This document shows positions 1 to 64,000 of a DNA stretch of 64,000 bases, piece after piece. Origin of the DNA: Candidatus Obscuribacterales bacterium. GTDB taxonomy: Bacteria > Cyanobacteriota > Vampirovibrionia > Obscuribacterales > Obscuribacteraceae. Numbering within the stretch: the first letter of the stretch is position 1; each line of letters opens with the position of its first letter. Below the pieces are notes generated by a model. It was not told where the DNA came from. It was given only the letters and a program-made list of their open reading frames with translations, and did not search any database. The DNA is taken from positions 62,001 through 126,000 of the forward strand of contig JAGVKG010000046.1 of the NCBI GenBank assembly GCA_020050685.1. The letters run 5' to 3'. The position numbers and the translations under genes were made by a program.

Positions 1-3000
1 GGCCAGTGCAATTGCACCGTTGGCTGTAACTGATAAGGTACCATCAGATGATAGTAGGCCGGTTGACGCCACCACTAAAACCGGTCCGGCTTGATTCGAG
101 GAAATGTCGATTGCGCCGGAGCCTGCGGTGAATTCATAAGTACCGGCAACTATGACTTGTGTTGTAGTGCTTGCACCGGTAATATTGACATTGACCGGTG
201 TCAGTGCAGAGAAACCTTGCATGGTTACTACAACATTTACAGGGATATTTGTTGCCGTGAGTGTGGATGCAAGCATGCTTGGACCAATAATTACATTGCC
301 GCCGGTTGCCACGCCACCTTCGACAATCAATGTGCCACCAATTTCCATTGAGGTTTGGAGAGATAGAAGCAAGTTTGTCACTGTCAAGCTTGTCAGATCA
401 AGACTGACAATTGGCCCGGAGGGCGCCGTGGATGAACTTGAGTTGATAGTCACCCCACCATTGAACTGAATACTGGTGCAGCATTCAACTTCAGAGTTGT
501 ACATGACAAAGGCGATCACTGTGGAGTTTGTTACATTAACGGTATTTGTTGGTGGTGAGTCTGTAATTAGATTAGTTCCCCAATAAACTTGACCTGTGCC
601 GGATGCATTCACAACCGTATTAGTAGGAGCAGATCCGGCAGCTGGGTTGTTTGGAAATGCTCCGGCAATTAAATAAACATTGCCTGAATTGGCCGCGGTT
701 GATTCGGCCGTAAGCACAGCGTCTTGATCTAAAACCAAATTATCTCCCTGCAGAAGTAAGTCACCTTGCCTAACGGAAAGCGTTGCGCTGTTAGTTACAG
801 TCAAGTTGCCGCCAATCTGGCGAACGGTTAATGATAACGATCCGCTGGCGCCGGCGCCGGTGTCATTGACGAGTATGTCTCCCACTTCCAGATCGGACTC
901 CTGGATGGTTACGGAGAAGCTCGTATAGGCCGAGCCGGCTAACAGGGTAGTTATGTGTTGTTGGATGACGGCTACAGCACCACCGGTGCTGTTAAGTGTG
1001 ATCTCATTGCCTGCAGCCATTGAGTCACTAACGTTCCCGTTTGAGGTAATGGTAATGTCTTGATCGGCATTGATCAAAACGGAGTTAGAAGCCGATAGTA
1101 TTGTTGATGAATTGTCATTAAATGGTGATGTTTCCACCACAATATTTCCGTTTGTACTGGTTATATCCAAGTCAGCGCCGCTGCCAACAAATGTTGAATT
1201 TGTTATGGAAATGCTTCCATCATTATTGATTATTGACGCTGCACTATCCCCATACATTCCGGCATCATTCGATAAAAGTATGTTGCCCGAGCCGTTTGTA
1301 ATCGTAAGTGAACCAGTATTTAGTAGAGCCTGATTCGAGATAATGATGTTCCCGTCAAGATTATCTATATCAATCCCGGTGCTTGCTGTTAATTGAGCTA
1401 GATTGGTGATTGTAATAGCGCCGGCACCCGTGCTGGTTATGGTGGCAGTGTCATTTGGTGCTTGGATGCCTGCAGAATTGTTGAACGTTATGTCACCGGT
1501 GCCTGCTTTGGTAATTGTTACTTGTGCGCTGCTTGCATACGTGGTCGAGCTGTTGTCGAATATTATGTTCCCATTGGTATTGGTTATCGATGTGGCTGTT
1601 GAGGCTCCTATTCCGCTTGCGTGATCAATGATCATCGAGCCACCGGTATTCTCTAGAAAAATATTTTCACCATTTATGACCGTGTTATGTGCGAGCAGAT
1701 CTCCGCCATCATTGGTGATAGTTGTATCTAAAGTGGCCCAGGCTTGGAGGATTGACAGTGGACCCAGACAGGTTGTGCCACCGGTATTGCTTATGGTAAG
1801 AGCACCGATAGCGCTGAAACGTGCTCCACCATTTACAATTAAATTACCAGATTGATTTTCAACCTCTATTTCGTAAGATGGGTTAGATGTTTCAAGCGAC
1901 ATACCGGCATTTATGGTCAGGTCGCCTGATGTGTTGGTGATAGTCATAGCCTGATCGGCAGTCAGGATACCAAAGACCGAACTCATTTCAAAAGCGCCAC
2001 CGTCTATAACCATGGCATCGCCGCTGTTAGTGATTGAAACTGCACCGTCCACAGTCAAATGCGTACCCAAGTGAATGGCAAGCGAACCAGTACCGTTGGT
2101 GATCGTCAGAGGCCCAAGAATTTCATGACTGACAATCGGTCCGCCTGGAATAACTGAAAGCGAGCTTCCGGAACTTAGAACCAGCAGTCCGCCGCCATCC
2201 ACGACTTGGACGGAATTGGCGGCATAATATGTTGTACCGCCCATTGGATCGCCGATTGAATTCAATGTGTATGGGGTCGTAATAGTTCCCATTGTCAATC
2301 CGGCTGTATTGTATACGTACAACATAAAGTTCTTATCCGCTGTCGCGGAAACTGTTCCAGTTATATTGGCTTGGCTGGCTATCACCGATCCGTTAGAACT
2401 CAAGAAACTTATAGCGGGTGAGTCTAGCGTTCCTCCGCCATCGGAGAATTGCGAACCATCACCAACTACCAAGTCTCCTGAACTTTGAATTGTTAAGGAA
2501 CCGGATGCAGTCACAGTGCCACCGTTATTTGTGAAGTTGGAAGTGTTAATTACAACAGTGGGAGCAGTTAGAGAAGCCGGCTGGCTCTGGCTGAAATTTC
2601 TCCAGAGCATCACCCCGCAGCAATTTCCGCTGGTAAGGGTTATTGTGCTTGTGACGCCATTGCCAAGCAACGTGCTGTCATGCACGAAGATCCCTCCGGT
2701 AGTATTAGTTAAATCCAGATCGCCATCAACCGTAATCTCGCCAGTCCATAAGGTTCTGGAGCTTACCGTTATCGAATAATCATTTGCCGCGCTTCCATTT
2801 ATCTGTCCGTTGATTTGAGCTTGGCTTACCGTGACAGATCCTGTATCACTGATAAAATCAACTTCTCCGTTAATGCTGCCACTGCCTGAAACAGAGACTG
2901 CTCCTGCCTGCTGAACTACTGTTGATCCTTCGCCCAACCGTGTGCTCAGCATTCCATTGTTAACAAGGCTCGGGGTGTCGAAGTTGATTGAACCTTCGTT

Positions 3001-6000
3001 GACGACCTGGACGGTACTACCGGCGGAAACAGTAATTTGATCCGGAGCATCTAAGTTGATTCCAGGTATGAGTGATTCGCCGCTGTTGCCATAAATCTGC
3101 AACGTCGCATTGGCGGCAATGACGAGCGTATCTGCTACTGTAAGTTCAAACAGGATACCCGCTTGTGATGAACCAAGAGTAACTGTGCCGGCAGTATCAT
3201 TTATATACACAGCACTTGGTCCGTTGGCGATAGCTGAAAGTGTCGAAGCATTAGTCTGAATTGGCAATAAGGCACTGCCAATATTTCCTGTGCCGGATCT
3301 TAGTGTTAAATTGGGCGTATTAAAGCTTCCGCTGTTTTGCTCAATATTACCAGTACCGCTTGCACCAAGGGTTAGACTACCGCTGGCTGCTATTGAACTG
3401 TTTAAAGTGACACCACCATCATTAGCGGTTGTCTGCAGCACGACATCCGGAGCGCTCACCAATCCGTCGATGACAATACTTCCCTCAACATTGGCAGTTA
3501 GGGATCCGTCACTTGTGAAAGAACCACCGGCAATTACATTGAATAAGTTTGTCGGAGTGCTTTGCAAATAGGAAGTAACATTCAAGGTTCCATTGGAAGC
3601 CGGACCAGTGGAGACGAACTCATGTGTGCCGGCAATGATTACTGAAGGGAGGCTGCTCGAGCTTGTCAGATCAATGTTGATTGAATCTGATGATGTGAAA
3701 TCCTCAAAGGTCGCAGTCACATCAACCGGAATGTATTCAGCACTAATCGATTGGGCTAAAACGGAAGGGGAGACAATCATGTTGCCACCAGTGGCAATTC
3801 CATTAGTGACGACTAGGGTGCCCCCGACTTGAGACAAATTTTGCAAGTTGGTGATTACGGCCACCGCATCGGGGTTTGTTAAATCCAAGTTGGAAATTAT
3901 GGTCGGAAGTGTATTTGCTGCGCTGGCATTAATCGTAACGCTGTCCTCAAGCAGAATTGCTGAGGCTGGTAAACTTCCTGTGTTGAAAACAACCTGCGTG
4001 CCATCAGCTCCGACTTGGTTATTGCCGGCTCCACCATCAATGCCATTTACTCCAAAGAATACTTCACCACCATCTTCGGTCGATACAGTTACTCCTGCTG
4101 GGGTGGTGCCAGGATCTGGAATTGCCGGTGGGTTGCCAATCACAATGTAGACTTGTCCAAATGTGGTGTCAGATGAAGTAATGAGAAATGTATATGCACC
4201 GATGACGATCGTCCCTGAGCTAGTGTCGTTGTTTTGTAATGTAATCGCGCCGTGTTGAGCAATGAGGGTTGCATTATCCAAGATACTTATGCTTGAACCA
4301 GAGCCAACTCCATCGACCTGGACGTTAATCATTCCTTTGCTGGCAAACATATCTCCAAGGTAGAGATTGGTGGCTGAGGCTTGTGGGTGAATAGAAATTC
4401 CGCCGCCATCGGCATATATGTTTCCGGCAATGGTACCTGTACCACCAACCGTGATTTGTCCCTTGATTGATTGAAAGCCACTGTTTAAGGAGATCTGTCC
4501 CAAATTGTTCACATCGTCTGCGTTTGTTGAAAGGGCTGTGCCGATATTAACCGTTAGTGGTGCACCATCTGGAGTTTCGATAGAAATTTCTCCGCCAGAG
4601 CCGAATGAGCCTATGCCGTTTGCAGAAAGGGTGCCGGCATTAAGTAGAAATGGTGCCAGGCCAAATTGCTGAATTTCCACATTGCCACCACTTGAGTTAT
4701 CACCGGCAGCATCAGCAAGCACGCTAAATGTACCGACACCGGTGAAAATAATTGGGTTGCCTATCAAGGCAAAGTTACCACCACCATTGGAATACGTTGG
4801 ACCAACACCCACGCCGCTAACGTCGTATGTTGCTGCGGGAATGCTTACAGGACCGAACTCTGACTCAAAATGAAGAGTGCCCCCGGCACCAGTTCCGGTC
4901 GGATTGACACTAATGTCACTTGCATTATCGATGGTTATGCCGCCGGTCCAACGGTTTGTCAGTGTTATCGCTCCGCCGCTATCGGCGTCACCGGCTCCGC
5001 TATTGGCAAGAATTTGGCCATCAACACCATTTGTCGTTGCTCCTGCACCGATAGTCAGTGGGTTTGAACTTACCGAGGTTATTTCGACATTACCTCCGGA
5101 GCCCGTTCCAACACCGCTTACGTCAATGGAATCAGATACAAATACGTTGCCAAAGTATGTGCCATCGCCGGGACTGTAGGTGCCGGCGCTCAAGGAAATC
5201 GTTCCGCCTCTCCCGTTTGTCCCAAGTGGTGCAACGGAAATAGCGGCGGGGTCTACAGTTATGTCATCGTAGGAATTAGTGACACTTACTTGCCCGCCAT
5301 TGCCATCATTTGCACCGCTATTGGCTGAAAGTGAGAACCCTCCCGGGCTAATCGAAATGGCAGTTCCTTCGGTGTCCGAAATGCTGATGTTTATGAATCC
5401 GCCATCACCTGTATCTGCACCATTTGCAGATAGTGAAAGGGTGGATCCGCCGGTTATTGTGAGGGTATTTGTACTGATTGTTATCGAGCCGCCATCGCCG
5501 TCGACGACACCATCGTTAGCTAATGTGCCAGAGGCTAAGGATACATTGGTTCCAGAAAAGAGCAAATAACCACCATTGCCACCACTTGCTGATGGTGCCA
5601 CAGATAGCTGAGCATAATCATCAATGACAATATTGCTAGCGCCAATTTGAATTTGACCGCCATTTGCACCAGCACTACTTCCGCCAGTGGCAGTTAATGA
5701 CCCATTTATACCTTGTCCTGCTGGAGTGCCAGGACCGACTGCAATAGTGCCACCATAGGCTGTAACTATTATTTCACCGCCATTTCCCGAACCGACACCG
5801 TTAGCACTAACTGAACCGTTGACTGTCAAAGTGCTGGTCGATTTAACTTCAATGAATCCGCCATTTCCAGAGGATCCACCGCCGTTATTTGTAACTGCAC
5901 CGGTCGTAATTGATCCAAGTCCGGTGGCTAGCTGGACATTTATTCTATTGCCAAATAAGCAAGTAGTACAGTTGCTAGCAGTTAAGTCCCCTGCCACAAT

Positions 6001-7833
6001 GTTGCCATGGCCAATTGCGAAGATTGTAAACGGATCAAAACTACCTGCGGTTATCGCACCGTTTTCTATGGTCATCGGTCCATCAATGTCTGTCCGCGTT
6101 GCATACAATATAATCGAGCCACCGCCGCCACTTCCTCCTGTGGTATCAACGTCTCCTACTTGAATTGCGTTGCCGAACGATCCAAATGTCGAGGCTAAAA
6201 CTTTTACATCCCCATTTGTGCCGCTGCCGGAGCCGCCAGTGGTGATTGGTGCACCTGTGGGTAAAAGAATTGTCTGCTGGACTCCACCATTGTATGGAGT
6301 AACAATGATTACATCGCCACCATTGCCGCTAGCGGCCGTGCTGCGGGTATCAATCATTGTGATGCCACCACCTTGGGTCAAATCAATATCGCCGCTAGTG
6401 CAGCAACCTGTGATCGTGAGAATCGATGATGTATCTCCGGGGGCGGGAGGCACAACTGATGATGGCCCATCAGAAGTAAAAACAACGCCAGCTAAAAGTA
6501 AAACATCTCCACCGTCGCCAGTTGACGAACTGGTATCAATTGCACCCACGCCGGCGGCACTAACAATATCTGTTTTGGCGACAATCGCCAAATTCTCGCC
6601 ATGAAATACAAGTGGGCTGTTTATTGTCACCGGCCCGTTTGTGTTATAGAAGGTCGGATCACCAGTTAATTGCATCACGCCTAAATTTAAATTGCTCGTA
6701 TCGGCAGTAACGTGAGCTTCACCGGCGTAGACATTGATCATTGCGGTAATGTCATCGACTTTCATATTCACGACGCCTTCGCCGGAATATAAGTTGAGGT
6801 GATTTGAGAAAACATCGCCACCCCAAAAGACCAAGTGTCTCTTTTCAGTAAGTGTTGCGTCCCTAACATTAATATTGCCGCTCAGTGCTGAGAGCGTGCC
6901 GCCTACATTGTTGACGGTCAAGTGCGAAGCTGTTGCTGCATTCATATTTATGTTTCCAGCAAGTGCACTCATCAATCCGGAATTTGTAATGTAGCCACTA
7001 CCAGAATACAAATTGAGATTCTGGGCGGCTTGCATAAGTGGTGCTGCTCCGGTTGCACCTTGTGGCAGGGCGTTAGTCACAGTGCCACCAGCAGAAACAG
7101 TTAGATTGCCGGAGCTTGTGATCGTGCCTGCGTTAACGATGTCTCCCAGCGCAGTAAGCGACAAGTCTAAGGTAGCGGCAAAGCCAGCCCCCAAAGCGGC
7201 TGGCGGAAGAACGGTAGATATTAATCCACCAACCTGATTGTAGATATTGTTTGCATTGAAGGATGCGGGAGATGCTTGGGGGCTCGTTGAGTACGCATAG
7301 AGTTTGCCGGAATTAGTCAAATTGCCAGACACACTAAAATTGGCATTGGCGCTGAAGTCTCCCCAGAGGCGTACATTCTGAGGTATCACTAGGTCGTTCA
7401 CCGATTGCAAGACACCGGCAGAAAGCGAGGCGCGACCGCCAACGGCTTGTCCCAGATCTCCAAGCTTGAGTCCCTGATAGTTATTGGAAAGCACCTGCGA
7501 TGCGGCAATTAATTCAGCGGCCGTAAGTAAATCTGAAGGGTTGATTACTCGTGCGGCACCTGCCAAATTGATCGTGACGGAATTGGTTATGCCCAGCAAT
7601 TCTGCTGAAAGGTTTCTGGTCGTGGAAGATAAGTCCAAATCCATCGGCGTTGCTGCTGCTTGCGGCGTGAATTGCACTGGCGCAGTTCGAGCTTGCCAGC
7701 CACCAGTTGCTGCACTCGACGTATCTTGTCCGCCAAAATCCCTATGCGCAAATGCGGCATAGGGATTTTGAATTACAAGTGAGACAAACATGCAGATAGC
7801 ACTGCATTTGACCAGCAAATGATTTGGTTTCAT
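1..7833 (-). CDS. Giant filamentous-haemagglutinin-like repeat surface protein, C-terminus beyond the window
   Basis: Read on the minus strand from the ATG at 7833-7831, this frame has no stop in the stretches I read, including at the left edge. It gives at least 2,611 residues and an incomplete C-terminus. The N-terminus is a signal peptide: basic start, hydrophobic core, likely cleavage after NPYAAFA near residue 29. The rest is low in Cys, Lys and Trp and rich in Gly, Ser, Thr, Asn, Val and Ile. It is built from irregular repeats of about 20-45 residues of the type GGxIxIxxxG and LSANGADTGDGG, as expected for a right-handed beta-helix. Such proteins (FHA-like and other secreted adhesins) are exported to the cell surface. 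I did not see the NPNG/NPNL motif of a two-partner-secretion domain, and no transporter gene is adjacent, so the export route is open. Many short plus-strand frames over this stretch are shadows. It stands alone, divergent from the methyltransferase gene. Confidence 0.85.
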   Translation of the reverse strand, partial: MKPNHLLVKCSAICMFVSLVIQNPYAAFAHRDFGGQDTSSAATGGWQARTAPVQFTPQAAATPMDLDLSSTTRNLSAELLGITNSVTINLAGAARVINPSDLLTAAELIAASQVLSNNYQGLKLGDLGQAVGGRASLSAGVLQSVNDLVIPQNVRLWGDFSANANFSVSGNLTNSGKLYAYSTSPQASPASFNANNIYNQVGGLISTVLPPAALGAGFAATLDLSLTALGDIVNAGTITSSGNLTVSAGGTVTNALPQGATGAAPLMQAAQNLNLYSGSGYITNSGLMSALAGNINMNAATASHLTVNNVGGTLSALSGNINVRDATLTEKRHLVFWGGDVFSNHLNLYSGEGVVNMKVDDITAMINVYAGEAHVTADTSNLNLGVMQLTGDPTFYNTNGPVTINSPLVFHGENLAIVAKTDIVSAAGVGAIDTSSSTGDGGDVLLLAGVVFTSDGPSSVVPPAPGDTSSILTITGCCTSGDIDLTQGGGITMIDTRSTAASGNGGDVIIVTPYNGGVQQTILLPTGAPITTGGSGSGTNGDVKVLASTFGSFGNAIQVGDVDTTGGSGGGGSIILYATRTDIDGPMTIENGAITAGSFDPFTIFAIGHGNIVAGDLTASNCTTCLFGNRINVQLATGLGSITTGAVTNNGGGSSGNGGFIEVKSTSTLTVNGSVSANGVGSGNGGEIIVTAYGGTIAVGPGTPAGQGINGSLTATGGSSAGANGGQIQIGASNIVIDDYAQLSVAPSASGGNGGYLLFSGTNVSLASGTLANDGVVDGDGGSITISTNTLTITGGSTLSLSANGADTGDGGFINISISDTEGTAISISPGGFSLSANSGANDGNGGQVSVTNSYDDITVDPAAISVAPLGTNGRGGTISLSAGTYSPGDGTYFGNVFVSDSIDVSGVGTGSGGNVEITSVSSNPLTIGAGATTNGVDGQILANSGAGDADSGGAITLTNRWTGGITIDNASDISVNPTGTGAGGTLHFESEFGPVSIPAATYDVSGVGVGPTYSNGGGNFALIGNPIIFTGVGTFSVLADAAGDNSSGGNVEIQQFGLAPFLLNAGTLSANGIGSFGSGGEISIETPDGAPLTVNIGTALSTNADDVNNLGQISLNSGFQSIKGQITVGGTGTIAGNIYADGGGISIHPQASATNLYLGDMFASKGMINVQVDGVGSGSSISILDNATLIAQHGAITLQNNDTSSGTIVIGAYTFLITSSDTTFGQVYIVIGNPPAIPDPGTTPAGVTVSTEDGGEVFFGVNGIDGGAGNNQVGADGTQVVFNTGSLPASAILLEDSVTINASAANTLPTIISNLDLTNPDAVAVITNLQNLSQVGGTLVVTNGIATGGNMIVSPSVLAQSISAEYIPVDVTATFEDFTSSDSINIDLTSSSSLPSVIIAGTHEFVSTGPASNGTLNVTSYLQSTPTNLFNVIAGGSFTSDGSLTANVEGSIVIDGLVSAPDVVLQTTANDGGVTLNSSIAASGSLTLGASGTGNIEQNSGSFNTPNLTLRSGTGNIGSALLPIQTNASTLSAIANGPSAVYINDTAGTVTLGSSQAGILFELTVADTLVIAANATLQIYGNSGESLIPGINLDAPDQITVSAGSTVQVVNEGSINFDTPSLVNNGMLSTRLGEGSTVVQQAGAVSVSGSGSINGEVDFISDTGSVTVSQAQINGQINGSAANDYSITVSSRTLWTGEITVDGDLDLTNTTGGIFVHDSTLLGNGVTSTITLTSGNCCGVMLWRNFSQSQPASLTAPTVVINTSNFTNNGGTVTASGSLTIQSSGDLVVGDGSQFSDGGGTLDSPAISFLSSNGSVIASQANITGTVSATADKNFMLYVYNTAGLTMGTITTPYTLNSIGDPMGGTTYYAANSVQVVDGGGLLVLSSGSSLSVIPGGPIVSHEILGPLTITNGTGSLAIHLGTHLTVDGAVSITNSGDAMVIDGGAFEMSSVFGILTADQAMTITNTSGDLTINAGMSLETSNPSYEIEVENQSGNLIVNGGARFSAIGALTISNTGGTTCLGPLSILQAWATLDTTITNDGGDLLAHNTVINGENIFLENTGGSMIIDHASGIGASTATSITNTNGNIIFDNSSTTYASSAQVTITKAGTGDITFNNSAGIQAPNDTATITSTGAGAITITNLAQLTASTGIDIDNLDGNIIISNQALLNTGSLTITNGSGNILLSNDAGMYGDSAASIINNDGSISITNSTFVGSGADLDITSTNGNIVVETSPFNDNSSTILSASNSVLINADQDITITSNGNVSDSMAAGNEITLNSTGGAVAVIQQHITTLLAGSAYTSFSVTIQESDLEVGDILVNDTGAGASGSLSLTVRQIGGNLTVTNSATLSVRQGDLLLQGDNLVLDQDAVLTAESTAANSGNVYLIAGAFPNNPAAGSAPTNTVVNASGTGQVYWGTNLITDSPPTNTVNVTNSTVIAFVMYNSEVECCTSIQFNGGVTINSSSSTAPSGPIVSLDLTSLTVTNLLLSLQTSMEIGGTLIVEGGVATGGNVIIGPSMLASTLTATNIPVNVVVTMQGFSALTPVNVNITGASTTTQVIVAGTYEFTAGSGAIDISSNQAGPVLVVASTGLLSSDGTLSVTANGAIALA

Positions 7834-8233
7834 CTTAAATGGATAGTCAGTCGACTGGTGATTGAGACCTGCGCCATCAAAATCAACCAAGTCGCTAAGC
7901 CGTCCCCTCGCCTAGACCCTTACCGCACGACCCTTCTGGTTCCATATACCCAAAACCTAGGCCAAGTGAACTTTTGCAGAGATTAAAAGTGGAATAAATC
8001 ATTCTGAAACAAGCAGAATCAAGCTTGTTTGTTGCACGGCAAAAGAAAAAATCTCCCGACAAAAATGCACAGTAGTTCTGGCGCAAATATGAAAGACAAG
8101 CTGGTACTGAGAAATTGATTACAGGCTAAAAAAACGTGCCTGACCTTTTGCTCGGCGTACTCTTCCCATAGACATAAGTTGTCTTCTATTTCAGAATCGA
8201 TAGATTGCGAAATGTAAATCGCGGGGCGGTAAT
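7834..8233. promoter_or_regulatory. Divergent intergenic region between the surface protein and the methyltransferase
   Basis: About 400 bases without a convincing gene. A short minus-strand open frame here has no family resemblance and no ribosome site. A perfect 10-base palindrome, CAGTCGACTG, lies at 7848-7857, about 15 bases upstream of the surface-protein start codon, where it could act as an operator or mRNA structure. Promoters for both divergent genes must lie here, but I could not identify convincing -35/-10 pairs. Confidence 0.4.
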
Positions 8234-8917
8234 TTGTCGTGGGTGTCTAATTTGCTGGAACTAGGTTCGCAAAATAATCGAAAGGCATACTCGCCTCAAT
8301 TTGAGAATCTGATTGTGGATGAGAAAAGAGCCAAAAGCCTGGTTGAGGGCAGCTTCTGCATTGGGCACAATTATATTGGCTGGCGAACCAGCCGGCAGTT
8401 TATTGCCGATTTGATCAATAAGCCTGGCACCATCATCGACATTGGCTGTGCCAATGGTTTTTTGTTGCGCAGCTTACAAGAATGGTCCGATTTTGAATTG
8501 ATTCCATATGGAATTGATATCAGCGAGTTGCACATTCGCCAAGCCAAAAAACTTTTCTTTCAAACCTATGACCAAGCCGGCCATGACTTGTCTGGCAATT
8601 TTGCCTGTGCCTCCATCGAAGAAGCCGCCTGGCTGGGTGGACACCGCTTGCCCGCACAGTACGATTTTGTTTACTGCACGATTGCACACACACGAACAGC
8701 TTACGAAGAAGCCCTCAAGCTGGTCCGTCCAGGTGGACGATTAATTTGTGGTTTTTATGGCCGAAATGAATATGCGGTCGGCTCCCCTGGGCAATTGGAG
8801 GAAAAGCAACTCTTGCTCAGACGCGTGGCGCGCTTAAAAGAGCAGGGCTGTGTGTTTGACGGAGTTGTGGAAAATCCTTTCGGCACCGGGCACATAATTG
8901 CTTGGCGCCAGTGCTGA
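8234..8917 (+). CDS. Class I SAM-dependent methyltransferase
   Basis: A 227-residue cytoplasmic protein with the Rossmann methyltransferase core. Motif I is IIDIGCANGFLL near residues 67-78, an acidic residue follows in GIDIS at the end of strand 2, and a motif-IV/post-IV stretch is seen in YDFVYCTIAHT and LVRPGGRLICGFYG. The SAM-binding fold is therefore clear, but nothing indicates the substrate. The start is TTG at 8234, about five bases after GGGGCGG; a GTG three codons later is an alternative. The gene stands alone, and the 150 bases downstream before the efflux genes suggest separate transcription. Confidence 0.8.
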   Translation: MSWVSNLLELGSQNNRKAYSPQFENLIVDEKRAKSLVEGSFCIGHNYIGWRTSRQFIADLINKPGTIIDIGCANGFLLRSLQEWSDFELIPYGIDISELHIRQAKKLFFQTYDQAGHDLSGNFACASIEEAAWLGGHRLPAQYDFVYCTIAHTRTAYEEALKLVRPGGRLICGFYGRNEYAVGSPGQLEEKQLLLRRVARLKEQGCVFDGVVENPFGTGHIIAWRQC

Positions 8918-9097
8918 GAAATCAATTTATTGATAGGCTAAAGGCAGGGTTGGCCTTGCTCTAACTAACTTTTATCTGGCTGATTTTGGGAAGGAGAGCC
9001 AATCGGGCGCCAACTTTAAATTATTCCTATAAATACAATTGTCTTATATGTTCTAATTTTACGTACTAAATATATGGCGACACTTTGGAAACGACTT

Positions 9098-10513
9098 ATG
9101 TCTTCGGCGGATAACTCTCTCAGCAAACATGCAATCTGGACGCGTGTGGTTGGTTGCCTGGCCATTGGCTTGGTTTCATTGAGCCTGGTAGCCTGTTCGA
9201 CTTCCAGTGCCTCCAAAAGAGACGATAAACAAGTCGAGAGCCTGCCCACCATTCAGCTCACAGCCGAAATGGCAGATAAGCTGAACATCAAGACGGAAAA
9301 GATCGAAAAGCGCGTGGTTACCGACGCTCTCCACGTAACGGGACAGATCAAACCTGACGTTGGCAAAGAAGTAAACGTCAACACCCGCTTTTCGGGGCGC
9401 ATAGTTGCGGTCAAAGTAGATTTGGGACAGGTTGTTCACCCGGGCGACGTCGTAGCCCTTGTCGACAGCCGTGAAATTGCTGAAATGCAAGCGGAAATGA
9501 TTGAGTCTCAATCCAAACTGCAAATTGCTATGGCGCAAGAAAAACGTGAACAACAAGTTTACGAAGAACAGCTGCGCCGTCCCACTTCATTGATTAGTGC
9601 CCAAACCCGCTATGAAGATACTAAAGTACAACTTGATTTGTCTAAGTCAGACCACGAGCGCTTGGAAGGTTTGTATAGAGAAAAAATTGCTGCTGCCAAG
9701 GATTTCTTTGCTGCCAGAGCTTCCTTAGCTAAGGCGCAAACGGCACATGCTCAAGCAGTAGCTGAGCTGGATAGAGAAAAACGACTCTACGCAAACAAAG
9801 CGCTGATGAAGAAGGATGTGGAACTAGCCAAAGCGCAAACCAAGCAGGCAAAACAACATCTTACGACTCTGCAGCAAAGATTGATTTTTCTTGGTGTAAA
9901 CGCCAGTACTATCAATCAGGTTCTTACCGAGGGACAAATTCACGAAGTGGTGCCAATTGTCTCGCCGGCTACTGGCGTTGTTTCACAAATACGCATTGCC
10001 GTTGGCGAAGTCCTCGGTCCGGAAAAGACTGCTTTCACGATTACAGATTTGACCACGGTTGTTGTCTCTGCCGATATTCCGGAAGTCGATTTCAGTAAGG
10101 TCAAATATGGCAGCCCAGTGACGATTCAAGTGGTTAGTTATCCCGATCAGGTATATCACAGCACAATTGATTACATTGGCGAGCGTGTGAATGAAGAGAC
10201 TCGTACTGTCGGTATCAGGGTCAAGCTGGATAATCCACATTATCGTCTGAAGTCCAACATGTTTGCTGAACTCGATATTGAAACGGAGCCCAGAACCTTG
10301 CTTGCTTGTCCGAAATCCGCCTTGCAGGATTATCATGGGCGCAAGGTAGTTTTTGTAAAAACGACAAATGGTTTTCAGGAAAGACCGGTGGCGATTGGCA
10401 CCACTCATGGTGGCTATTTGGAAGTGCTTTCCGGTTTGATTGATGGCGAGGAAGTAGTAACGGACGGAGCCGTCATGTTAAAGACCCAGCTTACGTATAA
10501 ACAGGCATCATGA
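9098..10513 (+). CDS. RND efflux periplasmic adaptor, CzcB/CusB type (lipoprotein)
   Basis: Membrane-fusion subunit that links an inner-membrane RND pump to an outer-membrane channel. The N-terminal signal ends in the lipobox LVAC, so the mature protein should be lipid-anchored. A biotinyl-lipoyl-like half-motif (GRIVAVKVDLGQVVHPGD) is followed by a long alpha-helical hairpin of Lys/Glu/Gln-rich sequence, the second lipoyl half (VSPATGVVSQIRIAVGE), then beta-barrel and membrane-proximal domains. I prefer ATG 9098 because GGAA lies seven bases upstream; the ATG at 9074 has no ribosome site. The stop overlaps the pump gene start as ATGA, so the two are translationally coupled. The adaptor lacks the His-rich N-terminus of some CzcB proteins, so metal specificity cannot be read. 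Confidence 0.88.
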   Translation: MSSADNSLSKHAIWTRVVGCLAIGLVSLSLVACSTSSASKRDDKQVESLPTIQLTAEMADKLNIKTEKIEKRVVTDALHVTGQIKPDVGKEVNVNTRFSGRIVAVKVDLGQVVHPGDVVALVDSREIAEMQAEMIESQSKLQIAMAQEKREQQVYEEQLRRPTSLISAQTRYEDTKVQLDLSKSDHERLEGLYREKIAAAKDFFAARASLAKAQTAHAQAVAELDREKRLYANKALMKKDVELAKAQTKQAKQHLTTLQQRLIFLGVNASTINQVLTEGQIHEVVPIVSPATGVVSQIRIAVGEVLGPEKTAFTITDLTTVVVSADIPEVDFSKVKYGSPVTIQVVSYPDQVYHSTIDYIGERVNEETRTVGIRVKLDNPHYRLKSNMFAELDIETEPRTLLACPKSALQDYHGRKVVFVKTTNGFQERPVAIGTTHGGYLEVLSGLIDGEEVVTDGAVMLKTQLTYKQAS

Positions 10514-13500
10514 TTGAAAAGCTAATTTCATTTGCCCTAAAACAAAGACTGCTTTCCTTGTTTGCCGTATTGGTTTTAACCATTACCGGCATCTTTGCGC
10601 TTTTTAAGTTGCCAGTTGATTCATTTCCGGACGTGAGTAATGTCCAAGTACAGATCGTTACTGAGCCTGAAAGTATGGCTACGGAAGAAGTTGAGCAACA
10701 AATCACTTTTCCGATTGAAAATGGTTTGAATGGTCTTCCGAATATCAATACAATCCGCTCCAATTCCAGCTTTGGACTGTCTGTTGTTACAGCTATTTTT
10801 GACGACAGTACTGATGTCTATTTTGATAGACAATTAGTTCAGCAGCGCCTGACTCAAATTGAGGAACAGTTGCCGAGCTTCGCTCCGAAGCCAATGCTCG
10901 GGCCGGTTGTTTCGAGCTTCAGTAATGTTTATATGTACTACCTAGAAGGTGAAAAGTACAACCTTATTGATTTACGCACTATCCAAGATTGGCAGATTGC
11001 TCGCTCGCTCCGAGCTGTACCAGGAGTTGGCAATGTCATTACATATGGTGGCTTTGTTAAGCAATACCAAGTACTTATTCATCCCTTCAAGCTAAAAGGA
11101 TTTGGCCTCTCGGTACGAGAGGTTGCAGAGGCTTTAGCTGCCAACAATATTAATGCCGGCGGTAATTTTATTGAGCAAGGCGGCGAAGAAATCATTATTC
11201 GTGGACTTGGTCTGATCAAGAACGAAAGCGATATCAAGGATATTGTGCTCAAATCAGTGGGCGGAACGCCAGTCAAAGTTGGCCAGGTTGCCGATGTTGT
11301 TATTGGACCGGCATTCAGGCGTGGTTCGGCTTCTATGGATGGCAAGGGAGAAGTTGTCACTGGTATTGTCATGACTCGCAAGGGTGCTAATAGCAAAGCC
11401 GTTGTCGAAGCTGTACGCGAAAAAATCAAAGAAATTCAAAATGATTTACCGGAAGGCGTAAGAATCGTTCCTTATTATGATCAGACCCACTTAATTGAAC
11501 AAACAATCGACACTGTAAAGGAGATTCTTTCTTATTCCGGTGCCCTGGTAATTATTGTTTTGTTTGCTGTGCTCTTGGATATCAGATCCTCACTAATTGT
11601 GGCTGTGATCATTCCCTTGTCACTTTTGTTTAGTTTCGTTTGTATGCATGTGGCCGGTTTGTCTGCAAACCTAATGACATTGGGGGCAGTTGATTTTGGT
11701 GTGATTGTCGATGCTGGTGTCGTGATGGTGGAAAACGTTTTTCGACATCTGGCAGAATCGAAACCAAATGGCACCAAGGAAGGGGAAGTAATTGGTGTAA
11801 TTGCCAAAGCGGCTAAGGAAGTTGGCAGACCAATTGTCTTCGCCATATCTATTATTGTTGCTGTCTATTTGCCGCTCTTTACCTTAGAAGGAATTGAAGG
11901 CAAGATGTTTATTCCTCTTGCTTTGACCTTCATTTATGCTTTGGTCGGTGCGCTCTTGGTGTCATTGACTGTAATTCCAGTACTCTGCTATTTGGTCCTG
12001 AAAAATGGTGTTAGGGAAAAACACAATCCGGTCATGGACTGGATAGCGGCACAATATCGCCGTTCACTTACGCGTGCGCTTGACCATCCAATGAAGATCT
12101 TTGTTGCAGCAATTGTGGCATTAGTTGCTAGCTTCTGTCTTGTTCCTTTTCTTGGTTCGGAATTTATTCCCAGTCTTGATGAAGGTTCTATTCTTCTTCG
12201 CACCAAGCTTTCGCCAAGTATCGCTCACACCGAGTCAATGAGGGTTGGTGGCGTAGTTGAGAATATGATAAAGAGCTTTCCTGAAGTGACAGTTGTTGTA
12301 ACCAGAATTGGTCGATCTGGAATGGGGTCCGATCTTGATGGTGTTGATAATGCCGATGTATACGTTGGGCTGAAGCCAAAGTCAGAATGGAAAACAACAC
12401 ACGATAAAGATAATCTGGTCAATCAGATGGCAGCAAAGCTAGATGAGATTCCTGGCCTTGTTTACAGTTTTTCTCAGCCGATTGCCGACATGATCGATGA
12501 TCTGGTTGCCGGTATTAAGGCTGATCTCGGTATCAAGATTTTTGGCGACGATCTGGAGACTCTTGAACGCCTGTCTGCACAGGTCGAAAGTAATGTTAGA
12601 AACGTACGTGGTGCAGCGGATATGCAAAGAGAACACCTTTTGGGATTGCCGCAACTAAACATTGATATTGACAGACATGAGATTGCTCGTTTCGGACTGA
12701 ATGTGCAAGATATTCAGGGCATTATTGAGTCTGCTGTTGCGGGTAAGGTCGTAACGGAAGTTTATGAGGGTACAAAGCGTTTTGGGCTTTTAGTTCGCTT
12801 CCCATACAGATACCGCGATACTATTCCAGATATTGAATCTATAACAGTTAACGCTCCGGATGGTGCAGTAGTGCCGCTGAAGCAACTGGCGAAAATCACC
12901 TTGTCTTATGGCGCAGTCATGGTGAACCGCGAACAGGGCCAGCGTCGCACGGCCGTTTTAGTTAACGTTCGGGGACGCGATCTAGGTTCCTTTGTTGAAG
13001 AAGCTAAAAAGGTTGTGGCAAAAAACGTTGAAATTCCTAAGGGATATCACATCGTTTGGGGCGGTCAGTTTGAAAATCAGCAACGGGCTATGGCGCGTCT
13101 GTCCATTGTGGTACCAATCGTGTTGCTTCTGATTTACATTCTTTTGTTTGCCACATTTGGTTCAATGAAGAACGCGGCCATTATTATGTTGAATGTGCCG
13201 TTTGCGCTAATCGGTGGCATTATCGCTTTATTTATCACCCATCAGACACTTTCGGTGCCTGCATTGATTGGCTTCATCGCGCTATCTGGAGTGGCTGTGC
13301 AAAATGGTGTGATTCTAATCAGCTACATAATGCAGTTACAAACGCGCCGCTATCCAGTGGATGCAGCGGTGATGGAAGGTGCCTGTGTGAGGTTGCGCCC
13401 GGTGCTGATGACGGCATTAGTTGCGGTTGTCGGATTGGTACCAAAGGTTGTTTCAACTGGGGTTGGCGCCGAAATCCAGCGTCCTCTGGCCACGGTGGTG

Positions 13501-13599
13501 CTCGGTGGCTTGGTTTCTGCCACCATCTTGACGCTGATCTTATTGCCTTGTATCTACAAGGTGCTCAACAAGACTTACAAAGAACGCCGCCAGGTGTAA
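10510..13599 (+). CDS. czcA: Heavy-metal efflux RND pump, CzcA family
   Basis: A 1,029-residue inner-membrane proton-driven exporter, normal length for the HME-RND family (about 1,040). It has the usual two repeats of TM segment, large periplasmic loop and TM bundle. The TM4 proton-relay motif reads DFGVIVDAGVVMVEN near residues 395-410, which follows the CzcA/CnrA pattern (DFGxIVDGAVV) rather than the AcrB pattern (two adjacent Asp), so divalent cations such as Co, Zn, Cd or Ni are the likely substrates (inference). The start overlaps the adaptor stop by four bases. No CzcC-type outer-membrane gene accompanies the pair; the TolC-like gene that follows may serve both pumps. A GC-rich hairpin lies 27 bases after the stop. 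Confidence 0.92.
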   Translation: MIEKLISFALKQRLLSLFAVLVLTITGIFALFKLPVDSFPDVSNVQVQIVTEPESMATEEVEQQITFPIENGLNGLPNINTIRSNSSFGLSVVTAIFDDSTDVYFDRQLVQQRLTQIEEQLPSFAPKPMLGPVVSSFSNVYMYYLEGEKYNLIDLRTIQDWQIARSLRAVPGVGNVITYGGFVKQYQVLIHPFKLKGFGLSVREVAEALAANNINAGGNFIEQGGEEIIIRGLGLIKNESDIKDIVLKSVGGTPVKVGQVADVVIGPAFRRGSASMDGKGEVVTGIVMTRKGANSKAVVEAVREKIKEIQNDLPEGVRIVPYYDQTHLIEQTIDTVKEILSYSGALVIIVLFAVLLDIRSSLIVAVIIPLSLLFSFVCMHVAGLSANLMTLGAVDFGVIVDAGVVMVENVFRHLAESKPNGTKEGEVIGVIAKAAKEVGRPIVFAISIIVAVYLPLFTLEGIEGKMFIPLALTFIYALVGALLVSLTVIPVLCYLVLKNGVREKHNPVMDWIAAQYRRSLTRALDHPMKIFVAAIVALVASFCLVPFLGSEFIPSLDEGSILLRTKLSPSIAHTESMRVGGVVENMIKSFPEVTVVVTRIGRSGMGSDLDGVDNADVYVGLKPKSEWKTTHDKDNLVNQMAAKLDEIPGLVYSFSQPIADMIDDLVAGIKADLGIKIFGDDLETLERLSAQVESNVRNVRGAADMQREHLLGLPQLNIDIDRHEIARFGLNVQDIQGIIESAVAGKVVTEVYEGTKRFGLLVRFPYRYRDTIPDIESITVNAPDGAVVPLKQLAKITLSYGAVMVNREQGQRRTAVLVNVRGRDLGSFVEEAKKVVAKNVEIPKGYHIVWGGQFENQQRAMARLSIVVPIVLLLIYILLFATFGSMKNAAIIMLNVPFALIGGIIALFITHQTLSVPALIGFIALSGVAVQNGVILISYIMQLQTRRYPVDAAVMEGACVRLRPVLMTALVAVVGLVPKVVSTGVGAEIQRPLATVVLGGLVSATILTLILLPCIYKVLNKTYKERRQV

Positions 13600-13625
13600 C
13601 GCACTATGTACATGGTGTTAGACCT

Positions 13626-13652
13626 GTAGGGGCGGGGTTTCCCCGGCCTTAC
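13626..13652 (+). terminator. GC-rich hairpin after czcA, possible terminator or dispersed repeat
   Basis: Arms GTAGGGGCGGGG (13626-13637) and CCCCGGCCTTAC (13641-13652) pair over 12 positions with one mismatch and one G-U pair, around a TTT loop. No run of T follows, so it is not a classic intrinsic terminator. A closely similar GTAGGGCGGGG hairpin occurs at 62516. Confidence 0.45.
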
Positions 13653-13726
13653 AAAATTTCGTGATACGGGTCATATCGTGTAGCCGATTACAATCCAAGG
13701 AAATCACCGAAACGACATGATTGCAG

Positions 13727-13754
13727 TTTACTTCAAATTCTAAGTTGCTATAAT
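13727..13754 (+). promoter_or_regulatory. Candidate sigma-70 promoter of the tolC-acrAB-like operon
   Basis: A consensus TATAAT at 13749-13754 sits 16 bases after TTTACT (13727-13732). Transcription would begin near 13761, ahead of the GGGGAGG ribosome site at 13785-13791 and the GTG start at 13796. This supports separate transcription of the second pump. Confidence 0.5.
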
Positions 13755-13795
13755 TTTTAGGAACTTTGGTGTCGCTTTTACTACGGGGAGGCCTT

Positions 13796-15454
13796 GTGCC
13801 CCACGATATATATAAACGCAAGCGAAGCGATCTTCTTTCTGGCGCACTTTGTATATTTCTCGTTACTGCACCGGTTATAGCAAAAGACGGTCAGGATCCT
13901 TCGGCGCGTGCCGTAGAGACAACTCAGGATGAGCCAATCGACACATCCGGTATGCCCGAAATACTAAAGCCTTCACGGCACACCAAAGTTGCTGACCCCG
14001 GAGTTGATATTCACAGCAGAGTAACCGAACTATCTCACCGTGTTGAAGAAGGCTCTTCGATTGCCCTTTTGCCGATACCGGAATCAAAACTGATTCCTCT
14101 TGGCGAGCAACGTCTTCCCGCGCTTAAACTCGAAGCCAGTTATGACGAGGCCGTTTCGTTGCGCGAAGCACTTGAGATAGCACTCGAGAACAATCTCCCG
14201 ATCAAAGGTGTAAAGGCTGAATATGACGCCACGCGCTACAAATATTTTGGCAGCTTTGCCAACTTTTTGCCAAGCCTGTCGACCGCTCTCTTGCCTTTGA
14301 AAGTAACAGGTGGCGGAGCTAATCTGAGCACAACCCCGTTCTATACATTGCTGAATTATCCTGTATTCCAGGGAGGCAGCGCGCTTTTTGGTGCGATAAA
14401 ATCGAAGCACGTCATGAAGGCCTCACATTTTGCTCTTTCGGCGGAAATAAGTAACGCATTGCTTGGCGTGTTCGACAAATATATGGATGTGCTTTCCAGT
14501 AGAGCCTTGCTCGAAGTGAGAACCATTGCAGTCGATGTTGCAAAGGAGCAGCATCGAACAAATACCTACATGAAGGCTGTGGGGCTAGGCACCCAGTTTG
14601 ACGTTATGCAATCGACAACATTGCTGGCCTCGGAAAAGCAGAAATTGATTCGTGCCGAAGTCAACCTTCGCCAGGCAGCCTTGAGGCTTGCCGTTGCATT
14701 GAATGTCCCCGTGCTCAATAACTTGATTCCCAGAGAAGCAATGATACCAGGCGATCAACTAGTTGATCCCACGCTCACCGCTCAAGCTTTAACCAGTATT
14801 GCTTTGAAAAGTAGACCGGAAATAAGACAGTTCCAAAACCTGCACCAAGCAGCTAAGGCCGATATACCGATAGCGGCTGCTCCGCTGCTTCCCTATGCAG
14901 GCTTTTATCAAGTTTCCGGTGCCAACACAAGAGTGAATGGCGGAGGTGGTTCACAATCACTTGTTATTCCAGTCGGGACATCCGGAATCGCTACGGTTGT
15001 CGGCGGGGGAGGCAATAGTTTTTTTGCAAATGGTTTCATACTTAATTGGAACGTCTCCGATGCCGGTCTAAGCACAGGCACAAATGTTATGGCAGCAAAG
15101 GCCCAGGCTCGCAAGGCTCTTGTGCAACTCAACCAACAAATTTTGGACGTGACAGAACAAGTACGCTCGGCATACATCGAATCACTGGCGGCACAATCCG
15201 AAATAGGAGTTGCCAACGAACAAGTTAAATCAGCAGCCGAAGAAATGAGACTGGCAGATCAGAGACTGAAATATCAGCTCGGCACCAATTTGGAACTTGT
15301 GCAGTCGGAGAAGGATTTCATTGAAGCCCTGACAAACCGAGTCGAGGCCATCGTGAAATATCGCAAGTCTCAGGCACGCCTGCTTCACGCAATAGGCAAA
15401 GTTTCCGTCGAAACTCTCAGCGCGACCACGCCAATTTCCTTTGATAAGAGGTGA
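13796..15454 (+). CDS. TolC-family outer-membrane efflux protein
   Basis: A 552-residue outer-membrane channel subunit. The signal peptide (KRKRSDLLSGALCIFLVTAPVIA) is followed by about 90 low-complexity residues, then the two OEP repeats: SLREALEIALENN begins the first, and the long helix ending VEAIVKYRKSQARLLHAIG closes the second. I place the start at GTG 13796 because the strong site GGGGAGG lies four bases upstream; the longer TTG frame from 13766 has none. It heads an operon with an adaptor and an AcrB-type pump. The unusual order (channel first) suggests it may be shared with the preceding metal pump. Confidence 0.85.
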   Translation: MPHDIYKRKRSDLLSGALCIFLVTAPVIAKDGQDPSARAVETTQDEPIDTSGMPEILKPSRHTKVADPGVDIHSRVTELSHRVEEGSSIALLPIPESKLIPLGEQRLPALKLEASYDEAVSLREALEIALENNLPIKGVKAEYDATRYKYFGSFANFLPSLSTALLPLKVTGGGANLSTTPFYTLLNYPVFQGGSALFGAIKSKHVMKASHFALSAEISNALLGVFDKYMDVLSSRALLEVRTIAVDVAKEQHRTNTYMKAVGLGTQFDVMQSTTLLASEKQKLIRAEVNLRQAALRLAVALNVPVLNNLIPREAMIPGDQLVDPTLTAQALTSIALKSRPEIRQFQNLHQAAKADIPIAAAPLLPYAGFYQVSGANTRVNGGGGSQSLVIPVGTSGIATVVGGGGNSFFANGFILNWNVSDAGLSTGTNVMAAKAQARKALVQLNQQILDVTEQVRSAYIESLAAQSEIGVANEQVKSAAEEMRLADQRLKYQLGTNLELVQSEKDFIEALTNRVEAIVKYRKSQARLLHAIGKVSVETLSATTPISFDKR

Positions 15455-15456
15455 AC

Positions 15457-16677
15457 ATGCATTCGTTGACACGTCGGATAATGAGCATTCTGGTTCTGGT
15501 TTTCTCTGTTGGTCTATGTGGTTGCGCCAACCAGCATAATGCTGAGATGGAAGGCATTCCTGTCCGCACGGAAAAAATCCAGAACCAGATGGTTTCGCAA
15601 AAGACCCAACTTGTCGGCTGGATGGATTCGAGAAAGTCAGTCAAATTATTTCCCAGGGTAGATGGTTACGTAAATAAGATCTACGTCACAGCCGGTCAGA
15701 AAGTCATGCAAGGCCAATTGATGATCGAGATTGATCCAACCAGGCAACAAGCCACAGTTGCTTCAACTCGCAGTGAAGTAGCGCTTGCAGCCGCGGATCT
15801 TGAGAAAGAAAAGGGACAACTAAAATCACTGGTGGCGCAGAAATACGCGGATAAAGCCAAACTGGATTACGAGACTATACAATATGCCCGCTACTACTAC
15901 CTAAACCAGAAAAATGTAGTTGCTCAAGCAATGGTTGATACTGCCGATACATCGAGGAAAGTTGCGCAAGCAAATGTTGAGTCATTAAATGAACAGATCG
16001 GCGCGCAGAAAGATGTCATTGCCAGCGCGCAAAGGCGTCTGGAAGCGACGAACAGTAAGCTAAAGGAACAAGAAGCAATTCTTTATTACTATTACATTCG
16101 AGCACCATTTGAAGGCATTGTCGGCGATCTGCCCGCAAAGGAAGGCGCCTACGTCGAACAAAAATCAAACCTCACGACTGTGAGCCAGACAAAACCACTG
16201 GAAATAAATGTCGATGTTCCTAAAGTTTATTCGCAAGAGCTTCGCAATGGTCTGGATTTAGAACTAGTTGGGACAGATGGAAAAGTCGCCGCTCATTGCC
16301 CAATCTTCTATGTCTCTCCAATCATCGATCCCAATAGTCAGTCTGTTCTGGTAAAAGCCACGTATCAGAACAATCAAGGAACATTCAGACCAGCCCAATC
16401 CATAGAAGTGCGCATCATATTCAGTCGACAACTGGGTCTCACCGTCCCGACTGAAGCGCTTTACTTCATGGTGGGAAAACCATTTGTTTTCCTCGTCTCA
16501 ACTGGAAAAAAAGGAGAGGTAATAGCAAAACAATGTCCGGTGAGCGTAACCTCAGTTGAGGAAAACAGAGCCTTAATTGCCTCCGGACTCAAGCCGGGCG
16601 ACACAGTCGTCGTTTCCGGAGTTCAAAATCTGTTTGATGGTGCGCCTATCAAACCTACGCAATCTCCTTCGGAGTAA
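15457..16677 (+). CDS. RND efflux periplasmic adaptor, AcrA/MexA type (lipoprotein)
   Basis: Adaptor of about 406 residues, the usual length for AcrA-like proteins. A lipobox (LCGC) follows a short signal sequence. A lipoyl half-motif (GYVNKIYVTAGQKVMQGQ), a helical hairpin and the second half (IRAPFEGIVGDLPAKEGAYV) are in the expected order, then beta-barrel and C-terminal domains. The GTG at 15451 overlaps the tolC stop, but the ATG at 15457 directly follows AGAGGTG and is preferred. Only a few bases separate it from the pump gene downstream. Confidence 0.88.
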   Translation: MHSLTRRIMSILVLVFSVGLCGCANQHNAEMEGIPVRTEKIQNQMVSQKTQLVGWMDSRKSVKLFPRVDGYVNKIYVTAGQKVMQGQLMIEIDPTRQQATVASTRSEVALAAADLEKEKGQLKSLVAQKYADKAKLDYETIQYARYYYLNQKNVVAQAMVDTADTSRKVAQANVESLNEQIGAQKDVIASAQRRLEATNSKLKEQEAILYYYYIRAPFEGIVGDLPAKEGAYVEQKSNLTTVSQTKPLEINVDVPKVYSQELRNGLDLELVGTDGKVAAHCPIFYVSPIIDPNSQSVLVKATYQNNQGTFRPAQSIEVRIIFSRQLGLTVPTEALYFMVGKPFVFLVSTGKKGEVIAKQCPVSVTSVEENRALIASGLKPGDTVVVSGVQNLFDGAPIKPTQSPSE

Positions 16678-16680
16678 AAC

Positions 16681-19600
16681 ATGTTCGTAGAATTCTTCAT
16701 CCGCCGCCCTGTGTTTGCCACAGTTTGTTCCATAATCATCGTCCTGGCAGGGCTAATCACATTGCCAACCTTGCCCGTTGCGCAATATCCTTCGCTTGCT
16801 CCGCCGCAGGTCACAGCCACCGCCAACTACACCGGCGCCAATTCAGAGCAAGTCGAATCAGCAGTAACAACCACCCTTGAAAAAGAAATAAATGGTATCA
16901 AAGGACTCAAATATATACAGTCACAGAGCAGCAACGACGGGCAAAGCAAAATAACTGCGACATTTGATCTTGAGCGTGCAAGCGATCTGGCTGCCGTCGA
17001 TGTCCAAACCAAAGTATCCGCCGCAGAAGGCCGCCTGCCCGACGAGGCAAAGCGTTTGGGTGTCTCAATCGAGAAAGTATCGACTTCCATCGTCGACGTA
17101 ATTGCTCTGTGGTCTGAAAGCCCTGAGTACGATGCGGCATACATAAGCAATTATGCCGATATCTATCTTAAAGACGAGTTGAAGAGCATCAAAGGCGTGG
17201 GTGACGTAAGCATAATCGGTGAACGCAAATACGCTATGCGAATTTGGCTGGATCCAGGCAAGCTTGCTCAATACCGTATGAGCCCGCTTGAAGTACAAAA
17301 CGCACTCACGGAGCAAAACAAACAGGTTGGAGCCGGCGACCTGGGCGGACCTCCGGCAGTAAGAGGCCAGGCATTTCAATACAACGTCAGCGCCAAGGGA
17401 AGGTTAACTAACCCGACTGAATTCAGCAAACTGATCGTAAAGCGTGGCGACAATGGAGCACTTGTTCATCTTAGCGACATAGGCAAAGTTGATCTCGGTG
17501 CGGAAAGTTATGTTAACAACTGCAGCTATAGGGGTAAGGAATGTGTCGGTTTGCTAGTTTACTTGCGCCAGGGCGGTAATGCCCTTGAAGTCTCGCGTGG
17601 CGTCAAGGAAATCTTGAACCGCTTTATCAAGAGACTGCCTCCGGGAATGAAATGCGAAATCAGCGTTGATACCACGGAAGCTGTGGATGAATCGATCAAG
17701 GAAGTTGAGCATACCTTGTTGGAAGCGATCTTACTGGTTGTGCTCGTGATTTTCTTTTTCCTGCAAGACTGGCGCAGTATGGTAATTGCCTGCATCACAG
17801 TTCCGGTTTCGCTGGTCGGCACATTGGCGGTGATGAAACTACTGGGGTTTTCCATAAACACGCTCACTCTTTTTGGATTGACTTTGGCAACCGGACTGGT
17901 GGTGGATGACGCCATTATTGTGGTTGAGAACGTCCAGCGGCACATGCATAGCTCTAAAATATCGGCATTTGATGCCACCATTCTTGCCATGCGCGAAATC
18001 TGGGGGGCCCTGATTGCCACGGCTCTCGTCCTTGTCGCAGTCTTTGTGCCAGTTGCTTTTTTCCCAGGCACCACCGGGCAACTCTATAAGCAGTTTGCTC
18101 TTACCATTGCCGTATCAATTTCCCTGTCTGCATTCAATGCCCTTACCTTAAGCCCAGCGCTTTCGGCGCTTATTCTCAAGCAGGCAGGCGAAAAACAGAC
18201 TGGCCTATTCGGATTGATAAACCGATTCATCGACAGCGTTCGCAGCACCTACGAAAAAACCCTAGCGCTCGTTTTAGGACATGTTCCAATTGCCCTAATT
18301 GCTATGGTGGCGGCCGTCTGCGCCGCTCTATGGCTCGTTAAGATTCTGCCTACCGGTTTCGTTCCGCAAGAAGACCAGGGTTGGTATCTGGTGATGATTA
18401 GAGCACCAGAAGGTGCTTCGCTTGAATATACTACAAAGGCGACGGCAAAGGCGGCTGACATCGTATCCTCCTTACCTGAAGCACGTCCAGCTCTTTTTTC
18501 GGCCGGTTATAGTTTTAATGGCAACGCTTCAAACCTCGGACTAATTTTTTGTCCTCTTAAACATTGGCGTGAGCGCCCAGGACACGAGCATGTTCTCGAT
18601 AATGTAATCGCGAAAGCGCAGGCACGCTTGAGTCAGATAAGCGATGCGACCGTGGTAGCCTTCAATCCTCCTGCCCTTGAAGGCATTGGTAACTTCGGTG
18701 GTTTCGTTTACGAGTTGCGCGATCTCTATGGGCGCGAACCGCGCTTTCTAGCGGAAGTGGCAAACGATTTGATCCAGAAAGGGAATAGGACAAAGGAATT
18801 ACAAGGCTTGTTTACCACATTTACAGCCAACACGCCGCAGTTAAAATTGAAGGTGCGCCGCGATGTAGCAGAGCAAATGAACGTAAATGTCGGAGATGTT
18901 CTTGATACATTACAGGTGCTATCGGGATCATCGTACGTCAATGACTTCGATTACCTCAATCGCAGCTATCGGGTTTATTTGCAAGCGCAAAAAGAATTCC
19001 GCACAAATCCTCGCAACCTATTTGAATATTACGTTAGATCGCGCACGGGCGACATGGTATCACTGGATAATTTGCTCGACTTTGAGATCAACTTTACCGC
19101 TCCCATTATCAACCACTATGACTTATTCCGCTCGGTTGAGATCAATGGCAATCCTGCTCCTGGCTATAGTTCGGGGCAAGCAGTAGAAGCTATGGAGAGA
19201 CTCTCACGCTCCTTACCTCAAGGAATGTCCTTCAAATGGTCGGGCATTTCGCTGGAAGAGATCCAGGCCGGCTCAAGCGCTATTCTTATGTTTGGTCTCG
19301 GACTGGTTTTCGTATTCCTTGTTCTGGCAGCACAGTACGAGAGCTATGCCGATCCGGCAATCATATTGTTATCGGTTCCGCCTGCCGTATTTGGAGCAGT
19401 GTTGTTTCAGTGGCTACGCGGGCTGCAAAATGATGTCTTTTGTCAGATCGGACTTGTGATGTTAGTCGGTTTAGCCAGCAAGAATGCGATTCTTATTACT
19501 GAGTTTGCCAATGAACTTGTGAAGAAGGAAGGATTATCTTTCAAAGACGCTGCGCTCAAAGCCGCCGGACTGCGTTTGCGACCAATTTTGATGACCTCGC

Positions 19601-19833
19601 TGGCATTCATTGCCGGGCTGATGCCTCTTGTATTTGCCGACGGCGCCGGAGCAAACAGTAGGCAATCGCTGGGCACTGCTGTCTGTGGTGGCATGCTCGT
19701 ATCAACGGTCATGTGTTTGTTCTTCGTGCCGGTAGTATTTTTAGTTGTTAAGTCAATCCAACAAAATATACAAACGTCATTCCAGAAGCGGGGAACCTCA
19801 CCATCTTCCGGAAACTCGACTGAAATCCCCTGA
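16681..19833 (+). CDS. acrB: Multidrug efflux RND pump, AcrB/HAE-1 family
   Basis: A 1,050-residue inner-membrane pump, almost exactly the length of E. coli AcrB (1,049). The N-terminus MFVEFFIRRPVFATV is the family signature. TM4 carries the proton-relay pair of Asp residues in GLVVDDAIIVVENV. The periplasmic porter and docking domains are complete and the second TM half ends normally. HAE-1 pumps export amphiphilic organic compounds; the actual substrate is unknown. The start follows GGAG a few bases after the adaptor stop. It is the last gene of the operon and converges on the ETF operon, with an 8-base inverted repeat (TCTTCCGG at 19804 and CCGGAAGA at 19845) between the two ends. Confidence 0.92.
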   Translation: MFVEFFIRRPVFATVCSIIIVLAGLITLPTLPVAQYPSLAPPQVTATANYTGANSEQVESAVTTTLEKEINGIKGLKYIQSQSSNDGQSKITATFDLERASDLAAVDVQTKVSAAEGRLPDEAKRLGVSIEKVSTSIVDVIALWSESPEYDAAYISNYADIYLKDELKSIKGVGDVSIIGERKYAMRIWLDPGKLAQYRMSPLEVQNALTEQNKQVGAGDLGGPPAVRGQAFQYNVSAKGRLTNPTEFSKLIVKRGDNGALVHLSDIGKVDLGAESYVNNCSYRGKECVGLLVYLRQGGNALEVSRGVKEILNRFIKRLPPGMKCEISVDTTEAVDESIKEVEHTLLEAILLVVLVIFFFLQDWRSMVIACITVPVSLVGTLAVMKLLGFSINTLTLFGLTLATGLVVDDAIIVVENVQRHMHSSKISAFDATILAMREIWGALIATALVLVAVFVPVAFFPGTTGQLYKQFALTIAVSISLSAFNALTLSPALSALILKQAGEKQTGLFGLINRFIDSVRSTYEKTLALVLGHVPIALIAMVAAVCAALWLVKILPTGFVPQEDQGWYLVMIRAPEGASLEYTTKATAKAADIVSSLPEARPALFSAGYSFNGNASNLGLIFCPLKHWRERPGHEHVLDNVIAKAQARLSQISDATVVAFNPPALEGIGNFGGFVYELRDLYGREPRFLAEVANDLIQKGNRTKELQGLFTTFTANTPQLKLKVRRDVAEQMNVNVGDVLDTLQVLSGSSYVNDFDYLNRSYRVYLQAQKEFRTNPRNLFEYYVRSRTGDMVSLDNLLDFEINFTAPIINHYDLFRSVEINGNPAPGYSSGQAVEAMERLSRSLPQGMSFKWSGISLEEIQAGSSAILMFGLGLVFVFLVLAAQYESYADPAIILLSVPPAVFGAVLFQWLRGLQNDVFCQIGLVMLVGLASKNAILITEFANELVKKEGLSFKDAALKAAGLRLRPILMTSLAFIAGLMPLVFADGAGANSRQSLGTAVCGGMLVSTVMCLFFVPVVFLVVKSIQQNIQTSFQKRGTSPSSGNSTEIP

Positions 19834-19858
19834 AACTCCTCGTGCCGGAAGACGCTTC

Positions 19859-21577
19859 TTACAAACCTAAGAAATCCGGGCCTGAGCCTTGTTCAGTTGG
19901 GCGGACTCTGAGGTTTACTTCTGGGCAAACTATTTCGCAAGTGCGGCAATGAATGCAATTTTCCAAAGACATGCCATGACGTTTTAGATCATCGATGATA
20001 TCAATGCGGTGCACTTCTGCTGTACAGTCAGCAACGCAAGGTGTCGTCTTGCCCAAGCCTTCATACTTTTGAATACAAGTGACGCAAACATCGGCATTGA
20101 ATTCGTCGATGTGCTTATTGCCTTCATGGTATTTGGTTGAGGCATAGAAAACCGCATCCGGACGAGAATAGATTGTTGTCTTGTCGTAATCCGGTTGATC
20201 GTATTTTGGTGCAACAAAGCTTGGAATTATGTGCTTGTAATCAGCTTCGTACTTGATTGGGCCGATGTCTTTTATGCCTTCGATCAGTGAAAGCGAGCGG
20301 ATGCCATCGCCAGCCGCACGAAACGGATTTTTCAAACCGACCTTAAGCATGCCCATAAATGGGTGGCCGTCATTGTCAATGCCTGAGGTAACGGTCGGCA
20401 GATATTCACCGAGCAAGCGTGGATTTTCAATAAATGCCCAGCGGAAATAGCGATCTTTATAAGACTCCTTAACCACAAAGCTGTTGGTCAATCTTTCCTG
20501 ATAAGGTGCAAGTGCAGCTTCGGAATAATCTTGCTTGATCAAAGCATCGTGCAAGACTTCTGCGGCTACATAGCCACATTCCATGGATCTGTCGATGCCG
20601 GCAAGTTGTTTTACATCCAGAACGCCAAGCGCATCACCGAGCAGCACGGCTCCTGGTACGGCAAATTTCTTCGGCAAACTGTAATAGCCACCTTCCGGCA
20701 ACAATGCAGCACCATATTTCAAAAGCTTGCCGCCTTTGATCATCTCTTGGATCCAAGGATGCTCTTTGTATTGCTGCAACTTGAGTTGTGGATTCATATT
20801 CGGGTCTGGACTGTCCAAACTTATAACCATACCGATGGTTAGTTTGTTGTCCTTCATGCCATAAACAAAACCGCCACCAAAGGTGCCATCCAATAGTGGC
20901 CATCCTAATGTATGCCAGACCTTGCCTTCATAATTTTGGTTGCATTGCCAAACTTCTTTCACACCAACAGACCAAATTTGTGGGCAATCGCGCAGTTTGA
21001 AATGATCAATTACATCGCGTGAAATAAAGCCCTTGTCACCAAATGCGGTGAACTTTGCATAGACGTAATCTTCTTCCGAACGAGCTTGTTCGGATACTTG
21101 CACACCAGCGACACGACCATCTTCAAATACAACACCATGAGCGGCAAAGCCAGTGAAAAGGTCGATGGCGACGTTCGGAACGTCTTTGGCTTTCTCTTGC
21201 ACTTGCTTGGCCATCCAGCCGGTGACATAGGACAAGGTCAAAACGAAGTAACCGGTCTTATCCAATTCTTTGGGATACATGAAGCTTGGCATATCGAATT
21301 TGTTACGAACGCCCAATACAGAAAAATTGCTGTCGTTGCAAACTGCTTCGATGGGAAAGCCGAGCTCTTCATAGTTCGGCCAAATCTTTTTCAGCACATG
21401 CGGGTTGGACACGGCACCGCTCATTACATGGCTGCCAAACTCTTTGCCTTTTTCCAAAATGCAAATTGAAAATTCCTTGCCGCTTTCTTTGGCTAGCTCA
21501 AGAAAGTGATAAGCAAGCGTGAGATTGGAGGGCGAGCCCCCAACTAGTAAAAGATCGTATTCAATGCGTGTGGACAA
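19859..21577 (-). CDS. Electron-transfer-flavoprotein:quinone oxidoreductase with a two-cluster ferredoxin tail
   Basis: A 572-residue FAD enzyme that takes electrons from ETF to the quinone pool at the membrane. The FAD motif (DLLLVGGSPSN) is N-terminal, and the ETF-QO signature HVMSGAVSNPHVL follows near residue 50. The C-terminus has two cysteine motifs: C-x2-C-x12-C-x3-C (Cys498, 501, 514, 518) and C-x2-C-x2-C-x3-CP (Cys541, 544, 547, 551). Classical ETF-QO has one [4Fe-4S] cluster; eight cysteines in this arrangement suggest two, as in FixX, so this may be a FixC-FixX-like fusion. The first FAD-motif glycines read GGSPSN rather than GAGPAG, as in related proteins with relaxed motifs. It overlaps etfA by 17 bases. 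Confidence 0.85.
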   Translation of the reverse strand: MSTRIEYDLLLVGGSPSNLTLAYHFLELAKESGKEFSICILEKGKEFGSHVMSGAVSNPHVLKKIWPNYEELGFPIEAVCNDSNFSVLGVRNKFDMPSFMYPKELDKTGYFVLTLSYVTGWMAKQVQEKAKDVPNVAIDLFTGFAAHGVVFEDGRVAGVQVSEQARSEEDYVYAKFTAFGDKGFISRDVIDHFKLRDCPQIWSVGVKEVWQCNQNYEGKVWHTLGWPLLDGTFGGGFVYGMKDNKLTIGMVISLDSPDPNMNPQLKLQQYKEHPWIQEMIKGGKLLKYGAALLPEGGYYSLPKKFAVPGAVLLGDALGVLDVKQLAGIDRSMECGYVAAEVLHDALIKQDYSEAALAPYQERLTNSFVVKESYKDRYFRWAFIENPRLLGEYLPTVTSGIDNDGHPFMGMLKVGLKNPFRAAGDGIRSLSLIEGIKDIGPIKYEADYKHIIPSFVAPKYDQPDYDKTTIYSRPDAVFYASTKYHEGNKHIDEFNADVCVTCIQKYEGLGKTTPCVADCTAEVHRIDIIDDLKRHGMSLENCIHCRTCEIVCPEVNLRVRPTEQGSGPDFLGL

Positions 21578-22661
21578 CTGACTTTCCTTCCTCTTTCTTA
21601 ACGGCTTCCTTAAACTGTTTAATTAGCTCCGGAATCACTTGATAGAGATCGCCGACAATTCCGTGATGGGCAAATTTGAAGATTGGCGCATCGGGATCTT
21701 TGTTGATTGCCACGATGGTGCCCGACTTGGACATGCCGACTCTATGCTGAATGGCACCGGAGATACCGCAAGCAATGTAAAGTTTTGGTCGCACCGTCTT
21801 GCCGGTCTGTCCGACTTGATGCTGATACGGTATCCATCCTAAGTCTACAACTTTACGAGAAGCTCCAATTGCCGAATGCGGGAAACATTCTGCCAGTTCC
21901 TTGAGCAACTTGAAACCATCTGGGGAACCAAGACCAAATCCACCGGAGATGATTACTTCGGCTTCTTGCAAATTTATGCCTTTGGCCACTTCGCGCACGG
22001 TTTCTGTAACCGTCAGACGTTTGTCTTCTGCTTTTAGATTGACTGGTACTACGACAATTTCACCTTGCTTGGCACTATCCATATGAAGTGGTGCCATTTG
22101 TCCAGGGCGGGTTGTGGCCATCTGAGGATTTTTCCAAGGACCAAGAATACGCGCCTTCAGGCTCTCGCCGAAACTTGGGCGAATCGCATAGAGACAGCCT
22201 TCATACAAACCAACTTTAGATGGGTCGACTTTGCTCTTGTGCTCATAAGGTCCGATATCAAGCTCGGTACAATCGGCGGTCAGCCCGGTCTCAAAGTGAG
22301 CGGCAATACGTGGTGCCAGATCGCGACCAGTAGTGGTTGAACCAAGTAAGACTATGTGTGGCGGCACCGAAAGTGAGTCGAGCACATCGCAGACCACTCT
22401 GCGGAAAGGCAACGTGCGGTATTTGAACAACTCTTCGTTGTCTGCCACATAAACTTTGTCTGCACCGTGAGCAATTAGCTTCTGCGGTAAATCGCCGACG
22501 TTATGTCCTAACACAATTGCCGATAAGCTCGTTTGTGCTTTGTCTGCTAAATAGCGGCCTGCGCCAAGCAACTCGAGTGTAACTGGTTGGAGTTCACCGA
22601 GTATCAACTCGGCAATTACCATTACTTCGCCTTTTTCTTGGGAATTGTTTTCGCTGCTCAT
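21561..22661 (-). CDS. etfA: Electron transfer flavoprotein alpha subunit
   Basis: A 366-residue subunit, somewhat longer than usual (about 310-330) because of N- and C-terminal extensions. The FAD-binding C-terminal domain is typical, with SGAIQHRVGM and a later INKDPDAPIF near residues 300-330, and GRDLAPRIAAHFETGLTADC in the N-terminal domain. It pairs with EtfB to carry electrons from dehydrogenases to the quinone oxidoreductase encoded next. Its start overlaps the etfB stop as ATGA and its end overlaps the downstream gene by 17 bases, so the three genes form one tightly coupled operon. Confidence 0.92.
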   Translation of the reverse strand: MSSENNSQEKGEVMVIAELILGELQPVTLELLGAGRYLADKAQTSLSAIVLGHNVGDLPQKLIAHGADKVYVADNEELFKYRTLPFRRVVCDVLDSLSVPPHIVLLGSTTTGRDLAPRIAAHFETGLTADCTELDIGPYEHKSKVDPSKVGLYEGCLYAIRPSFGESLKARILGPWKNPQMATTRPGQMAPLHMDSAKQGEIVVVPVNLKAEDKRLTVTETVREVAKGINLQEAEVIISGGFGLGSPDGFKLLKELAECFPHSAIGASRKVVDLGWIPYQHQVGQTGKTVRPKLYIACGISGAIQHRVGMSKSGTIVAINKDPDAPIFKFAHHGIVGDLYQVIPELIKQFKEAVKKEEGKSVVHTH

Positions 22662-23491
22662 GCGATTAAGAACTCCTTCAATTGCGCTTGTTCAATCACT
22701 TCTGCCACAAGCTCATCTGGAGAATGACCCTCGTGCATGACACAGTTGCCACCAATTTCGCCCACCTTTTCGGTTGCCGCAACAATGGTAGGTGAGCCTT
22801 TCAATCCGCAACGCTCCGGATCGGCACCAATAATATCGAGGTCGACTGTTTGAATGTACTTGCCCATTTCTTCCGGATTACGCGCAAGCTTTTGCACACG
22901 CCAGGCACCTTTGAAAGATTTGTATTCAAGCGGGTGATAAGAGTTTGCCACGGTCACCAAAAGAGGCAGTTCCGATTCGACAAACTGCACTCCGCCTTCG
23001 ATTATTCGTCTTGCTTGCGCCTTGCCATCGCGAATTTGGAAGTCCTCGCAGTAAGTAACTTGCGGCAAGTCCAAGCGCTCGGCCAATTGTGGACCAACTT
23101 GAGCAGTGTCGCCATCGGTTGTCTGCAGTCCGCAGAAAATCACATCGAAGTGTCCGACGTGTTGAATGGTTTTGTAAAGAGCATAAGCGGTAGCCAAAGT
23201 ATCCGACGCTGCCAATCGTCTGTCAGATAACAGAACGCCGCGGTCTACACCATGCTCCAAACATTCGAGCAAAATTTCCACTGCCGGCGGAGGTCCCATG
23301 GAAATTGCCGTCACTCTGCCACCATAGGTTTTCTTCGTGTAGAGTGCTGCTTGCAAGGCATAACGGTCAAAAGGATTGAGCATTCTTTTGGCGCGTGCAC
23401 GGTCGATGGTGCCGTCCGGATTGATGCCCGCTTTGGAGCCTTGATCCGGTACCTGCTTGACCATGACAAAAATGTCGTATGGAGTTGCCAT
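22658..23491 (-). CDS. etfB: Electron transfer flavoprotein beta subunit, probable bifurcating-type
   Basis: A 277-residue subunit, first gene of the ETF operon. It has the family start IFVMVKQVPDQ, the NPFDRYALQAAL signature and the DGDTAQVGPQLAERL segment near residue 125. From memory of the family, DGDTAQVGP is characteristic of Fix and butyryl-CoA-dehydrogenase-linked ETFs that hold a second FAD and bifurcate electrons, while respiratory ETFs carry a different sequence bound to AMP. With the two-cluster oxidoreductase downstream, this supports an EtfABCX/FixABCX-like role (inference). Confidence 0.92.
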   Translation of the reverse strand: MATPYDIFVMVKQVPDQGSKAGINPDGTIDRARAKRMLNPFDRYALQAALYTKKTYGGRVTAISMGPPPAVEILLECLEHGVDRGVLLSDRRLAASDTLATAYALYKTIQHVGHFDVIFCGLQTTDGDTAQVGPQLAERLDLPQVTYCEDFQIRDGKAQARRIIEGGVQFVESELPLLVTVANSYHPLEYKSFKGAWRVQKLARNPEEMGKYIQTVDLDIIGADPERCGLKGSPTIVAATEKVGEIGGNCVMHEGHSPDELVAEVIEQAQLKEFLIA

Positions 23492-23805
23492 TGAGTTTCC
23501 TGGAGCCTTCCAGCCCGAGCCTACCTGCGAAACATTAGGGAAATTTAGTCTTGCTTCTCAATTCCCATTTGTAAGCCTCCCAGCTTACAGCGATCACTAT
23601 CTCTTGTTGTTAATTGAATCTCGATTATCGCCATTATTTGATAGGTGTAATTGTTTCTTTGGTTTTGCCCGCGAAACAATTGTTTGCCATGCGAGTCGTA
23701 TACTTATCAGGGATGTTTTTTATATAGCCAGGACTTCTTTCCGGTTACAATGACAACATCGTCAATCAATAGCAAGCAATGCGTATGTAAAGGGGAATGA
23801 TTGTT
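23492..23805. promoter_or_regulatory. Divergent regulatory region between the etf operon and the thioredoxin-like gene
   Basis: About 310 bases without a gene. It holds a perfect 12-base palindrome AAACAATTGTTT at 23674-23685, and the half-site AATTGTTT recurs at 23649-23656, 29 bases (about three helical turns) away. TATACT at 23700-23705 is a possible -10 for the plus-strand gene. The paired half-sites look like a regulator-binding arrangement, but no regulator is identified. Confidence 0.4.
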
Positions 23806-24357
23806 ATGAATCAAGCACAGAAAACCCTCGGAAATTGGACACGAGGAAATCAAGCGAACCGGGCTGCAAAAATTCTAATTCTTCTAATTGCTTTGCTTGC
23901 CCTGCCGAATTTCTCTGCTTTCGCGCAGTCCGATGAATATGCGCAAAACGGTGACGCTCAGGATGCTGATAACCAAATCGCCGCCGCGCCGGGCAGCGGA
24001 CTGACTTGGCTGAAGAGTGTTCAGCCGGCTCTGGCGCAGGCAGGACAGAGCAATCGCTTGGTTCTAGTCGACTTGTACACCGATTGGTGCGGATGGTGCA
24101 AAAAATTGGACAAGGACACCTATGCCAACCCGCAAGTTGCCCAATTTGTTGCTAGTCGTTTCGTCACCGTGCGCATGAATGCCGAAGACGGCGGTGAAGG
24201 ACAAAGCCTGGCTACCCAACTGAAAGTACGCGGCTATCCTTGCACAGTGATTTTGGATGCGAATGGCAAGTATCGCGGTCGCGCTTACGGCTATTTTACG
24301 CCGCAAGAGTTCCCCGATAAATTGACTAAGATTGCCGCCGGACAGAGCGGTAATTAA
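23806..24357 (+). CDS. Secreted thioredoxin-like protein
   Basis: A protein of about 183 residues with an N-terminal signal (KILILLIALLALPNFSAFAQ) and a C-terminal thioredoxin fold. The redox motif is DWCGWCKKLD near residue 95, followed by a cis-Pro stretch in VRGYPCTVILD. The CGWC dipeptide and size resemble the thioredoxin-7/DsbD-gamma group, so it probably acts as a periplasmic disulfide reductase or thiol carrier. I prefer ATG 23806: AGGGG at 23791-23795 lies 10 bases upstream, whereas it nearly abuts the ATG at 23797. It is convergent with fabV and unlinked to other redox genes except the divergent etf operon. Confidence 0.8.
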   Translation: MNQAQKTLGNWTRGNQANRAAKILILLIALLALPNFSAFAQSDEYAQNGDAQDADNQIAAAPGSGLTWLKSVQPALAQAGQSNRLVLVDLYTDWCGWCKKLDKDTYANPQVAQFVASRFVTVRMNAEDGGEGQSLATQLKVRGYPCTVILDANGKYRGRAYGYFTPQEFPDKLTKIAAGQSGN

Positions 24358-24373
24358 TTAGCCTCGATTTGGC

Positions 24374-25570
24374 CTAGCTCAGATCAACTGGTTTGTCATA
24401 GTCAACACCAGGCAAACCAAAGCCAAACAATTTCAAAAACTCTTTTTTGTAATTTTCGAAATCAGAAATTGATTTGAGATTTTCTGTGGTCACTTCTGAC
24501 CAGAGTTTGTTGACCGCATCTTGAACTTCCGGCGACATTTCCCAGTCATCAATGCGCACACGGCCTTCCTCATCCAATTTAAGCGTCTGGTCGTTGTACA
24601 TCTGTGTTGCGAATAATCGGTACATTTGCTCGATGCAACCTTCATGCAGGTTCTTCTCTTTCATCACTTTGTAGAGCAAAGAAATATAGAGAGGCACAAC
24701 TGGAATTGCCGAGCTTGCTTGTGTAACCAAAGCCTTGTTGATTGAAATGAAGGCACGCCCACCCTTAGATTTCATGCGGGAATTGAGCTTGTTTGCTGTG
24801 TCTTGCAAATCTTGTTTTGCTTGACCAATGGAGCCTGCGTAATAAATCGGCCAGGTCACTTTCGGTCCAATGTAAGAGTAAGCGCAAGTGGTGGCACCAT
24901 CTGCCAGAACGCCTGCCTGCTCCAGTGCATCGATCCACATTTGCCAATCTTCGCCGCCCATCACGGCAACGGTGTCGGCAACTTCTTGTTCATTTGCCGG
25001 TTCGATGGTGATGTCTTTGACGATTTCCTTATCTGTGTCCAAAGTTTTCGCAGTAAATGCTGTTGAACCTATCGGTTTCAAAACCGAATTGTAGATTGCA
25101 CCAGTTTTTGGATGTTTCCGTCTGGGTGAAGCAAGACTGTAAACAACCAAATCGACTTTGCCCAAATCTTTTTTGATCAAATCGATTGTTTGTTGTTTGA
25201 TCTCATCTGAGAAAGCATCACCATTTATGCTTTTGGCATAAAGGCCTTTGGCACGCGCAGCCTTTTCAAAGGCAACATTGTTGTACCAGCCGGCAGAAGC
25301 GGGCTTGCCATTTTCCGAGGGCTTTTCAAAGAACACACCAATAGTTTGAGCATTACCACCAAACGCGGCTGTGATGCGGGAAGCTAAACCATAACCAGTG
25401 GATGAGCCAATCACCAGAACGTTCTTTGCCGCGTTCTTTATTGGTCCTTTGCCGGTTACATAATCAATTTGTTCTTGCACATGCTTGGTACAACCAACCG
25501 GATGTGCAGTGACGCAGATGAACCCGCGCACTCGTGGCTTAATTACTTGCGATAAAGTTTCAGTCGTCAT
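24374..25570 (-). CDS. fabV: NADH-dependent trans-2-enoyl-ACP/CoA reductase FabV
   Basis: A 398-residue single-domain reductase of the FabV/TER family, the usual length. The cofactor motif [11 protein letters not shown] lies at residues 55-65, and the catalytic pair Tyr243-x8-Lys252 matches the FabV spacing (Y-x8-K) rather than that of FabI. It reduces the enoyl intermediate in the last step of each fatty-acid elongation cycle, or crotonyl-CoA in TER-type members; sequence alone does not separate the two. FabV enzymes are naturally insensitive to triclosan. No other fatty-acid gene is adjacent. Its end lies 16 bases from the convergent thioredoxin-like gene. Confidence 0.92.
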
Positions 25571-25669
25571 ATTTCACCATGGTTACATTTACGAATCAGG
25601 GCGCTATGTTAGCACGGAGCCGATCGCTTTGTTACCGGCATGTCATGCTAACACGCCTGAATATGACAA

Positions 25670-26170
25670 CTATGCCATCGCATCCATCATTTGGCGGATA
25701 GCTTGACTGCCGCCACCGCATGATTGAATGTATTCGCGCGCCAAGAGTCTCAGTGATTCGCTGTTGCCAAAGTTAGGCAAAAAGCCATGTTTGGCTGCCC
25801 GCGACCAAGAAAGCAAATGGCGCACAAAACGTAATGCAGAGTGACTCAGCTCGCTCTCCTCTTGAGCTGAGTCTTCCACATTTTCTTCCGCCGGGGATTC
25901 CCAGGTGCCTCGTGACGAGGTCTGATGGATAGTTTGAATAATTGTTTGCTCGGCAACGCAAGAAAGAATTTGTGATGTCGGTTCACCAAGAAATAGTTCA
26001 CCCAGTGAAGCGTCATTCAAATCCATAGATTCGTCAAAGCTTGCGGGATCAAAATTGATATTGGACTTTGAATCGGCATCGAACTTATACATATTGAAAA
26101 AAGCATTGGGGTTTGAATATGCGCTGAAGAAGGGGTTAGATGAAAGATCCGGATAGAAGTTCGAGTCCAT
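25670..26170 (-). CDS. Hypothetical protein, Asn/Phe/Asp-rich N-terminus
   Basis: A 166-residue protein I do not recognise. The first 60 residues are rich in Asn, Phe, Asp and Ser (NPFFSAYSNPNAFFNMYKFD), the middle is acidic, and the last 60 look helical (LRFVRHLLSWSRAAKHGFLP, then a Gly-rich turn). There is no signal peptide or membrane segment, so it is probably cytoplasmic. It is a single gene 100 bases upstream of fabV on the same strand, which leaves co-transcription possible. Confidence 0.6.
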   Translation of the reverse strand: MDSNFYPDLSSNPFFSAYSNPNAFFNMYKFDADSKSNINFDPASFDESMDLNDASLGELFLGEPTSQILSCVAEQTIIQTIHQTSSRGTWESPAEENVEDSAQEESELSHSALRFVRHLLSWSRAAKHGFLPNFGNSESLRLLAREYIQSCGGGSQAIRQMMDAMA

Positions 26171-26567
26171 AATTTGATGCCGCTCCGCAATGCCAATCTA
26201 CCAGGGTTTTTTGAAGGCTTTGAGTTGGTAGGAAGAGTACTGTATGCGCGAATGCGATTCTTGGCAACTAAACATTAACTAAGACTGGCAAGCAAGGGCT
26301 GGTAAGGGTTTATGCGCGTCTGGCAACTGCCAGTCAGGAGGTCTTGGCCAGACGATTTCCGGAGTGCGCAGCCGCTTTATTAGCCCGAACAAATATTCGC
26401 TGAGTGAACATCTACTCATGAGTAATTGCGCAAAAAAGTTCAAGATATTATGGATTGTGCCGCTACCGTTGAGCAAGCGAAAATCTACGAGGAGCAGTTT
26501 GCAGCGAACGCCCAAAATGCGGAGGTGGTACAAGCCGACGGAGCATATACAAAAGAGGATATAGCCG
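26171..26567 (+). promoter_or_regulatory. Long tdh leader region with competing hairpins
   Basis: Nearly 400 bases before tdh. GACTGGCA (26283-26290) can pair with TGCCAGTC (26328-26335); GTCTGGC (26318-26324) can pair with GCCAGAC (26347-26353); and TGGCA/TGCCA can close a small hairpin at 26321-26332. These pairings exclude one another, as in an attenuator or riboswitch. A perfect palindrome TACTCATGAGTA lies at 26413-26424. Conserved glycine-riboswitch elements were not seen. A protein-like frame from 26426 or 26450 to 26650 overlaps the tdh start in another frame and is unproven. Confidence 0.4.
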
Positions 26568-27776
26568 ATGAAATGCTTGGTCAAAGAGGACCTCAACGTA
26601 AACGGTTTGACATTGAGGACGGCGCATCCGGAACCGCAGCCCGCCTTTGACGAAGTTAAGATTCGTGTACTTGCCACCTCCGTGTGCGGCACGGACAAAA
26701 GTATTTTCAACAGTGGTTCAAGCGAAGGAATTCGCAAAGAAATGCAACGCTATTTAGAAGCGGGCAATGCATTTAAGCCGCTCGTCGTTGGTCATGAATT
26801 TTGTGGCATTGTCGAAGAATTAGGTGCCGGAGTCACGTCCGAACATTGGCGCGATGTGCCGGATCATTTGCGTTTGGAGCCTGGCGATTATGTCACAGCG
26901 GAAATGCACCTTTCCTGTGGTCACTGCCGCCAATGCCGCTCCGGCAATGAGCATATTTGCACTTCGGTGAAAGTAAAAGGTGTGCATCTGGACGGCTGTT
27001 TCGCTGAACACGTTGTTGTACCTTACAAGAATGTGATTTTGCTCGGCAAGTCCGGTGACACTTCCCGCATACCACCGCGCATTGGTTCGATGCTTGATGC
27101 GTTCGGCAATGCCGTACATTCGGTTGAAGAAGCAAATGTGCAAGGTAAGTCCGTCGCCATTTTAGGAGCTGGACCGCTTGGTCTGATGGCAGTATTTCTC
27201 TGTAAGGCATTTGGTGCTGCAAGAGTTTATTTGACGGAAGCGGCTGATTGCACGCGCCGATTTGATCTTGCCACCGAATTTGGTGCCGATTTTTGTTTCG
27301 ATGTATCAAAAGGTTCTGACAAAGTTTACGAAGCGGTAGACAAATGGGAATCCAATTCCAATGGTGTGGATGTGGTTCTGGAAATGTCCGGTTCACCACC
27401 GGCATATAAAGATGCCTTCAACCTGGTTCGCAATGGCGGGCAAGTAATTTTGTTGGGTATTGCTCGTGAACCATTAGCAAAATTCGATATCGCCAATGGC
27501 GTGATTTGGAAAGGTGTGCAAGTAAAAGGTATTTTTGGCCGAAGGATGTTTAGCACCTGGGAAACAATGTTGCATTTGCTCAGTTCTCAGCAAATGGATA
27601 TCAAATCACAATTGCAAAAATTGACTTGTGATCGAGATTATCCATTGGAAGAATATGCTCAAGCTTTTGAACTTCTCAGTGCCGGCAAAGAAATGAAACT
27701 TGCATTTGTGCCGGGCACGAAATCATCGGATCTTAATTTCGCTCCGGTTTCGCAAGCGGCAGTTTTGTCCCGCTAA
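26568..27776 (+). CDS. tdh: Zinc-dependent L-threonine 3-dehydrogenase
   Basis: Medium-chain dehydrogenase oxidising threonine to 2-amino-3-ketobutyrate with NAD. Catalytic-zinc residues are Cys40 and the His76-Glu77 pair in VVGHEF; the structural zinc cysteines are Cys117, 120, 123 and 131. The Rossmann motif is ILGAGPLGLMAV near residue 200. The C-terminal FGRRMFSTWETM matches the TDH signature GREMFETWYKM. At 402 residues it is longer than E. coli Tdh (341) owing to an insert after Cys40 and a C-terminal tail. The His of the usual CGTDxH motif is replaced by Ser45, an unusual active-site change. AGAGGA precedes the ATG. The CoA ligase of the same pathway follows 59 bases on. Confidence 0.82.
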   Translation: MKCLVKEDLNVNGLTLRTAHPEPQPAFDEVKIRVLATSVCGTDKSIFNSGSSEGIRKEMQRYLEAGNAFKPLVVGHEFCGIVEELGAGVTSEHWRDVPDHLRLEPGDYVTAEMHLSCGHCRQCRSGNEHICTSVKVKGVHLDGCFAEHVVVPYKNVILLGKSGDTSRIPPRIGSMLDAFGNAVHSVEEANVQGKSVAILGAGPLGLMAVFLCKAFGAARVYLTEAADCTRRFDLATEFGADFCFDVSKGSDKVYEAVDKWESNSNGVDVVLEMSGSPPAYKDAFNLVRNGGQVILLGIAREPLAKFDIANGVIWKGVQVKGIFGRRMFSTWETMLHLLSSQQMDIKSQLQKLTCDRDYPLEEYAQAFELLSAGKEMKLAFVPGTKSSDLNFAPVSQAAVLSR

Positions 27777-27835
27777 TTTGTCTCAATGTCCAATTCGATT
27801 ATTGCATCCCAATTCGCTAAGGAGATTTAAAAGCT

Positions 27836-29104
27836 ATGTCTGCATCTCAAACTCAGATAGCCAGCCCGATTCGCACGGTAAACGATCTCTACAGCCGCAT
27901 GGGGAAAGAACTGGACGCAGCACGCGAAGCACGAACCTACAAAATTGAAGTGCCGCTGGATGGAAAGCAAGGCGGTGTGGTGACGGTTGCCGGTAGACCA
28001 GTGGTCATGTTGGCTGCAAACAACTATCTAGGATTGTCCAATCACCCTCGCGTTTTGGAAGCTGCCAAAAAGGCGCTGGACAAGTGGGGATACGGACTGG
28101 CTTCTGTGCGCTTCATCTGTGGTGCTCAATCAATCCACCGCCAGTTGGAAGAAAAGATTGCTTCCTTTGTCGGTACTGAAGATGCGATTTTGCACTCGTC
28201 TTGCTTTGCCGCTAACGAAGCCTTCTTCACGGCCACGCTCAGCTCGGACCTCGGCTTGAAGGATTATCGCGACGCAATTTATTCCGACCAATTGAATCAC
28301 GCAAGTATTATCGACGGCGTGCGTTTGGCAAGAATTACCGTCAAGACGACTGACGCTCGCACTTACGAGCACAACAATGTCACTCAACTCAAACAGTGGC
28401 TGGAAGAAGATGAGGCAAAGGGCTATCGCATCAAACTCATAGCGACAGACGGTGTCTTCAGTATGGAAGGTGATGTTGCCCCATTGCCGGAATTAATTGC
28501 TTTAGCTAAAAAGCACAACGCTGTTTTGTATGTTGACGATTCACATTCAACTGGTGTGTTGGGTAAAACTGGCCGCGGTACCGCTGAACATTTTGATGTT
28601 CATGGTCAAGTTGATGTATTCTCCGGAACATTAGGCAAAGCACTGGGCGGAGCAGCCGGTGGCTATATCGCCGGTAAGAAAGAATTGGTTGATTTCTTGC
28701 GCCAGAAATCCAGACCATATACATTCTCCAACACCTTGCCACCACCGATTGTCGCTGCTGCCTTGCAAGCAATCACTATGCTGGAAGAAGATTCATCGTT
28801 AGTGACACAACTTCACCACAACACGGAATATTTCCGCCGCGAAATCGTCAATCTCGGTTACACGATTTTGGCAGGCACGCATCCAATTGTGCCGGTCATG
28901 CTTGGCGAAGCAGCAATTGTTCAGGACATGAGTCGCGAACTTCTGCAGGAAGGCGTCTACGTAAGAGGTCTCTGGTACCCAGTGGTGCCAAAAGGTCACG
29001 CTCGTTTGCGCGTGCAAATTTCTGCCGCCCACACAAGAGAAGATCTCGACCGCGCACTTTCCATCTTCGGAAAAGTTGGCAAGAGACTAGGCGTCATAAA
29101 ATAA
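27836..29104 (+). CDS. kbl: 2-amino-3-ketobutyrate CoA ligase (glycine C-acetyltransferase)
   Basis: PLP enzyme of the alpha-oxoamine synthase family that cleaves 2-amino-3-ketobutyrate with CoA to glycine and acetyl-CoA. Visible motifs are [13 protein letters not shown] near residue 59, the cofactor Asp/His stretch [11 protein letters not shown] (232-242) and the PLP lysine Lys268 in [13 protein letters not shown]. The length, 422, exceeds that of E. coli Kbl (398) through an N-terminal extension; the core is complete. Related enzymes (BioF, HemA) share the fold, but linkage to tdh makes Kbl the likely identity. The ATG at 27836 follows AAGGAG with good spacing. Confidence 0.9.
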
Positions 29105-29245
29105 CATCTCGTCATCAATAAATTAAATCTGCATTTTGCTTTGAACTTTTTTGGGGGGTCGAGCGTCTTTACTTATATGAGGTTGAGACAAATATCAGCC
29201 TCCAAATAGATTAGACGAGCTATGATCTAAAGGGGAGGGCGATTA

Positions 29246-30007
29246 ATGCAAGACGATGTTGCTAACCAAATTATTCATGAAATTAGGCAAGGACATGACG
29301 TGCTTATGACACGTATAACAGAGCTCCAAAAGGGCCATGGTTTGGTTGTTGCTAGTATTGAGGACCTGAAAGGGAGTTACAGATCAGTTGCTGCCAGCGT
29401 TGAAGAGTTGAAACAAGGAGACCTAGCGACAGCTAACAGTATTGAAGACCTGAAACAGAGTTACAGATCAGTTGCTGCCAGTGTTGAAGATTTGAAACAA
29501 GGGAGCATAGCGACAGCTAGCAGTATTGAAGACCTGAAACAGGGTTACAGATCAGTTGCTGCCAGTGTTGAAGAGATGAAGCAAGGTGACCTGGCAACCG
29601 CCGCCAGTATTGATGAGATAAAACAAGGGAACCTGGCTACAACTGCTAGTGTTGAAGAGATGAAGCAAGGGAACCTAACGATTGTCGGTATTGTTGAAGA
29701 TATGAGAACTGAGTTGAGTACACTTCGTAAAGAGATGAGATTGGAATTTACCATCACTAATAAGCGCCTTGATGAAGCTGAAAACAGAATTGCAGACCTT
29801 AATAATTCAGGATATGAAAATTTGGCCGGATTAATTGGGCAAACCAATAGCAAGGTCGATAATATCGAGAACAAACTTGATCGCACAAATGCTGAATTGA
29901 GCAGCTTTCGCCGAGTTACAAATCGTCAATTTCGCGAGGTGCGCGAACAGTTAATTCGAATTGATGATACGTTAGCGGAGCATGCTGACAAAGTCTTTCG
30001 AGGTTGA
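29246..30007 (+). CDS. Coiled-coil protein built of 14-residue repeats
   Basis: A 253-residue protein without signal peptide or membrane segment. Residues 32-157 are eight near-identical 14-residue units and one degenerate one, alternating RSVAASVEELKQGD and LATANSIEDLKQSY. Fourteen residues equal two heptads, and Val/Ile/Leu recur at coiled-coil core positions, so a regular rod is expected. The C-terminal 90 residues are also heptad-like but not repetitive (NKRLDEAENRIADL, QTNSKVDNIENKLD). No family is recognised; it could be a structural or tethering protein. The strong site GGGGAGG precedes the ATG. A relic frame overlaps its 3' end. Confidence 0.8.
   Translation: MQDDVANQIIHEIRQGHDVLMTRITELQKGHGLVVASIEDLKGSYRSVAASVEELKQGDLATANSIEDLKQSYRSVAASVEDLKQGSIATASSIEDLKQGYRSVAASVEEMKQGDLATAASIDEIKQGNLATTASVEEMKQGNLTIVGIVEDMRTELSTLRKEMRLEFTITNKRLDEAENRIADLNNSGYENLAGLIGQTNSKVDNIENKLDRTNAELSSFRRVTNRQFREVREQLIRIDDTLAEHADKVFRG
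29339..29716 (+). repeat. In-frame 42-bp tandem repeats (nine units, 84-bp higher order)
   Basis: Nine consecutive 42-base units encode the 14-residue repeats of the coiled-coil protein. Units alternate between two types, so an 84-base super-unit is also seen (for example the recurring word CAGATCAGTTGCTGCCAG). High DNA identity between units indicates recent duplication and possible length variation between strains. Confidence 0.85.
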
Positions 30008-30152
30008 ATTCGTCGTCAATGGCCAAACCGTCGAAAATTGGCGAGAGTTAGTTACCTATCAATTCTTCCCAGGGCTTCCCATTCTCAAGAAAGCAACTGT
30101 ATGCCCTAATTCTGTCAGTAGTGCGGGTGCGCTTGTGAATCCGCCTATTTGA
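29982..30152 (+). pseudogene. Possible gene relic or tiny ORF overlapping the repeat-protein end
   Basis: A second frame opens at ATG 29982 inside the 3' end of the coiled-coil gene and continues 145 bases past its stop, giving 56 residues. Part of it reads like a real protein (VEFVVNGQTVENWREL, then VTYQFFPGLPILKK). The ENW-E-LVTYQ pattern resembles the end of a small secreted-protein domain. There is no ribosome site, and the frame meets the 3' end of the gene on the other strand. A 3' remnant of a lost gene fused behind the repeat protein is one explanation; a real microprotein is another. Confidence 0.35.
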
Positions 30153-31752
30153 GATCCGTAGGCTCTTGATAGTGTGTATAAAACTGAGTGTACTTTCGTA
30201 TTAGCTTGTCAGCTGAATTGAGTACTTGTCGGGAATCCGGGCTTTCGGAAAGTTGGCGGCAGAAGGTGTGTATTTTGTGATAATCGAGTGGTTTGGTTTT
30301 GTCGCACATTTCTTCAATATCAGCAAGTCGTGGAAAAACAATAGTGGTTGCATCCACTCGGAATGTTGAAAGAATTTGGCGAGTATAAACATCCATATAT
30401 GACGGGGTATCCGATTGAAGTTTATTGCCGGAATTCTCACCGTGCATCATTTGGGGAATATTGAAGTCATCTTTGAAAGTCTGACAAAGTTTGAGAAGTT
30501 GGGTGAGCGATTTTCTCACTGCAATCGGATCTACGTCTGCAGCAGACTTCATGGGAGCCCTTGAGTAGTATGAGGGATTCGACATCATTTGGTCATATGT
30601 GGGAACCGACATCATTGAGTTATCGCGCGGCGGATATGCTGGCCCATCGTAGCAATTGACTTGCGATGCAATTAATCCTGCTTGTGTCTGTATGCTTTTA
30701 ACCGATTGCGCTAGTTTGAGATGCGTTTGCATGGCAACCAATACGTCATATATCGGCTGCTTTTCCTCTTTGACAGCATTCTGATACTGAAGCTCTTTTG
30801 TACGCTTTCTGAACTCATCATCTTTCCAGGATAGCCTATCGTCATTCAGTTGATCTAAGTTATCGCGAAACTGATAGAGATTCTCCATCATGCTGATAAC
30901 TCCGTCGGCAATTTTGGATAATGCCTGTCGGTTATAAATTCCGCTCTTTCTAATTGCTTGAAGAGACTCACAAATATCATTGTTTGTTTTGGCGAGTCCT
31001 TTAGCATTCTTGAGAATCGCTCCCTTCTCATTTTCAAGATATTGAGATGCAAAACCCGTATTTCTTATTGAGTTATAAAAACTAGATACCCCAATATGAT
31101 CGGGAACGCTCGTATTCTCGCGTTTCTTCGCCGCTTGTGATTTGTCATAGCTGTCGGCCCAGTCGGGAAGATAACAATTATCAGTTGGGTATTTCTGCTT
31201 GTAATACTTATCCCGGGAATCGCAATTTCGACCGTACTTGAGGAAATAAATCAGGCGTTCAATATTTTCGCCATTAACCTTGTCCGGGTGAAGTTGACCA
31301 GCCGCTAGCAATTGTCTTGCTTGCCTTGGTGTGTTCACCGAGTGCGGCTTGAATAACTCCACCAATATTTCTTCGCAGAGCGGCTTCACATCTTTTGTTG
31401 CCAGCTTGTTAATGGCAGAAATGTTGTCGGCTGTTAAGGGGTCTTTTTTCGTATCTGCGACTGCCTCGAACGGTTCATCCGGTGTGGTGCGAAAATCAAG
31501 CCTGGCGTCGGTACGAGGCTGAAGCTTTTTCCGTCCGGTGGACTGCGGAATTTCTTTCTTGGGGACTGTACGTTTTAGTGTGCTGGTTGGTTCGTAAGCA
31601 ACTATCGCCAATGTTGAACTTGCATCTTCTTCGCAGACACCGCGACCGAACGTGAAATTATCCCCTCCGGTTTGTGCGGTTTCCGAATGATTCGATTTCG
31701 GGTTCTTTTCAAAAGAATTGTCGGCAAAGAATGCGGAATTGTTGCTGGCCAT
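30145..31752 (-). CDS. Hypothetical protein coupled to a vWA protein
   Basis: A 535-residue protein of unknown family. It begins with about 100 polar, probably disordered residues, followed by mostly helical sequence; three MMS/PSY-rich stretches (NSMMSVPTYDQMMSNPSYYS near residue 380) mark a second flexible segment. No signal peptide or membrane helix is seen. The ATG overlaps the stop of the vWA gene as TAATG, so it is translated by re-initiation and is probably made in fixed ratio with that protein. This suggests a client or effector of the vWA protein (inference). Confidence 0.7.
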   Translation of the reverse strand: MASNNSAFFADNSFEKNPKSNHSETAQTGGDNFTFGRGVCEEDASSTLAIVAYEPTSTLKRTVPKKEIPQSTGRKKLQPRTDARLDFRTTPDEPFEAVADTKKDPLTADNISAINKLATKDVKPLCEEILVELFKPHSVNTPRQARQLLAAGQLHPDKVNGENIERLIYFLKYGRNCDSRDKYYKQKYPTDNCYLPDWADSYDKSQAAKKRENTSVPDHIGVSSFYNSIRNTGFASQYLENEKGAILKNAKGLAKTNNDICESLQAIRKSGIYNRQALSKIADGVISMMENLYQFRDNLDQLNDDRLSWKDDEFRKRTKELQYQNAVKEEKQPIYDVLVAMQTHLKLAQSVKSIQTQAGLIASQVNCYDGPAYPPRDNSMMSVPTYDQMMSNPSYYSRAPMKSAADVDPIAVRKSLTQLLKLCQTFKDDFNIPQMMHGENSGNKLQSDTPSYMDVYTRQILSTFRVDATTIVFPRLADIEEMCDKTKPLDYHKIHTFCRQLSESPDSRQVLNSADKLIRKYTQFYTHYQEPTDLK

Positions 31753-32696
31753 TAGAATCGGACTCCATAAGGTGAAACTGGTGCAGCTGGCGCAATTGGT
31801 TGCTGTTGCGGCCTGTATAATTCGGCATAAACTTCTGCGGAATCAAGAATCGCGTCCGTTAAGGTATTCACGTCCGCAGCATCTTTGTATTTGACGCTCT
31901 TATCTTTCCTGCCATTTTCTTCCATGCATTCAAACTGGATGCGAGCTTGCGGGTCCGTAAGATCTAGACCAATAATCCGCAATTTGAGTTTGGGGTGCCT
32001 TTGGTGGCATCCTTTCCAATAGTCGCAAGCATTTCGTCCGCAACTCTCTCCGCCGTCGGAAATCAGCACTTCCGTAATATCTGCATTTGAACCGAGCTTT
32101 TTCTCTACATCGTGCAGTTCATTTGTTTCCAGCTTTTCCATAGATTCGGTTAGAGGGGTCACACCGTCTGGAGAGTATTTCCTTACTGTCTCGACTATCT
32201 CTGTTCGGGAACCGGGCTTAATTTCCTGGACGGGAACGATAACAGCAGTTTGAGCACACGCATTCGGCGAGTCAGCAAACCCAGTATTTGGACCAAAGAT
32301 TCTTACTCCGACATACGTTCCCATAGGCAGATTAGTGAGTGCTCTTTGCAGCGCCAATAAGGCAATTTCAATTTTTGTTTGGCCGGCATCGCCTCCAGAA
32401 ATTGGAGACTGCATGCTGCCAGATAGATCGATATTGAAGAGAATAACCTTTTTCTGGTTGGCATCACCCTTGCTGTTGTTGACAGTTACGTCTGCGGCCT
32501 TGACACCTTGCGGTAGAACGTCCGAGGCGGTCATGTATTTGACTTGCTTTTCTTTGCCGCAAGTATCGCAGGCTATGAGATTGTCCGGCTGAAGTGCTTT
32601 GACGGATCTCACGCGAGAAAGATCGATGTCCCAGTCGATAGGGACAACGCCCTGGGGCGCCTGTGCTTCTGATGTTCTGTCGGAAATGCCAGCCAT
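31752..32696 (-). CDS. von Willebrand factor A domain protein
   Basis: A 314-residue protein with one vWA domain starting near residue 85. The metal-ion site is intact: DLSGSM (D-x-S-x-S), a Thr in GVTPLT and an Asp in ISDGGE. A CDTCGKEKQ pair of cysteines near residue 45, and further cysteines after ISDGGE, could form a small zinc or disulfide site. The ATG at 32696 is preferred because GGAAGAG lies six bases upstream; the upstream ATG at 32711 lacks one. There is no signal peptide. It is first in a two-gene unit with the coupled hypothetical gene; such vWA proteins usually scaffold complexes. Confidence 0.82.
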   Translation of the reverse strand: MAGISDRTSEAQAPQGVVPIDWDIDLSRVRSVKALQPDNLIACDTCGKEKQVKYMTASDVLPQGVKAADVTVNNSKGDANQKKVILFNIDLSGSMQSPISGGDAGQTKIEIALLALQRALTNLPMGTYVGVRIFGPNTGFADSPNACAQTAVIVPVQEIKPGSRTEIVETVRKYSPDGVTPLTESMEKLETNELHDVEKKLGSNADITEVLISDGGESCGRNACDYWKGCHQRHPKLKLRIIGLDLTDPQARIQFECMEENGRKDKSVKYKDAADVNTLTDAILDSAEVYAELYRPQQQPIAPAAPVSPYGVRF

Positions 32697-32846
32697 TCGC
32701 AACTCTTCCATTTGGCAGATTCACAATGGCAAATCTTGCCGTTTCTCTTGCAATATGGCTTAGAGTCTAATCAGAGTTGATCAAGTCAGCAATGGGACAA
32801 GTACGTAGAAGTTAATTTCTACCTCTAGCCGATCAATGTAATTAAC

Positions 32847-33632
32847 CTACATCTGAAATCGCAAATGCTTTAGATGTTCCCAGATTTCCATGTCTAGCTG
32901 GAAGGCATCTGGGCGGACGCTTAATTCGCCGGCGTAGGGATTGTTATAGTCTAAAAGAAGATACAGATTGAGAGCCAGTGTCATCGTCAACAGACCGGTC
33001 ATGATTACTTGTGACATAGCGCTTTCCAAGGCGAAGAAGTAAGTAAAGACGATTGTCGAAATTGCACCGACAATCAACACCGTCCACAAAACCCATGAGA
33101 CGCTGCTTCGGCTCATGACCAAACGAATTCGCCGGCTGTTACCCAACTCGTCGAACTCATCGATCATGCACTGGTACATTGCCTTTTGCGTTTCCGTTAC
33201 CGGTTCGTAGCTAAGCGTTGCCTTCCAGAGACTGGTTACAGCGTTCCAAGCGTTTTTGCAAGGTATACCTTTGGCCATGTCGTCCCATTCTTCGTTGATC
33301 ACGACATTTGTGTACTCTACGCAGTAAGCACGAATCTGGCTTTTGGTTGGCTCGGGAAATGCACCAGCCGAGCGAAATATGTTGGCAAGGGCGTTAGCTT
33401 CGTTTTCCGCCGTCAAGCGTGCCTGTTGGTTATTGCTCATTGCATCGACGATGACAAAGGCAAGCAACACTGCGTACAAGGTTCCAACGACGGCAAGAAG
33501 CGCTGCTGCCACATCATGGTGAGCACGCAGAAACTCCAAGTCAAAATTCTTGCGGACAAAAAACATTCCGGCTACGGCAAAGGCCGTACTTCCAACTACC
33601 ATCGCAAGCCCGATTAAAATGCTGGTTGTCAT
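32847..33632 (-). CDS. DUF4239 (bestrophin-like) membrane protein
   Basis: A 261-residue membrane protein with four predicted helices: residues 5-25, 40-63 (VAAALLAVVGTLYAVLLAFVIVD cut at helix ends), and two near 180-230. The pattern VGTLYAVLLAFVIVDAM followed by an acidic NEANALANIFRSA helix is the DUF4239 signature. A periplasmic or cytoplasmic helical domain separates the two helix pairs. Members are distantly related to bestrophin channels, but their activity is unknown. The gene is divergent from the TPR lipoprotein, sharing a repeat-rich 160-base region. Confidence 0.75.
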   Translation of the reverse strand: MTTSILIGLAMVVGSTAFAVAGMFFVRKNFDLEFLRAHHDVAAALLAVVGTLYAVLLAFVIVDAMSNNQQARLTAENEANALANIFRSAGAFPEPTKSQIRAYCVEYTNVVINEEWDDMAKGIPCKNAWNAVTSLWKATLSYEPVTETQKAMYQCMIDEFDELGNSRRIRLVMSRSSVSWVLWTVLIVGAISTIVFTYFFALESAMSQVIMTGLLTMTLALNLYLLLDYNNPYAGELSVRPDAFQLDMEIWEHLKHLRFQM

Positions 33633-33707
33633 GCGATTCTCCTGTTCAGTGCCACGCGCCAGAAGACCATTTTAGCGAATGCCAAGTATAAATCACATGG
33701 AATTTTA

Positions 33708-33761
33708 TGTGATATAAAATTGGCCGCGATATAGAATTTGTCCGCGATATAATTAAATTGG
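33708..33761 (+). promoter_or_regulatory. Three tandem 18-bp repeats in a divergent promoter region
   Basis: Units at 33708-33725, 33726-33743 and 33744-33761 share the core GATATA(A/G)AATT-like word; the last two both begin GCGATATA. A consensus TATAAT at 33748-33753 lies within the third unit, so a protein bound to the repeats would act at the -10 element. They lie between the DUF4239 gene and the TPR lipoprotein gene. Confidence 0.5.
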
Positions 33762-33791
33762 AAAAATTCCTGGGCAGTAAAGAGGCGACAG

Positions 33792-34568
33792 ATGAACAGT
33801 ATCAAGAAAGAATTGGTGGCAATTGGGCAGATGGCGAATTTGCCAGTGGTATCACTGATGGTGGCATCAACAATTTTACTTTCCGCCTGCTCGCAAGCGG
33901 ATACTCCAACTGCCGTAGACACGAAAGTCGTGGCACAGCAGGAAGCTGTCTGGCAAGCCGATACGGAAAAGGCAGTTGCGGCACTGCAAAGCAAAGATTA
34001 CGCTTCGGCTAAGAAGCTTTACAAGCAAGCATTGTTGGATGCTATGCAGCTTGGACAAGAGCATCCGGCAGTGGCAGCCAGCTTGAGCAACATGGCTAAC
34101 TTCTATTACGCTCAAGGCGATGGACAACAAGCAGATCAGTTGTATCGCCGGGCGATTCAACTGAAAGAAAAGAATTTGGGAATTGAGCACCAAGAAATCG
34201 CTGTAGATTTAATCGGACTAGGCTCGGTTTACTTTACAAAGAAAAAATATGCGGAAGCCGAGCCATTCTTCACTCGTGCATTGCAGATTCGCGAGAAGGC
34301 ATTTGGTGCTGACGATTTGCGTACAGCTGAAGCTCAAGCCTGTGTTGCAAGAACCGATTTGCATCTAAACAAATTCGACGATGCTGCCACTCACTACAAG
34401 GAAGCATTAGCGACTCTCGATAAACTCAAGCAACCGGTGCAAGGTCAATTGCTCACTGATTATGCAATTGCTCTGCGCAAAACCAACGATGGTGCTGAAG
34501 CCCAAAAGTTGGAAGCCCGCGCTAAGGAAGCAAATTCCAAGAAAGCCAGCGCCGGCGGCACGATGTAG
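33792..34568 (+). CDS. TPR-repeat lipoprotein
   Basis: A 258-residue exported protein. A signal sequence ends in the lipobox LLSAC (Cys34), so it should be membrane-anchored by lipid. From about residue 60 there are four or five 42-residue TPR units of the kinesin-light-chain (TPR_12) type, such as HPAVAASLSNMANFYYAQGD and AVDLIGLGSVYFTKKKYAEA. TPR proteins mediate protein contacts; no enzyme domain is present. AAGAGG precedes the ATG. The stop directly abuts the stop of the convergent gene (34568/34569) with no space for a separate terminator. Confidence 0.82.
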   Translation: MNSIKKELVAIGQMANLPVVSLMVASTILLSACSQADTPTAVDTKVVAQQEAVWQADTEKAVAALQSKDYASAKKLYKQALLDAMQLGQEHPAVAASLSNMANFYYAQGDGQQADQLYRRAIQLKEKNLGIEHQEIAVDLIGLGSVYFTKKKYAEAEPFFTRALQIREKAFGADDLRTAEAQACVARTDLHLNKFDDAATHYKEALATLDKLKQPVQGQLLTDYAIALRKTNDGAEAQKLEARAKEANSKKASAGGTM

Positions 34569-36089
34569 TTAAAGGGCTTTGACGGCAGGGCGCTCGACTA
34601 CGGCAGATGTGCCTGCAGTATCAGTATCAAGCGAAGCTCCGCTTGTATCATCGCCTCTATCAAGTCCGGCAACAGAAGCCGCGTCCGGCTCCCAAGCTAA
34701 TACGGTTGTACCAAGCACTTGTTTGACGGATTCCGGTCCGGTCATTTCGCCGACCAGAGATTCGGACAAGGCGAGCAAACATGGATTGCGCGTCAGTAAT
34801 GCGACGTGATAGTTTTCCAACGCAATATGCGTTTCTTCCGCCACCACCTTGCAGCGGCTTTCAAAACGTTTGTCTAAATAAAGTTCCTTCATCAACTTGC
34901 AGGATTCTGGTCCGCCGGTTGCCATAACAAAAGCAAGCAATGCCACTTTGGCAGCCGGTCCAATAAAAGTTGGTGTCAGTGATGCCGCACCAAGTGTGGT
35001 TTCCACAACATGCGACGCGATCATGGCACCCTTGCTGCGCTGATTGTATTTGTGCAGTCTTCTTTTCACTTCTTGAATTACAACATCGCTTTCCAATGCT
35101 GTTTCCATGACGAACTTAGTTTTTTCTTGGCGCTGATTTACGTCCCAAACACCTTGGGCATAGACGGACTCAGGTACGACTACATTTTTGCTCCATTCGT
35201 CGAGCAAGTCCACGGTCTTTTCTGCTTCTTCGTCGCCAACCAGACCTTTGAGCGTCTGTATTCCAGAAGACGTAATTTTTTCGCCACGCACTTGATCGGA
35301 CATTCCCAAGCCCATTGCAATTTGCGACATGCTCGTCACGATTTGCAAGTGCTTCTCATCAATATGTTTTTGTCTGGCGTATTCGGCCGATGCTCTGCTC
35401 TTGAGCTTTACTTTCTCGTCTAAAATTATGTCGCCGGCTTCACTCGATGGTCCAAAGCCACGATAAGGAATCAGGTAATCCATCGCATCTTTAGTTTCGG
35501 CAAGAACCTTTTGCGATGTTTTGTTGTAGTGTTTGACCGCCTTATCCAAAACCTGTGTCTTGCTATCTTTGTCCAATGCGGTGTCAAGCAATTGATCGAT
35601 TCTTCTTGCCACCAAACTATGCTGGCAGGAAAGTGTAATTGAGCCTTCAAGTTGGGTGGTAGATTCTTGGAAGAGAACACGCTTGGCAGTGCGAATTATA
35701 GAAGCACCAGCCTTGGCGCCAGGTATAACAACGTCGTTCATCGGCAATGACCAGAAAAGACCAGCAAAGGATTTGCGAGCCGGTTTGTTCTGAGCTTGTG
35801 CAGCATTTGTATCAGCCGAATTTGTGCTTTGTGTTGTGGCACCATCGGCGGTGTCATCTAATTGTGTCGAAAGAAGTCCGCCATTTATTGGTGTGGCGAG
35901 TTTTACTTGATTGTTGTCAGATGGCACTTGTGCGGCCAAGACTTGCAGTGGTGCAAGTTGGGCAGTAATCACAGCAAGCGCTGCGCAAATAAAAGTAAGC
36001 TGACGAGAAACTCGTTTGACGTTTGAGTTTCTATTTTGCGCTATGAGGTTTTCGGTTTTGAGTTTTTCTAGTTTAGTGTTTTCTAGCAT
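34569..36089 (-). CDS. Hypothetical exported protein
   Basis: A protein of about 506 residues. A positively charged stretch of some 30 residues leads into the hydrophobic segment LTFICAALAVITAQLAPLQV and then AQVPSDN, consistent with a long signal peptide. A Thr/Ser/Asp-rich linker follows, then a long helical region without recognisable motifs. A hydrophobic patch near residue 390 (FIGPAAKVALLAFVMATG) could be membrane-associated. The C-terminus is acidic. I choose ATG 36089; the TTG at 36140 adds 17 residues without a ribosome site. No family is recognised. It is tail-to-tail with the TPR lipoprotein gene. Confidence 0.6.
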   Translation of the reverse strand: MLENTKLEKLKTENLIAQNRNSNVKRVSRQLTFICAALAVITAQLAPLQVLAAQVPSDNNQVKLATPINGGLLSTQLDDTADGATTQSTNSADTNAAQAQNKPARKSFAGLFWSLPMNDVVIPGAKAGASIIRTAKRVLFQESTTQLEGSITLSCQHSLVARRIDQLLDTALDKDSKTQVLDKAVKHYNKTSQKVLAETKDAMDYLIPYRGFGPSSEAGDIILDEKVKLKSRASAEYARQKHIDEKHLQIVTSMSQIAMGLGMSDQVRGEKITSSGIQTLKGLVGDEEAEKTVDLLDEWSKNVVVPESVYAQGVWDVNQRQEKTKFVMETALESDVVIQEVKRRLHKYNQRSKGAMIASHVVETTLGAASLTPTFIGPAAKVALLAFVMATGGPESCKLMKELYLDKRFESRCKVVAEETHIALENYHVALLTRNPCLLALSESLVGEMTGPESVKQVLGTTVLAWEPDAASVAGLDRGDDTSGASLDTDTAGTSAVVERPAVKAL

Positions 36090-36223
36090 GATTCCAAATA
36101 AGCTTTTGAGGAGCTCTTTTACATGACAAACCTGCAACAAGTCATGATGTTGACAGCCTGCTAGACTACCAGATTACAAGCGTTCGAAACGGATATTGGT
36201 TTCATATACGACTAAAAGCTTTT

Positions 36224-37189
36224 TCATCGCACGAGCTGTGCTTCCCAGGTGCCGCCGCCCTGGCTCTTGCCGCTTAAATATGGTCCTTGATAACCGGAAT
36301 CGTTAACTTTCTTGACTTCCGCCTTGAATGTCAAGGTCCTGTCTGACGCTGCTCCCTTACCTTTTTCATACTTTCGAATGATCGTCAGTTTGGGATAGGC
36401 GTACCAGCCTTTTTCAATCACGAATTTTTCTTTTGTATTCAAATCCATTCCGTGTCCTGTCACTTTGTCGTTGTCCTGTTCAAGGTACATCGTCGATTTG
36501 ATTGTTTTGAAGTTCCATTCGTATGCGCAATCCCATTTGCCGGAAAGTTGTGGCGTACCACTTTCGTCTTGCGTAAATCCGCTGGTCCGTATTTCATGCC
36601 CGCCGCCAAGCATTGAGCCGCCACCACCGTCGCCAGTTTCCGCAGGAGCGCCACCGCCACCACTTGCTTGTGCCGGTGCCGGTCGGCTCGCGGTCAATTC
36701 TGCTTCCCAGCTACCCTGCACACCCTGTGCCGGCGCTGCATACTTGCCCGTCATGTATGGACCTTGATAGTCCTTCTCGCTCACCATTTGCACAGAACCC
36801 GTGTATTGCAAAGGATGCGGATCATTTGGACCATCGCTCAAATAGAAATTGACTTGCCCGTCGGAAATTTGTCCATTCAAAACTAAAAATTGGTGCTCGC
36901 TGCCCTCTTGCGTCGCAGTGCCATCAAACTGATTGCCATTCTGGTTGAGGCGCATCAATGTCCTGATTGCCTGACCGTTCACATCAAAGGCAAGTTGCCA
37001 CTCACCCGTGAGCATACTGTCACCGGTAGGTTGTCCCTGTTGCCCCGGGTCACCTTTGAGCAGTTCGCCACTTTGCTGTCCGCCCTGATTGACAGCTACT
37101 TTCTTCGGTGCAAAAAACGAGCAGGAAGAAAGAGTTGCGATGACAACCAAGCTAACGAGTATATTTTTTGAGGAGGTTACGTGTTTCAT
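36224..37189 (-). CDS. Lipoprotein with an internally duplicated domain
   Basis: A 321-residue protein with a signal sequence and lipobox TLSSC (Cys23). Two homologous halves are separated by a Gly/Ala-rich linker (near residues 175-205). Each half starts LTGEW/LSGKW, continues with a strand reading TLMRLNQ or TMYLEQD, and ends with a YQGPY-(M/L)-(T/S)-GK motif followed by GSWEAEL or GTWEAQL. This suggests a duplicated small beta-barrel or lipocalin-like domain in the periplasm or at the outer membrane. Function unknown. The UPF0158-like gene lies 50 bases upstream on the same strand. Confidence 0.7.
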   Translation of the reverse strand: MKHVTSSKNILVSLVVIATLSSCSFFAPKKVAVNQGGQQSGELLKGDPGQQGQPTGDSMLTGEWQLAFDVNGQAIRTLMRLNQNGNQFDGTATQEGSEHQFLVLNGQISDGQVNFYLSDGPNDPHPLQYTGSVQMVSEKDYQGPYMTGKYAAPAQGVQGSWEAELTASRPAPAQASGGGGAPAETGDGGGGSMLGGGHEIRTSGFTQDESGTPQLSGKWDCAYEWNFKTIKSTMYLEQDNDKVTGHGMDLNTKEKFVIEKGWYAYPKLTIIRKYEKGKGAASDRTLTFKAEVKKVNDSGYQGPYLSGKSQGGGTWEAQLVR

Positions 37190-37238
37190 TCTGTATTTAA
37201 GATACTACATTTCTTTCCGACCGAGGAGCGGAAAATCC

Positions 37239-37679
37239 CTAGTCGTTCTCGATTGGAGAAATAAAGTTTGCCTCAAACCATTGCCGGATGCGAATCGAAA
37301 TCCGGCCAGCGCGAAACTCTTCCCAGCGCTTCAATTCCTCAGGTCTTTTCTCGGTCAGGATTTTCTTGACGCTGAATAGTGGGTTGGGGCTTTCCAAACC
37401 AATGTCCAAAATGCTGCGCACATGCTCGTCTGGCACGTCGGCGATAAAGTCGGAAAGATCGCCTAGCAGATCTTTGTGCTTGGCTTTCGGGATGTAAAGG
37501 TAACGCTCGTGATGCGTTTCAATTTCATCGGTTAATTCGTCCTTGTCGAGCAAGTCGGCGCGCACAAGCAAAACATCGCCGGTTTCCAAATCCAAGTAAT
37601 ATGCGTTTTCTTCGGCCTCGTCTTCCCAAGCCAAAATCAAGGACTGCATATCGACTTTGTGTTCAGAAATATCAGACAT
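37239..37679 (-). CDS. UPF0158 family protein
   Basis: A 146-residue acidic cytoplasmic protein. The arrangement of a short strand with YYLDLETGDVLLV, an acidic middle, YLYIPKAKHKDLLGDLSDFI and a C-terminal WEEFRAGRISIRIRQWFEA matches the UPF0158 family, for which no function is established to my knowledge. It begins six bases after the membrane-protein gene ends, so the two are probably co-transcribed, with the membrane protein first. Confidence 0.7.
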   Translation of the reverse strand: MSDISEHKVDMQSLILAWEDEAEENAYYLDLETGDVLLVRADLLDKDELTDEIETHHERYLYIPKAKHKDLLGDLSDFIADVPDEHVRSILDIGLESPNPLFSVKKILTEKRPEELKRWEEFRAGRISIRIRQWFEANFISPIEND

Positions 37680-37685
37680 TGGATT

Positions 37686-40172
37686 TCACTTTCCGCTGAC
37701 GTTCAGTTTTATTTCGTCGCTAAAATTACCGAGTACGTGCCCGGCTGCGTCCGAGGCGATTACCCGTATGCTGTATACCCCGGATGAGGGGAAATCTTGC
37801 AGGCGGAAATTGATTGGACCGGACAAAGCGTTAAGTGGGACTTTCTTCCATTGTGATTCCGAAAACTCATTGCCATTCGGATTGAGAAATTGCCGATTTG
37901 GCTGAGAGATTTCCACAAAGCCACCAGTGGCATCTTTTATATTTGAAAGATCGTATTGCAAGGTGGCTTGCGCCGTGCCAGAAAGCGATGCAAAGCCAAG
38001 TTCTGCCGATTCGGGATAATTGAAGAATGGATAGGTGTAGGCGTTCTTCTCCGGCTTTGTACTGACGTTAACGGAAAGCTTCGGAATTAAATTGGCACCA
38101 TCGGCAATACCGCCTCCCTTGAGCCAAACTTTGGCGCCAGCCGGAAAGCCAAGCATGATATTTGCAATTGGTCCATTGGTTGTCCATCCTAAACTGCGCA
38201 AGGAAAGGAAATAACGATGGTATTGATTGTCGTTTGTTAGCGCGCTGGTAGTTGAGCGCCGCCACTTGTGGTCATATTCCGGACACGATCTGGTTGCCCA
38301 ATACAATTCGATTTGTGGAGGGGCTTCTTGAGGTCCAGCTTGATTGGGTCCAGGTTGTTGGCCGGGACAAACTATCTTCGCGTCGAGATAGAGAAAGTCA
38401 CCAGCTAAGGGACTCAATCCGTCTCCGTGCATGCGCACGGCAGCACCATTGGTGGAATTGGATTCGAGCACCAAGGCGTTTTCTTGAGCATCGAAAGTGA
38501 TTGTCCGATAATACTGTAGTGGTGGCAAAAGTTTTTCCACCAGGCCTTTGCCATCTAGATCTGTGCCAAATTCATTTTGGGCAGGGCTCAGATCTAAATC
38601 AATCAGACTGTGGAAGTTTTGATCCCAATGAAAAACTGCATTTCTATACATGCCGTTTCTCAACGCATCTTTCAAGCGTCCATCTGGAACCGATGGTGCA
38701 GACAAAAGTTGTGTCCCACTATCGATGCATATGGCACCATCTGTGGAGAACGACCGATCCACTGCTTGTGTGGGAGAAATTCCGGAGGCTATAACGAAAG
38801 GCACCTGATTTCTACTAGCAACAACTTGCACAGATTTCTCAATTGCAATTAGATCCGCGGCGATGCCTTTGTAGTTGCTTTGGGCAAGCCACAAGTGGTG
38901 CCAATAAAATATCGAGGTGCCAATCAGAAAGAGCGTGCTGACGGCCATTCCGGCGTAATTGAGATTTGTACTTTTGGCTAGGAAACAAGAAGAAAATCCC
39001 ATCAACAGTGTTGCGGCCAAAAGACAAAGCGGAACCGAAGCCAAATAAAGCGCGTGGCTTCCCCAGAAGTTGATATTGGAGGATGCGGTTCCAATGTAAG
39101 GCAAAATGCAAGCCGCTAACCAAACGAGCGAGAGAACAAGCAGATAGCGGAAATTGGCACTGCGCAAAAATGCCAGTGGTGCAATTAACAAGCTTGGCAC
39201 CAGCATCACGCCTAAGAAAATATATTCCTTCGTTGCGCTGGCAGAAGCGCCGAGAAGAGTCTTGTTGATTGGTAATAACATGTGCAAAAGTGGTTGGTGC
39301 CAATGTCCCGTAAACAACTGAGCCATGTGTTTCGGAATTTGATTTGCAAATGCTCCGCCTGCCAAAGCATAAGTTGCAGACATGATTACAAATGGCAGCG
39401 CGCAAGCAAGTGTGCGGCGCAGGCTCTTGATGTCGTTATTATCTTTCTTCATCAACCAATTGGTAAATTCGAGCAGAGAGATTAATACAGCACCAATCCA
39501 CATTGCCGAGTTCGATGAAAGCGATACTAGATACAAGAACAGACCGCCAACTAACCAGCGCCACCTAACAAGAAGAACAAAAGATGTTGGATTGGTTCTG
39601 GGAGACTCCTTGGTCATTTGGAAAGACTTGGAGCGCAAATAGCAATATAAGGAAGCGAGAAAATAAAAGACACCAAGCTCGATTCCCCAACCACCCAACC
39701 AAGAGACGGCTTCTGCATGCAGAGGATATAAGGCAAACAAAATGCAAGCAGCGACTGCAATGCGAAAGGAGCTTTCAATCGGTAATTTGCGGATAACAAA
39801 AAAGAGAAGTACAGTTGCCAGAGCATGGGCCTTAACGCTGGCGAAGCGGTACAACCAAATAGATTGATGTCCGAACTTCTGACAATAGAGAAAAGTAAGA
39901 TTGGTGATTGGCTGCCAGGCATCAAGTGCCGGTGTCGGTCCCGACCAAATAATAAATTGATTGAAGGCGGCACTGGAGTTGAGATTATTGATCCAAGACA
40001 AAATCAATTGCTCGTCCCACAATGGCTGCGCATTGAGTGTGGTGATGTAAGCAATAAAAGACAGAGCGATTAGACCGACAACTGTTGTCCACTTCCAGAA
40101 TCTCTTGCTGTTAAGAAATTCCGGCATGGTATCACCAGCGGTGCTCGTAATATCTTTATCTTGATTTTGCAT
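37686..40172 (-). CDS. GT-C/TMTC-like multi-spanning membrane protein
   Basis: An 828-residue protein. The first half has about ten to twelve hydrophobic helices and the second half is a large beta-rich extracytoplasmic domain ending in a C-terminal Ig-like region. After TM1, the loop LWDEQLILSWINN carries an acidic pair position, and AWQPITNLTFLYCQKFG resembles the YRPLTxLSFxLNY segment of TMTC-type GT-C glycosyltransferases. That points to lipid-linked sugar transfer, for example protein O-mannosylation, but the classical Asp-Asp/Glu motif is only partly present. Starts at 40172 or 40127 are both possible; neither has a clear ribosome site. Confidence 0.65.
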   Translation of the reverse strand: MQNQDKDITSTAGDTMPEFLNSKRFWKWTTVVGLIALSFIAYITTLNAQPLWDEQLILSWINNLNSSAAFNQFIIWSGPTPALDAWQPITNLTFLYCQKFGHQSIWLYRFASVKAHALATVLLFFVIRKLPIESSFRIAVAACILFALYPLHAEAVSWLGGWGIELGVFYFLASLYCYLRSKSFQMTKESPRTNPTSFVLLVRWRWLVGGLFLYLVSLSSNSAMWIGAVLISLLEFTNWLMKKDNNDIKSLRRTLACALPFVIMSATYALAGGAFANQIPKHMAQLFTGHWHQPLLHMLLPINKTLLGASASATKEYIFLGVMLVPSLLIAPLAFLRSANFRYLLVLSLVWLAACILPYIGTASSNINFWGSHALYLASVPLCLLAATLLMGFSSCFLAKSTNLNYAGMAVSTLFLIGTSIFYWHHLWLAQSNYKGIAADLIAIEKSVQVVASRNQVPFVIASGISPTQAVDRSFSTDGAICIDSGTQLLSAPSVPDGRLKDALRNGMYRNAVFHWDQNFHSLIDLDLSPAQNEFGTDLDGKGLVEKLLPPLQYYRTITFDAQENALVLESNSTNGAAVRMHGDGLSPLAGDFLYLDAKIVCPGQQPGPNQAGPQEAPPQIELYWATRSCPEYDHKWRRSTTSALTNDNQYHRYFLSLRSLGWTTNGPIANIMLGFPAGAKVWLKGGGIADGANLIPKLSVNVSTKPEKNAYTYPFFNYPESAELGFASLSGTAQATLQYDLSNIKDATGGFVEISQPNRQFLNPNGNEFSESQWKKVPLNALSGPINFRLQDFPSSGVYSIRVIASDAAGHVLGNFSDEIKLNVSGK

Positions 40173-40246
40173 TGTTTGAATAAACCAGTTGGAGATCCAA
40201 TCAGAAATCTGATCGACAACTAATTATACTCGCTGAGAAACTTCAG

Positions 40247-40360
40247 TGCCCACCCCTGGTATTGACGACTGCGCTCAATTCCGCGGGCTCGCGGCTTTCA
40301 GCAAACAGCAGGCGAAGCAGTCAGGAGCTTGACTGCCTTGGAAATTCTGACTAGTGGGCA
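40247..40360. ncRNA. Nested-hairpin intergenic region, possible structured RNA
   Basis: Three nested pairings are visible: TGCCCAC (40247-40253) with GTGGGCA (40354-40360), GACTGC (40267-40272) with GCAGTC (40317-40322), and CCGCG/CGCGG (40281-40294) around GGCT. A competing hairpin pairs GCAGTCA (40317-40323) with TGACTGC (40330-40336). No T-run or known RNA-family signature was found, and the strand is undetermined. It lies in the 231-base gap between two minus-strand genes. Confidence 0.3.
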
Positions 40361-40403
40361 AATCTCGCTCCGAGCGTCTGCGTCCTACTTGGCTCTACTG
40401 ATT

Positions 40404-41534
40404 CTATTGATCCGTACCGCCGCCCGTGGCTCCCATCGGTTGTGATGTGCCTGGATCAGTTGGTTGTTCAACTTCTGCCGTTATCCTAAACGGACCGCTT
40501 TGCTTTGCGGTAATTTTAACTTTCGATGTGTGTCCAGGTTTTGCTGGTTGTGCCGATTCCGGCTCAACATCGTTGTCGTATGATTTCATATACATTCCCT
40601 GATCGCCCTTGTCCGGAGAACTTTTCATTGGCGCTGGCTGAACTTGATTTTTCAGGCCGGTTGCTTTTGGAAAGAAAAGAATATTTGGTATTTCCGTGCC
40701 ACCAGGCCCGTGACGGTGCCCCTCACCGGCTGCGTTAGAAATTGCCTTGCCATTCGGTCCATAAATGTGTGTGCCCATATTCGTAGTATTAACAATCTTG
40801 TTTCCGTTCGGATCCGTTATGACAGTCGCGCTGCCACCACCTTTGGTTTGTTGCCCTTCGCTGATGGTTGTTTTCGATCCGGTATTTGGATCCGTATAAG
40901 TATATGTTGTCACCGGCATGCCACCATTTGTGTACGGATCCACGTTCGTATTGTGTGTAAGGTTGGGAATCGAATCAAGTCCTGGACTAAATCCATCGTT
41001 AGGATTCCAGTTAAACCACGGTGTTTGCGTCATCCGACCATAAGGATCAACTGCAAAATTTCCCACACCGGGTAGGGTGTAAGCTGATCCGCCGCCCTCA
41101 TTGGTAATGGCGTTTATACCGTTGAGCAAGTTCTGAATAATCGTGTGACCATCCGACCCTTTGCCGTTTGGTTTGACAGTCATCACATTGCCATTCGGGT
41201 CCATATAGCGAATTGAGCCATCGCCTGCTCGGTAAGCGTCAGAACCATTGGGCAGTGTTACCGGTTGACCTTTCTTTGGCGGCGGTTCCGGTGATGCCGG
41301 AGCTACACTCGGCTGCGGCTTGGGTGGTGCCTTCACCGTTTTTATCGAACCATCGTCCTGGATATAGTGCCTATTGCCCTGGTCATCTTCGGTATAACTT
41401 GGCTGGCTATCATCCTCAGCAAAGCTGGGCAAACCCAACGTGAATGTGAAGGACAAAAGACAAGCTGTTGTGACCAACACTAGCTTTCCTGGAATTTCGC
41501 TCTGCGAAACTTGCTTTCTGATTGTCTTGCTCAT
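40404..41534 (-). CDS. Hypothetical secreted Asp/Pro/Asn/Gly-repeat protein
   Basis: A protein of about 376 residues with a signal peptide (KLVLVTTACLLSFTFTLGLP then SFAED). The mature part is low-complexity, dominated by short turns with D/G-P-N-G words: DPNGNVMTV, VDPYGRMTQ, TDPNTGSKTT, DPNGNKIVN and GPNGKAISN, at irregular intervals of roughly 15-30 residues. The C-terminus is Pro/Thr-rich. Such repeats resemble YD/RHS-like or calcium-binding turns, but no defined family is recognised. ATG 41534 is preferred over GTG 41546. It follows the kinase operon on the same strand, 120 bases beyond. Confidence 0.65.
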   Translation of the reverse strand: MSKTIRKQVSQSEIPGKLVLVTTACLLSFTFTLGLPSFAEDDSQPSYTEDDQGNRHYIQDDGSIKTVKAPPKPQPSVAPASPEPPPKKGQPVTLPNGSDAYRAGDGSIRYMDPNGNVMTVKPNGKGSDGHTIIQNLLNGINAITNEGGGSAYTLPGVGNFAVDPYGRMTQTPWFNWNPNDGFSPGLDSIPNLTHNTNVDPYTNGGMPVTTYTYTDPNTGSKTTISEGQQTKGGGSATVITDPNGNKIVNTTNMGTHIYGPNGKAISNAAGEGHRHGPGGTEIPNILFFPKATGLKNQVQPAPMKSSPDKGDQGMYMKSYDNDVEPESAQPAKPGHTSKVKITAKQSGPFRITAEVEQPTDPGTSQPMGATGGGTDQ

Positions 41535-41653
41535 AACCGCCCCCACTTCCTTGAGAAGATAAAGCCATCACTCGATATACCCACGGATATGCCTTTAGCT
41601 GCCATTGCCAAAGATATGTAAAGATAAAATATGGGCTAGGTCTGTCTTCACGA

Positions 41654-43516
41654 TTAAGGCGCCCTTAAGGCATCTAGCATTGTTCGTAAGGTAGCGGCGG
41701 TCAGGCTGCCTGCCTGACGTTGGCTAGATACTTGTTGAGCTGCATTCAAGTATTTGCCCGCCTCTGAATAGATTTGTTGATCCTGATAGGATTCACCAAT
41801 TCGATTGAGCGACTGGTAAGAAAGAGAATGATAGTATTGCGGGTCTTGGGCGTAATGTTCGGGGCAAATTTCAAGGATTCTCCAATAGAATGATCTTGCT
41901 TGGTCATATTGGTCTGTGCGTAAATATGATTCGGCAATTCTCCAATTTTGTTGCGCCTGAGATTTGGCATCCGCCTCGATTTGAACTGCCGATTTTATGC
42001 GCTGTTCACTTTGGGTACTTGGTGCTTCTGATGGCGTACTCGTCGTTGCGGATTGTGCAACACGAAAAATAAATGTGGCCGCCAGGATGATAAGAACGAC
42101 ATTTAGCACTGTAACTGTTGCATCGTGTGAGCCGCGAGTGGATCCCATCTCTGCCCAAGGAGAATTTATAATCCACGCAAAGGCACCGAAGAACAAAAAT
42201 GGAAAGAGCCATGCTGGCCATGTCGCAAAAAGCAAGGTAAGCGTGGGGACGATCGCATTGAAGATTGGAAGGAGAATTGCAACAGAAATGGGCCCAAATA
42301 GTATCAGACCCAAAATCACTACTAAGAGAGTATTTCGCAAACCAAGAAATGCACCTGCCCGTTGAATTGCGTTGGCGATAGCTGACCAAACCGAAGCTGA
42401 TCCAGTCGAGCTGGATCCAGAGTGAGATGGTTGGATAGAAGGATTCAATAACGGTGAGTAAAGTCGCTTGGAATATTTGGGAGGCGTTGCCTGCTGCCGC
42501 TGATTGAATATCGGTTGTGGTGAGGAAACTTGTGGAGTATGAATCCAGTCAGGCAAGTTGCTCCACTCAGGCAGTTCCGCAAGATCGACGGGATCTGCCG
42601 GATTGGCATCAAGATCCGGCACTGCCTCAATGGAAAATCCGAGAAAGGATCGCAATAGTCTTGCAAGCTTTCTGATCTCAGATGATTGGTGGTGCTCAAG
42701 AATTGAAAATGCGCGAGAATGTGTTGGGTCAGTTAAATCATGCTGGCGAAAGAGGAGACACTCATCGCCGCCTTTCAATTGCTTCCATAAAGCTGGATCG
42801 ATGCTCAAACAAATCAAACATGTATAAACTAACCAACCGGGAAAGTTGTCCAAATACAAACCAAAATGATCTTTTGTTCGCCCTGGATGTTGGTAATTGC
42901 GGTGACCCAGTTCATTGCTAACATGACCGGCGAGCGCTGGCACGTACATTCCGTCGTAATCGACGAGTTCAAAATTCTTATTGTCGATGAGAATGTTGCC
43001 GTGCTGCAAGTCACAATGAGCGATACCACTGGCCTTCAGATCGCGCAACATGTCTTTCCAGCGATCGGCAGTATCACGAAGTACTGCTGGATTGTGTAAG
43101 TTATGATCGATGAATTGATCGAGCTGCTGACCTTCCGCCCATTCCATTTTTAGAATCGGAAAACGTTGACCATGCACTTGCAGCCCGTCTACGATGTAAT
43201 CAAAACCAACAGTAAATGGCAGCTTCGATGCAACTATATGATCTTCAATCTTTTCATAACGCTCATGCTGATCAGGAAAGTTGCGCAAAAAGCAACGCAC
43301 GGCCCAATCACGGTCCTTGCAATTCATGCGATAGACAGATGCAAACGCACCAGTCATTGGCTTTGGCAGACCCAATGTTGTGAGCGCCGGTTTGCCCGAC
43401 ACCAATTCCGGATCAGAAAAACTAAGTTTTGGATTTTGCAACGCCTCATTGTAATCCTGCGGTGTGGGCCAGGATACTAGTTTGTAGGTAATTGTCTGCT
43501 TAGCTATGTCTTCCAT
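41654..43516 (-). CDS. YegI-type atypical protein kinase with membrane and TPR-like C-terminus, copy 1
   Basis: A 620-residue protein. The kinase domain (about residues 45-300) has a Gly-loop TGAFASVY, strand-3 AVRCFLR with Arg where kinases normally have Lys, catalytic loop HCDLQHGN, and DYDG in place of DFG. These features match the YegI-like family (COG4248). A Pro/Ser-rich linker leads to two or three membrane helices (about 400-500), then TPR-like helices (QNWRIAESYLRTDQYDQAR and following). The first catalytic-loop position after His is Cys, where copies 2 and 3 have Gly. It is the last of three tandem paralogues; its ATG lies 25 bases after the previous stop. Confidence 0.85.
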   Translation of the reverse strand: MEDIAKQTITYKLVSWPTPQDYNEALQNPKLSFSDPELVSGKPALTTLGLPKPMTGAFASVYRMNCKDRDWAVRCFLRNFPDQHERYEKIEDHIVASKLPFTVGFDYIVDGLQVHGQRFPILKMEWAEGQQLDQFIDHNLHNPAVLRDTADRWKDMLRDLKASGIAHCDLQHGNILIDNKNFELVDYDGMYVPALAGHVSNELGHRNYQHPGRTKDHFGLYLDNFPGWLVYTCLICLSIDPALWKQLKGGDECLLFRQHDLTDPTHSRAFSILEHHQSSEIRKLARLLRSFLGFSIEAVPDLDANPADPVDLAELPEWSNLPDWIHTPQVSSPQPIFNQRQQATPPKYSKRLYSPLLNPSIQPSHSGSSSTGSASVWSAIANAIQRAGAFLGLRNTLLVVILGLILFGPISVAILLPIFNAIVPTLTLLFATWPAWLFPFLFFGAFAWIINSPWAEMGSTRGSHDATVTVLNVVLIILAATFIFRVAQSATTSTPSEAPSTQSEQRIKSAVQIEADAKSQAQQNWRIAESYLRTDQYDQARSFYWRILEICPEHYAQDPQYYHSLSYQSLNRIGESYQDQQIYSEAGKYLNAAQQVSSQRQAGSLTAATLRTMLDALRAP

Positions 43517-43541
43517 TACTTTTGTGTCTTAATTCTTGCTG

Positions 43542-45566
43542 CTAAGGCAAGGAGAATAAATTAGGCAAAATGAACAAATCTTTCTCCGCTAAGTTTCCAG
43601 AGTCGAATAAGCGAACCAACTCAGTGGACTTATTGAGATATTTGCTCGCCATCTTTTTGTTACCAGCTCTCTGATAGCATTCTCCTATCGTGTTTAATGT
43701 TTTGGTGATTTGCGGAAAATATGCATTTGGATCGAATTTATAATTCGCTACATATTTAGAAAGCGCTTGTTTGTAGAGTTGGATTGCATCGCTATAATTT
43801 CCCGTTGTTTCAATCTGTTTGGCTATGCTCAGACTTTGTTCCGCTACTGCGTCATTGTGAGTTTTGATTTCGTTCTCTGTTTCGACAACTATATCGGTCG
43901 TGTTTTTCATAGATGTATTGAATTGAGCGGTAGCGGCAATAAAGATAGCAAGCACCAGTGTTAATGCTACTACCAGGAAAGATAGCAATTTTGTTTGCAG
44001 CGGAGTCGCTTGCTGCCCTGAAGTCTGAGAGCCCATTGATGGCCAATAGCGAATCGCATAATACAAAGCAATAGGAATTGCGGCAAATGCATACATCCAC
44101 AATGGCCACGACCAATCCCAGCCCATTGCTGTGAGCAGCGGGGCAAGCTCATTGCTGAGATAGTGGAAAAGTGTAAGCAGCGTCATTGGAATCCAAATAA
44201 TTGCCAGAATCAAAGCCAAGGCAATGTCGACAGGACCAAGGTTCCAGTACTTCATGAATGCCTGAATGGACGAGCTGATTGTCCTTTGCGATGGATGGAC
44301 ATATCCTGATTTTGGCGGCGGCCAAGTGGCTTGTTTGCTTGGCGGAGCGGTTTGCAAAAACTGGCTCAGTATCGGATTCATCTTGGATTTAGTCGGCGGC
44401 GCGCTGGCTTGCGCAGGTTGTCCTTGTGATTGACCAAATGTGCCTTTAGGTGGAGGCCAGGTTGCTCGCTTGGATGTGTTCGCCGAATTCGTTTGATATG
44501 ACCCCGGTTGAGAATTTTGCGATGTTGGTGCATTGGTCATCCATGATGGAAAATTATTATTGAATCCTCCTGTGATAGGGTGTGCTTCTGCGTTTTCTGC
44601 GAGCAGGTCTGTCCATTTGGGAATTGCCGGAAGGATTTTTGGATCGGCCGGATTGGCATCAAGATTTGGTATGTTCTCTACTTTCTGCGAGAGAAAGGAA
44701 CGAATCAAACGCGATAGACGCTGAACCTCGGGAGACTTGTGGTGTTCGAGAAATGAAAATGTAACGGAGTGCATTGGGTCTTTGAGATCCTGCTGGCGAA
44801 AGAGCAAACATTCATCGCCGCCCTGGAGATCTCTCCACAAACTAGGATCAATGCTAAGTATCTTTAAACAGACATAAATCAGCCAGCCGGGGAAATTATC
44901 GAGGTACAAGCCGAAATGATCTTTGGTGCGCCCCGGGTGCTGATAATTGCGATGACCGAGCTCGTTGCTTTCCATTCCTGCGAGCGCCGGCACGTACATT
45001 CCATCGTAATCGACAAGTTCAAAATTCTTGTTATCCACCAGCACATTGCCATGTTGTAGGTCGCCATGGGCAATACCACCTTCTCGCAATTTGCCCAACA
45101 TTTCCTTCCAAGCTTCTGCTGTCTCACCGATCAATTTGGGGTTGTGCAAATTGTGAGCAATAAATTGATCCAGATGCTGTCCTTCAGCCCATTCCATTTT
45201 CAGAATCGGGTAACGTGTACCCTGCAGCAGCAGTCCATCCTCAACGTAATCGAACCCCACAGTGAACGGCAGTTTTGCTGCAATTATATGTTCTTCAATT
45301 TTGTTGTAACGATCATGTTGATCCGGAAAGTTGCGCAAAAAACAACGCACTGCCCAATCGCGATTTTTGCAATGCATACGATAAACAGAAGCAAATGCCC
45401 CGGTCATCGGTTTGGGAAGACCAAGCGGCGTGAGAGCCGGCTTGCCTGCCGCGAGCTCCGGATCGCTAAAGCTGAGTTTGGGATTTTGTAACGCTTCGTT
45501 ATAGTCCTGCGGCGTGGGCCAGGACACTAGCTTGTAATTTATGGCTTGTTTGACGGTGTCTGCCAT
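43542..45566 (-). CDS. YegI-type atypical protein kinase with membrane and TPR-like C-terminus, copy 2
   Basis: A 674-residue paralogue of the other two. The kinase domain is the same in order: TGAFASVY, AVRCFLRNFPD, HGDLQHGN and DYDGMYVPAL, followed by GHRNYQHPGR. The linker (about residues 310-440) is the longest of the three and contains the word ATWPPPK twice, a local duplication of a Pro/Trp motif. Membrane helices cover about residues 445-570 and a TPR-like region follows (AIQLYKQALSKYVANYKFDP). The C-terminus is in a periplasmic or cytoplasmic position that cannot be fixed. Between copies, the linker and membrane parts differ far more than the kinase domains. Confidence 0.87.
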   Translation of the reverse strand: MADTVKQAINYKLVSWPTPQDYNEALQNPKLSFSDPELAAGKPALTPLGLPKPMTGAFASVYRMHCKNRDWAVRCFLRNFPDQHDRYNKIEEHIIAAKLPFTVGFDYVEDGLLLQGTRYPILKMEWAEGQHLDQFIAHNLHNPKLIGETAEAWKEMLGKLREGGIAHGDLQHGNVLVDNKNFELVDYDGMYVPALAGMESNELGHRNYQHPGRTKDHFGLYLDNFPGWLIYVCLKILSIDPSLWRDLQGGDECLLFRQQDLKDPMHSVTFSFLEHHKSPEVQRLSRLIRSFLSQKVENIPNLDANPADPKILPAIPKWTDLLAENAEAHPITGGFNNNFPSWMTNAPTSQNSQPGSYQTNSANTSKRATWPPPKGTFGQSQGQPAQASAPPTKSKMNPILSQFLQTAPPSKQATWPPPKSGYVHPSQRTISSSIQAFMKYWNLGPVDIALALILAIIWIPMTLLTLFHYLSNELAPLLTAMGWDWSWPLWMYAFAAIPIALYYAIRYWPSMGSQTSGQQATPLQTKLLSFLVVALTLVLAIFIAATAQFNTSMKNTTDIVVETENEIKTHNDAVAEQSLSIAKQIETTGNYSDAIQLYKQALSKYVANYKFDPNAYFPQITKTLNTIGECYQRAGNKKMASKYLNKSTELVRLFDSGNLAEKDLFILPNLFSLP

Positions 45567-45589
45567 GAGTTGTGTGTCCAGTGGTGGTT

Positions 45590-47404
45590 CTAGGGCAATA
45601 AGAAAATATCTTTATCTGTTAACTTTCCAGAGTCGCGCAAATGAACCAGTTGTGTTGACTTGGAAAGATATTTGTTTGCCATCTGTGTATTTCCTTGTCG
45701 TTGATAGGTTTCTCCGAGGGCATTGAGTGTTTTGATTATCTTGGGAAAATAGGTGTTCGGATCTTTAGAATAGTTTTTTACGTATTTAGCAAGGCCTTGC
45801 CTATAAATCCCAGCCGCTGACCCATAATCGCCGCGTTTTGCGCACTCATTTGCGAAGGAACAAAATTCCTCAGCGGCTCTATCGTTGCTTAGCCTAAGCG
45901 GATCTAGATACTGGGGTGCGGACGTGTTTAAATTGCCACCAGAGATGATGAAGAATAGTGGTGCCATCACAATTGCCGCACCAATTACAACTTGCCAAAT
46001 TACTTGATTTGTTGTTGCTGTATGGCTGGAAGAACTCGAAGACAAAGTTTTTGATGCAACAAAAAGTCCAGCCACAATTATTGAAAGTCCAAATAGCCAT
46101 ATTGGCCATGACCATTCCCAGGCTATCGCAGTTAGCAGTGGCGCGAGTGCGTTGCGAACATTACCGATGACGTCGCTTGCCACTATAATCCCATTTTGTA
46201 GCATCCAGACCATCCAGAAAATTGCAAGAAGGCAAGCTGGGAGCAGTTCACTGGGGCCGATCTTCCCAAACTTTCCCGTTGTTGGTTGTCCGCCACTGCC
46301 ATAATATGGTGGCGGCCAATTAACTTGACTCGAATATTGCGAAGGTTTGGGTGAATATGAAGATTGGGATTGTCCAAATGATTGAGCGTTCACCCAAGGT
46401 GGTTGATTTGCCGATGGTTGTTCTGTCTCAAGCTGAGCTCGAAGCTGATCCCAGGGCAGGACGGCTGGAAGACCTTGCGGATCTGCGACACTAGCATCGA
46501 GATTTGGCACATCGTCTACTTCGCTTCGCAAGAACGAGCGAAGCTGACGCGATAGCTTCTGAATCTCAGGCGATTTATGATGTTCTAAGAACGAAAATGC
46601 TTTTGAATGTAGAGGGTCCTTCAGATCCAGCTGCCGGAAAAGCAGACATTCATCACCGCCTTGGAGGTCTTTCCACAAAGTAGGATCGAGGCTCAGGATT
46701 TTGAGCGAAACATAGATCAGCCAGCCGGGAAAGTTATCGAGATATAAACCAAAGTGATCTTTGGTGCGACCTGGATGCTGGTAATTGCGGTGGCCAAGCT
46801 CGTTGCTGCCCATGCCCTCAAGTGCCGGCACGTACATTCCATCGTAATCGACAAGTTCGAACGTTTTGTTATCCACTAGCACATTGCCATGTTGCAGGTC
46901 GCCATGCGCGATACCATTTTCTCGCAACTTGCCCAACATTTCCTTCCACGCATCTGCCGTTTCGCTGAGTAATTTAGGATTGTGCAAGTTGTGTACAATA
47001 AATTGGTCGAGATGTTGGCCCTCGGCCCATTCCATTTTGAGTATCGGATAATGTTCACTGTGCAGGCGCAAGCCATCTTCGATGTAATCGAATCCAACGG
47101 TGAATGGCAGTTTGGCTGCAAGTATATGCTCTTCAATTTTGTTGTAGCGATCATGTTGGTCCGGAAAGTTGCGCAAGAAGCAACGCACTGCCCAATCGCG
47201 ATTTTTGCAATGCATACGATAAACAGAAGCAAATGCCCCTGTCATCGGTTTGGGAAGACCAAGCGGCGTGAGAGCCGGCTTGCCTGCCGCGAGCTCCGGA
47301 TCGCTAAAGCTTTGTTTGGGATTTTGTAACGCTTCGTTATAGTCCTGGGGCGTGGGCCAGGACACGAGCTTGACTTGAAGGGCTGATTTGATGTCTTGCT
47401 TCAC
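45590..47404 (-). CDS. YegI-type atypical protein kinase with membrane and TPR-like C-terminus, copy 3 (operon head)
   Basis: A 604-residue paralogue, promoter-proximal in the three-gene unit. Kinase motifs are TGAFASVY, AVRCFLRNFPD, HGDLQHGN and DYDGMYVPAL. The linker is short, with VNWPPPYYG; membrane helices lie near residues 380-460 and 465-510, followed by a helical repeat (AGIYRQGLAKYVKNYSKDPN). The start codon is GTG at 47404 with only a weak AAAGA ahead, and a perfect palindrome TTCGACGGTCGAA sits seven bases upstream. Kinase-domain identity with copy 2 is very high, suggesting recent duplication or gene conversion. Confidence 0.87.
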   Translation of the reverse strand: MKQDIKSALQVKLVSWPTPQDYNEALQNPKQSFSDPELAAGKPALTPLGLPKPMTGAFASVYRMHCKNRDWAVRCFLRNFPDQHDRYNKIEEHILAAKLPFTVGFDYIEDGLRLHSEHYPILKMEWAEGQHLDQFIVHNLHNPKLLSETADAWKEMLGKLRENGIAHGDLQHGNVLVDNKTFELVDYDGMYVPALEGMGSNELGHRNYQHPGRTKDHFGLYLDNFPGWLIYVSLKILSLDPTLWKDLQGGDECLLFRQLDLKDPLHSKAFSFLEHHKSPEIQKLSRQLRSFLRSEVDDVPNLDASVADPQGLPAVLPWDQLRAQLETEQPSANQPPWVNAQSFGQSQSSYSPKPSQYSSQVNWPPPYYGSGGQPTTGKFGKIGPSELLPACLLAIFWMVWMLQNGIIVASDVIGNVRNALAPLLTAIAWEWSWPIWLFGLSIIVAGLFVASKTLSSSSSSHTATTNQVIWQVVIGAAIVMAPLFFIISGGNLNTSAPQYLDPLRLSNDRAAEEFCSFANECAKRGDYGSAAGIYRQGLAKYVKNYSKDPNTYFPKIIKTLNALGETYQRQGNTQMANKYLSKSTQLVHLRDSGKLTDKDIFLLP

Positions 47405-47546
47405 AATCTTTTCGACGGTCGAATTTTAAGGGTTAAAAAATCTGTCAAACTTGGTACTAATGTCTAAGAGACTAATATTGTAATTTTTCCCGGTAAGTCC
47501 TCATTTCAAGCTTTAGAGTTAAGCATTTAAGATTGGAGTCTGCCCG
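47405..47546. promoter_or_regulatory. Divergent promoter region between kinase and vWA/phosphatase arms
   Basis: The 142-base gap holds a perfect palindrome TTCGACGGTCGAA (47411-47423), and a symmetric element at 47456-47476 in which ACTAAT repeats flank GTCT-AAG-AGAC. For the plus-strand gene, GGAG lies before the ATG at 47547. The dyads lie where a shared regulator could control both arms; no regulator gene is nearby. Confidence 0.45.
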
Positions 47547-48389
47547 ATGTCGTATGTCGCCGAAATCAGCCGTGCTAATCCGTCCTGCATTTTCTTGGTT
47601 ATCGATCAATCAGGCTCTATGGAAGACCCGTTTGGCTCCGGTAATGCCGGCAAGAAAAAGGCCGAAGGGCTTTCCGATGCCGTCAATCGGCTGTTGCAAA
47701 ACTTAGTGATTAAGTGCGCCAAGTCCGAAGGAATTCGCGATTATTATCACGTGGGGGTTTTGGGCTATTCCGGCAATGGAGTTTCGCCGGCTTTCGTTGG
47801 CCCGCTTGCCGGACGTGAACTCGTAACAATATCTGACATTGGCAATTCACCGGCGCGTGTCGAAGCCAGAGTTAAAAAAGTGGATGACGGCGCTGGTGGA
47901 ATAATGAACCAGAACATTAAATTCCCGGTTTGGGTTGATCCGGTCTCGACCGGAGGCACTCCCATGTGTGATGCGTTGAGACGAACGAAGGACATTCTTG
48001 CCGAATGGCTTTCCCACCATCCTAATTGTTATCCGCCCATTGTAATGAACATTACCGATGGCGAATCAACCGATGGTGACCCATCTTTTATGGCGGACCA
48101 GATTAAGAGCATGTATTCATCAGACGGCAACATCCTGCTTTTCAATTTGCACATCTCATCGTCGCAACACAAACCAATTGAATATGCCTCCAGCGATTAC
48201 GATTTGCCCGATAGTTACGCCAAGTTGTTATTCCATATGTCCAGCCCGCTGCCAGATCATATGTGGGTGATGGTACAGGAAGAGGGACTTGCCTTGGAGG
48301 ATAGTCCGCGCGGTTTTGTTTTCAATGCCGACTTGGTATCAGTAATTCGCTTTTTGGATATCGGTACTCGCCCGAGTAATTTGCGTTAG
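47547..48389 (+). CDS. TerY/YegL-like vWA domain protein
   Basis: A 280-residue cytoplasmic vWA protein. The metal-ion site is intact: DQSGSM near residue 23, Thr in GGTPM, and Asp in ITDGES. It resembles TerY (COG4245) and E. coli YegL. In known loci, such a protein scaffolds a kinase and a PP2C phosphatase; here the PP2C gene follows 63 bases downstream and the YegI-type kinases are divergent. It is therefore the probable scaffold of this signalling unit (inference). Confidence 0.87.
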   Translation: MSYVAEISRANPSCIFLVIDQSGSMEDPFGSGNAGKKKAEGLSDAVNRLLQNLVIKCAKSEGIRDYYHVGVLGYSGNGVSPAFVGPLAGRELVTISDIGNSPARVEARVKKVDDGAGGIMNQNIKFPVWVDPVSTGGTPMCDALRRTKDILAEWLSHHPNCYPPIVMNITDGESTDGDPSFMADQIKSMYSSDGNILLFNLHISSSQHKPIEYASSDYDLPDSYAKLLFHMSSPLPDHMWVMVQEEGLALEDSPRGFVFNADLVSVIRFLDIGTRPSNLR

Positions 48390-48452
48390 TTTGCCGAACT
48401 GAATTGTAATTTTTGAAATAGGAAATGTGACAGGCGATATGGCAGGCGAGAC

Positions 48453-49208
48453 ATGAATATTGATTGGCAAGTGTTCTGGCTGCAAAAGGCCGGCTCCAGT
48501 AAAGAAGAATACGAAGATGCTTTTTCGCCCAAGGCTTTGATTCGTCAGCCCAAGGAAACATTTCGTTGTTCAGTTGCCGATGGTGCGACCGAAACATCTT
48601 TTTCCGGGCTATGGGCGCAAATGCTGGCCGATAGTTATGTGAAAGAAGGACCAAGCTTAGCGGAAATGCAGCAAGCTTGGCAAAATCAAATTTCGAATAA
48701 GGAACTTGCTTGGTATGCTGAAGAGAAAGCGGAAAGTGGTGCCTTCGCTGCTTATGTCGGGCTTACCTTATATCGCAAGTCCGGGAAGAAGGGTAAGTCG
48801 CGCTCGTGGGAAGCGCGCGCGCTTGGTGACAGTTGTCTTTTTCAAATTCGCAAGGCAGAGATTATTGCTGCCGTGCCGCTCGATAGTTGGCACCAATTCA
48901 ATTCCAGCCCTGCATTGATTTCTTCAAACCCGGCCCGAAACAAAGGCATAGAAGAGAATCTTGTGCAAGCTGATGGCACCTGGCGCGATGGTGACATTTT
49001 CTATTTGATGAGTGATGCGATTTCATGTTGGTTCTTGCGCCGCCAGGAAGAACATGGTGATGCAATTGAATGGCTGGAAAGAATTGACGATCAAACTAAA
49101 CTTGAAAGTTTGGTTTCCGAGCAAAGAGAAATTGCCGACGAAGATGGTCGCAGAATGATGCGCAACGATGATGTCACCTTGATGCGAATTTGCCCTACGT
49201 ACGATTAG
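48453..49208 (+). CDS. PP2C-family serine/threonine phosphatase (PphC-like)
   Basis: A 251-residue cytoplasmic phosphatase. PP2C metal-binding aspartates appear in order: EDAF near residue 22, SVADGATET (39-48), ALGDSCLF (near 122), YLMSDAIS (near 188) and NDDVTLM at the C-terminus. Length and motif order match the divergent PphC group paired with YegI and TerY/YegL. It should dephosphorylate the kinases or their targets. GGCGAG precedes the ATG. Transcribed with the vWA gene. Confidence 0.85.
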   Translation: MNIDWQVFWLQKAGSSKEEYEDAFSPKALIRQPKETFRCSVADGATETSFSGLWAQMLADSYVKEGPSLAEMQQAWQNQISNKELAWYAEEKAESGAFAAYVGLTLYRKSGKKGKSRSWEARALGDSCLFQIRKAEIIAAVPLDSWHQFNSSPALISSNPARNKGIEENLVQADGTWRDGDIFYLMSDAISCWFLRRQEEHGDAIEWLERIDDQTKLESLVSEQREIADEDGRRMMRNDDVTLMRICPTYD

Positions 49209-49331
49209 ATATACCGAGAGATATGTCTGTTTGTTGTAAAGGAAATTGCAACCGTTATCGAGTGGTTAAATAAGTCGACGTGCATTTAGCTGCAAAGTGT
49301 GCTATCATTATCAGACCAAGTGGAGGTGCGG

Positions 49332-50669
49332 ATGTCACTACTACACCACTTTCGGGAAACTTTCCGCTCACTGCGCTGGCGCAATTACCGTCTTTACTAC
49401 CTTGGTCAACTCTTCTCTCTTGCTGGAACATGGATGCAAGGACTAGCTTTGAGTTGGCTTGTCTACAAGCTTACTCATTCTGCAGAAATGTTGGGGCTTG
49501 TCAGTTTCTGCGGCATGGCACCAGTTTTGCTGTTTGGAATTTTTGGTGGCTACCTTGTTGATCGAATCAATCGTCGCAAGCTTTTAATCATCACCCAAAC
49601 TCTTTCTATGCTGCAAGCCAGCTTGCTTGCCTTTCTCACGCTTACCGGACAAATTGAGATCTGGCAAATCTTTGTTCTGGCAACTTTGCTTGGCGCGATT
49701 AATGCAGTAGACATGCCCTGTCGTCAATCTTATGTAGTTGATTTGGTTGGCAAACAAGATGTGGTAAATGCAGTTGGTCTGAGCGCATCTATGTATCATG
49801 GTTCCCGCGTTATGGGTCCGGCGATTGCGGGTTTGCTGGTTGGCTGGATTGGCGAAGGACCATGTTTTGTTATTAATGCCTTGAGCTTTTTGAGTTTGCT
49901 TGCCGCACTTTTGGCAATAAAACCTTCTGAGATGCGCGTCGAGAAGCGTGAGAAACCACACGCTGAACAATTTTTTGATGCATTTCATTTCGCTCGCCAA
50001 AATTCCAGTGTGCGCAACGTGCTCGCACTCAGTGCATTCTCCTGTTTCTTCGGCATGCAATACACTACGCTCTTGCCGCTTGTTGTCGGAGAAGTTTTGC
50101 ATCGGGAGGTAGCCAGCCTTGGAATGCTAACAGCAACTGCTGGTGTGGGAGCGCTGATTGCCGCTCTTTCAATTGCGCGTTGGGGCAGCAAGAAAATTCT
50201 TCTTCCGGGCGTGGGAGTAGCAAATCTCACCGCTGGTTTGGCACTGATCATTTTTTCGCAGACAAATAATCTCGTGCTTTCCGGCATCGTCATCTTGGTA
50301 ATGGGATTTTGTAACACAACGGCCGGTGCCGGCACAAATTCTCTGTTGCAAATAACCGTGCCGGATAATCTGCGTGGGCGAATGATGAGCATATATACGA
50401 CTACCGCTGTGGGCTTCATGTCACTTGGCAGTCTCTTCGCTGGCTTTATGGCTCATCAATGGGGAGCGCCGCTTACATTGCTCTTGGCTGGTCTGATCTG
50501 TGCCATTGCCGCTTCCGTCTATTTGATTTTGACCATAAAAGATAATCAAAGTCTTGCGGTTCAAGCAAAGAGTGTTCTCGATTGTTATCATGGAAATAAA
50601 ATTTCAGACGAAGTTCAAGCAGAGAGAGTTCAATCGGAGAGAGTTCAAAATGAATACTCAGTTAGATGA
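49332..50669 (+). CDS. MFS transporter (MFS_3 / EntS-like)
   Basis: A 445-residue inner-membrane transporter with about twelve helices. The N-terminus LRWRNYRLYYLGQLFSLAG and loop GGYLVDRINRRKLLI match the MFS_3 group, which includes exporters such as EntS and proton-drug antiporters. ATG 49332 is chosen because TGGAGGTG precedes it; an upstream frame to 49299 lacks such a site. The C-terminal tail is a hydrophilic five-residue repeat (QAERVQ, QSERVQ) encoded by a 15-base duplication that also supplies the ribosome site of the next gene. The stop overlaps htrA by 20 bases. Confidence 0.82.
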   Translation: MSLLHHFRETFRSLRWRNYRLYYLGQLFSLAGTWMQGLALSWLVYKLTHSAEMLGLVSFCGMAPVLLFGIFGGYLVDRINRRKLLIITQTLSMLQASLLAFLTLTGQIEIWQIFVLATLLGAINAVDMPCRQSYVVDLVGKQDVVNAVGLSASMYHGSRVMGPAIAGLLVGWIGEGPCFVINALSFLSLLAALLAIKPSEMRVEKREKPHAEQFFDAFHFARQNSSVRNVLALSAFSCFFGMQYTTLLPLVVGEVLHREVASLGMLTATAGVGALIAALSIARWGSKKILLPGVGVANLTAGLALIIFSQTNNLVLSGIVILVMGFCNTTAGAGTNSLLQITVPDNLRGRMMSIYTTTAVGFMSLGSLFAGFMAHQWGAPLTLLLAGLICAIAASVYLILTIKDNQSLAVQAKSVLDCYHGNKISDEVQAERVQSERVQNEYSVR

Positions 50670-51945
50670 GTCATCTCACCAAACTGCCGCAGACGGCAAG
50701 GGAAAACAATACAGTTTCCTGCCATGGCTGGTTGGCATTGTAATTGGTTTGGTCTCCGGCCTTTGGGCGGCGAACTACTATTTTGGTGTCGGTCCTCGCG
50801 TCGCGCCGCCTCAAACGCAATCGGGAGCACCTGGATTGCCGATTACCTCCAGTCCTTATTTGATCTCGCCGGAAAAAGGAAAGCTTGGCACCGCAGTTGG
50901 GGCAAATACAATTGCCGACATTGCTGAAGCTGTCGCACCGGCCGTTGTAAATATCAACACGCGTACAAGTGTTATCGTAGGTGATATGCCTTTTCATTTT
51001 GGCTTGCCCTTCGGTGACTTTCAGTTTTATATGGGACCAGGCAAACATGGTCAAGTGCCGGAAGGGCTCGATCAAATACCTTTCGGCGAAATGCCTAGAC
51101 AGCGGAAGTTTGAGCAAAATGGCGCAGGCTCTGGTGTGATTATTCGCTCCGATGGCTATATTCTTACCAACAATCATGTGGTGAAAAACGCCAACGATAT
51201 TAAGGTAACGCTTAACGATAAGCGAATTTTTCAGGGCAAGGTTGTTGGGCGTGATAATTTTACCGATCTGGCATTGGTAAAAATCGATGCGAACAATTTA
51301 CCGGTGGCTCGTTTGGGATCAAGCAAATCTATTCGTCCCGGTGATTGGGCAATTGCTATTGGTAGTCCTATGGGACTTGATCACACGGTTACCTTTGGCA
51401 TCGTTTCTGCGCTTGGCAGATCGCTGAGCGATTTGAATAGTAATGTTGAGCTGATTCAAACTGATGCAGCTATTAATCCCGGTAACTCCGGTGGACCGCT
51501 TTTGAATATTGCCGGCGAAGTAATTGGTATTACTTTAGCAATTAGATCCGATGCTCAAAATATTGGTTTTGCCATTCCGATTGATGTCGCCAGAACTGTT
51601 GCCGATAGTCTCCTGGCACACGGATCGATTCAACGTCCCTATTTGGGCATTATGATGCAGCAGCTGGATGAGAAGCTGGCTAAGTCTTTGGGTTTACCAG
51701 CCAATTCGCAAGGCGTGGTAGTGGCTCAAATTATGCCAAACAGCCCAGCTGCAAAAACCGAACTGGTTCAAGGCGATGTTATACAAAAGGTAGATGGGAT
51801 TGCTGTTTCGACATCAACTGAAGTACAACAACTTGTACGCGGACATAAAGTCGGCGACAAGCTAAACTTCCTAGTTTTGCGCGGACGCGGAATCACTGCC
51901 GTAACTGTCACTATCGGTGAATACCCAGACGGCGAATCTAATTGA
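50650..51945 (+). CDS. HtrA/DegP-family serine protease with PDZ domain
   Basis: A 431-residue envelope protease anchored by an N-terminal helix (residues 23-41, with no cleavage site). The trypsin-like domain has the catalytic triad His176 (TNNHVV), Asp206 (TDLALV) and Ser280 (NPGNSGG). One PDZ domain follows, with GVVVAQIMPNSPAAK. A Gly/Pro/Phe-rich insert sits ahead of the catalytic domain. It handles misfolded envelope proteins. ATG 50650 is preferred because GGAGAGAG lies six bases upstream; longer frames run back into the MFS gene. It overlaps that gene and is likely co-transcribed. Confidence 0.9.
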   Translation: MNTQLDESSHQTAADGKGKQYSFLPWLVGIVIGLVSGLWAANYYFGVGPRVAPPQTQSGAPGLPITSSPYLISPEKGKLGTAVGANTIADIAEAVAPAVVNINTRTSVIVGDMPFHFGLPFGDFQFYMGPGKHGQVPEGLDQIPFGEMPRQRKFEQNGAGSGVIIRSDGYILTNNHVVKNANDIKVTLNDKRIFQGKVVGRDNFTDLALVKIDANNLPVARLGSSKSIRPGDWAIAIGSPMGLDHTVTFGIVSALGRSLSDLNSNVELIQTDAAINPGNSGGPLLNIAGEVIGITLAIRSDAQNIGFAIPIDVARTVADSLLAHGSIQRPYLGIMMQQLDEKLAKSLGLPANSQGVVVAQIMPNSPAAKTELVQGDVIQKVDGIAVSTSTEVQQLVRGHKVGDKLNFLVLRGRGITAVTVTIGEYPDGESN

Positions 51946-51990
51946 GCAAATACTTTTGCACTACTGGCTCATGGGGCATCAGTTTCGGTC

Positions 51991-52052
51991 TATACCCTAT
52001 ACACCATAATTTATGGCGTATAGGGTATAAATTATGGCGTATACGACATAAT
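51991..52052. repeat. Cluster of two near-perfect palindromes sharing one half-site
   Basis: Left arm 51991-52009 and right arm 52011-52029 form a 39-base palindrome with one mismatched pair. It is followed by a 22-base palindrome at 52031-52052 centred on GTATAC, also with one mismatched pair. The half-site TTATGG(C/T)GTATA occurs three times, once inverted. It lies between convergent htrA and kinase genes, is AT-rich, and has no T-run. Confidence 0.6.
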
Positions 52053-52139
52053 GCGAAAAGGACATGCCCGAGAACCGACTGCGAAAACTCAGCGTAACGC
52101 AGCACTGCGAAGCCGACGCTTGCGGAGGAGACAGAGCGC

Positions 52140-53666
52140 TTATTCAGGATAGGAACGGCTCTTGCGCAACGTATCCCAAATATCTGCCTTTGGTACTTCC
52201 AGCTTTTCTTGAGTTGGGGATGCTTGTTCTTTTGGCTTTTCTTCAACGCTTGGTGCTGCTTGTGCGGCTTTAGAGATTCGATGCTTCGGCTTTGGCAATG
52301 GGCTAGGAGAAACTGCTGCGGTGGGCGATTTTGTCAGGCTCAGCTTATTACTATCTTGTTTGATTGGCTCAACCGGTGGTGCCGGTGTGATGGCAGTTGG
52401 TACTTTCTGTTGTACTGGTTTGATTTCGCCTTGTGGTGGAGTTTCGCCTGATTGTGCCGGCAGCTCTTTTGGTACTGACCTTGTGCCACTGGGCTCGTGT
52501 TGGGTGGTGTAAAACCAAGCATAGCCCAATCCAACTACGATAATCACCGCAATTACTGCTGCAAATAATTTGGCCGGAATCTGTTCCGGCATTGCAGCCT
52601 CAGATGGTTTGGTGGCGCCGGCTGTCGCCGCGCTTGAAGTCGGTTGCTTTGGCACCATGGCGCGCAGTTGCTGACTCTTGGACGGAGTAGGAATGGAAAA
52701 TTGCAGTTCTTGTTTTAGTTCGGTCATCGACTGTTGGCGATTCTTCGGATCCTTTTCCAACGCCTTGAATACGACTTTCTCAATGCGTTCCGGAATGTAT
52801 AAATCCGGACGAATAACAGAAAATGGTTTAGCTGATTCCGTCAAGTGTTTGTTCATGGTATCAACCATGGTATTACCAAGCAAAGGCAATTCGCCGGTAA
52901 TTGATTCGTAAATCATCACACCCATGGAGTAGATATCAGATCGTGCATCGAGCTTGTGTCCCATGCATTGCTCCGGGCTCATATAAATAGGACTGCCGCA
53001 GACTTCACCCGTTTGTGTCAGTCTTTGTGATTCTTCACCGGAAAATGGAATCAGTTTGGCAACGCCGAAGTCTACAATTTTGACAAAGTCTTTTTCGTCT
53101 TCCGTCTCAATCAACATGATATTGCTGGGCTTAAGATCTCGGTGTACGATGCCCTGTTCATGCGCATGTGCCAAGGCATCACAGGCTTGTGCAAATATTT
53201 TTACGGAACGATCGACGCCCACTTTCCCATCTTTTTTTATGATTGCATCCAGACCCATGCCTTCGATGTAGTCCATTACAATATACGGCTGCCCATTGGG
53301 CGACATGCCAAAGTCGTGAATCGTAATTACATGAGGATGGCTAAGCCTTGACGCTGCTTTTGCTTCTTGCCGGAATCTGCGAATAGCATTACCGTCGCGC
53401 ACGTGTTGTGATTGCAGCATCTTAATTGCGACAAAACGATCCATTGTGTCGTGCTTGGCTTTGTAGACGACACCCATGCCACCATGCCCAATGACGGACA
53501 GTATCTTATAATGCTCGGCAAGCAAGGTGCCAACCAACGGGTCGTGCACCTCTGCTATCAAATTTGCACCATCAAAGGGACATTTTGCCAGCGTGTCATC
53601 AAACTCACGATGGCAGAGGACGCATCGCAGCTTATTGCCCATAATTTTGATGTCATCAGCCGCCAC
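52140..53666 (-). CDS. Hanks-type serine/threonine protein kinase
   Basis: A 508-residue membrane protein. An N-terminal zinc-ribbon-like stretch has CVLC and CPFDG (Cys15, 18, 29). The kinase domain has all main motifs: GHGGMGVVY, VAIKML with the strand-3 Lys, HRDLKPSN, DFGVAKL and SPEQCMG. A membrane helix (near residue 370) separates it from a Pro/Thr/Lys-rich C-terminal tail (positions about 395-500). It is distinct from the YegI-type kinases. The start is GTG 53666, or ATG 53642 (MGNKLRC). It is followed on the same strand by no obvious partner and converges on htrA. Confidence 0.9.
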   Translation of the reverse strand: MAADDIKIMGNKLRCVLCHREFDDTLAKCPFDGANLIAEVHDPLVGTLLAEHYKILSVIGHGGMGVVYKAKHDTMDRFVAIKMLQSQHVRDGNAIRRFRQEAKAASRLSHPHVITIHDFGMSPNGQPYIVMDYIEGMGLDAIIKKDGKVGVDRSVKIFAQACDALAHAHEQGIVHRDLKPSNIMLIETEDEKDFVKIVDFGVAKLIPFSGEESQRLTQTGEVCGSPIYMSPEQCMGHKLDARSDIYSMGVMIYESITGELPLLGNTMVDTMNKHLTESAKPFSVIRPDLYIPERIEKVVFKALEKDPKNRQQSMTELKQELQFSIPTPSKSQQLRAMVPKQPTSSAATAGATKPSEAAMPEQIPAKLFAAVIAVIIVVGLGYAWFYTTQHEPSGTRSVPKELPAQSGETPPQGEIKPVQQKVPTAITPAPPVEPIKQDSNKLSLTKSPTAAVSPSPLPKPKHRISKAAQAAPSVEEKPKEQASPTQEKLEVPKADIWDTLRKSRSYPE

Positions 53667-53742
53667 GGCGTTCAGTCCTAAAACCCAGCTTGGTTACTTA
53701 TCGACTATGTACATAATGTAATGTACCCGACTTTGATTTACA

Positions 53743-55020
53743 TTAACCGCGCAAACTGCCCGCTGGCGCGCCGTCCTTCATTTCAACAAAGTTGGCGATT
53801 TGCCCTTGATTAACTTGGAAAACTTTGGCGCCGGCAAGCCATTCTGGCTCGAATTTTGATAGATGGGTGGTTGTAATGATTGTCTGCAGGTCTTGCTTTA
53901 CAGCCGACATCAAAAGCCCCTGGCGGACCAAATCCAATTCTGCCAAAACATCGTCAAGAAGCAGGACTGGTGGCTCATCCAGCGCCTGGCTCAGCAAAGT
54001 CAGCTCGGCTAGCTTGAAGGAAAGCACCAAACTGCGTTGTTGCCCCTGACTGGCAAAGGCTGAGGCTTGAGCGTTGTTGAGGGAAAATGTGATGTCATCA
54101 CGGTGGGGACCAAGCAATGTTTGTTTGCGCCCAATTTCAGCTGAGCGTTTTTGCTTGAGAAGCGTGAGCAAAATAGAGGCAACCTCGGCCGGTTCTGCTT
54201 TTGCTAAAGTCGAAACGCTTACCGATTTAGGTTGGTCTTCCTGCGCTGATTCTGCGGAGTCTTCCGCATCGTCCGGATCGCTTGCGCCGGCTTGCTTTGC
54301 CGCTTGAAAGACATAGTCTGCTTGCAAGGCTTCTTTCTGTCCGGACAAATGACGTTGGAAGCCCTCGGCAATCGGCAAAATATCTTGCAAAAGTTTGAGC
54401 CGCTCTTTGATGATTTTTGCACCGAAGCGGGCCAGCTGCTTGTCCCAAGCCAATAGCTCATCTTGATCGGTAACAGTAATTTTGCCTTTCTCAAATAAGG
54501 TTTTGAGCAGCTTGTTGCGCTGCGTCACTACCTTTTGATAAGCACTTAAATCCTCATGATAAATCGGTCGGATGCGGCAAATGATATCGTCGATCCAATT
54601 GCGTCGATAGCTTGGTCCGCCGCGCAACAAATTCAAATCTTCCGTTGTGAAACTGACGCAGACCAAACGTCCTAGCAATCCGCGCACCGAATTTTGTGCC
54701 ACACCGTTGACGTGAATTTTTCTTTCCAGTCTTGCGCCCTTGCCGGCGGTAGGCTTGGCTAAACTCACACCAACAGTTTCGGCAAAGCCGCCCTTTTCAT
54801 AAGCGACTTCGATAATCATTTTTGCTTGCTGCCAAGCAATCAAATCTTGATCGTTTCCGGTGCGGCTGGATTTACCGAGAGAAGCAACTTCAATTGCTTC
54901 CAACAAATTGCTTTTGCCCTGCGCATTCTCGCCAATTAAGATTGTTTTACCTGGTTGAAGTTCCAGGACTTGCTCTTGGTAGTTGCGGAAATTCTTGAGA
55001 TGAATGGAATGGATATGCAT
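53743..55020 (-). CDS. recF: DNA replication/repair protein RecF with an acidic insertion
   Basis: A 425-residue SMC-like ATPase that loads RecA at single-strand gaps. The N-terminus HLKNFRNYQ with Walker A GENAQGKSN is typical; signature and Walker B segments are SQGQQRSLVLSFKLAEL and VLLLDDVLAELD. RecF is usually 360-375 residues; the excess is an acidic, Ser/Ala-rich insertion near residues 240-275 (DPDDAEDSAESAQED). ribF starts upstream on the same strand with no gap, suggesting an operon. The usual dnaA-dnaN-recF order is not kept here. Confidence 0.92.
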   Translation of the reverse strand: MHIHSIHLKNFRNYQEQVLELQPGKTILIGENAQGKSNLLEAIEVASLGKSSRTGNDQDLIAWQQAKMIIEVAYEKGGFAETVGVSLAKPTAGKGARLERKIHVNGVAQNSVRGLLGRLVCVSFTTEDLNLLRGGPSYRRNWIDDIICRIRPIYHEDLSAYQKVVTQRNKLLKTLFEKGKITVTDQDELLAWDKQLARFGAKIIKERLKLLQDILPIAEGFQRHLSGQKEALQADYVFQAAKQAGASDPDDAEDSAESAQEDQPKSVSVSTLAKAEPAEVASILLTLLKQKRSAEIGRKQTLLGPHRDDITFSLNNAQASAFASQGQQRSLVLSFKLAELTLLSQALDEPPVLLLDDVLAELDLVRQGLLMSAVKQDLQTIITTTHLSKFEPEWLAGAKVFQVNQGQIANFVEMKDGAPAGSLRG

Positions 55021-55021
55021 T

Positions 55022-55948
55022 TTATTTGGCGGCTAATATCTGGCGTCCGAGAAGGCAGTCTTTAGAGATTTGCTCTTTCAATTCCTCAAGTGAAGCAAAT
55101 TTCTTTTCTGCGCGCAAATGCTGCCAAAATTCCAAGCTGACTTTTTGATTGTAGATATCCTCATTGAAATCAAGAATGTGAGCCTCAAGCGACAAAGTCG
55201 GCTCCGGAGAAACAGTGGGACGAATGCCGAGATTGATCACGCAAGGAAGCGCGCGCCCATCTTCTAATTTGATTACGCCGGCATAAACACCATTGGCTGG
55301 CAGAATTTGGCGGTCGGAAGTTTGCAAATTAGCGGTGGGAAAACCGAGCTGCTTGCCTTTTCTCATGCCACTAATTACAGTGCCAAAAACAGCATAAGGG
55401 CGAGCTAATAGTTTGGCTGCCAGCTGCACATCGCCCACGCCCAGCGCTTCACGAATGCGGGAGCTGGAAACTTCCATGCCGTCAACCTGTACAAGCGGCG
55501 CGACATTGAGAGCGAAACCTAATTCCGTACCAAGTGTAGCCAGATAAAGCGCATCACCTTCGCGATTGCGACCAAAGTGATGATTCTGCCCGACTGAAAT
55601 GGATTTGGCACCAAGACCGCCGACCAAAATGGTTTCAACATACTCGCGTGGGCTCATGCGGCATATATCTTCGTTGAAAGTCAAAACCAACGCCACTTCA
55701 ATTCCCAATGCGGCATACAATTCCAAGCGTTGTTCAATTACAGTTAACAACTTGGGTGGTGATTGAGTCGTCAGGTTGCGCGGATGATCGGCAAATGTCA
55801 CCAAGGTCGGCGTCACGCCCATCTTGCGAGCGTCTTCAACCGCCAGATCAATGACAACCCGGTGTCCCGGATGCACGCCGTCAAAAAAACCCAGCGCCAC
55901 AGCCGACTGCTTTACAAGATTTGGCTTAACTTCGTAAAAGGTTTGCAC
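55022..55948 (-). CDS. ribF: Bifunctional riboflavin kinase/FAD synthetase
   Basis: A protein of about 308 residues making FMN and FAD. The N-terminal adenylyltransferase domain has GFFDGVHPGHR; the C-terminal kinase domain has GKQLGFPTANL and the ending segments for FMN binding. I place the start at GTG 55948 because AGGA lies seven bases upstream and the resulting length fits the family; a longer frame from 56023 adds 25 basic residues. Its stop lies just before recF. It is divergent from gyrB. Confidence 0.92.
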   Translation of the reverse strand: MQTFYEVKPNLVKQSAVALGFFDGVHPGHRVVIDLAVEDARKMGVTPTLVTFADHPRNLTTQSPPKLLTVIEQRLELYAALGIEVALVLTFNEDICRMSPREYVETILVGGLGAKSISVGQNHHFGRNREGDALYLATLGTELGFALNVAPLVQVDGMEVSSSRIREALGVGDVQLAAKLLARPYAVFGTVISGMRKGKQLGFPTANLQTSDRQILPANGVYAGVIKLEDGRALPCVINLGIRPTVSPEPTLSLEAHILDFNEDIYNQKVSLEFWQHLRAEKKFASLEELKEQISKDCLLGRQILAAK

Positions 55949-58269
<2,321 letters not shown>

Positions 58270-58279
58270 GGCATAAGCC

Positions 58280-58876
58280 GTGATAAACGTTCCTAACCTA
58301 GTCACAATTGGCAGAGTAATCCTTTGCATGTTTGTGGTGATGGCACTTTATTTGCCGGATGACACCACGCGTTGGACAATATCTGTCTTAACGGGATTGA
58401 TCATTTGGGCAGACGGCCTAGATGGATTCCTGGCCAGAAAGCTCAAACAAACTACTGAGTTTGGTGGCATGTTGGATATTGCCGGTGACCGCGTTGTCGA
58501 AATTGCTTACTGGATCGTTTTCGCTACACTTGGCTGGATCCCAGTCTGGGTGCCACTATTGTTTCTTGTCCGCGGAACATTCGTTGATTCCATTCGCGCC
58601 TTTGCCTCACAAAAAGGCATGACTGCCTTTGGTGAAAAGACGATGATGAAATCAGGCTTGGGCAAATTCTTGGTGGCATCAAACTTCAGTCGCTTCAGTT
58701 ATGCCATCGCCAAAGCCTTCGCCTTCTGTTTGATGATCGCAGCTCACACCACCTATGGTGCCACTACAATCATCCCGCAAGTCGCCGACTTCCTCGTGTA
58801 TTTTTCCTGCGCCTTCTGCATCATCCGTGGACTGCCCGTCCTAATCGAAGGCGTCCCCCTAATCCGCGGCGTATAA
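58280..58876 (+). CDS. pgsA: CDP-alcohol phosphatidyltransferase (PgsA-like)
   Basis: A 198-residue membrane enzyme. The CDP-alcohol motif is complete: DG-x2-AR-x8-G-x3-D-x3-D in DGFLARKLKQTTEFGGMLD followed by IAGD near residues 50-71. Several helices follow. It probably forms phosphatidylglycerol-phosphate from CDP-diacylglycerol and glycerol-3-phosphate. Other CDP-alcohols cannot be ruled out. GTG 58280 follows TAAGG formed partly by the gyrB stop, ten bases after gyrB, so the two are an operon. Confidence 0.82.
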   Translation: MINVPNLVTIGRVILCMFVVMALYLPDDTTRWTISVLTGLIIWADGLDGFLARKLKQTTEFGGMLDIAGDRVVEIAYWIVFATLGWIPVWVPLLFLVRGTFVDSIRAFASQKGMTAFGEKTMMKSGLGKFLVASNFSRFSYAIAKAFAFCLMIAAHTTYGATTIIPQVADFLVYFSCAFCIIRGLPVLIEGVPLIRGV

Positions 58877-58880
58877 AAGA

Positions 58881-58920
58881 TTGTCATCCTGAGCGAGCAA
58901 AGCGAGCGAAGGACCTCTCA
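58881..58920. repeat. Dispersed intergenic repeat of the GTCATCCTGAGCGA type
   Basis: The stretch contains TTGTCATCCTGAGCGAGC and AAAGCGAGCGAAGGACC. This word family recurs in intergenic regions of many unrelated bacterial and plastid genomes. Only one copy is seen in this window. Confidence 0.45.
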
Positions 58921-58936
58921 TACTTCGTCAATCCTA

Positions 58937-60481
58937 TCAGTGATCCTTAGTCATTAGTATGCCTGTTACTTGGGTTTCCTTGCCGTTTTTGTCAACAATG
59001 GTAACTGGCTCGCGTTTGCCGTTTAGTTTCACCTTGGTGCCATCTGGCAGTGTCATGGTTGGAGGCATACCTTCAATTTTTGCCACAACTTTACCGGTGC
59101 TGTCTTTGTATCGGAAAACATTACTCTTATTGGACGGATCTTCTTCGCACGCTAATGGTTTACCGTCGGCTCCCATTATTTCCGGCAACTTGCCACTATG
59201 GAACTTGGCTTCGCCACCAGGGTAATTCATTTTGCTTTCTTCTGATGAATTATGATAAACAGTTATGTCACCAATTCGTTCTTCCCGGTATGTTTCAGAT
59301 GGCCAGGGCTTCTTGGCCGCATCATGAATCTTGTTGATTTGTTCTTCTACCTTTTTACTATCGCCAGACACAGTCCCCTGTACTACCTTCGGACCATCGG
59401 GCGAATCTACAGTCTTAACTGCTTCTACCTGGGAGTCGCCTGGTCCGCTGGAAGAGCTTGAATCGTTCATCACACGAATTCCCTCATTGCTCCCTGGAGG
59501 AACTATAACGATCACCGAATGATGTTTTTGGTACTTTAAGTTTGGCGTTAGTTCTGCCGTCGACTCAGACGTACTTTGTGCACTTACCTTGTAATTGTTA
59601 GGTGGAGTAGTGAGCACATCCTTGAGGGCTTCCAATGTTTCCTTATCCATCTTGCCGAGCTTCTTCATGTCCTCGGCACTTCCTTCCTTGACGCTGTGTA
59701 TACCCTCGAGCACTTGCTGCTTTTGAGCATCGGTCAATTTGTGGTCTTTGGCTGCTTTGTCGATGACTTCTGATTCTTTGGCAGGTGCATCCGCCTTCTT
59801 GGTGTCATCTTTCTTCGCATCACCTGTCTGATCGCCTTGTGTCTTGCCGTCTTCTTTCTTTTCGCCCGGCTTTGTCTCCTCAGCTTTTGGCGGTCCTTCC
59901 ACTGTGGTGTCTTTGTAATACTTGCCGCCAGGGGCTATGGCACGATTTTCTTCCACATCCTTGCCATCTTTCTGGATGAGATTCACCCAGGACAGAACGC
60001 CTGTGGTTTTGTCGTATTTAACATCCTCCATCTTCGAATTGAATGGAGGGGTCTTCTCTGGATCCTGCCCCGGCTTCCATCTATCCCACGTTCCATCGGG
60101 CTGGTTGGTTTTTTTATCTATGTGTTTTTTCCAGATTTGCCCATCAGCCGTATGCACCTCGTCAGGCTTACCATCCGATCCCAGGTGTACCGTTTGTTTG
60201 CCTCTGCCTGGTCCATGATCGACTGTCGCAGTTTTAGTATTTTCGTCGAAGTCAAACGGCTTGCCAGCTTTGTCACCTGTTTGAGACGCTTTTTTATAGG
60301 GGTCTGGAATTTCCTTGCTATATACGTCGGTGGCAGAATCCTTGCTGGGAGTGGCATGATCATGTTGAGGCCCCTTCCAGGGATTATCTCTCGTTGTCAC
60401 GTGGTCCGCCGGATTGGCGGCTTTCTTCTCTTGAGACTCTTTGGTCTCTTTTGGATTAAGAAATTCTGGAGGAACACTCAT
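58937..60481 (-). CDS. Hypothetical low-complexity Lys/Asp/Glu/Pro-rich protein
   Basis: A protein of about 514 residues with no signal peptide or membrane helix. It is highly charged. Near residues 80-130 it has DHGPGRGKQTVHLGSDGKPD and a related ADGQIWKKH stretch; the middle (about 200-240) is a run of Lys, Asp, Gln, Thr and Gly. The C-terminal 100 residues read as repeated ADGKPL/DSTGKVV/LPDGTKV/DKNGKET beta-hairpin words. A start at ATG 60481 is preferred (GGGGTG upstream). No family recognised; such DG-repeat proteins often attach to surfaces, but evidence of export is missing. Confidence 0.6.
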   Translation of the reverse strand: MSVPPEFLNPKETKESQEKKAANPADHVTTRDNPWKGPQHDHATPSKDSATDVYSKEIPDPYKKASQTGDKAGKPFDFDENTKTATVDHGPGRGKQTVHLGSDGKPDEVHTADGQIWKKHIDKKTNQPDGTWDRWKPGQDPEKTPPFNSKMEDVKYDKTTGVLSWVNLIQKDGKDVEENRAIAPGGKYYKDTTVEGPPKAEETKPGEKKEDGKTQGDQTGDAKKDDTKKADAPAKESEVIDKAAKDHKLTDAQKQQVLEGIHSVKEGSAEDMKKLGKMDKETLEALKDVLTTPPNNYKVSAQSTSESTAELTPNLKYQKHHSVIVIVPPGSNEGIRVMNDSSSSSGPGDSQVEAVKTVDSPDGPKVVQGTVSGDSKKVEEQINKIHDAAKKPWPSETYREERIGDITVYHNSSEESKMNYPGGEAKFHSGKLPEIMGADGKPLACEEDPSNKSNVFRYKDSTGKVVAKIEGMPPTMTLPDGTKVKLNGKREPVTIVDKNGKETQVTGILMTKDH

Positions 60482-60650
60482 TATAAACACCCCACAAAGC
60501 ATGACATTCTGCTTGGATTGTTCCCCGCAAAAGTGCTTTTAAAATACTTTGAAGCCCAATAGTTAATGATTAAGTCAATTTGGCTGATAACCGCACCCGT
60601 GCCCAACAGTCATTGCCTGGCGATGCTTTTAATCAAAAGCAACAAGCGAA

Positions 60651-62039
60651 CTAGGCTGTTACTGCCGGCTGTGATTTTATCCAGGCCATCATGCCACCAA
60701 TTAGATCCGAAACGTTATTTGCTCCATGCAAACGCAAATAGCTTGCTGCAATGGAAGACCGGTAACCGCCAGCACAGGTGACAACAATTTCGCGATCTGT
60801 CGGAATTTCTGCAATTCGATCCACTAGTTCATGCAAAGGAATATGCAAGCTTTTTTCAATGGCATTTTGCTCGCGTTCGCCGTTTGTCCGCACATCTAAA
60901 ACAAGTGGTGGCTTTGACGAAGTTAGTTCCTCTGCCAATTGTGCGGTGGTGTGACGTTTGGTCGAAGTGGTGGCATTTGCCTTCAACGCGCCTGCGATTC
61001 CTTCTTGCAAAAAGCCGACGACATTGTCAAAACCAATGCGGCCAAGTCGCAGTGCGGATTCTTTCTCTTTGCCTGAATCACAAACAATTATGATTGGTTT
61101 TTCTTTGTTCAAAATGCAACCGGCAAAAGTTGCATACTTACCGCCGAGTCCAACATTTATAGAGCCTTTGATGTGTCCTTCGGAAAATAATTGTGGATCG
61201 CGAGTGTCAAGAATTTGTGCGCCAGTATCTCTGAGTTTGCAAACATCCCCGAGGGAAATTGGCTTAAGCGCACGCTCAAGAGCTTCTCCCAGAGTTAAAC
61301 GATTTTGCTTATTCAATTCAGCATCATAAGTGAAATACTTTGGTTGTGGTGGCAGATCGGCGGTAAGCAATTTGACGAATTGCTCTTTGCTCATTGGCTT
61401 AAGCGCCCAATTGATTTTCTTTTGGGCGCCAATTGTCGAACAAGTTTCCGAACTCAAATTTTTGCCGCAAAAAGATCCCGCACCATGCGCTGGATAGACC
61501 ATGGTCTCGTCGGGTAATGTCATCAATTTATTGTGCAAACTGTCGTAAAGAGTTGCTGCCAAATCAGCAGCTGAAATACCAGTGCTCACCAATAAATCCG
61601 GCCTGCCCACATCACCAATAAAAAGTGTATCGCCCGTCAAAACAGCCTGCGGGTTCTTGTCCTTTTCATTTTCAAAAACAAGAATGGATACAGACTCAGG
61701 CGTATGTCCGGGTGTCTCCAGTATCTTCAAACAAACATTGCCGAGTGCAATTATGTCGCCATTTTTTAGAGGGAAAACGGGATATTCCACTTTGGCATGC
61801 TGAGAAAGATAAATAGTCGCGGCACATTCTTTGGCCAGTTCCAAATGACCGGGAACAAAATCGGCATGAATATGCGTCAAGACCACGTGCGCAATGTCGA
61901 GATTATGTTCCTTCGCCTTTTGCAAATATTGGTCGATATCGCGCTGAGGGTCCACAATACAAGCGATGCCGCTTTGCTCATCGCCAATCAAATAAGAGGC
62001 ATGTGACAGACAACCTAAATAAAATTGCTCGAAAATCAT
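60651..62039 (-). CDS. CstB/Blh-like persulfide dioxygenase-rhodanese fusion
   Basis: A protein of about 462 residues joining a metallo-beta-lactamase-fold persulfide dioxygenase to two rhodanese domains. The dioxygenase has THIHADFVPGH near residue 55 and the partner Asp/His motifs LTGDTLFIGDVGRPD and YPAHGAGSFCG. The first rhodanese repeat has VCDSGKEKES, where the active-loop form is not canonical; the second has CAGGYRSS with the active-site Cys. It oxidises persulfides or sulfide-derived thiols to sulfite or thiosulfate. ATG 62039 is preferred to the longer TTG frame. It is not linked to other sulfur genes. Confidence 0.85.
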   Translation of the reverse strand: MIFEQFYLGCLSHASYLIGDEQSGIACIVDPQRDIDQYLQKAKEHNLDIAHVVLTHIHADFVPGHLELAKECAATIYLSQHAKVEYPVFPLKNGDIIALGNVCLKILETPGHTPESVSILVFENEKDKNPQAVLTGDTLFIGDVGRPDLLVSTGISAADLAATLYDSLHNKLMTLPDETMVYPAHGAGSFCGKNLSSETCSTIGAQKKINWALKPMSKEQFVKLLTADLPPQPKYFTYDAELNKQNRLTLGEALERALKPISLGDVCKLRDTGAQILDTRDPQLFSEGHIKGSINVGLGGKYATFAGCILNKEKPIIIVCDSGKEKESALRLGRIGFDNVVGFLQEGIAGALKANATTSTKRHTTAQLAEELTSSKPPLVLDVRTNGEREQNAIEKSLHIPLHELVDRIAEIPTDREIVVTCAGGYRSSIAASYLRLHGANNVSDLIGGMMAWIKSQPAVTA

Positions 62040-62211
62040 GGCGACCACAGAAGTCAAGTAGAATAAAGTATTGAAGACGCTAAGAAAATTATCCCTCGCA
62101 CCTTCGTAAATTCCGCCAAAAAATAACTTTTCTTTTGTGCCATCTGGTCCTATACTTCAGGCAGGTTTGGTAGCGGGCGTACAGCAGTGAGCTGGCGCAG
62201 CGGAAAGCGAA

Positions 62212-62496
62212 ATGGTATTACTCATGATTAAGAAAGCCTCACTTATTGCTTTAGCCATCTGCACGGTAGTACAGATATCGGCAGCACCGATGTTTGCCAG
62301 TGCTGCGTCGGCAAGCACTACAGCTTCCAGCTCGGAAGATTATCAGCTAAAGGCAGCGCTCGAATTGGCAGGCAAGCTTGCTGCTAAGCGTTCCAGACAT
62401 TCTAATTTCAATGGCTCCACGCCGAGCCGAGAGTCGGGAAGACGCGACCTCGACGGTGTGATGATCTTGGGCGGATCAGAAATCGTTCCCATGTAA
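62212..62496 (+). CDS. Small hypothetical exported protein
   Basis: A 94-residue protein with a clear signal peptide (MIKKASLIALAICTVVQ ... APMFASAASA), followed by a Ser/Thr/Ala-rich and then basic stretch ending GGSEIVPM. GGAAAG lies four bases before the ATG at 62212. A strong intrinsic terminator follows, which supports a single-gene transcript. Function unknown. Confidence 0.6.
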   Translation: MVLLMIKKASLIALAICTVVQISAAPMFASAASASTTASSSEDYQLKAALELAGKLAAKRSRHSNFNGSTPSRESGRRDLDGVMILGGSEIVPM

Positions 62497-62517
62497 TTGC
62501 GGATTGTAGCTTTTGTA

Positions 62518-62546
62518 GGGCGGGGTCCCCTCCCCGCCCTTTTTTT
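62518..62546 (+). terminator. Intrinsic terminator
   Basis: A perfect eight-base GC stem (GGGCGGGG 62518-62525, CCCCGCCC 62532-62539) with a TCCCCT loop is followed by seven T residues (62540-62546). It ends the transcript of the small exported protein. Its sequence resembles the hairpin at 13626. Confidence 0.85.
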
Positions 62547-62748
62547 ATGGAAATACGACTGGGCTGCCATCTCGCACTCCTCTCCTGCACTCCCCTCCCG
62601 CACTCTTAGATTAGTCCATCTGGCCGTCCCCTAAAAACACCTTAAGGAAGCCACCCAATTGGGTTTCCCCTTCTCTGTCACTGGGTATATAGAACACGGT
62701 GGGTCCAACCCTCCTCTAGTGATGCTGACCAAGCGGCGTAGGGCGAAT

Positions 62749-63327
62749 ATGCACAGACGGTTTCACATGTGCTCAAATAAAATTGCTAAGCCAAGTTCTC
62801 GTTCGACAAAGGTACGGAACGAGAAAGGTGTATACCTCGTTGAACTTTTAGTCGCAGTGTTTATCAGCAGTTTGTTTGCTGCCGCAGTTGCCTCCAGTAT
62901 GGCTGATTCGACAAGGCTCACGACATCCAGTCAAAATCAGGTTCTTGCGGCAAATATTGCGCAGGAACTGATTGATAATGCTCGCAACACGCCATTTAAC
63001 ACTCTGGCTACATATTGCCAGAGTACACCGTACGCATTGCTCGTCAACAAAACTAGTTCTGCAGAAACGGGACCAGCGGTTCAGCCACGCCCGCTTTTGC
63101 TGGATATGTCTAGCCATACTTGGTCGACTGACAGCAAGAGAAACCTGTTTAGAGGAACGGTTACCGAGTTGGTGCAGGGCCTTGATACCGCTTTCGCCGT
63201 TACGACCGCCAATCCTCCGCCCTATATCCGAGTCACAATCACCATCACTTGGATAGATGGCAGCACTACCAACAATAAGACATACAGCCTGCAAACATTG
63301 ATCTCTGAACAGGGAATACACAATTGA
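62749..63327 (+). CDS. Type IV prepilin-like protein, PilV-like position
   Basis: A protein of about 192 residues. A basic leader ends in the prepilin-peptidase motif KG then VYLVELLVAVFISSLF, with Glu at position +5 and a hydrophobic helix, as in minor pilins. The remaining part is Thr/Asn-rich and contains one disulfide-capable Cys at CQSTP. ATG 62749 (AGGG upstream) is preferred over 62722 and 62659. A second prepilin-like gene follows 40 bases on, indicating a minor-pilin operon. Confidence 0.75.
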   Translation: MHRRFHMCSNKIAKPSSRSTKVRNEKGVYLVELLVAVFISSLFAAAVASSMADSTRLTTSSQNQVLAANIAQELIDNARNTPFNTLATYCQSTPYALLVNKTSSAETGPAVQPRPLLLDMSSHTWSTDSKRNLFRGTVTELVQGLDTAFAVTTANPPPYIRVTITITWIDGSTTNNKTYSLQTLISEQGIHN

Positions 63328-63367
63328 TCCGCAATAGAAGACGGACAGACAGTAGATTGGTTCGACT

Positions 63368-64000
63368 ATGAAAATATGTGATACCAAGCACACGCAAAAA
63401 ATATCTCAATGCCAGCCAAGATGCACCGGTGGCATGAGTTTAGTTGAAATGCTGATTACGGTCGTAATCATGGGAATCATCATGGCCGGTACGTCCGAAA
63501 TGGTAATGATCAACAATAGTTCGAGCTTGAATATGCTCAACAAAGTTGACAGCCTGAATGCTGCTCGTCAACTGGTTGAACGTATTGGTAAAGATGTGCG
63601 CATGGCCAGAAATGTTGGTGACATTTTTGGTCAACTCATCAATAGTGTCACTGGTATGCCATACTCTGGCGCCATGCCGCCCCCTGCGGGAGCCGCTGTT
63701 ACTATTGGTAGAGAGTATTTCCCGGCGGAGTTAAATCCTAACTATGGGGGTGGGCAGACGCCGACAAATGGTTGGCCTGTGGCGCCGTGGCCAAGCAAGC
63801 CGTATACTTTATCGAACACAACCTTGGTTGTGCAAATTCCGGTCTTCGATAGCAATGGTTTCCCGACAATGATTGCCAAAGGTGTGGGAAATCCGACAGC
63901 ATTTTCTAATTTGGATAATGTTGACACTCTTGTCTATCAGGTTCTACCTGCGACAGCAAGCGATCCTAATTACGATCCCAATACGCCAACTTGGATTATT
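63368..64000 (+). CDS. Type IV prepilin-like protein, C-terminus beyond the window
   Basis: The frame from ATG 63368 has no stop before the right edge (211 codons shown). A leader ends in CTGG then MSLVEMLITVVIMGIIMAG, the prepilin cleavage and N-methylation motif with Glu at +5. The rest is Asn/Pro/Gly-rich with many aromatic residues, as in PilW/PilX-type minor pilins. It probably belongs to the same operon as the preceding pilin gene, and further pilin genes are likely past the edge. Confidence 0.75.
   Translation, partial: MKICDTKHTQKISQCQPRCTGGMSLVEMLITVVIMGIIMAGTSEMVMINNSSSLNMLNKVDSLNAARQLVERIGKDVRMARNVGDIFGQLINSVTGMPYSGAMPPPAGAAVTIGREYFPAELNPNYGGGQTPTNGWPVAPWPSKPYTLSNTTLVVQIPVFDSNGFPTMIAKGVGNPTAFSNLDNVDTLVYQVLPATASDPNYDPNTPTWII

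Follow-up and report, generated by a model that had tools for sequence, protein, structure and literature searches.

The window analysed here is a 64,000-nucleotide stretch of an assembly whose nearest named relatives are Candidatus Obscuribacterales / Melainabacteria. At its positions 41654-49208 the open reading frame calls place five genes, three tandem kinase genes on the minus strand (K1, K2 and K3; 41654-47404) lying divergent from a TerY gene and a PP2C phosphatase gene on the plus strand (47547-49208; Table 1). The kinase genes are separated by 25 bp (K1/K2) and 23 bp (K2/K3), and a consensus scan of the divergent region detected no credible promoter or terminator, the single weak site lying within K3. 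The assembly is 4.2 Mb in size, with completeness of 98.7% and contamination of 3.0%, and an assembly-wide search for STK_OB kinases and TerY recovered K1, K2 and K3 only, together with a single TerY. The initial annotation had described the kinase as triplicated, and there are indeed three adjacent STK_OB genes on one contig. Because this contig extends over 172 kb and the synonymous sites of K1 are saturated relative to those of K2 and K3, the triplication is real and not an assembly artefact. The same saturation points to an old duplication, so that, judged by their substitutions, the three kinases are old paralogues.

The gene immediately downstream of K1, which has the same orientation, encodes a Pro/Gly-rich protein of 380 aa that looks secreted (40404-41546); it had no Pfam match and no homologue adjoining the related triads. 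A canonical PknB-like kinase with a TM segment is encoded approximately 3 kb from the triad (52140-53666), near recF-like and ribF-like genes.

Table 1. Positions in the window of the triad genes, their domains and other features
Feature	Position	Strand	Details
K1, TerY-P family Ser/Thr kinase	41654..43516	-	620 aa; linker, 3 hydrophobic helices, TPR-like tail
K2, TerY-P family Ser/Thr kinase	43542..45566	-	674 aa; long linker, 3 hydrophobic helices, TPR-like tail
K3, TerY-P family Ser/Thr kinase	45590..47404	-	604 aa, GTG start; linker, 3 hydrophobic helices, TPR-like tail
Divergent intergenic region, K3 to TerY	47405..47546	.	142 bp
TerY-like vWA protein	47547..48389	+	280 aa; MIDAS intact (DQSGS; T138; D171)
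PP2C phosphatase	48453..49208	+	251 aa; metal-site acidic residues conserved (D22, D43, D126, D188, D239/D240)
K1 kinase domain	42602..43483	-	residues 12-305
K2 kinase domain	44652..45533	-	residues 12-305
K3 kinase domain	46490..47371	-	residues 12-305; also in AlphaFold2 model
K1 linker Trp motif, PDWI	42542..42553	-	residues 322-325; candidate docking site, putative function
K2 linker Trp motif, PSWM	44538..44549	-	residues 340-343; candidate docking site, putative function
K3 linker Trp motif, PPWV	46391..46402	-	residues 335-338; candidate docking site, putative function
K1 membrane helices	42065..42328	-	residues 397-484; hydropathy
K2 membrane helices	43932..44225	-	residues 448-545; hydropathy
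K3 membrane helices	45944..46237	-	residues 390-487; hydropathy and model
K1 TPR-like tail	41666..41941	-	residues 526-617; Pfam TPR 1.6e-5, below cut-off
K2 TPR-like tail	43617..43871	-	residues 566-650; Pfam TPR 1.8e-5, below cut-off
K3 TPR-like tail	45632..45886	-	residues 507-591; two helical hairpins, pLDDT above 92 (AlphaFold2)
K2 side of K2/K3 gene-conversion-like tract	45408..45506	-	codons 21-53; permutation p = 0.00025
K3 side of K2/K3 gene-conversion-like tract	47246..47344	-	codons 21-53; permutation p = 0.00025

Component families and domain architecture

The assignment of the locus to the TerY-P type, made at the outset, is supported by matches to all three PADLOC component models, STK_OB, TerY and PP2C. 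The TerY protein matched over its full length (4e-111) and retains the DxSxS, T and D residues of the MIDAS, and the phosphatase matched at 5.7e-30, its PP2C fold being confirmed by a predicted structure (pLDDT 94.1) for which Foldseek returned PBCP, PstP and tPphA. Matches of the kinases to STK_OB (K1, 2.6e-73; K2, 2.7e-77; K3, 1.2e-78) cover the kinase half of the model, with alignments ending at model position 290-301 of 562 and the OB half missing. Ten TerY-linked kinases from elsewhere likewise match in the kinase half only, and this OB half is therefore not a defining feature of the family. No OB or zinc-ribbon tail was found on the window kinases, as seen from the half match to STK_OB, the lack of a Pfam zinc ribbon, and the helices and two TPR-like hairpins of K3.

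The initial annotation had also called the kinases YegI-type and the phosphatase PphC-like, and neither label survived direct comparison with the proteins of E. coli K-12. K3 matched YegI with E = 0.31, YegI itself being unmatched by the STK_OB model; the PP2C protein matched PphC with E = 0.49; and TerY gave a weak vWA match to YegL (E = 5e-4; TerY model against YegL, 0.032). Membership of the YegI-PphC-YegL set was rejected for want of significant kinase or phosphatase similarity. The kinases thus lie outside YegI, which refutes the YegI half of the initial reading by the criterion set there; the vWA and PP2C proteins nevertheless belong to TerY-P families, and the proposed linkage of kinase, vWA and PP2C genes proved to be conserved across phyla. 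According to PMC13232886, YegI is an atypical kinase that is bound to the membrane and from which PphC removes phosphate, and the E. coli kinase, PP2C and vWA genes share a locus as they do in the window, but the YegI tail differs from the window tails. Given these similarity values, the E. coli set is to be regarded as an analogue drawn from the same three superfamilies but a different subfamily.

Pfam kinase matches of K1-K3 all fell under the cut-off, and we therefore regard their family of kinases as a divergent one. In its AlphaFold2 model, K3 has a confident kinase domain whose Foldseek matches are protein kinases, including kinase folds in the PDB; a sequence search against solved structures returned nothing informative. 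Each of the three copies retains an intact glycine loop together with catalytic Asp169, Asn174 and metal-site Asp186, and K1 carries HCD at the position of HGD in K2 and K3. At the beta-3 (VAIK) site all three have Arg in place of Lys, a family trait found in 43/57 kinases of other phyla and 23/25 orphan kinases, that is, kinases without a TerY in the retrieved locus. Lack of a conserved alpha-C Glu is likewise family-wide, and Lys123 is near-invariant across the family, as are the catalytic Asp, the Asn and the metal-site Asp. From these residues K1-K3 are likely to be catalytically active, although atypical.

Each kinase domain is joined to the membrane helices by a linker, modelled as disordered at residues 339-382 of K3, and this linker carries a short tryptophan motif. 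In kinases of other phyla the motif takes the form W-h-x-[DE]-[HYF]-h (34/52, often twice, against 0.05 expected after shuffling), and in the Obscuribacterales the form P-x-W-h (18/33, against 0.8 expected). Within the Obscuribacterales family one or other form was found in 17/29 TerY-linked kinases and 2/21 orphan kinases (Fisher p = 0.0004, a value that overstates independence, as the counted sequences are related); the motif is missing from some TerY-linked clades. It is a reasonable candidate for a site that binds TerY or PP2C.

Beyond the linker, the K3 model places helices at 384-494, and the tails that follow resemble TPR repeats, each individually under the Pfam cut-off in K1, K2 and K3. 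Where the tail is of the TPR type, the number of hydrophobic helices preceding it is one or three, and the basic residues mostly lie towards the kinase; there are three helices in K1-K3, a single helix in related TPR-type kinases (with the exception of one, at locus L085, that apparently has two) and mostly two in HhH-type kinases. This difference between odd and even helix number, taken from hydropathy and charge, suggests that TPR tails are located outside the cytoplasm and HhH tails inside it.

Divergence of the copies and distribution of the triad

The first reading of the locus held that the kinase domains are near-constant and the linkers, membrane helices and tails differ, and the identities among K1-K3 agree with this: 78, 78 and 88% for the kinase domains against 29, 29 and 43% for the tails. 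Correspondingly, dN among the window copies is 0.08-0.16 in the kinase domain and 0.55-1.0 in the tails. Eight tandem pairs, taken from the window, four related genomes and a planctomycete, show the same contrast, with identities of 61-89% in the kinase domain and 26-43% in the tail. In a quick tree, tandem copies cluster with their own neighbours (window trio, 100; L082, 100; L084, 100; L058, 93; L057, 84), and this grouping within each genome indicates that the kinase was duplicated in tandem more than once or that the copies changed in concert. Between K2 and K3 there is an unbroken stretch of 18 polymorphic synonymous codons that are identical (columns 21-53; permutation p = 0.00025), which is consistent with a recent gene-conversion-like tract in this pair only. 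The divergence of the tails could result from relaxed constraint rather than specialisation.

TerY was present in 30/50 genomes searched from the family to which the window belongs. In other phyla the usual layout is TerY-PP2C-kinase on a single strand with one kinase, some kinases having HhH tails and one PEGA and WD40; in the Obscuribacterales, the tail consists of a membrane helix and TPR, and the kinase has been duplicated in tandem repeatedly. Three layouts were seen in the Obscuribacterales family. In the first, one or more kinases are divergent from TerY-PP2C; the window has three such kinases, G020 and G021 have two each, G038 has at least two, and other genomes have one. In the second, a double-kinase fusion is encoded divergently from TerY, and in the third two or three kinases come after TerY-PP2C without a change of strand. 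The combination of adjacent multiple kinases with vWA and PP2C genes, for which the initial annotation had suggested a search, is therefore recurrent in the Obscuribacterales, and outside the family, among the 80 loci retrieved, it was found in a planctomycete (L135, two adjacent kinases). No non-kinase neighbour in the window recurs beside related triads, the only homologues elsewhere being generic kinase, HtrA-like and MFS proteins.

Proposed working of the locus and its alternatives

Set beside the defence-form TerY-P triad (Gao et al., 2020; PADLOC STK_OB, TerY and PP2C), the window has the same three families in adjacent genes, but its kinases lack the OB half and carry membrane helices and a TPR tail, there are three of them, and TerY-PP2C is divergent from them. 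The zinc-ribbon-kinase triad (Anantharaman et al., 2012; CoCoNuT-associated, PMC11090510) shares the linkage of vWA, PP2C and Ser/Thr kinase genes; in the window, neither a zinc ribbon nor ter or restriction genes were found nearby. Single-kinase TerY-PP2C-kinase operons of Paenibacillus, Chloroflexota, Planctomycetota and others have the same kinase clade, membrane helices and linker Trp motif as the window, but usually one kinase, on the same strand, with two helices and in some cases HhH or WD40 tails. Membrane anchoring of the kinase is itself not new, because a TM-fused kinase beside PP2C and standalone vWA genes has already been noted in actinobacterial GAP1-N2 systems (PMC7159879); the associated genes differ there, and the accessible portion of that paper does not describe a TPR tail or kinase triplication. 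As far as the accessible literature goes, the TPR-tailed, multiplied-kinase form of TerY-P appears to be new.

Our working model starts from what can be read directly from the sequences, namely family membership, gene layout, catalytic residues, conservation of the kinase against divergence of the tail, and recurrence in relatives. We propose, giving it about an even chance of being correct, that one TerY-PP2C pair is fed by three receptor-like kinases with different tails. The kinase of a TerY-P triad would thereby have expanded into a small receptor-like family, whose members share one kind of cytoplasmic catalytic domain and have a Trp motif in a disordered linker, membrane helices in odd number and a TPR tail, probably extracytoplasmic. 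Each tail would detect signals or protein partners of its own, and K1-K3 would all act on, and be reset by, one shared TerY vWA adaptor and PP2C phosphatase. This model presumes the membrane topology, the role of the tails as sensors, docking through the Trp motif, the sharing of a single TerY and a single PP2C by K1-K3, and the direction in which the signal passes. That several kinases work with one phosphatase and one scaffold had already been proposed in the initial annotation; we infer the same, and the patterns of copy number and tails favour it.

The main rival, which we regard as rather doubtful, is a role in defence against phages similar to that of the TerY-P system of Gao et al. (2020), in which extra kinase copies would widen the detection of phage proteins. 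All three component types match PADLOC defence models, TerY-P protected P. aeruginosa against Autographiviridae (PMC10889362) and was reported to be active against T7-like phages (PMC7699616), and rapid tail divergence around a conserved enzyme core would fit an arms race. However, the OB half of the defence model has no counterpart in K1-K3, no dedicated defence system was found among the ten nearest flanking genes (which gave only generic kinase, RecF-type ATPase and protease matches), the recF-like and ribF-like neighbours are housekeeping genes, and TerD was not found in the whole assembly.

Neutral tandem duplication, which we consider quite unlikely, would leave redundant copies with drifting tails, while purifying selection, and gene conversion now and then, would preserve the likeness of the kinase domains. 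Such a process would accommodate the K2/K3 conversion-like tract and the variation of kinase copy number within one genus (one in G031, two in G021), yet the copies are old and all three retain catalytic residues, linker Trp motif, odd helix number and TPR-like tails, and the contrast between conserved kinase and divergent tail recurs in independent lineages. It is very improbable that K1-K3 are pseudokinase scaffolds that bind but do not phosphorylate, as the Arg at the VAIK position and the lack of a conserved alpha-C Glu might indicate, since both traits are family-wide, the family hardly varies at the catalytic Asp, the Asn and the metal-site Asp, the locus also encodes a PP2C, and YegI, another atypical kinase described as without conserved motifs, autophosphorylates (cited in PMC13232886).

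The receptor-kinase model matters since most of what is known of TerY-P concerns triads that have one kinase, are linked to defence and work by an unclear mechanism. A lineage that repeatedly multiplies the kinase and varies only its tail separates a conserved output from a variable input. It thereby opens to experiment which part of the kinase is recognised by TerY and PP2C, the linker Trp motif being a concrete candidate, and whether TerY-P also has a role in ordinary cell-surface signalling.

The wider kinase family and variant loci

Two related genomes contain many more kinases of this type, with 64 (G028) and 36 (G010) STK_OB matches at E below 0.001, approximately two thirds of them strong and some of them fragments, and three TerY each. 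Orphan kinases carry TPR, Sel1 or DUF3592 tails. A more general hypothesis, which we put forward as unlikely, is that in the Obscuribacterales the TerY-P kinase domain serves as a general receptor-kinase platform. Only one to three TerY-PP2C pairs would then serve the tandem copies at TerY loci and also the dispersed copies, of which some genomes have dozens, with tails such as TPR, Sel1 or DUF3592; the pair-specific kinases would dock through the linker Trp motif. If true, this would constitute a many-kinases-to-one-phosphatase network, which has not been described for TerY-P in the accessible literature.

Several variants were encountered among the retrieved loci. In several Obscuribacterales a canonical Pkinase follows TerY-PP2C in place of a TerY-P kinase, at L056, L062, L064, L111, L113, L119, L125, L175 and L176; an N-terminal Clp_N domain was present on 3/3 tested canonical Pkinase proteins adjoining TerY-PP2C, and the kinase slot of the triad is apparently swappable. 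Two orphan TerY-P-type kinases, L188 (1405 aa) and L187 (1197 aa), are fused to long TPR arrays or approximately 20 Sel1 repeats. Fused double-kinase proteins lie beside TerY at L054, L065, L068, L072, L083, L087, L171 and L181-L184, the second domain being more divergent and having Lys at the beta-3 site. At L066, L067, L069 and L070, where TerY-PP2C and two or three kinases share a strand, the TM-bearing kinase has altered catalytic-loop residues and may be a pseudokinase. A TerY-like domain with a degenerate MIDAS forms the C-terminus of a 1133-aa protein (L076:9025-12426), and PP2C proteins with a long C-terminal extension are encoded approximately 3-4 kb from TerY at three loci (L073:13576-15486, L170:8473-10389 and L172:4645-6426).
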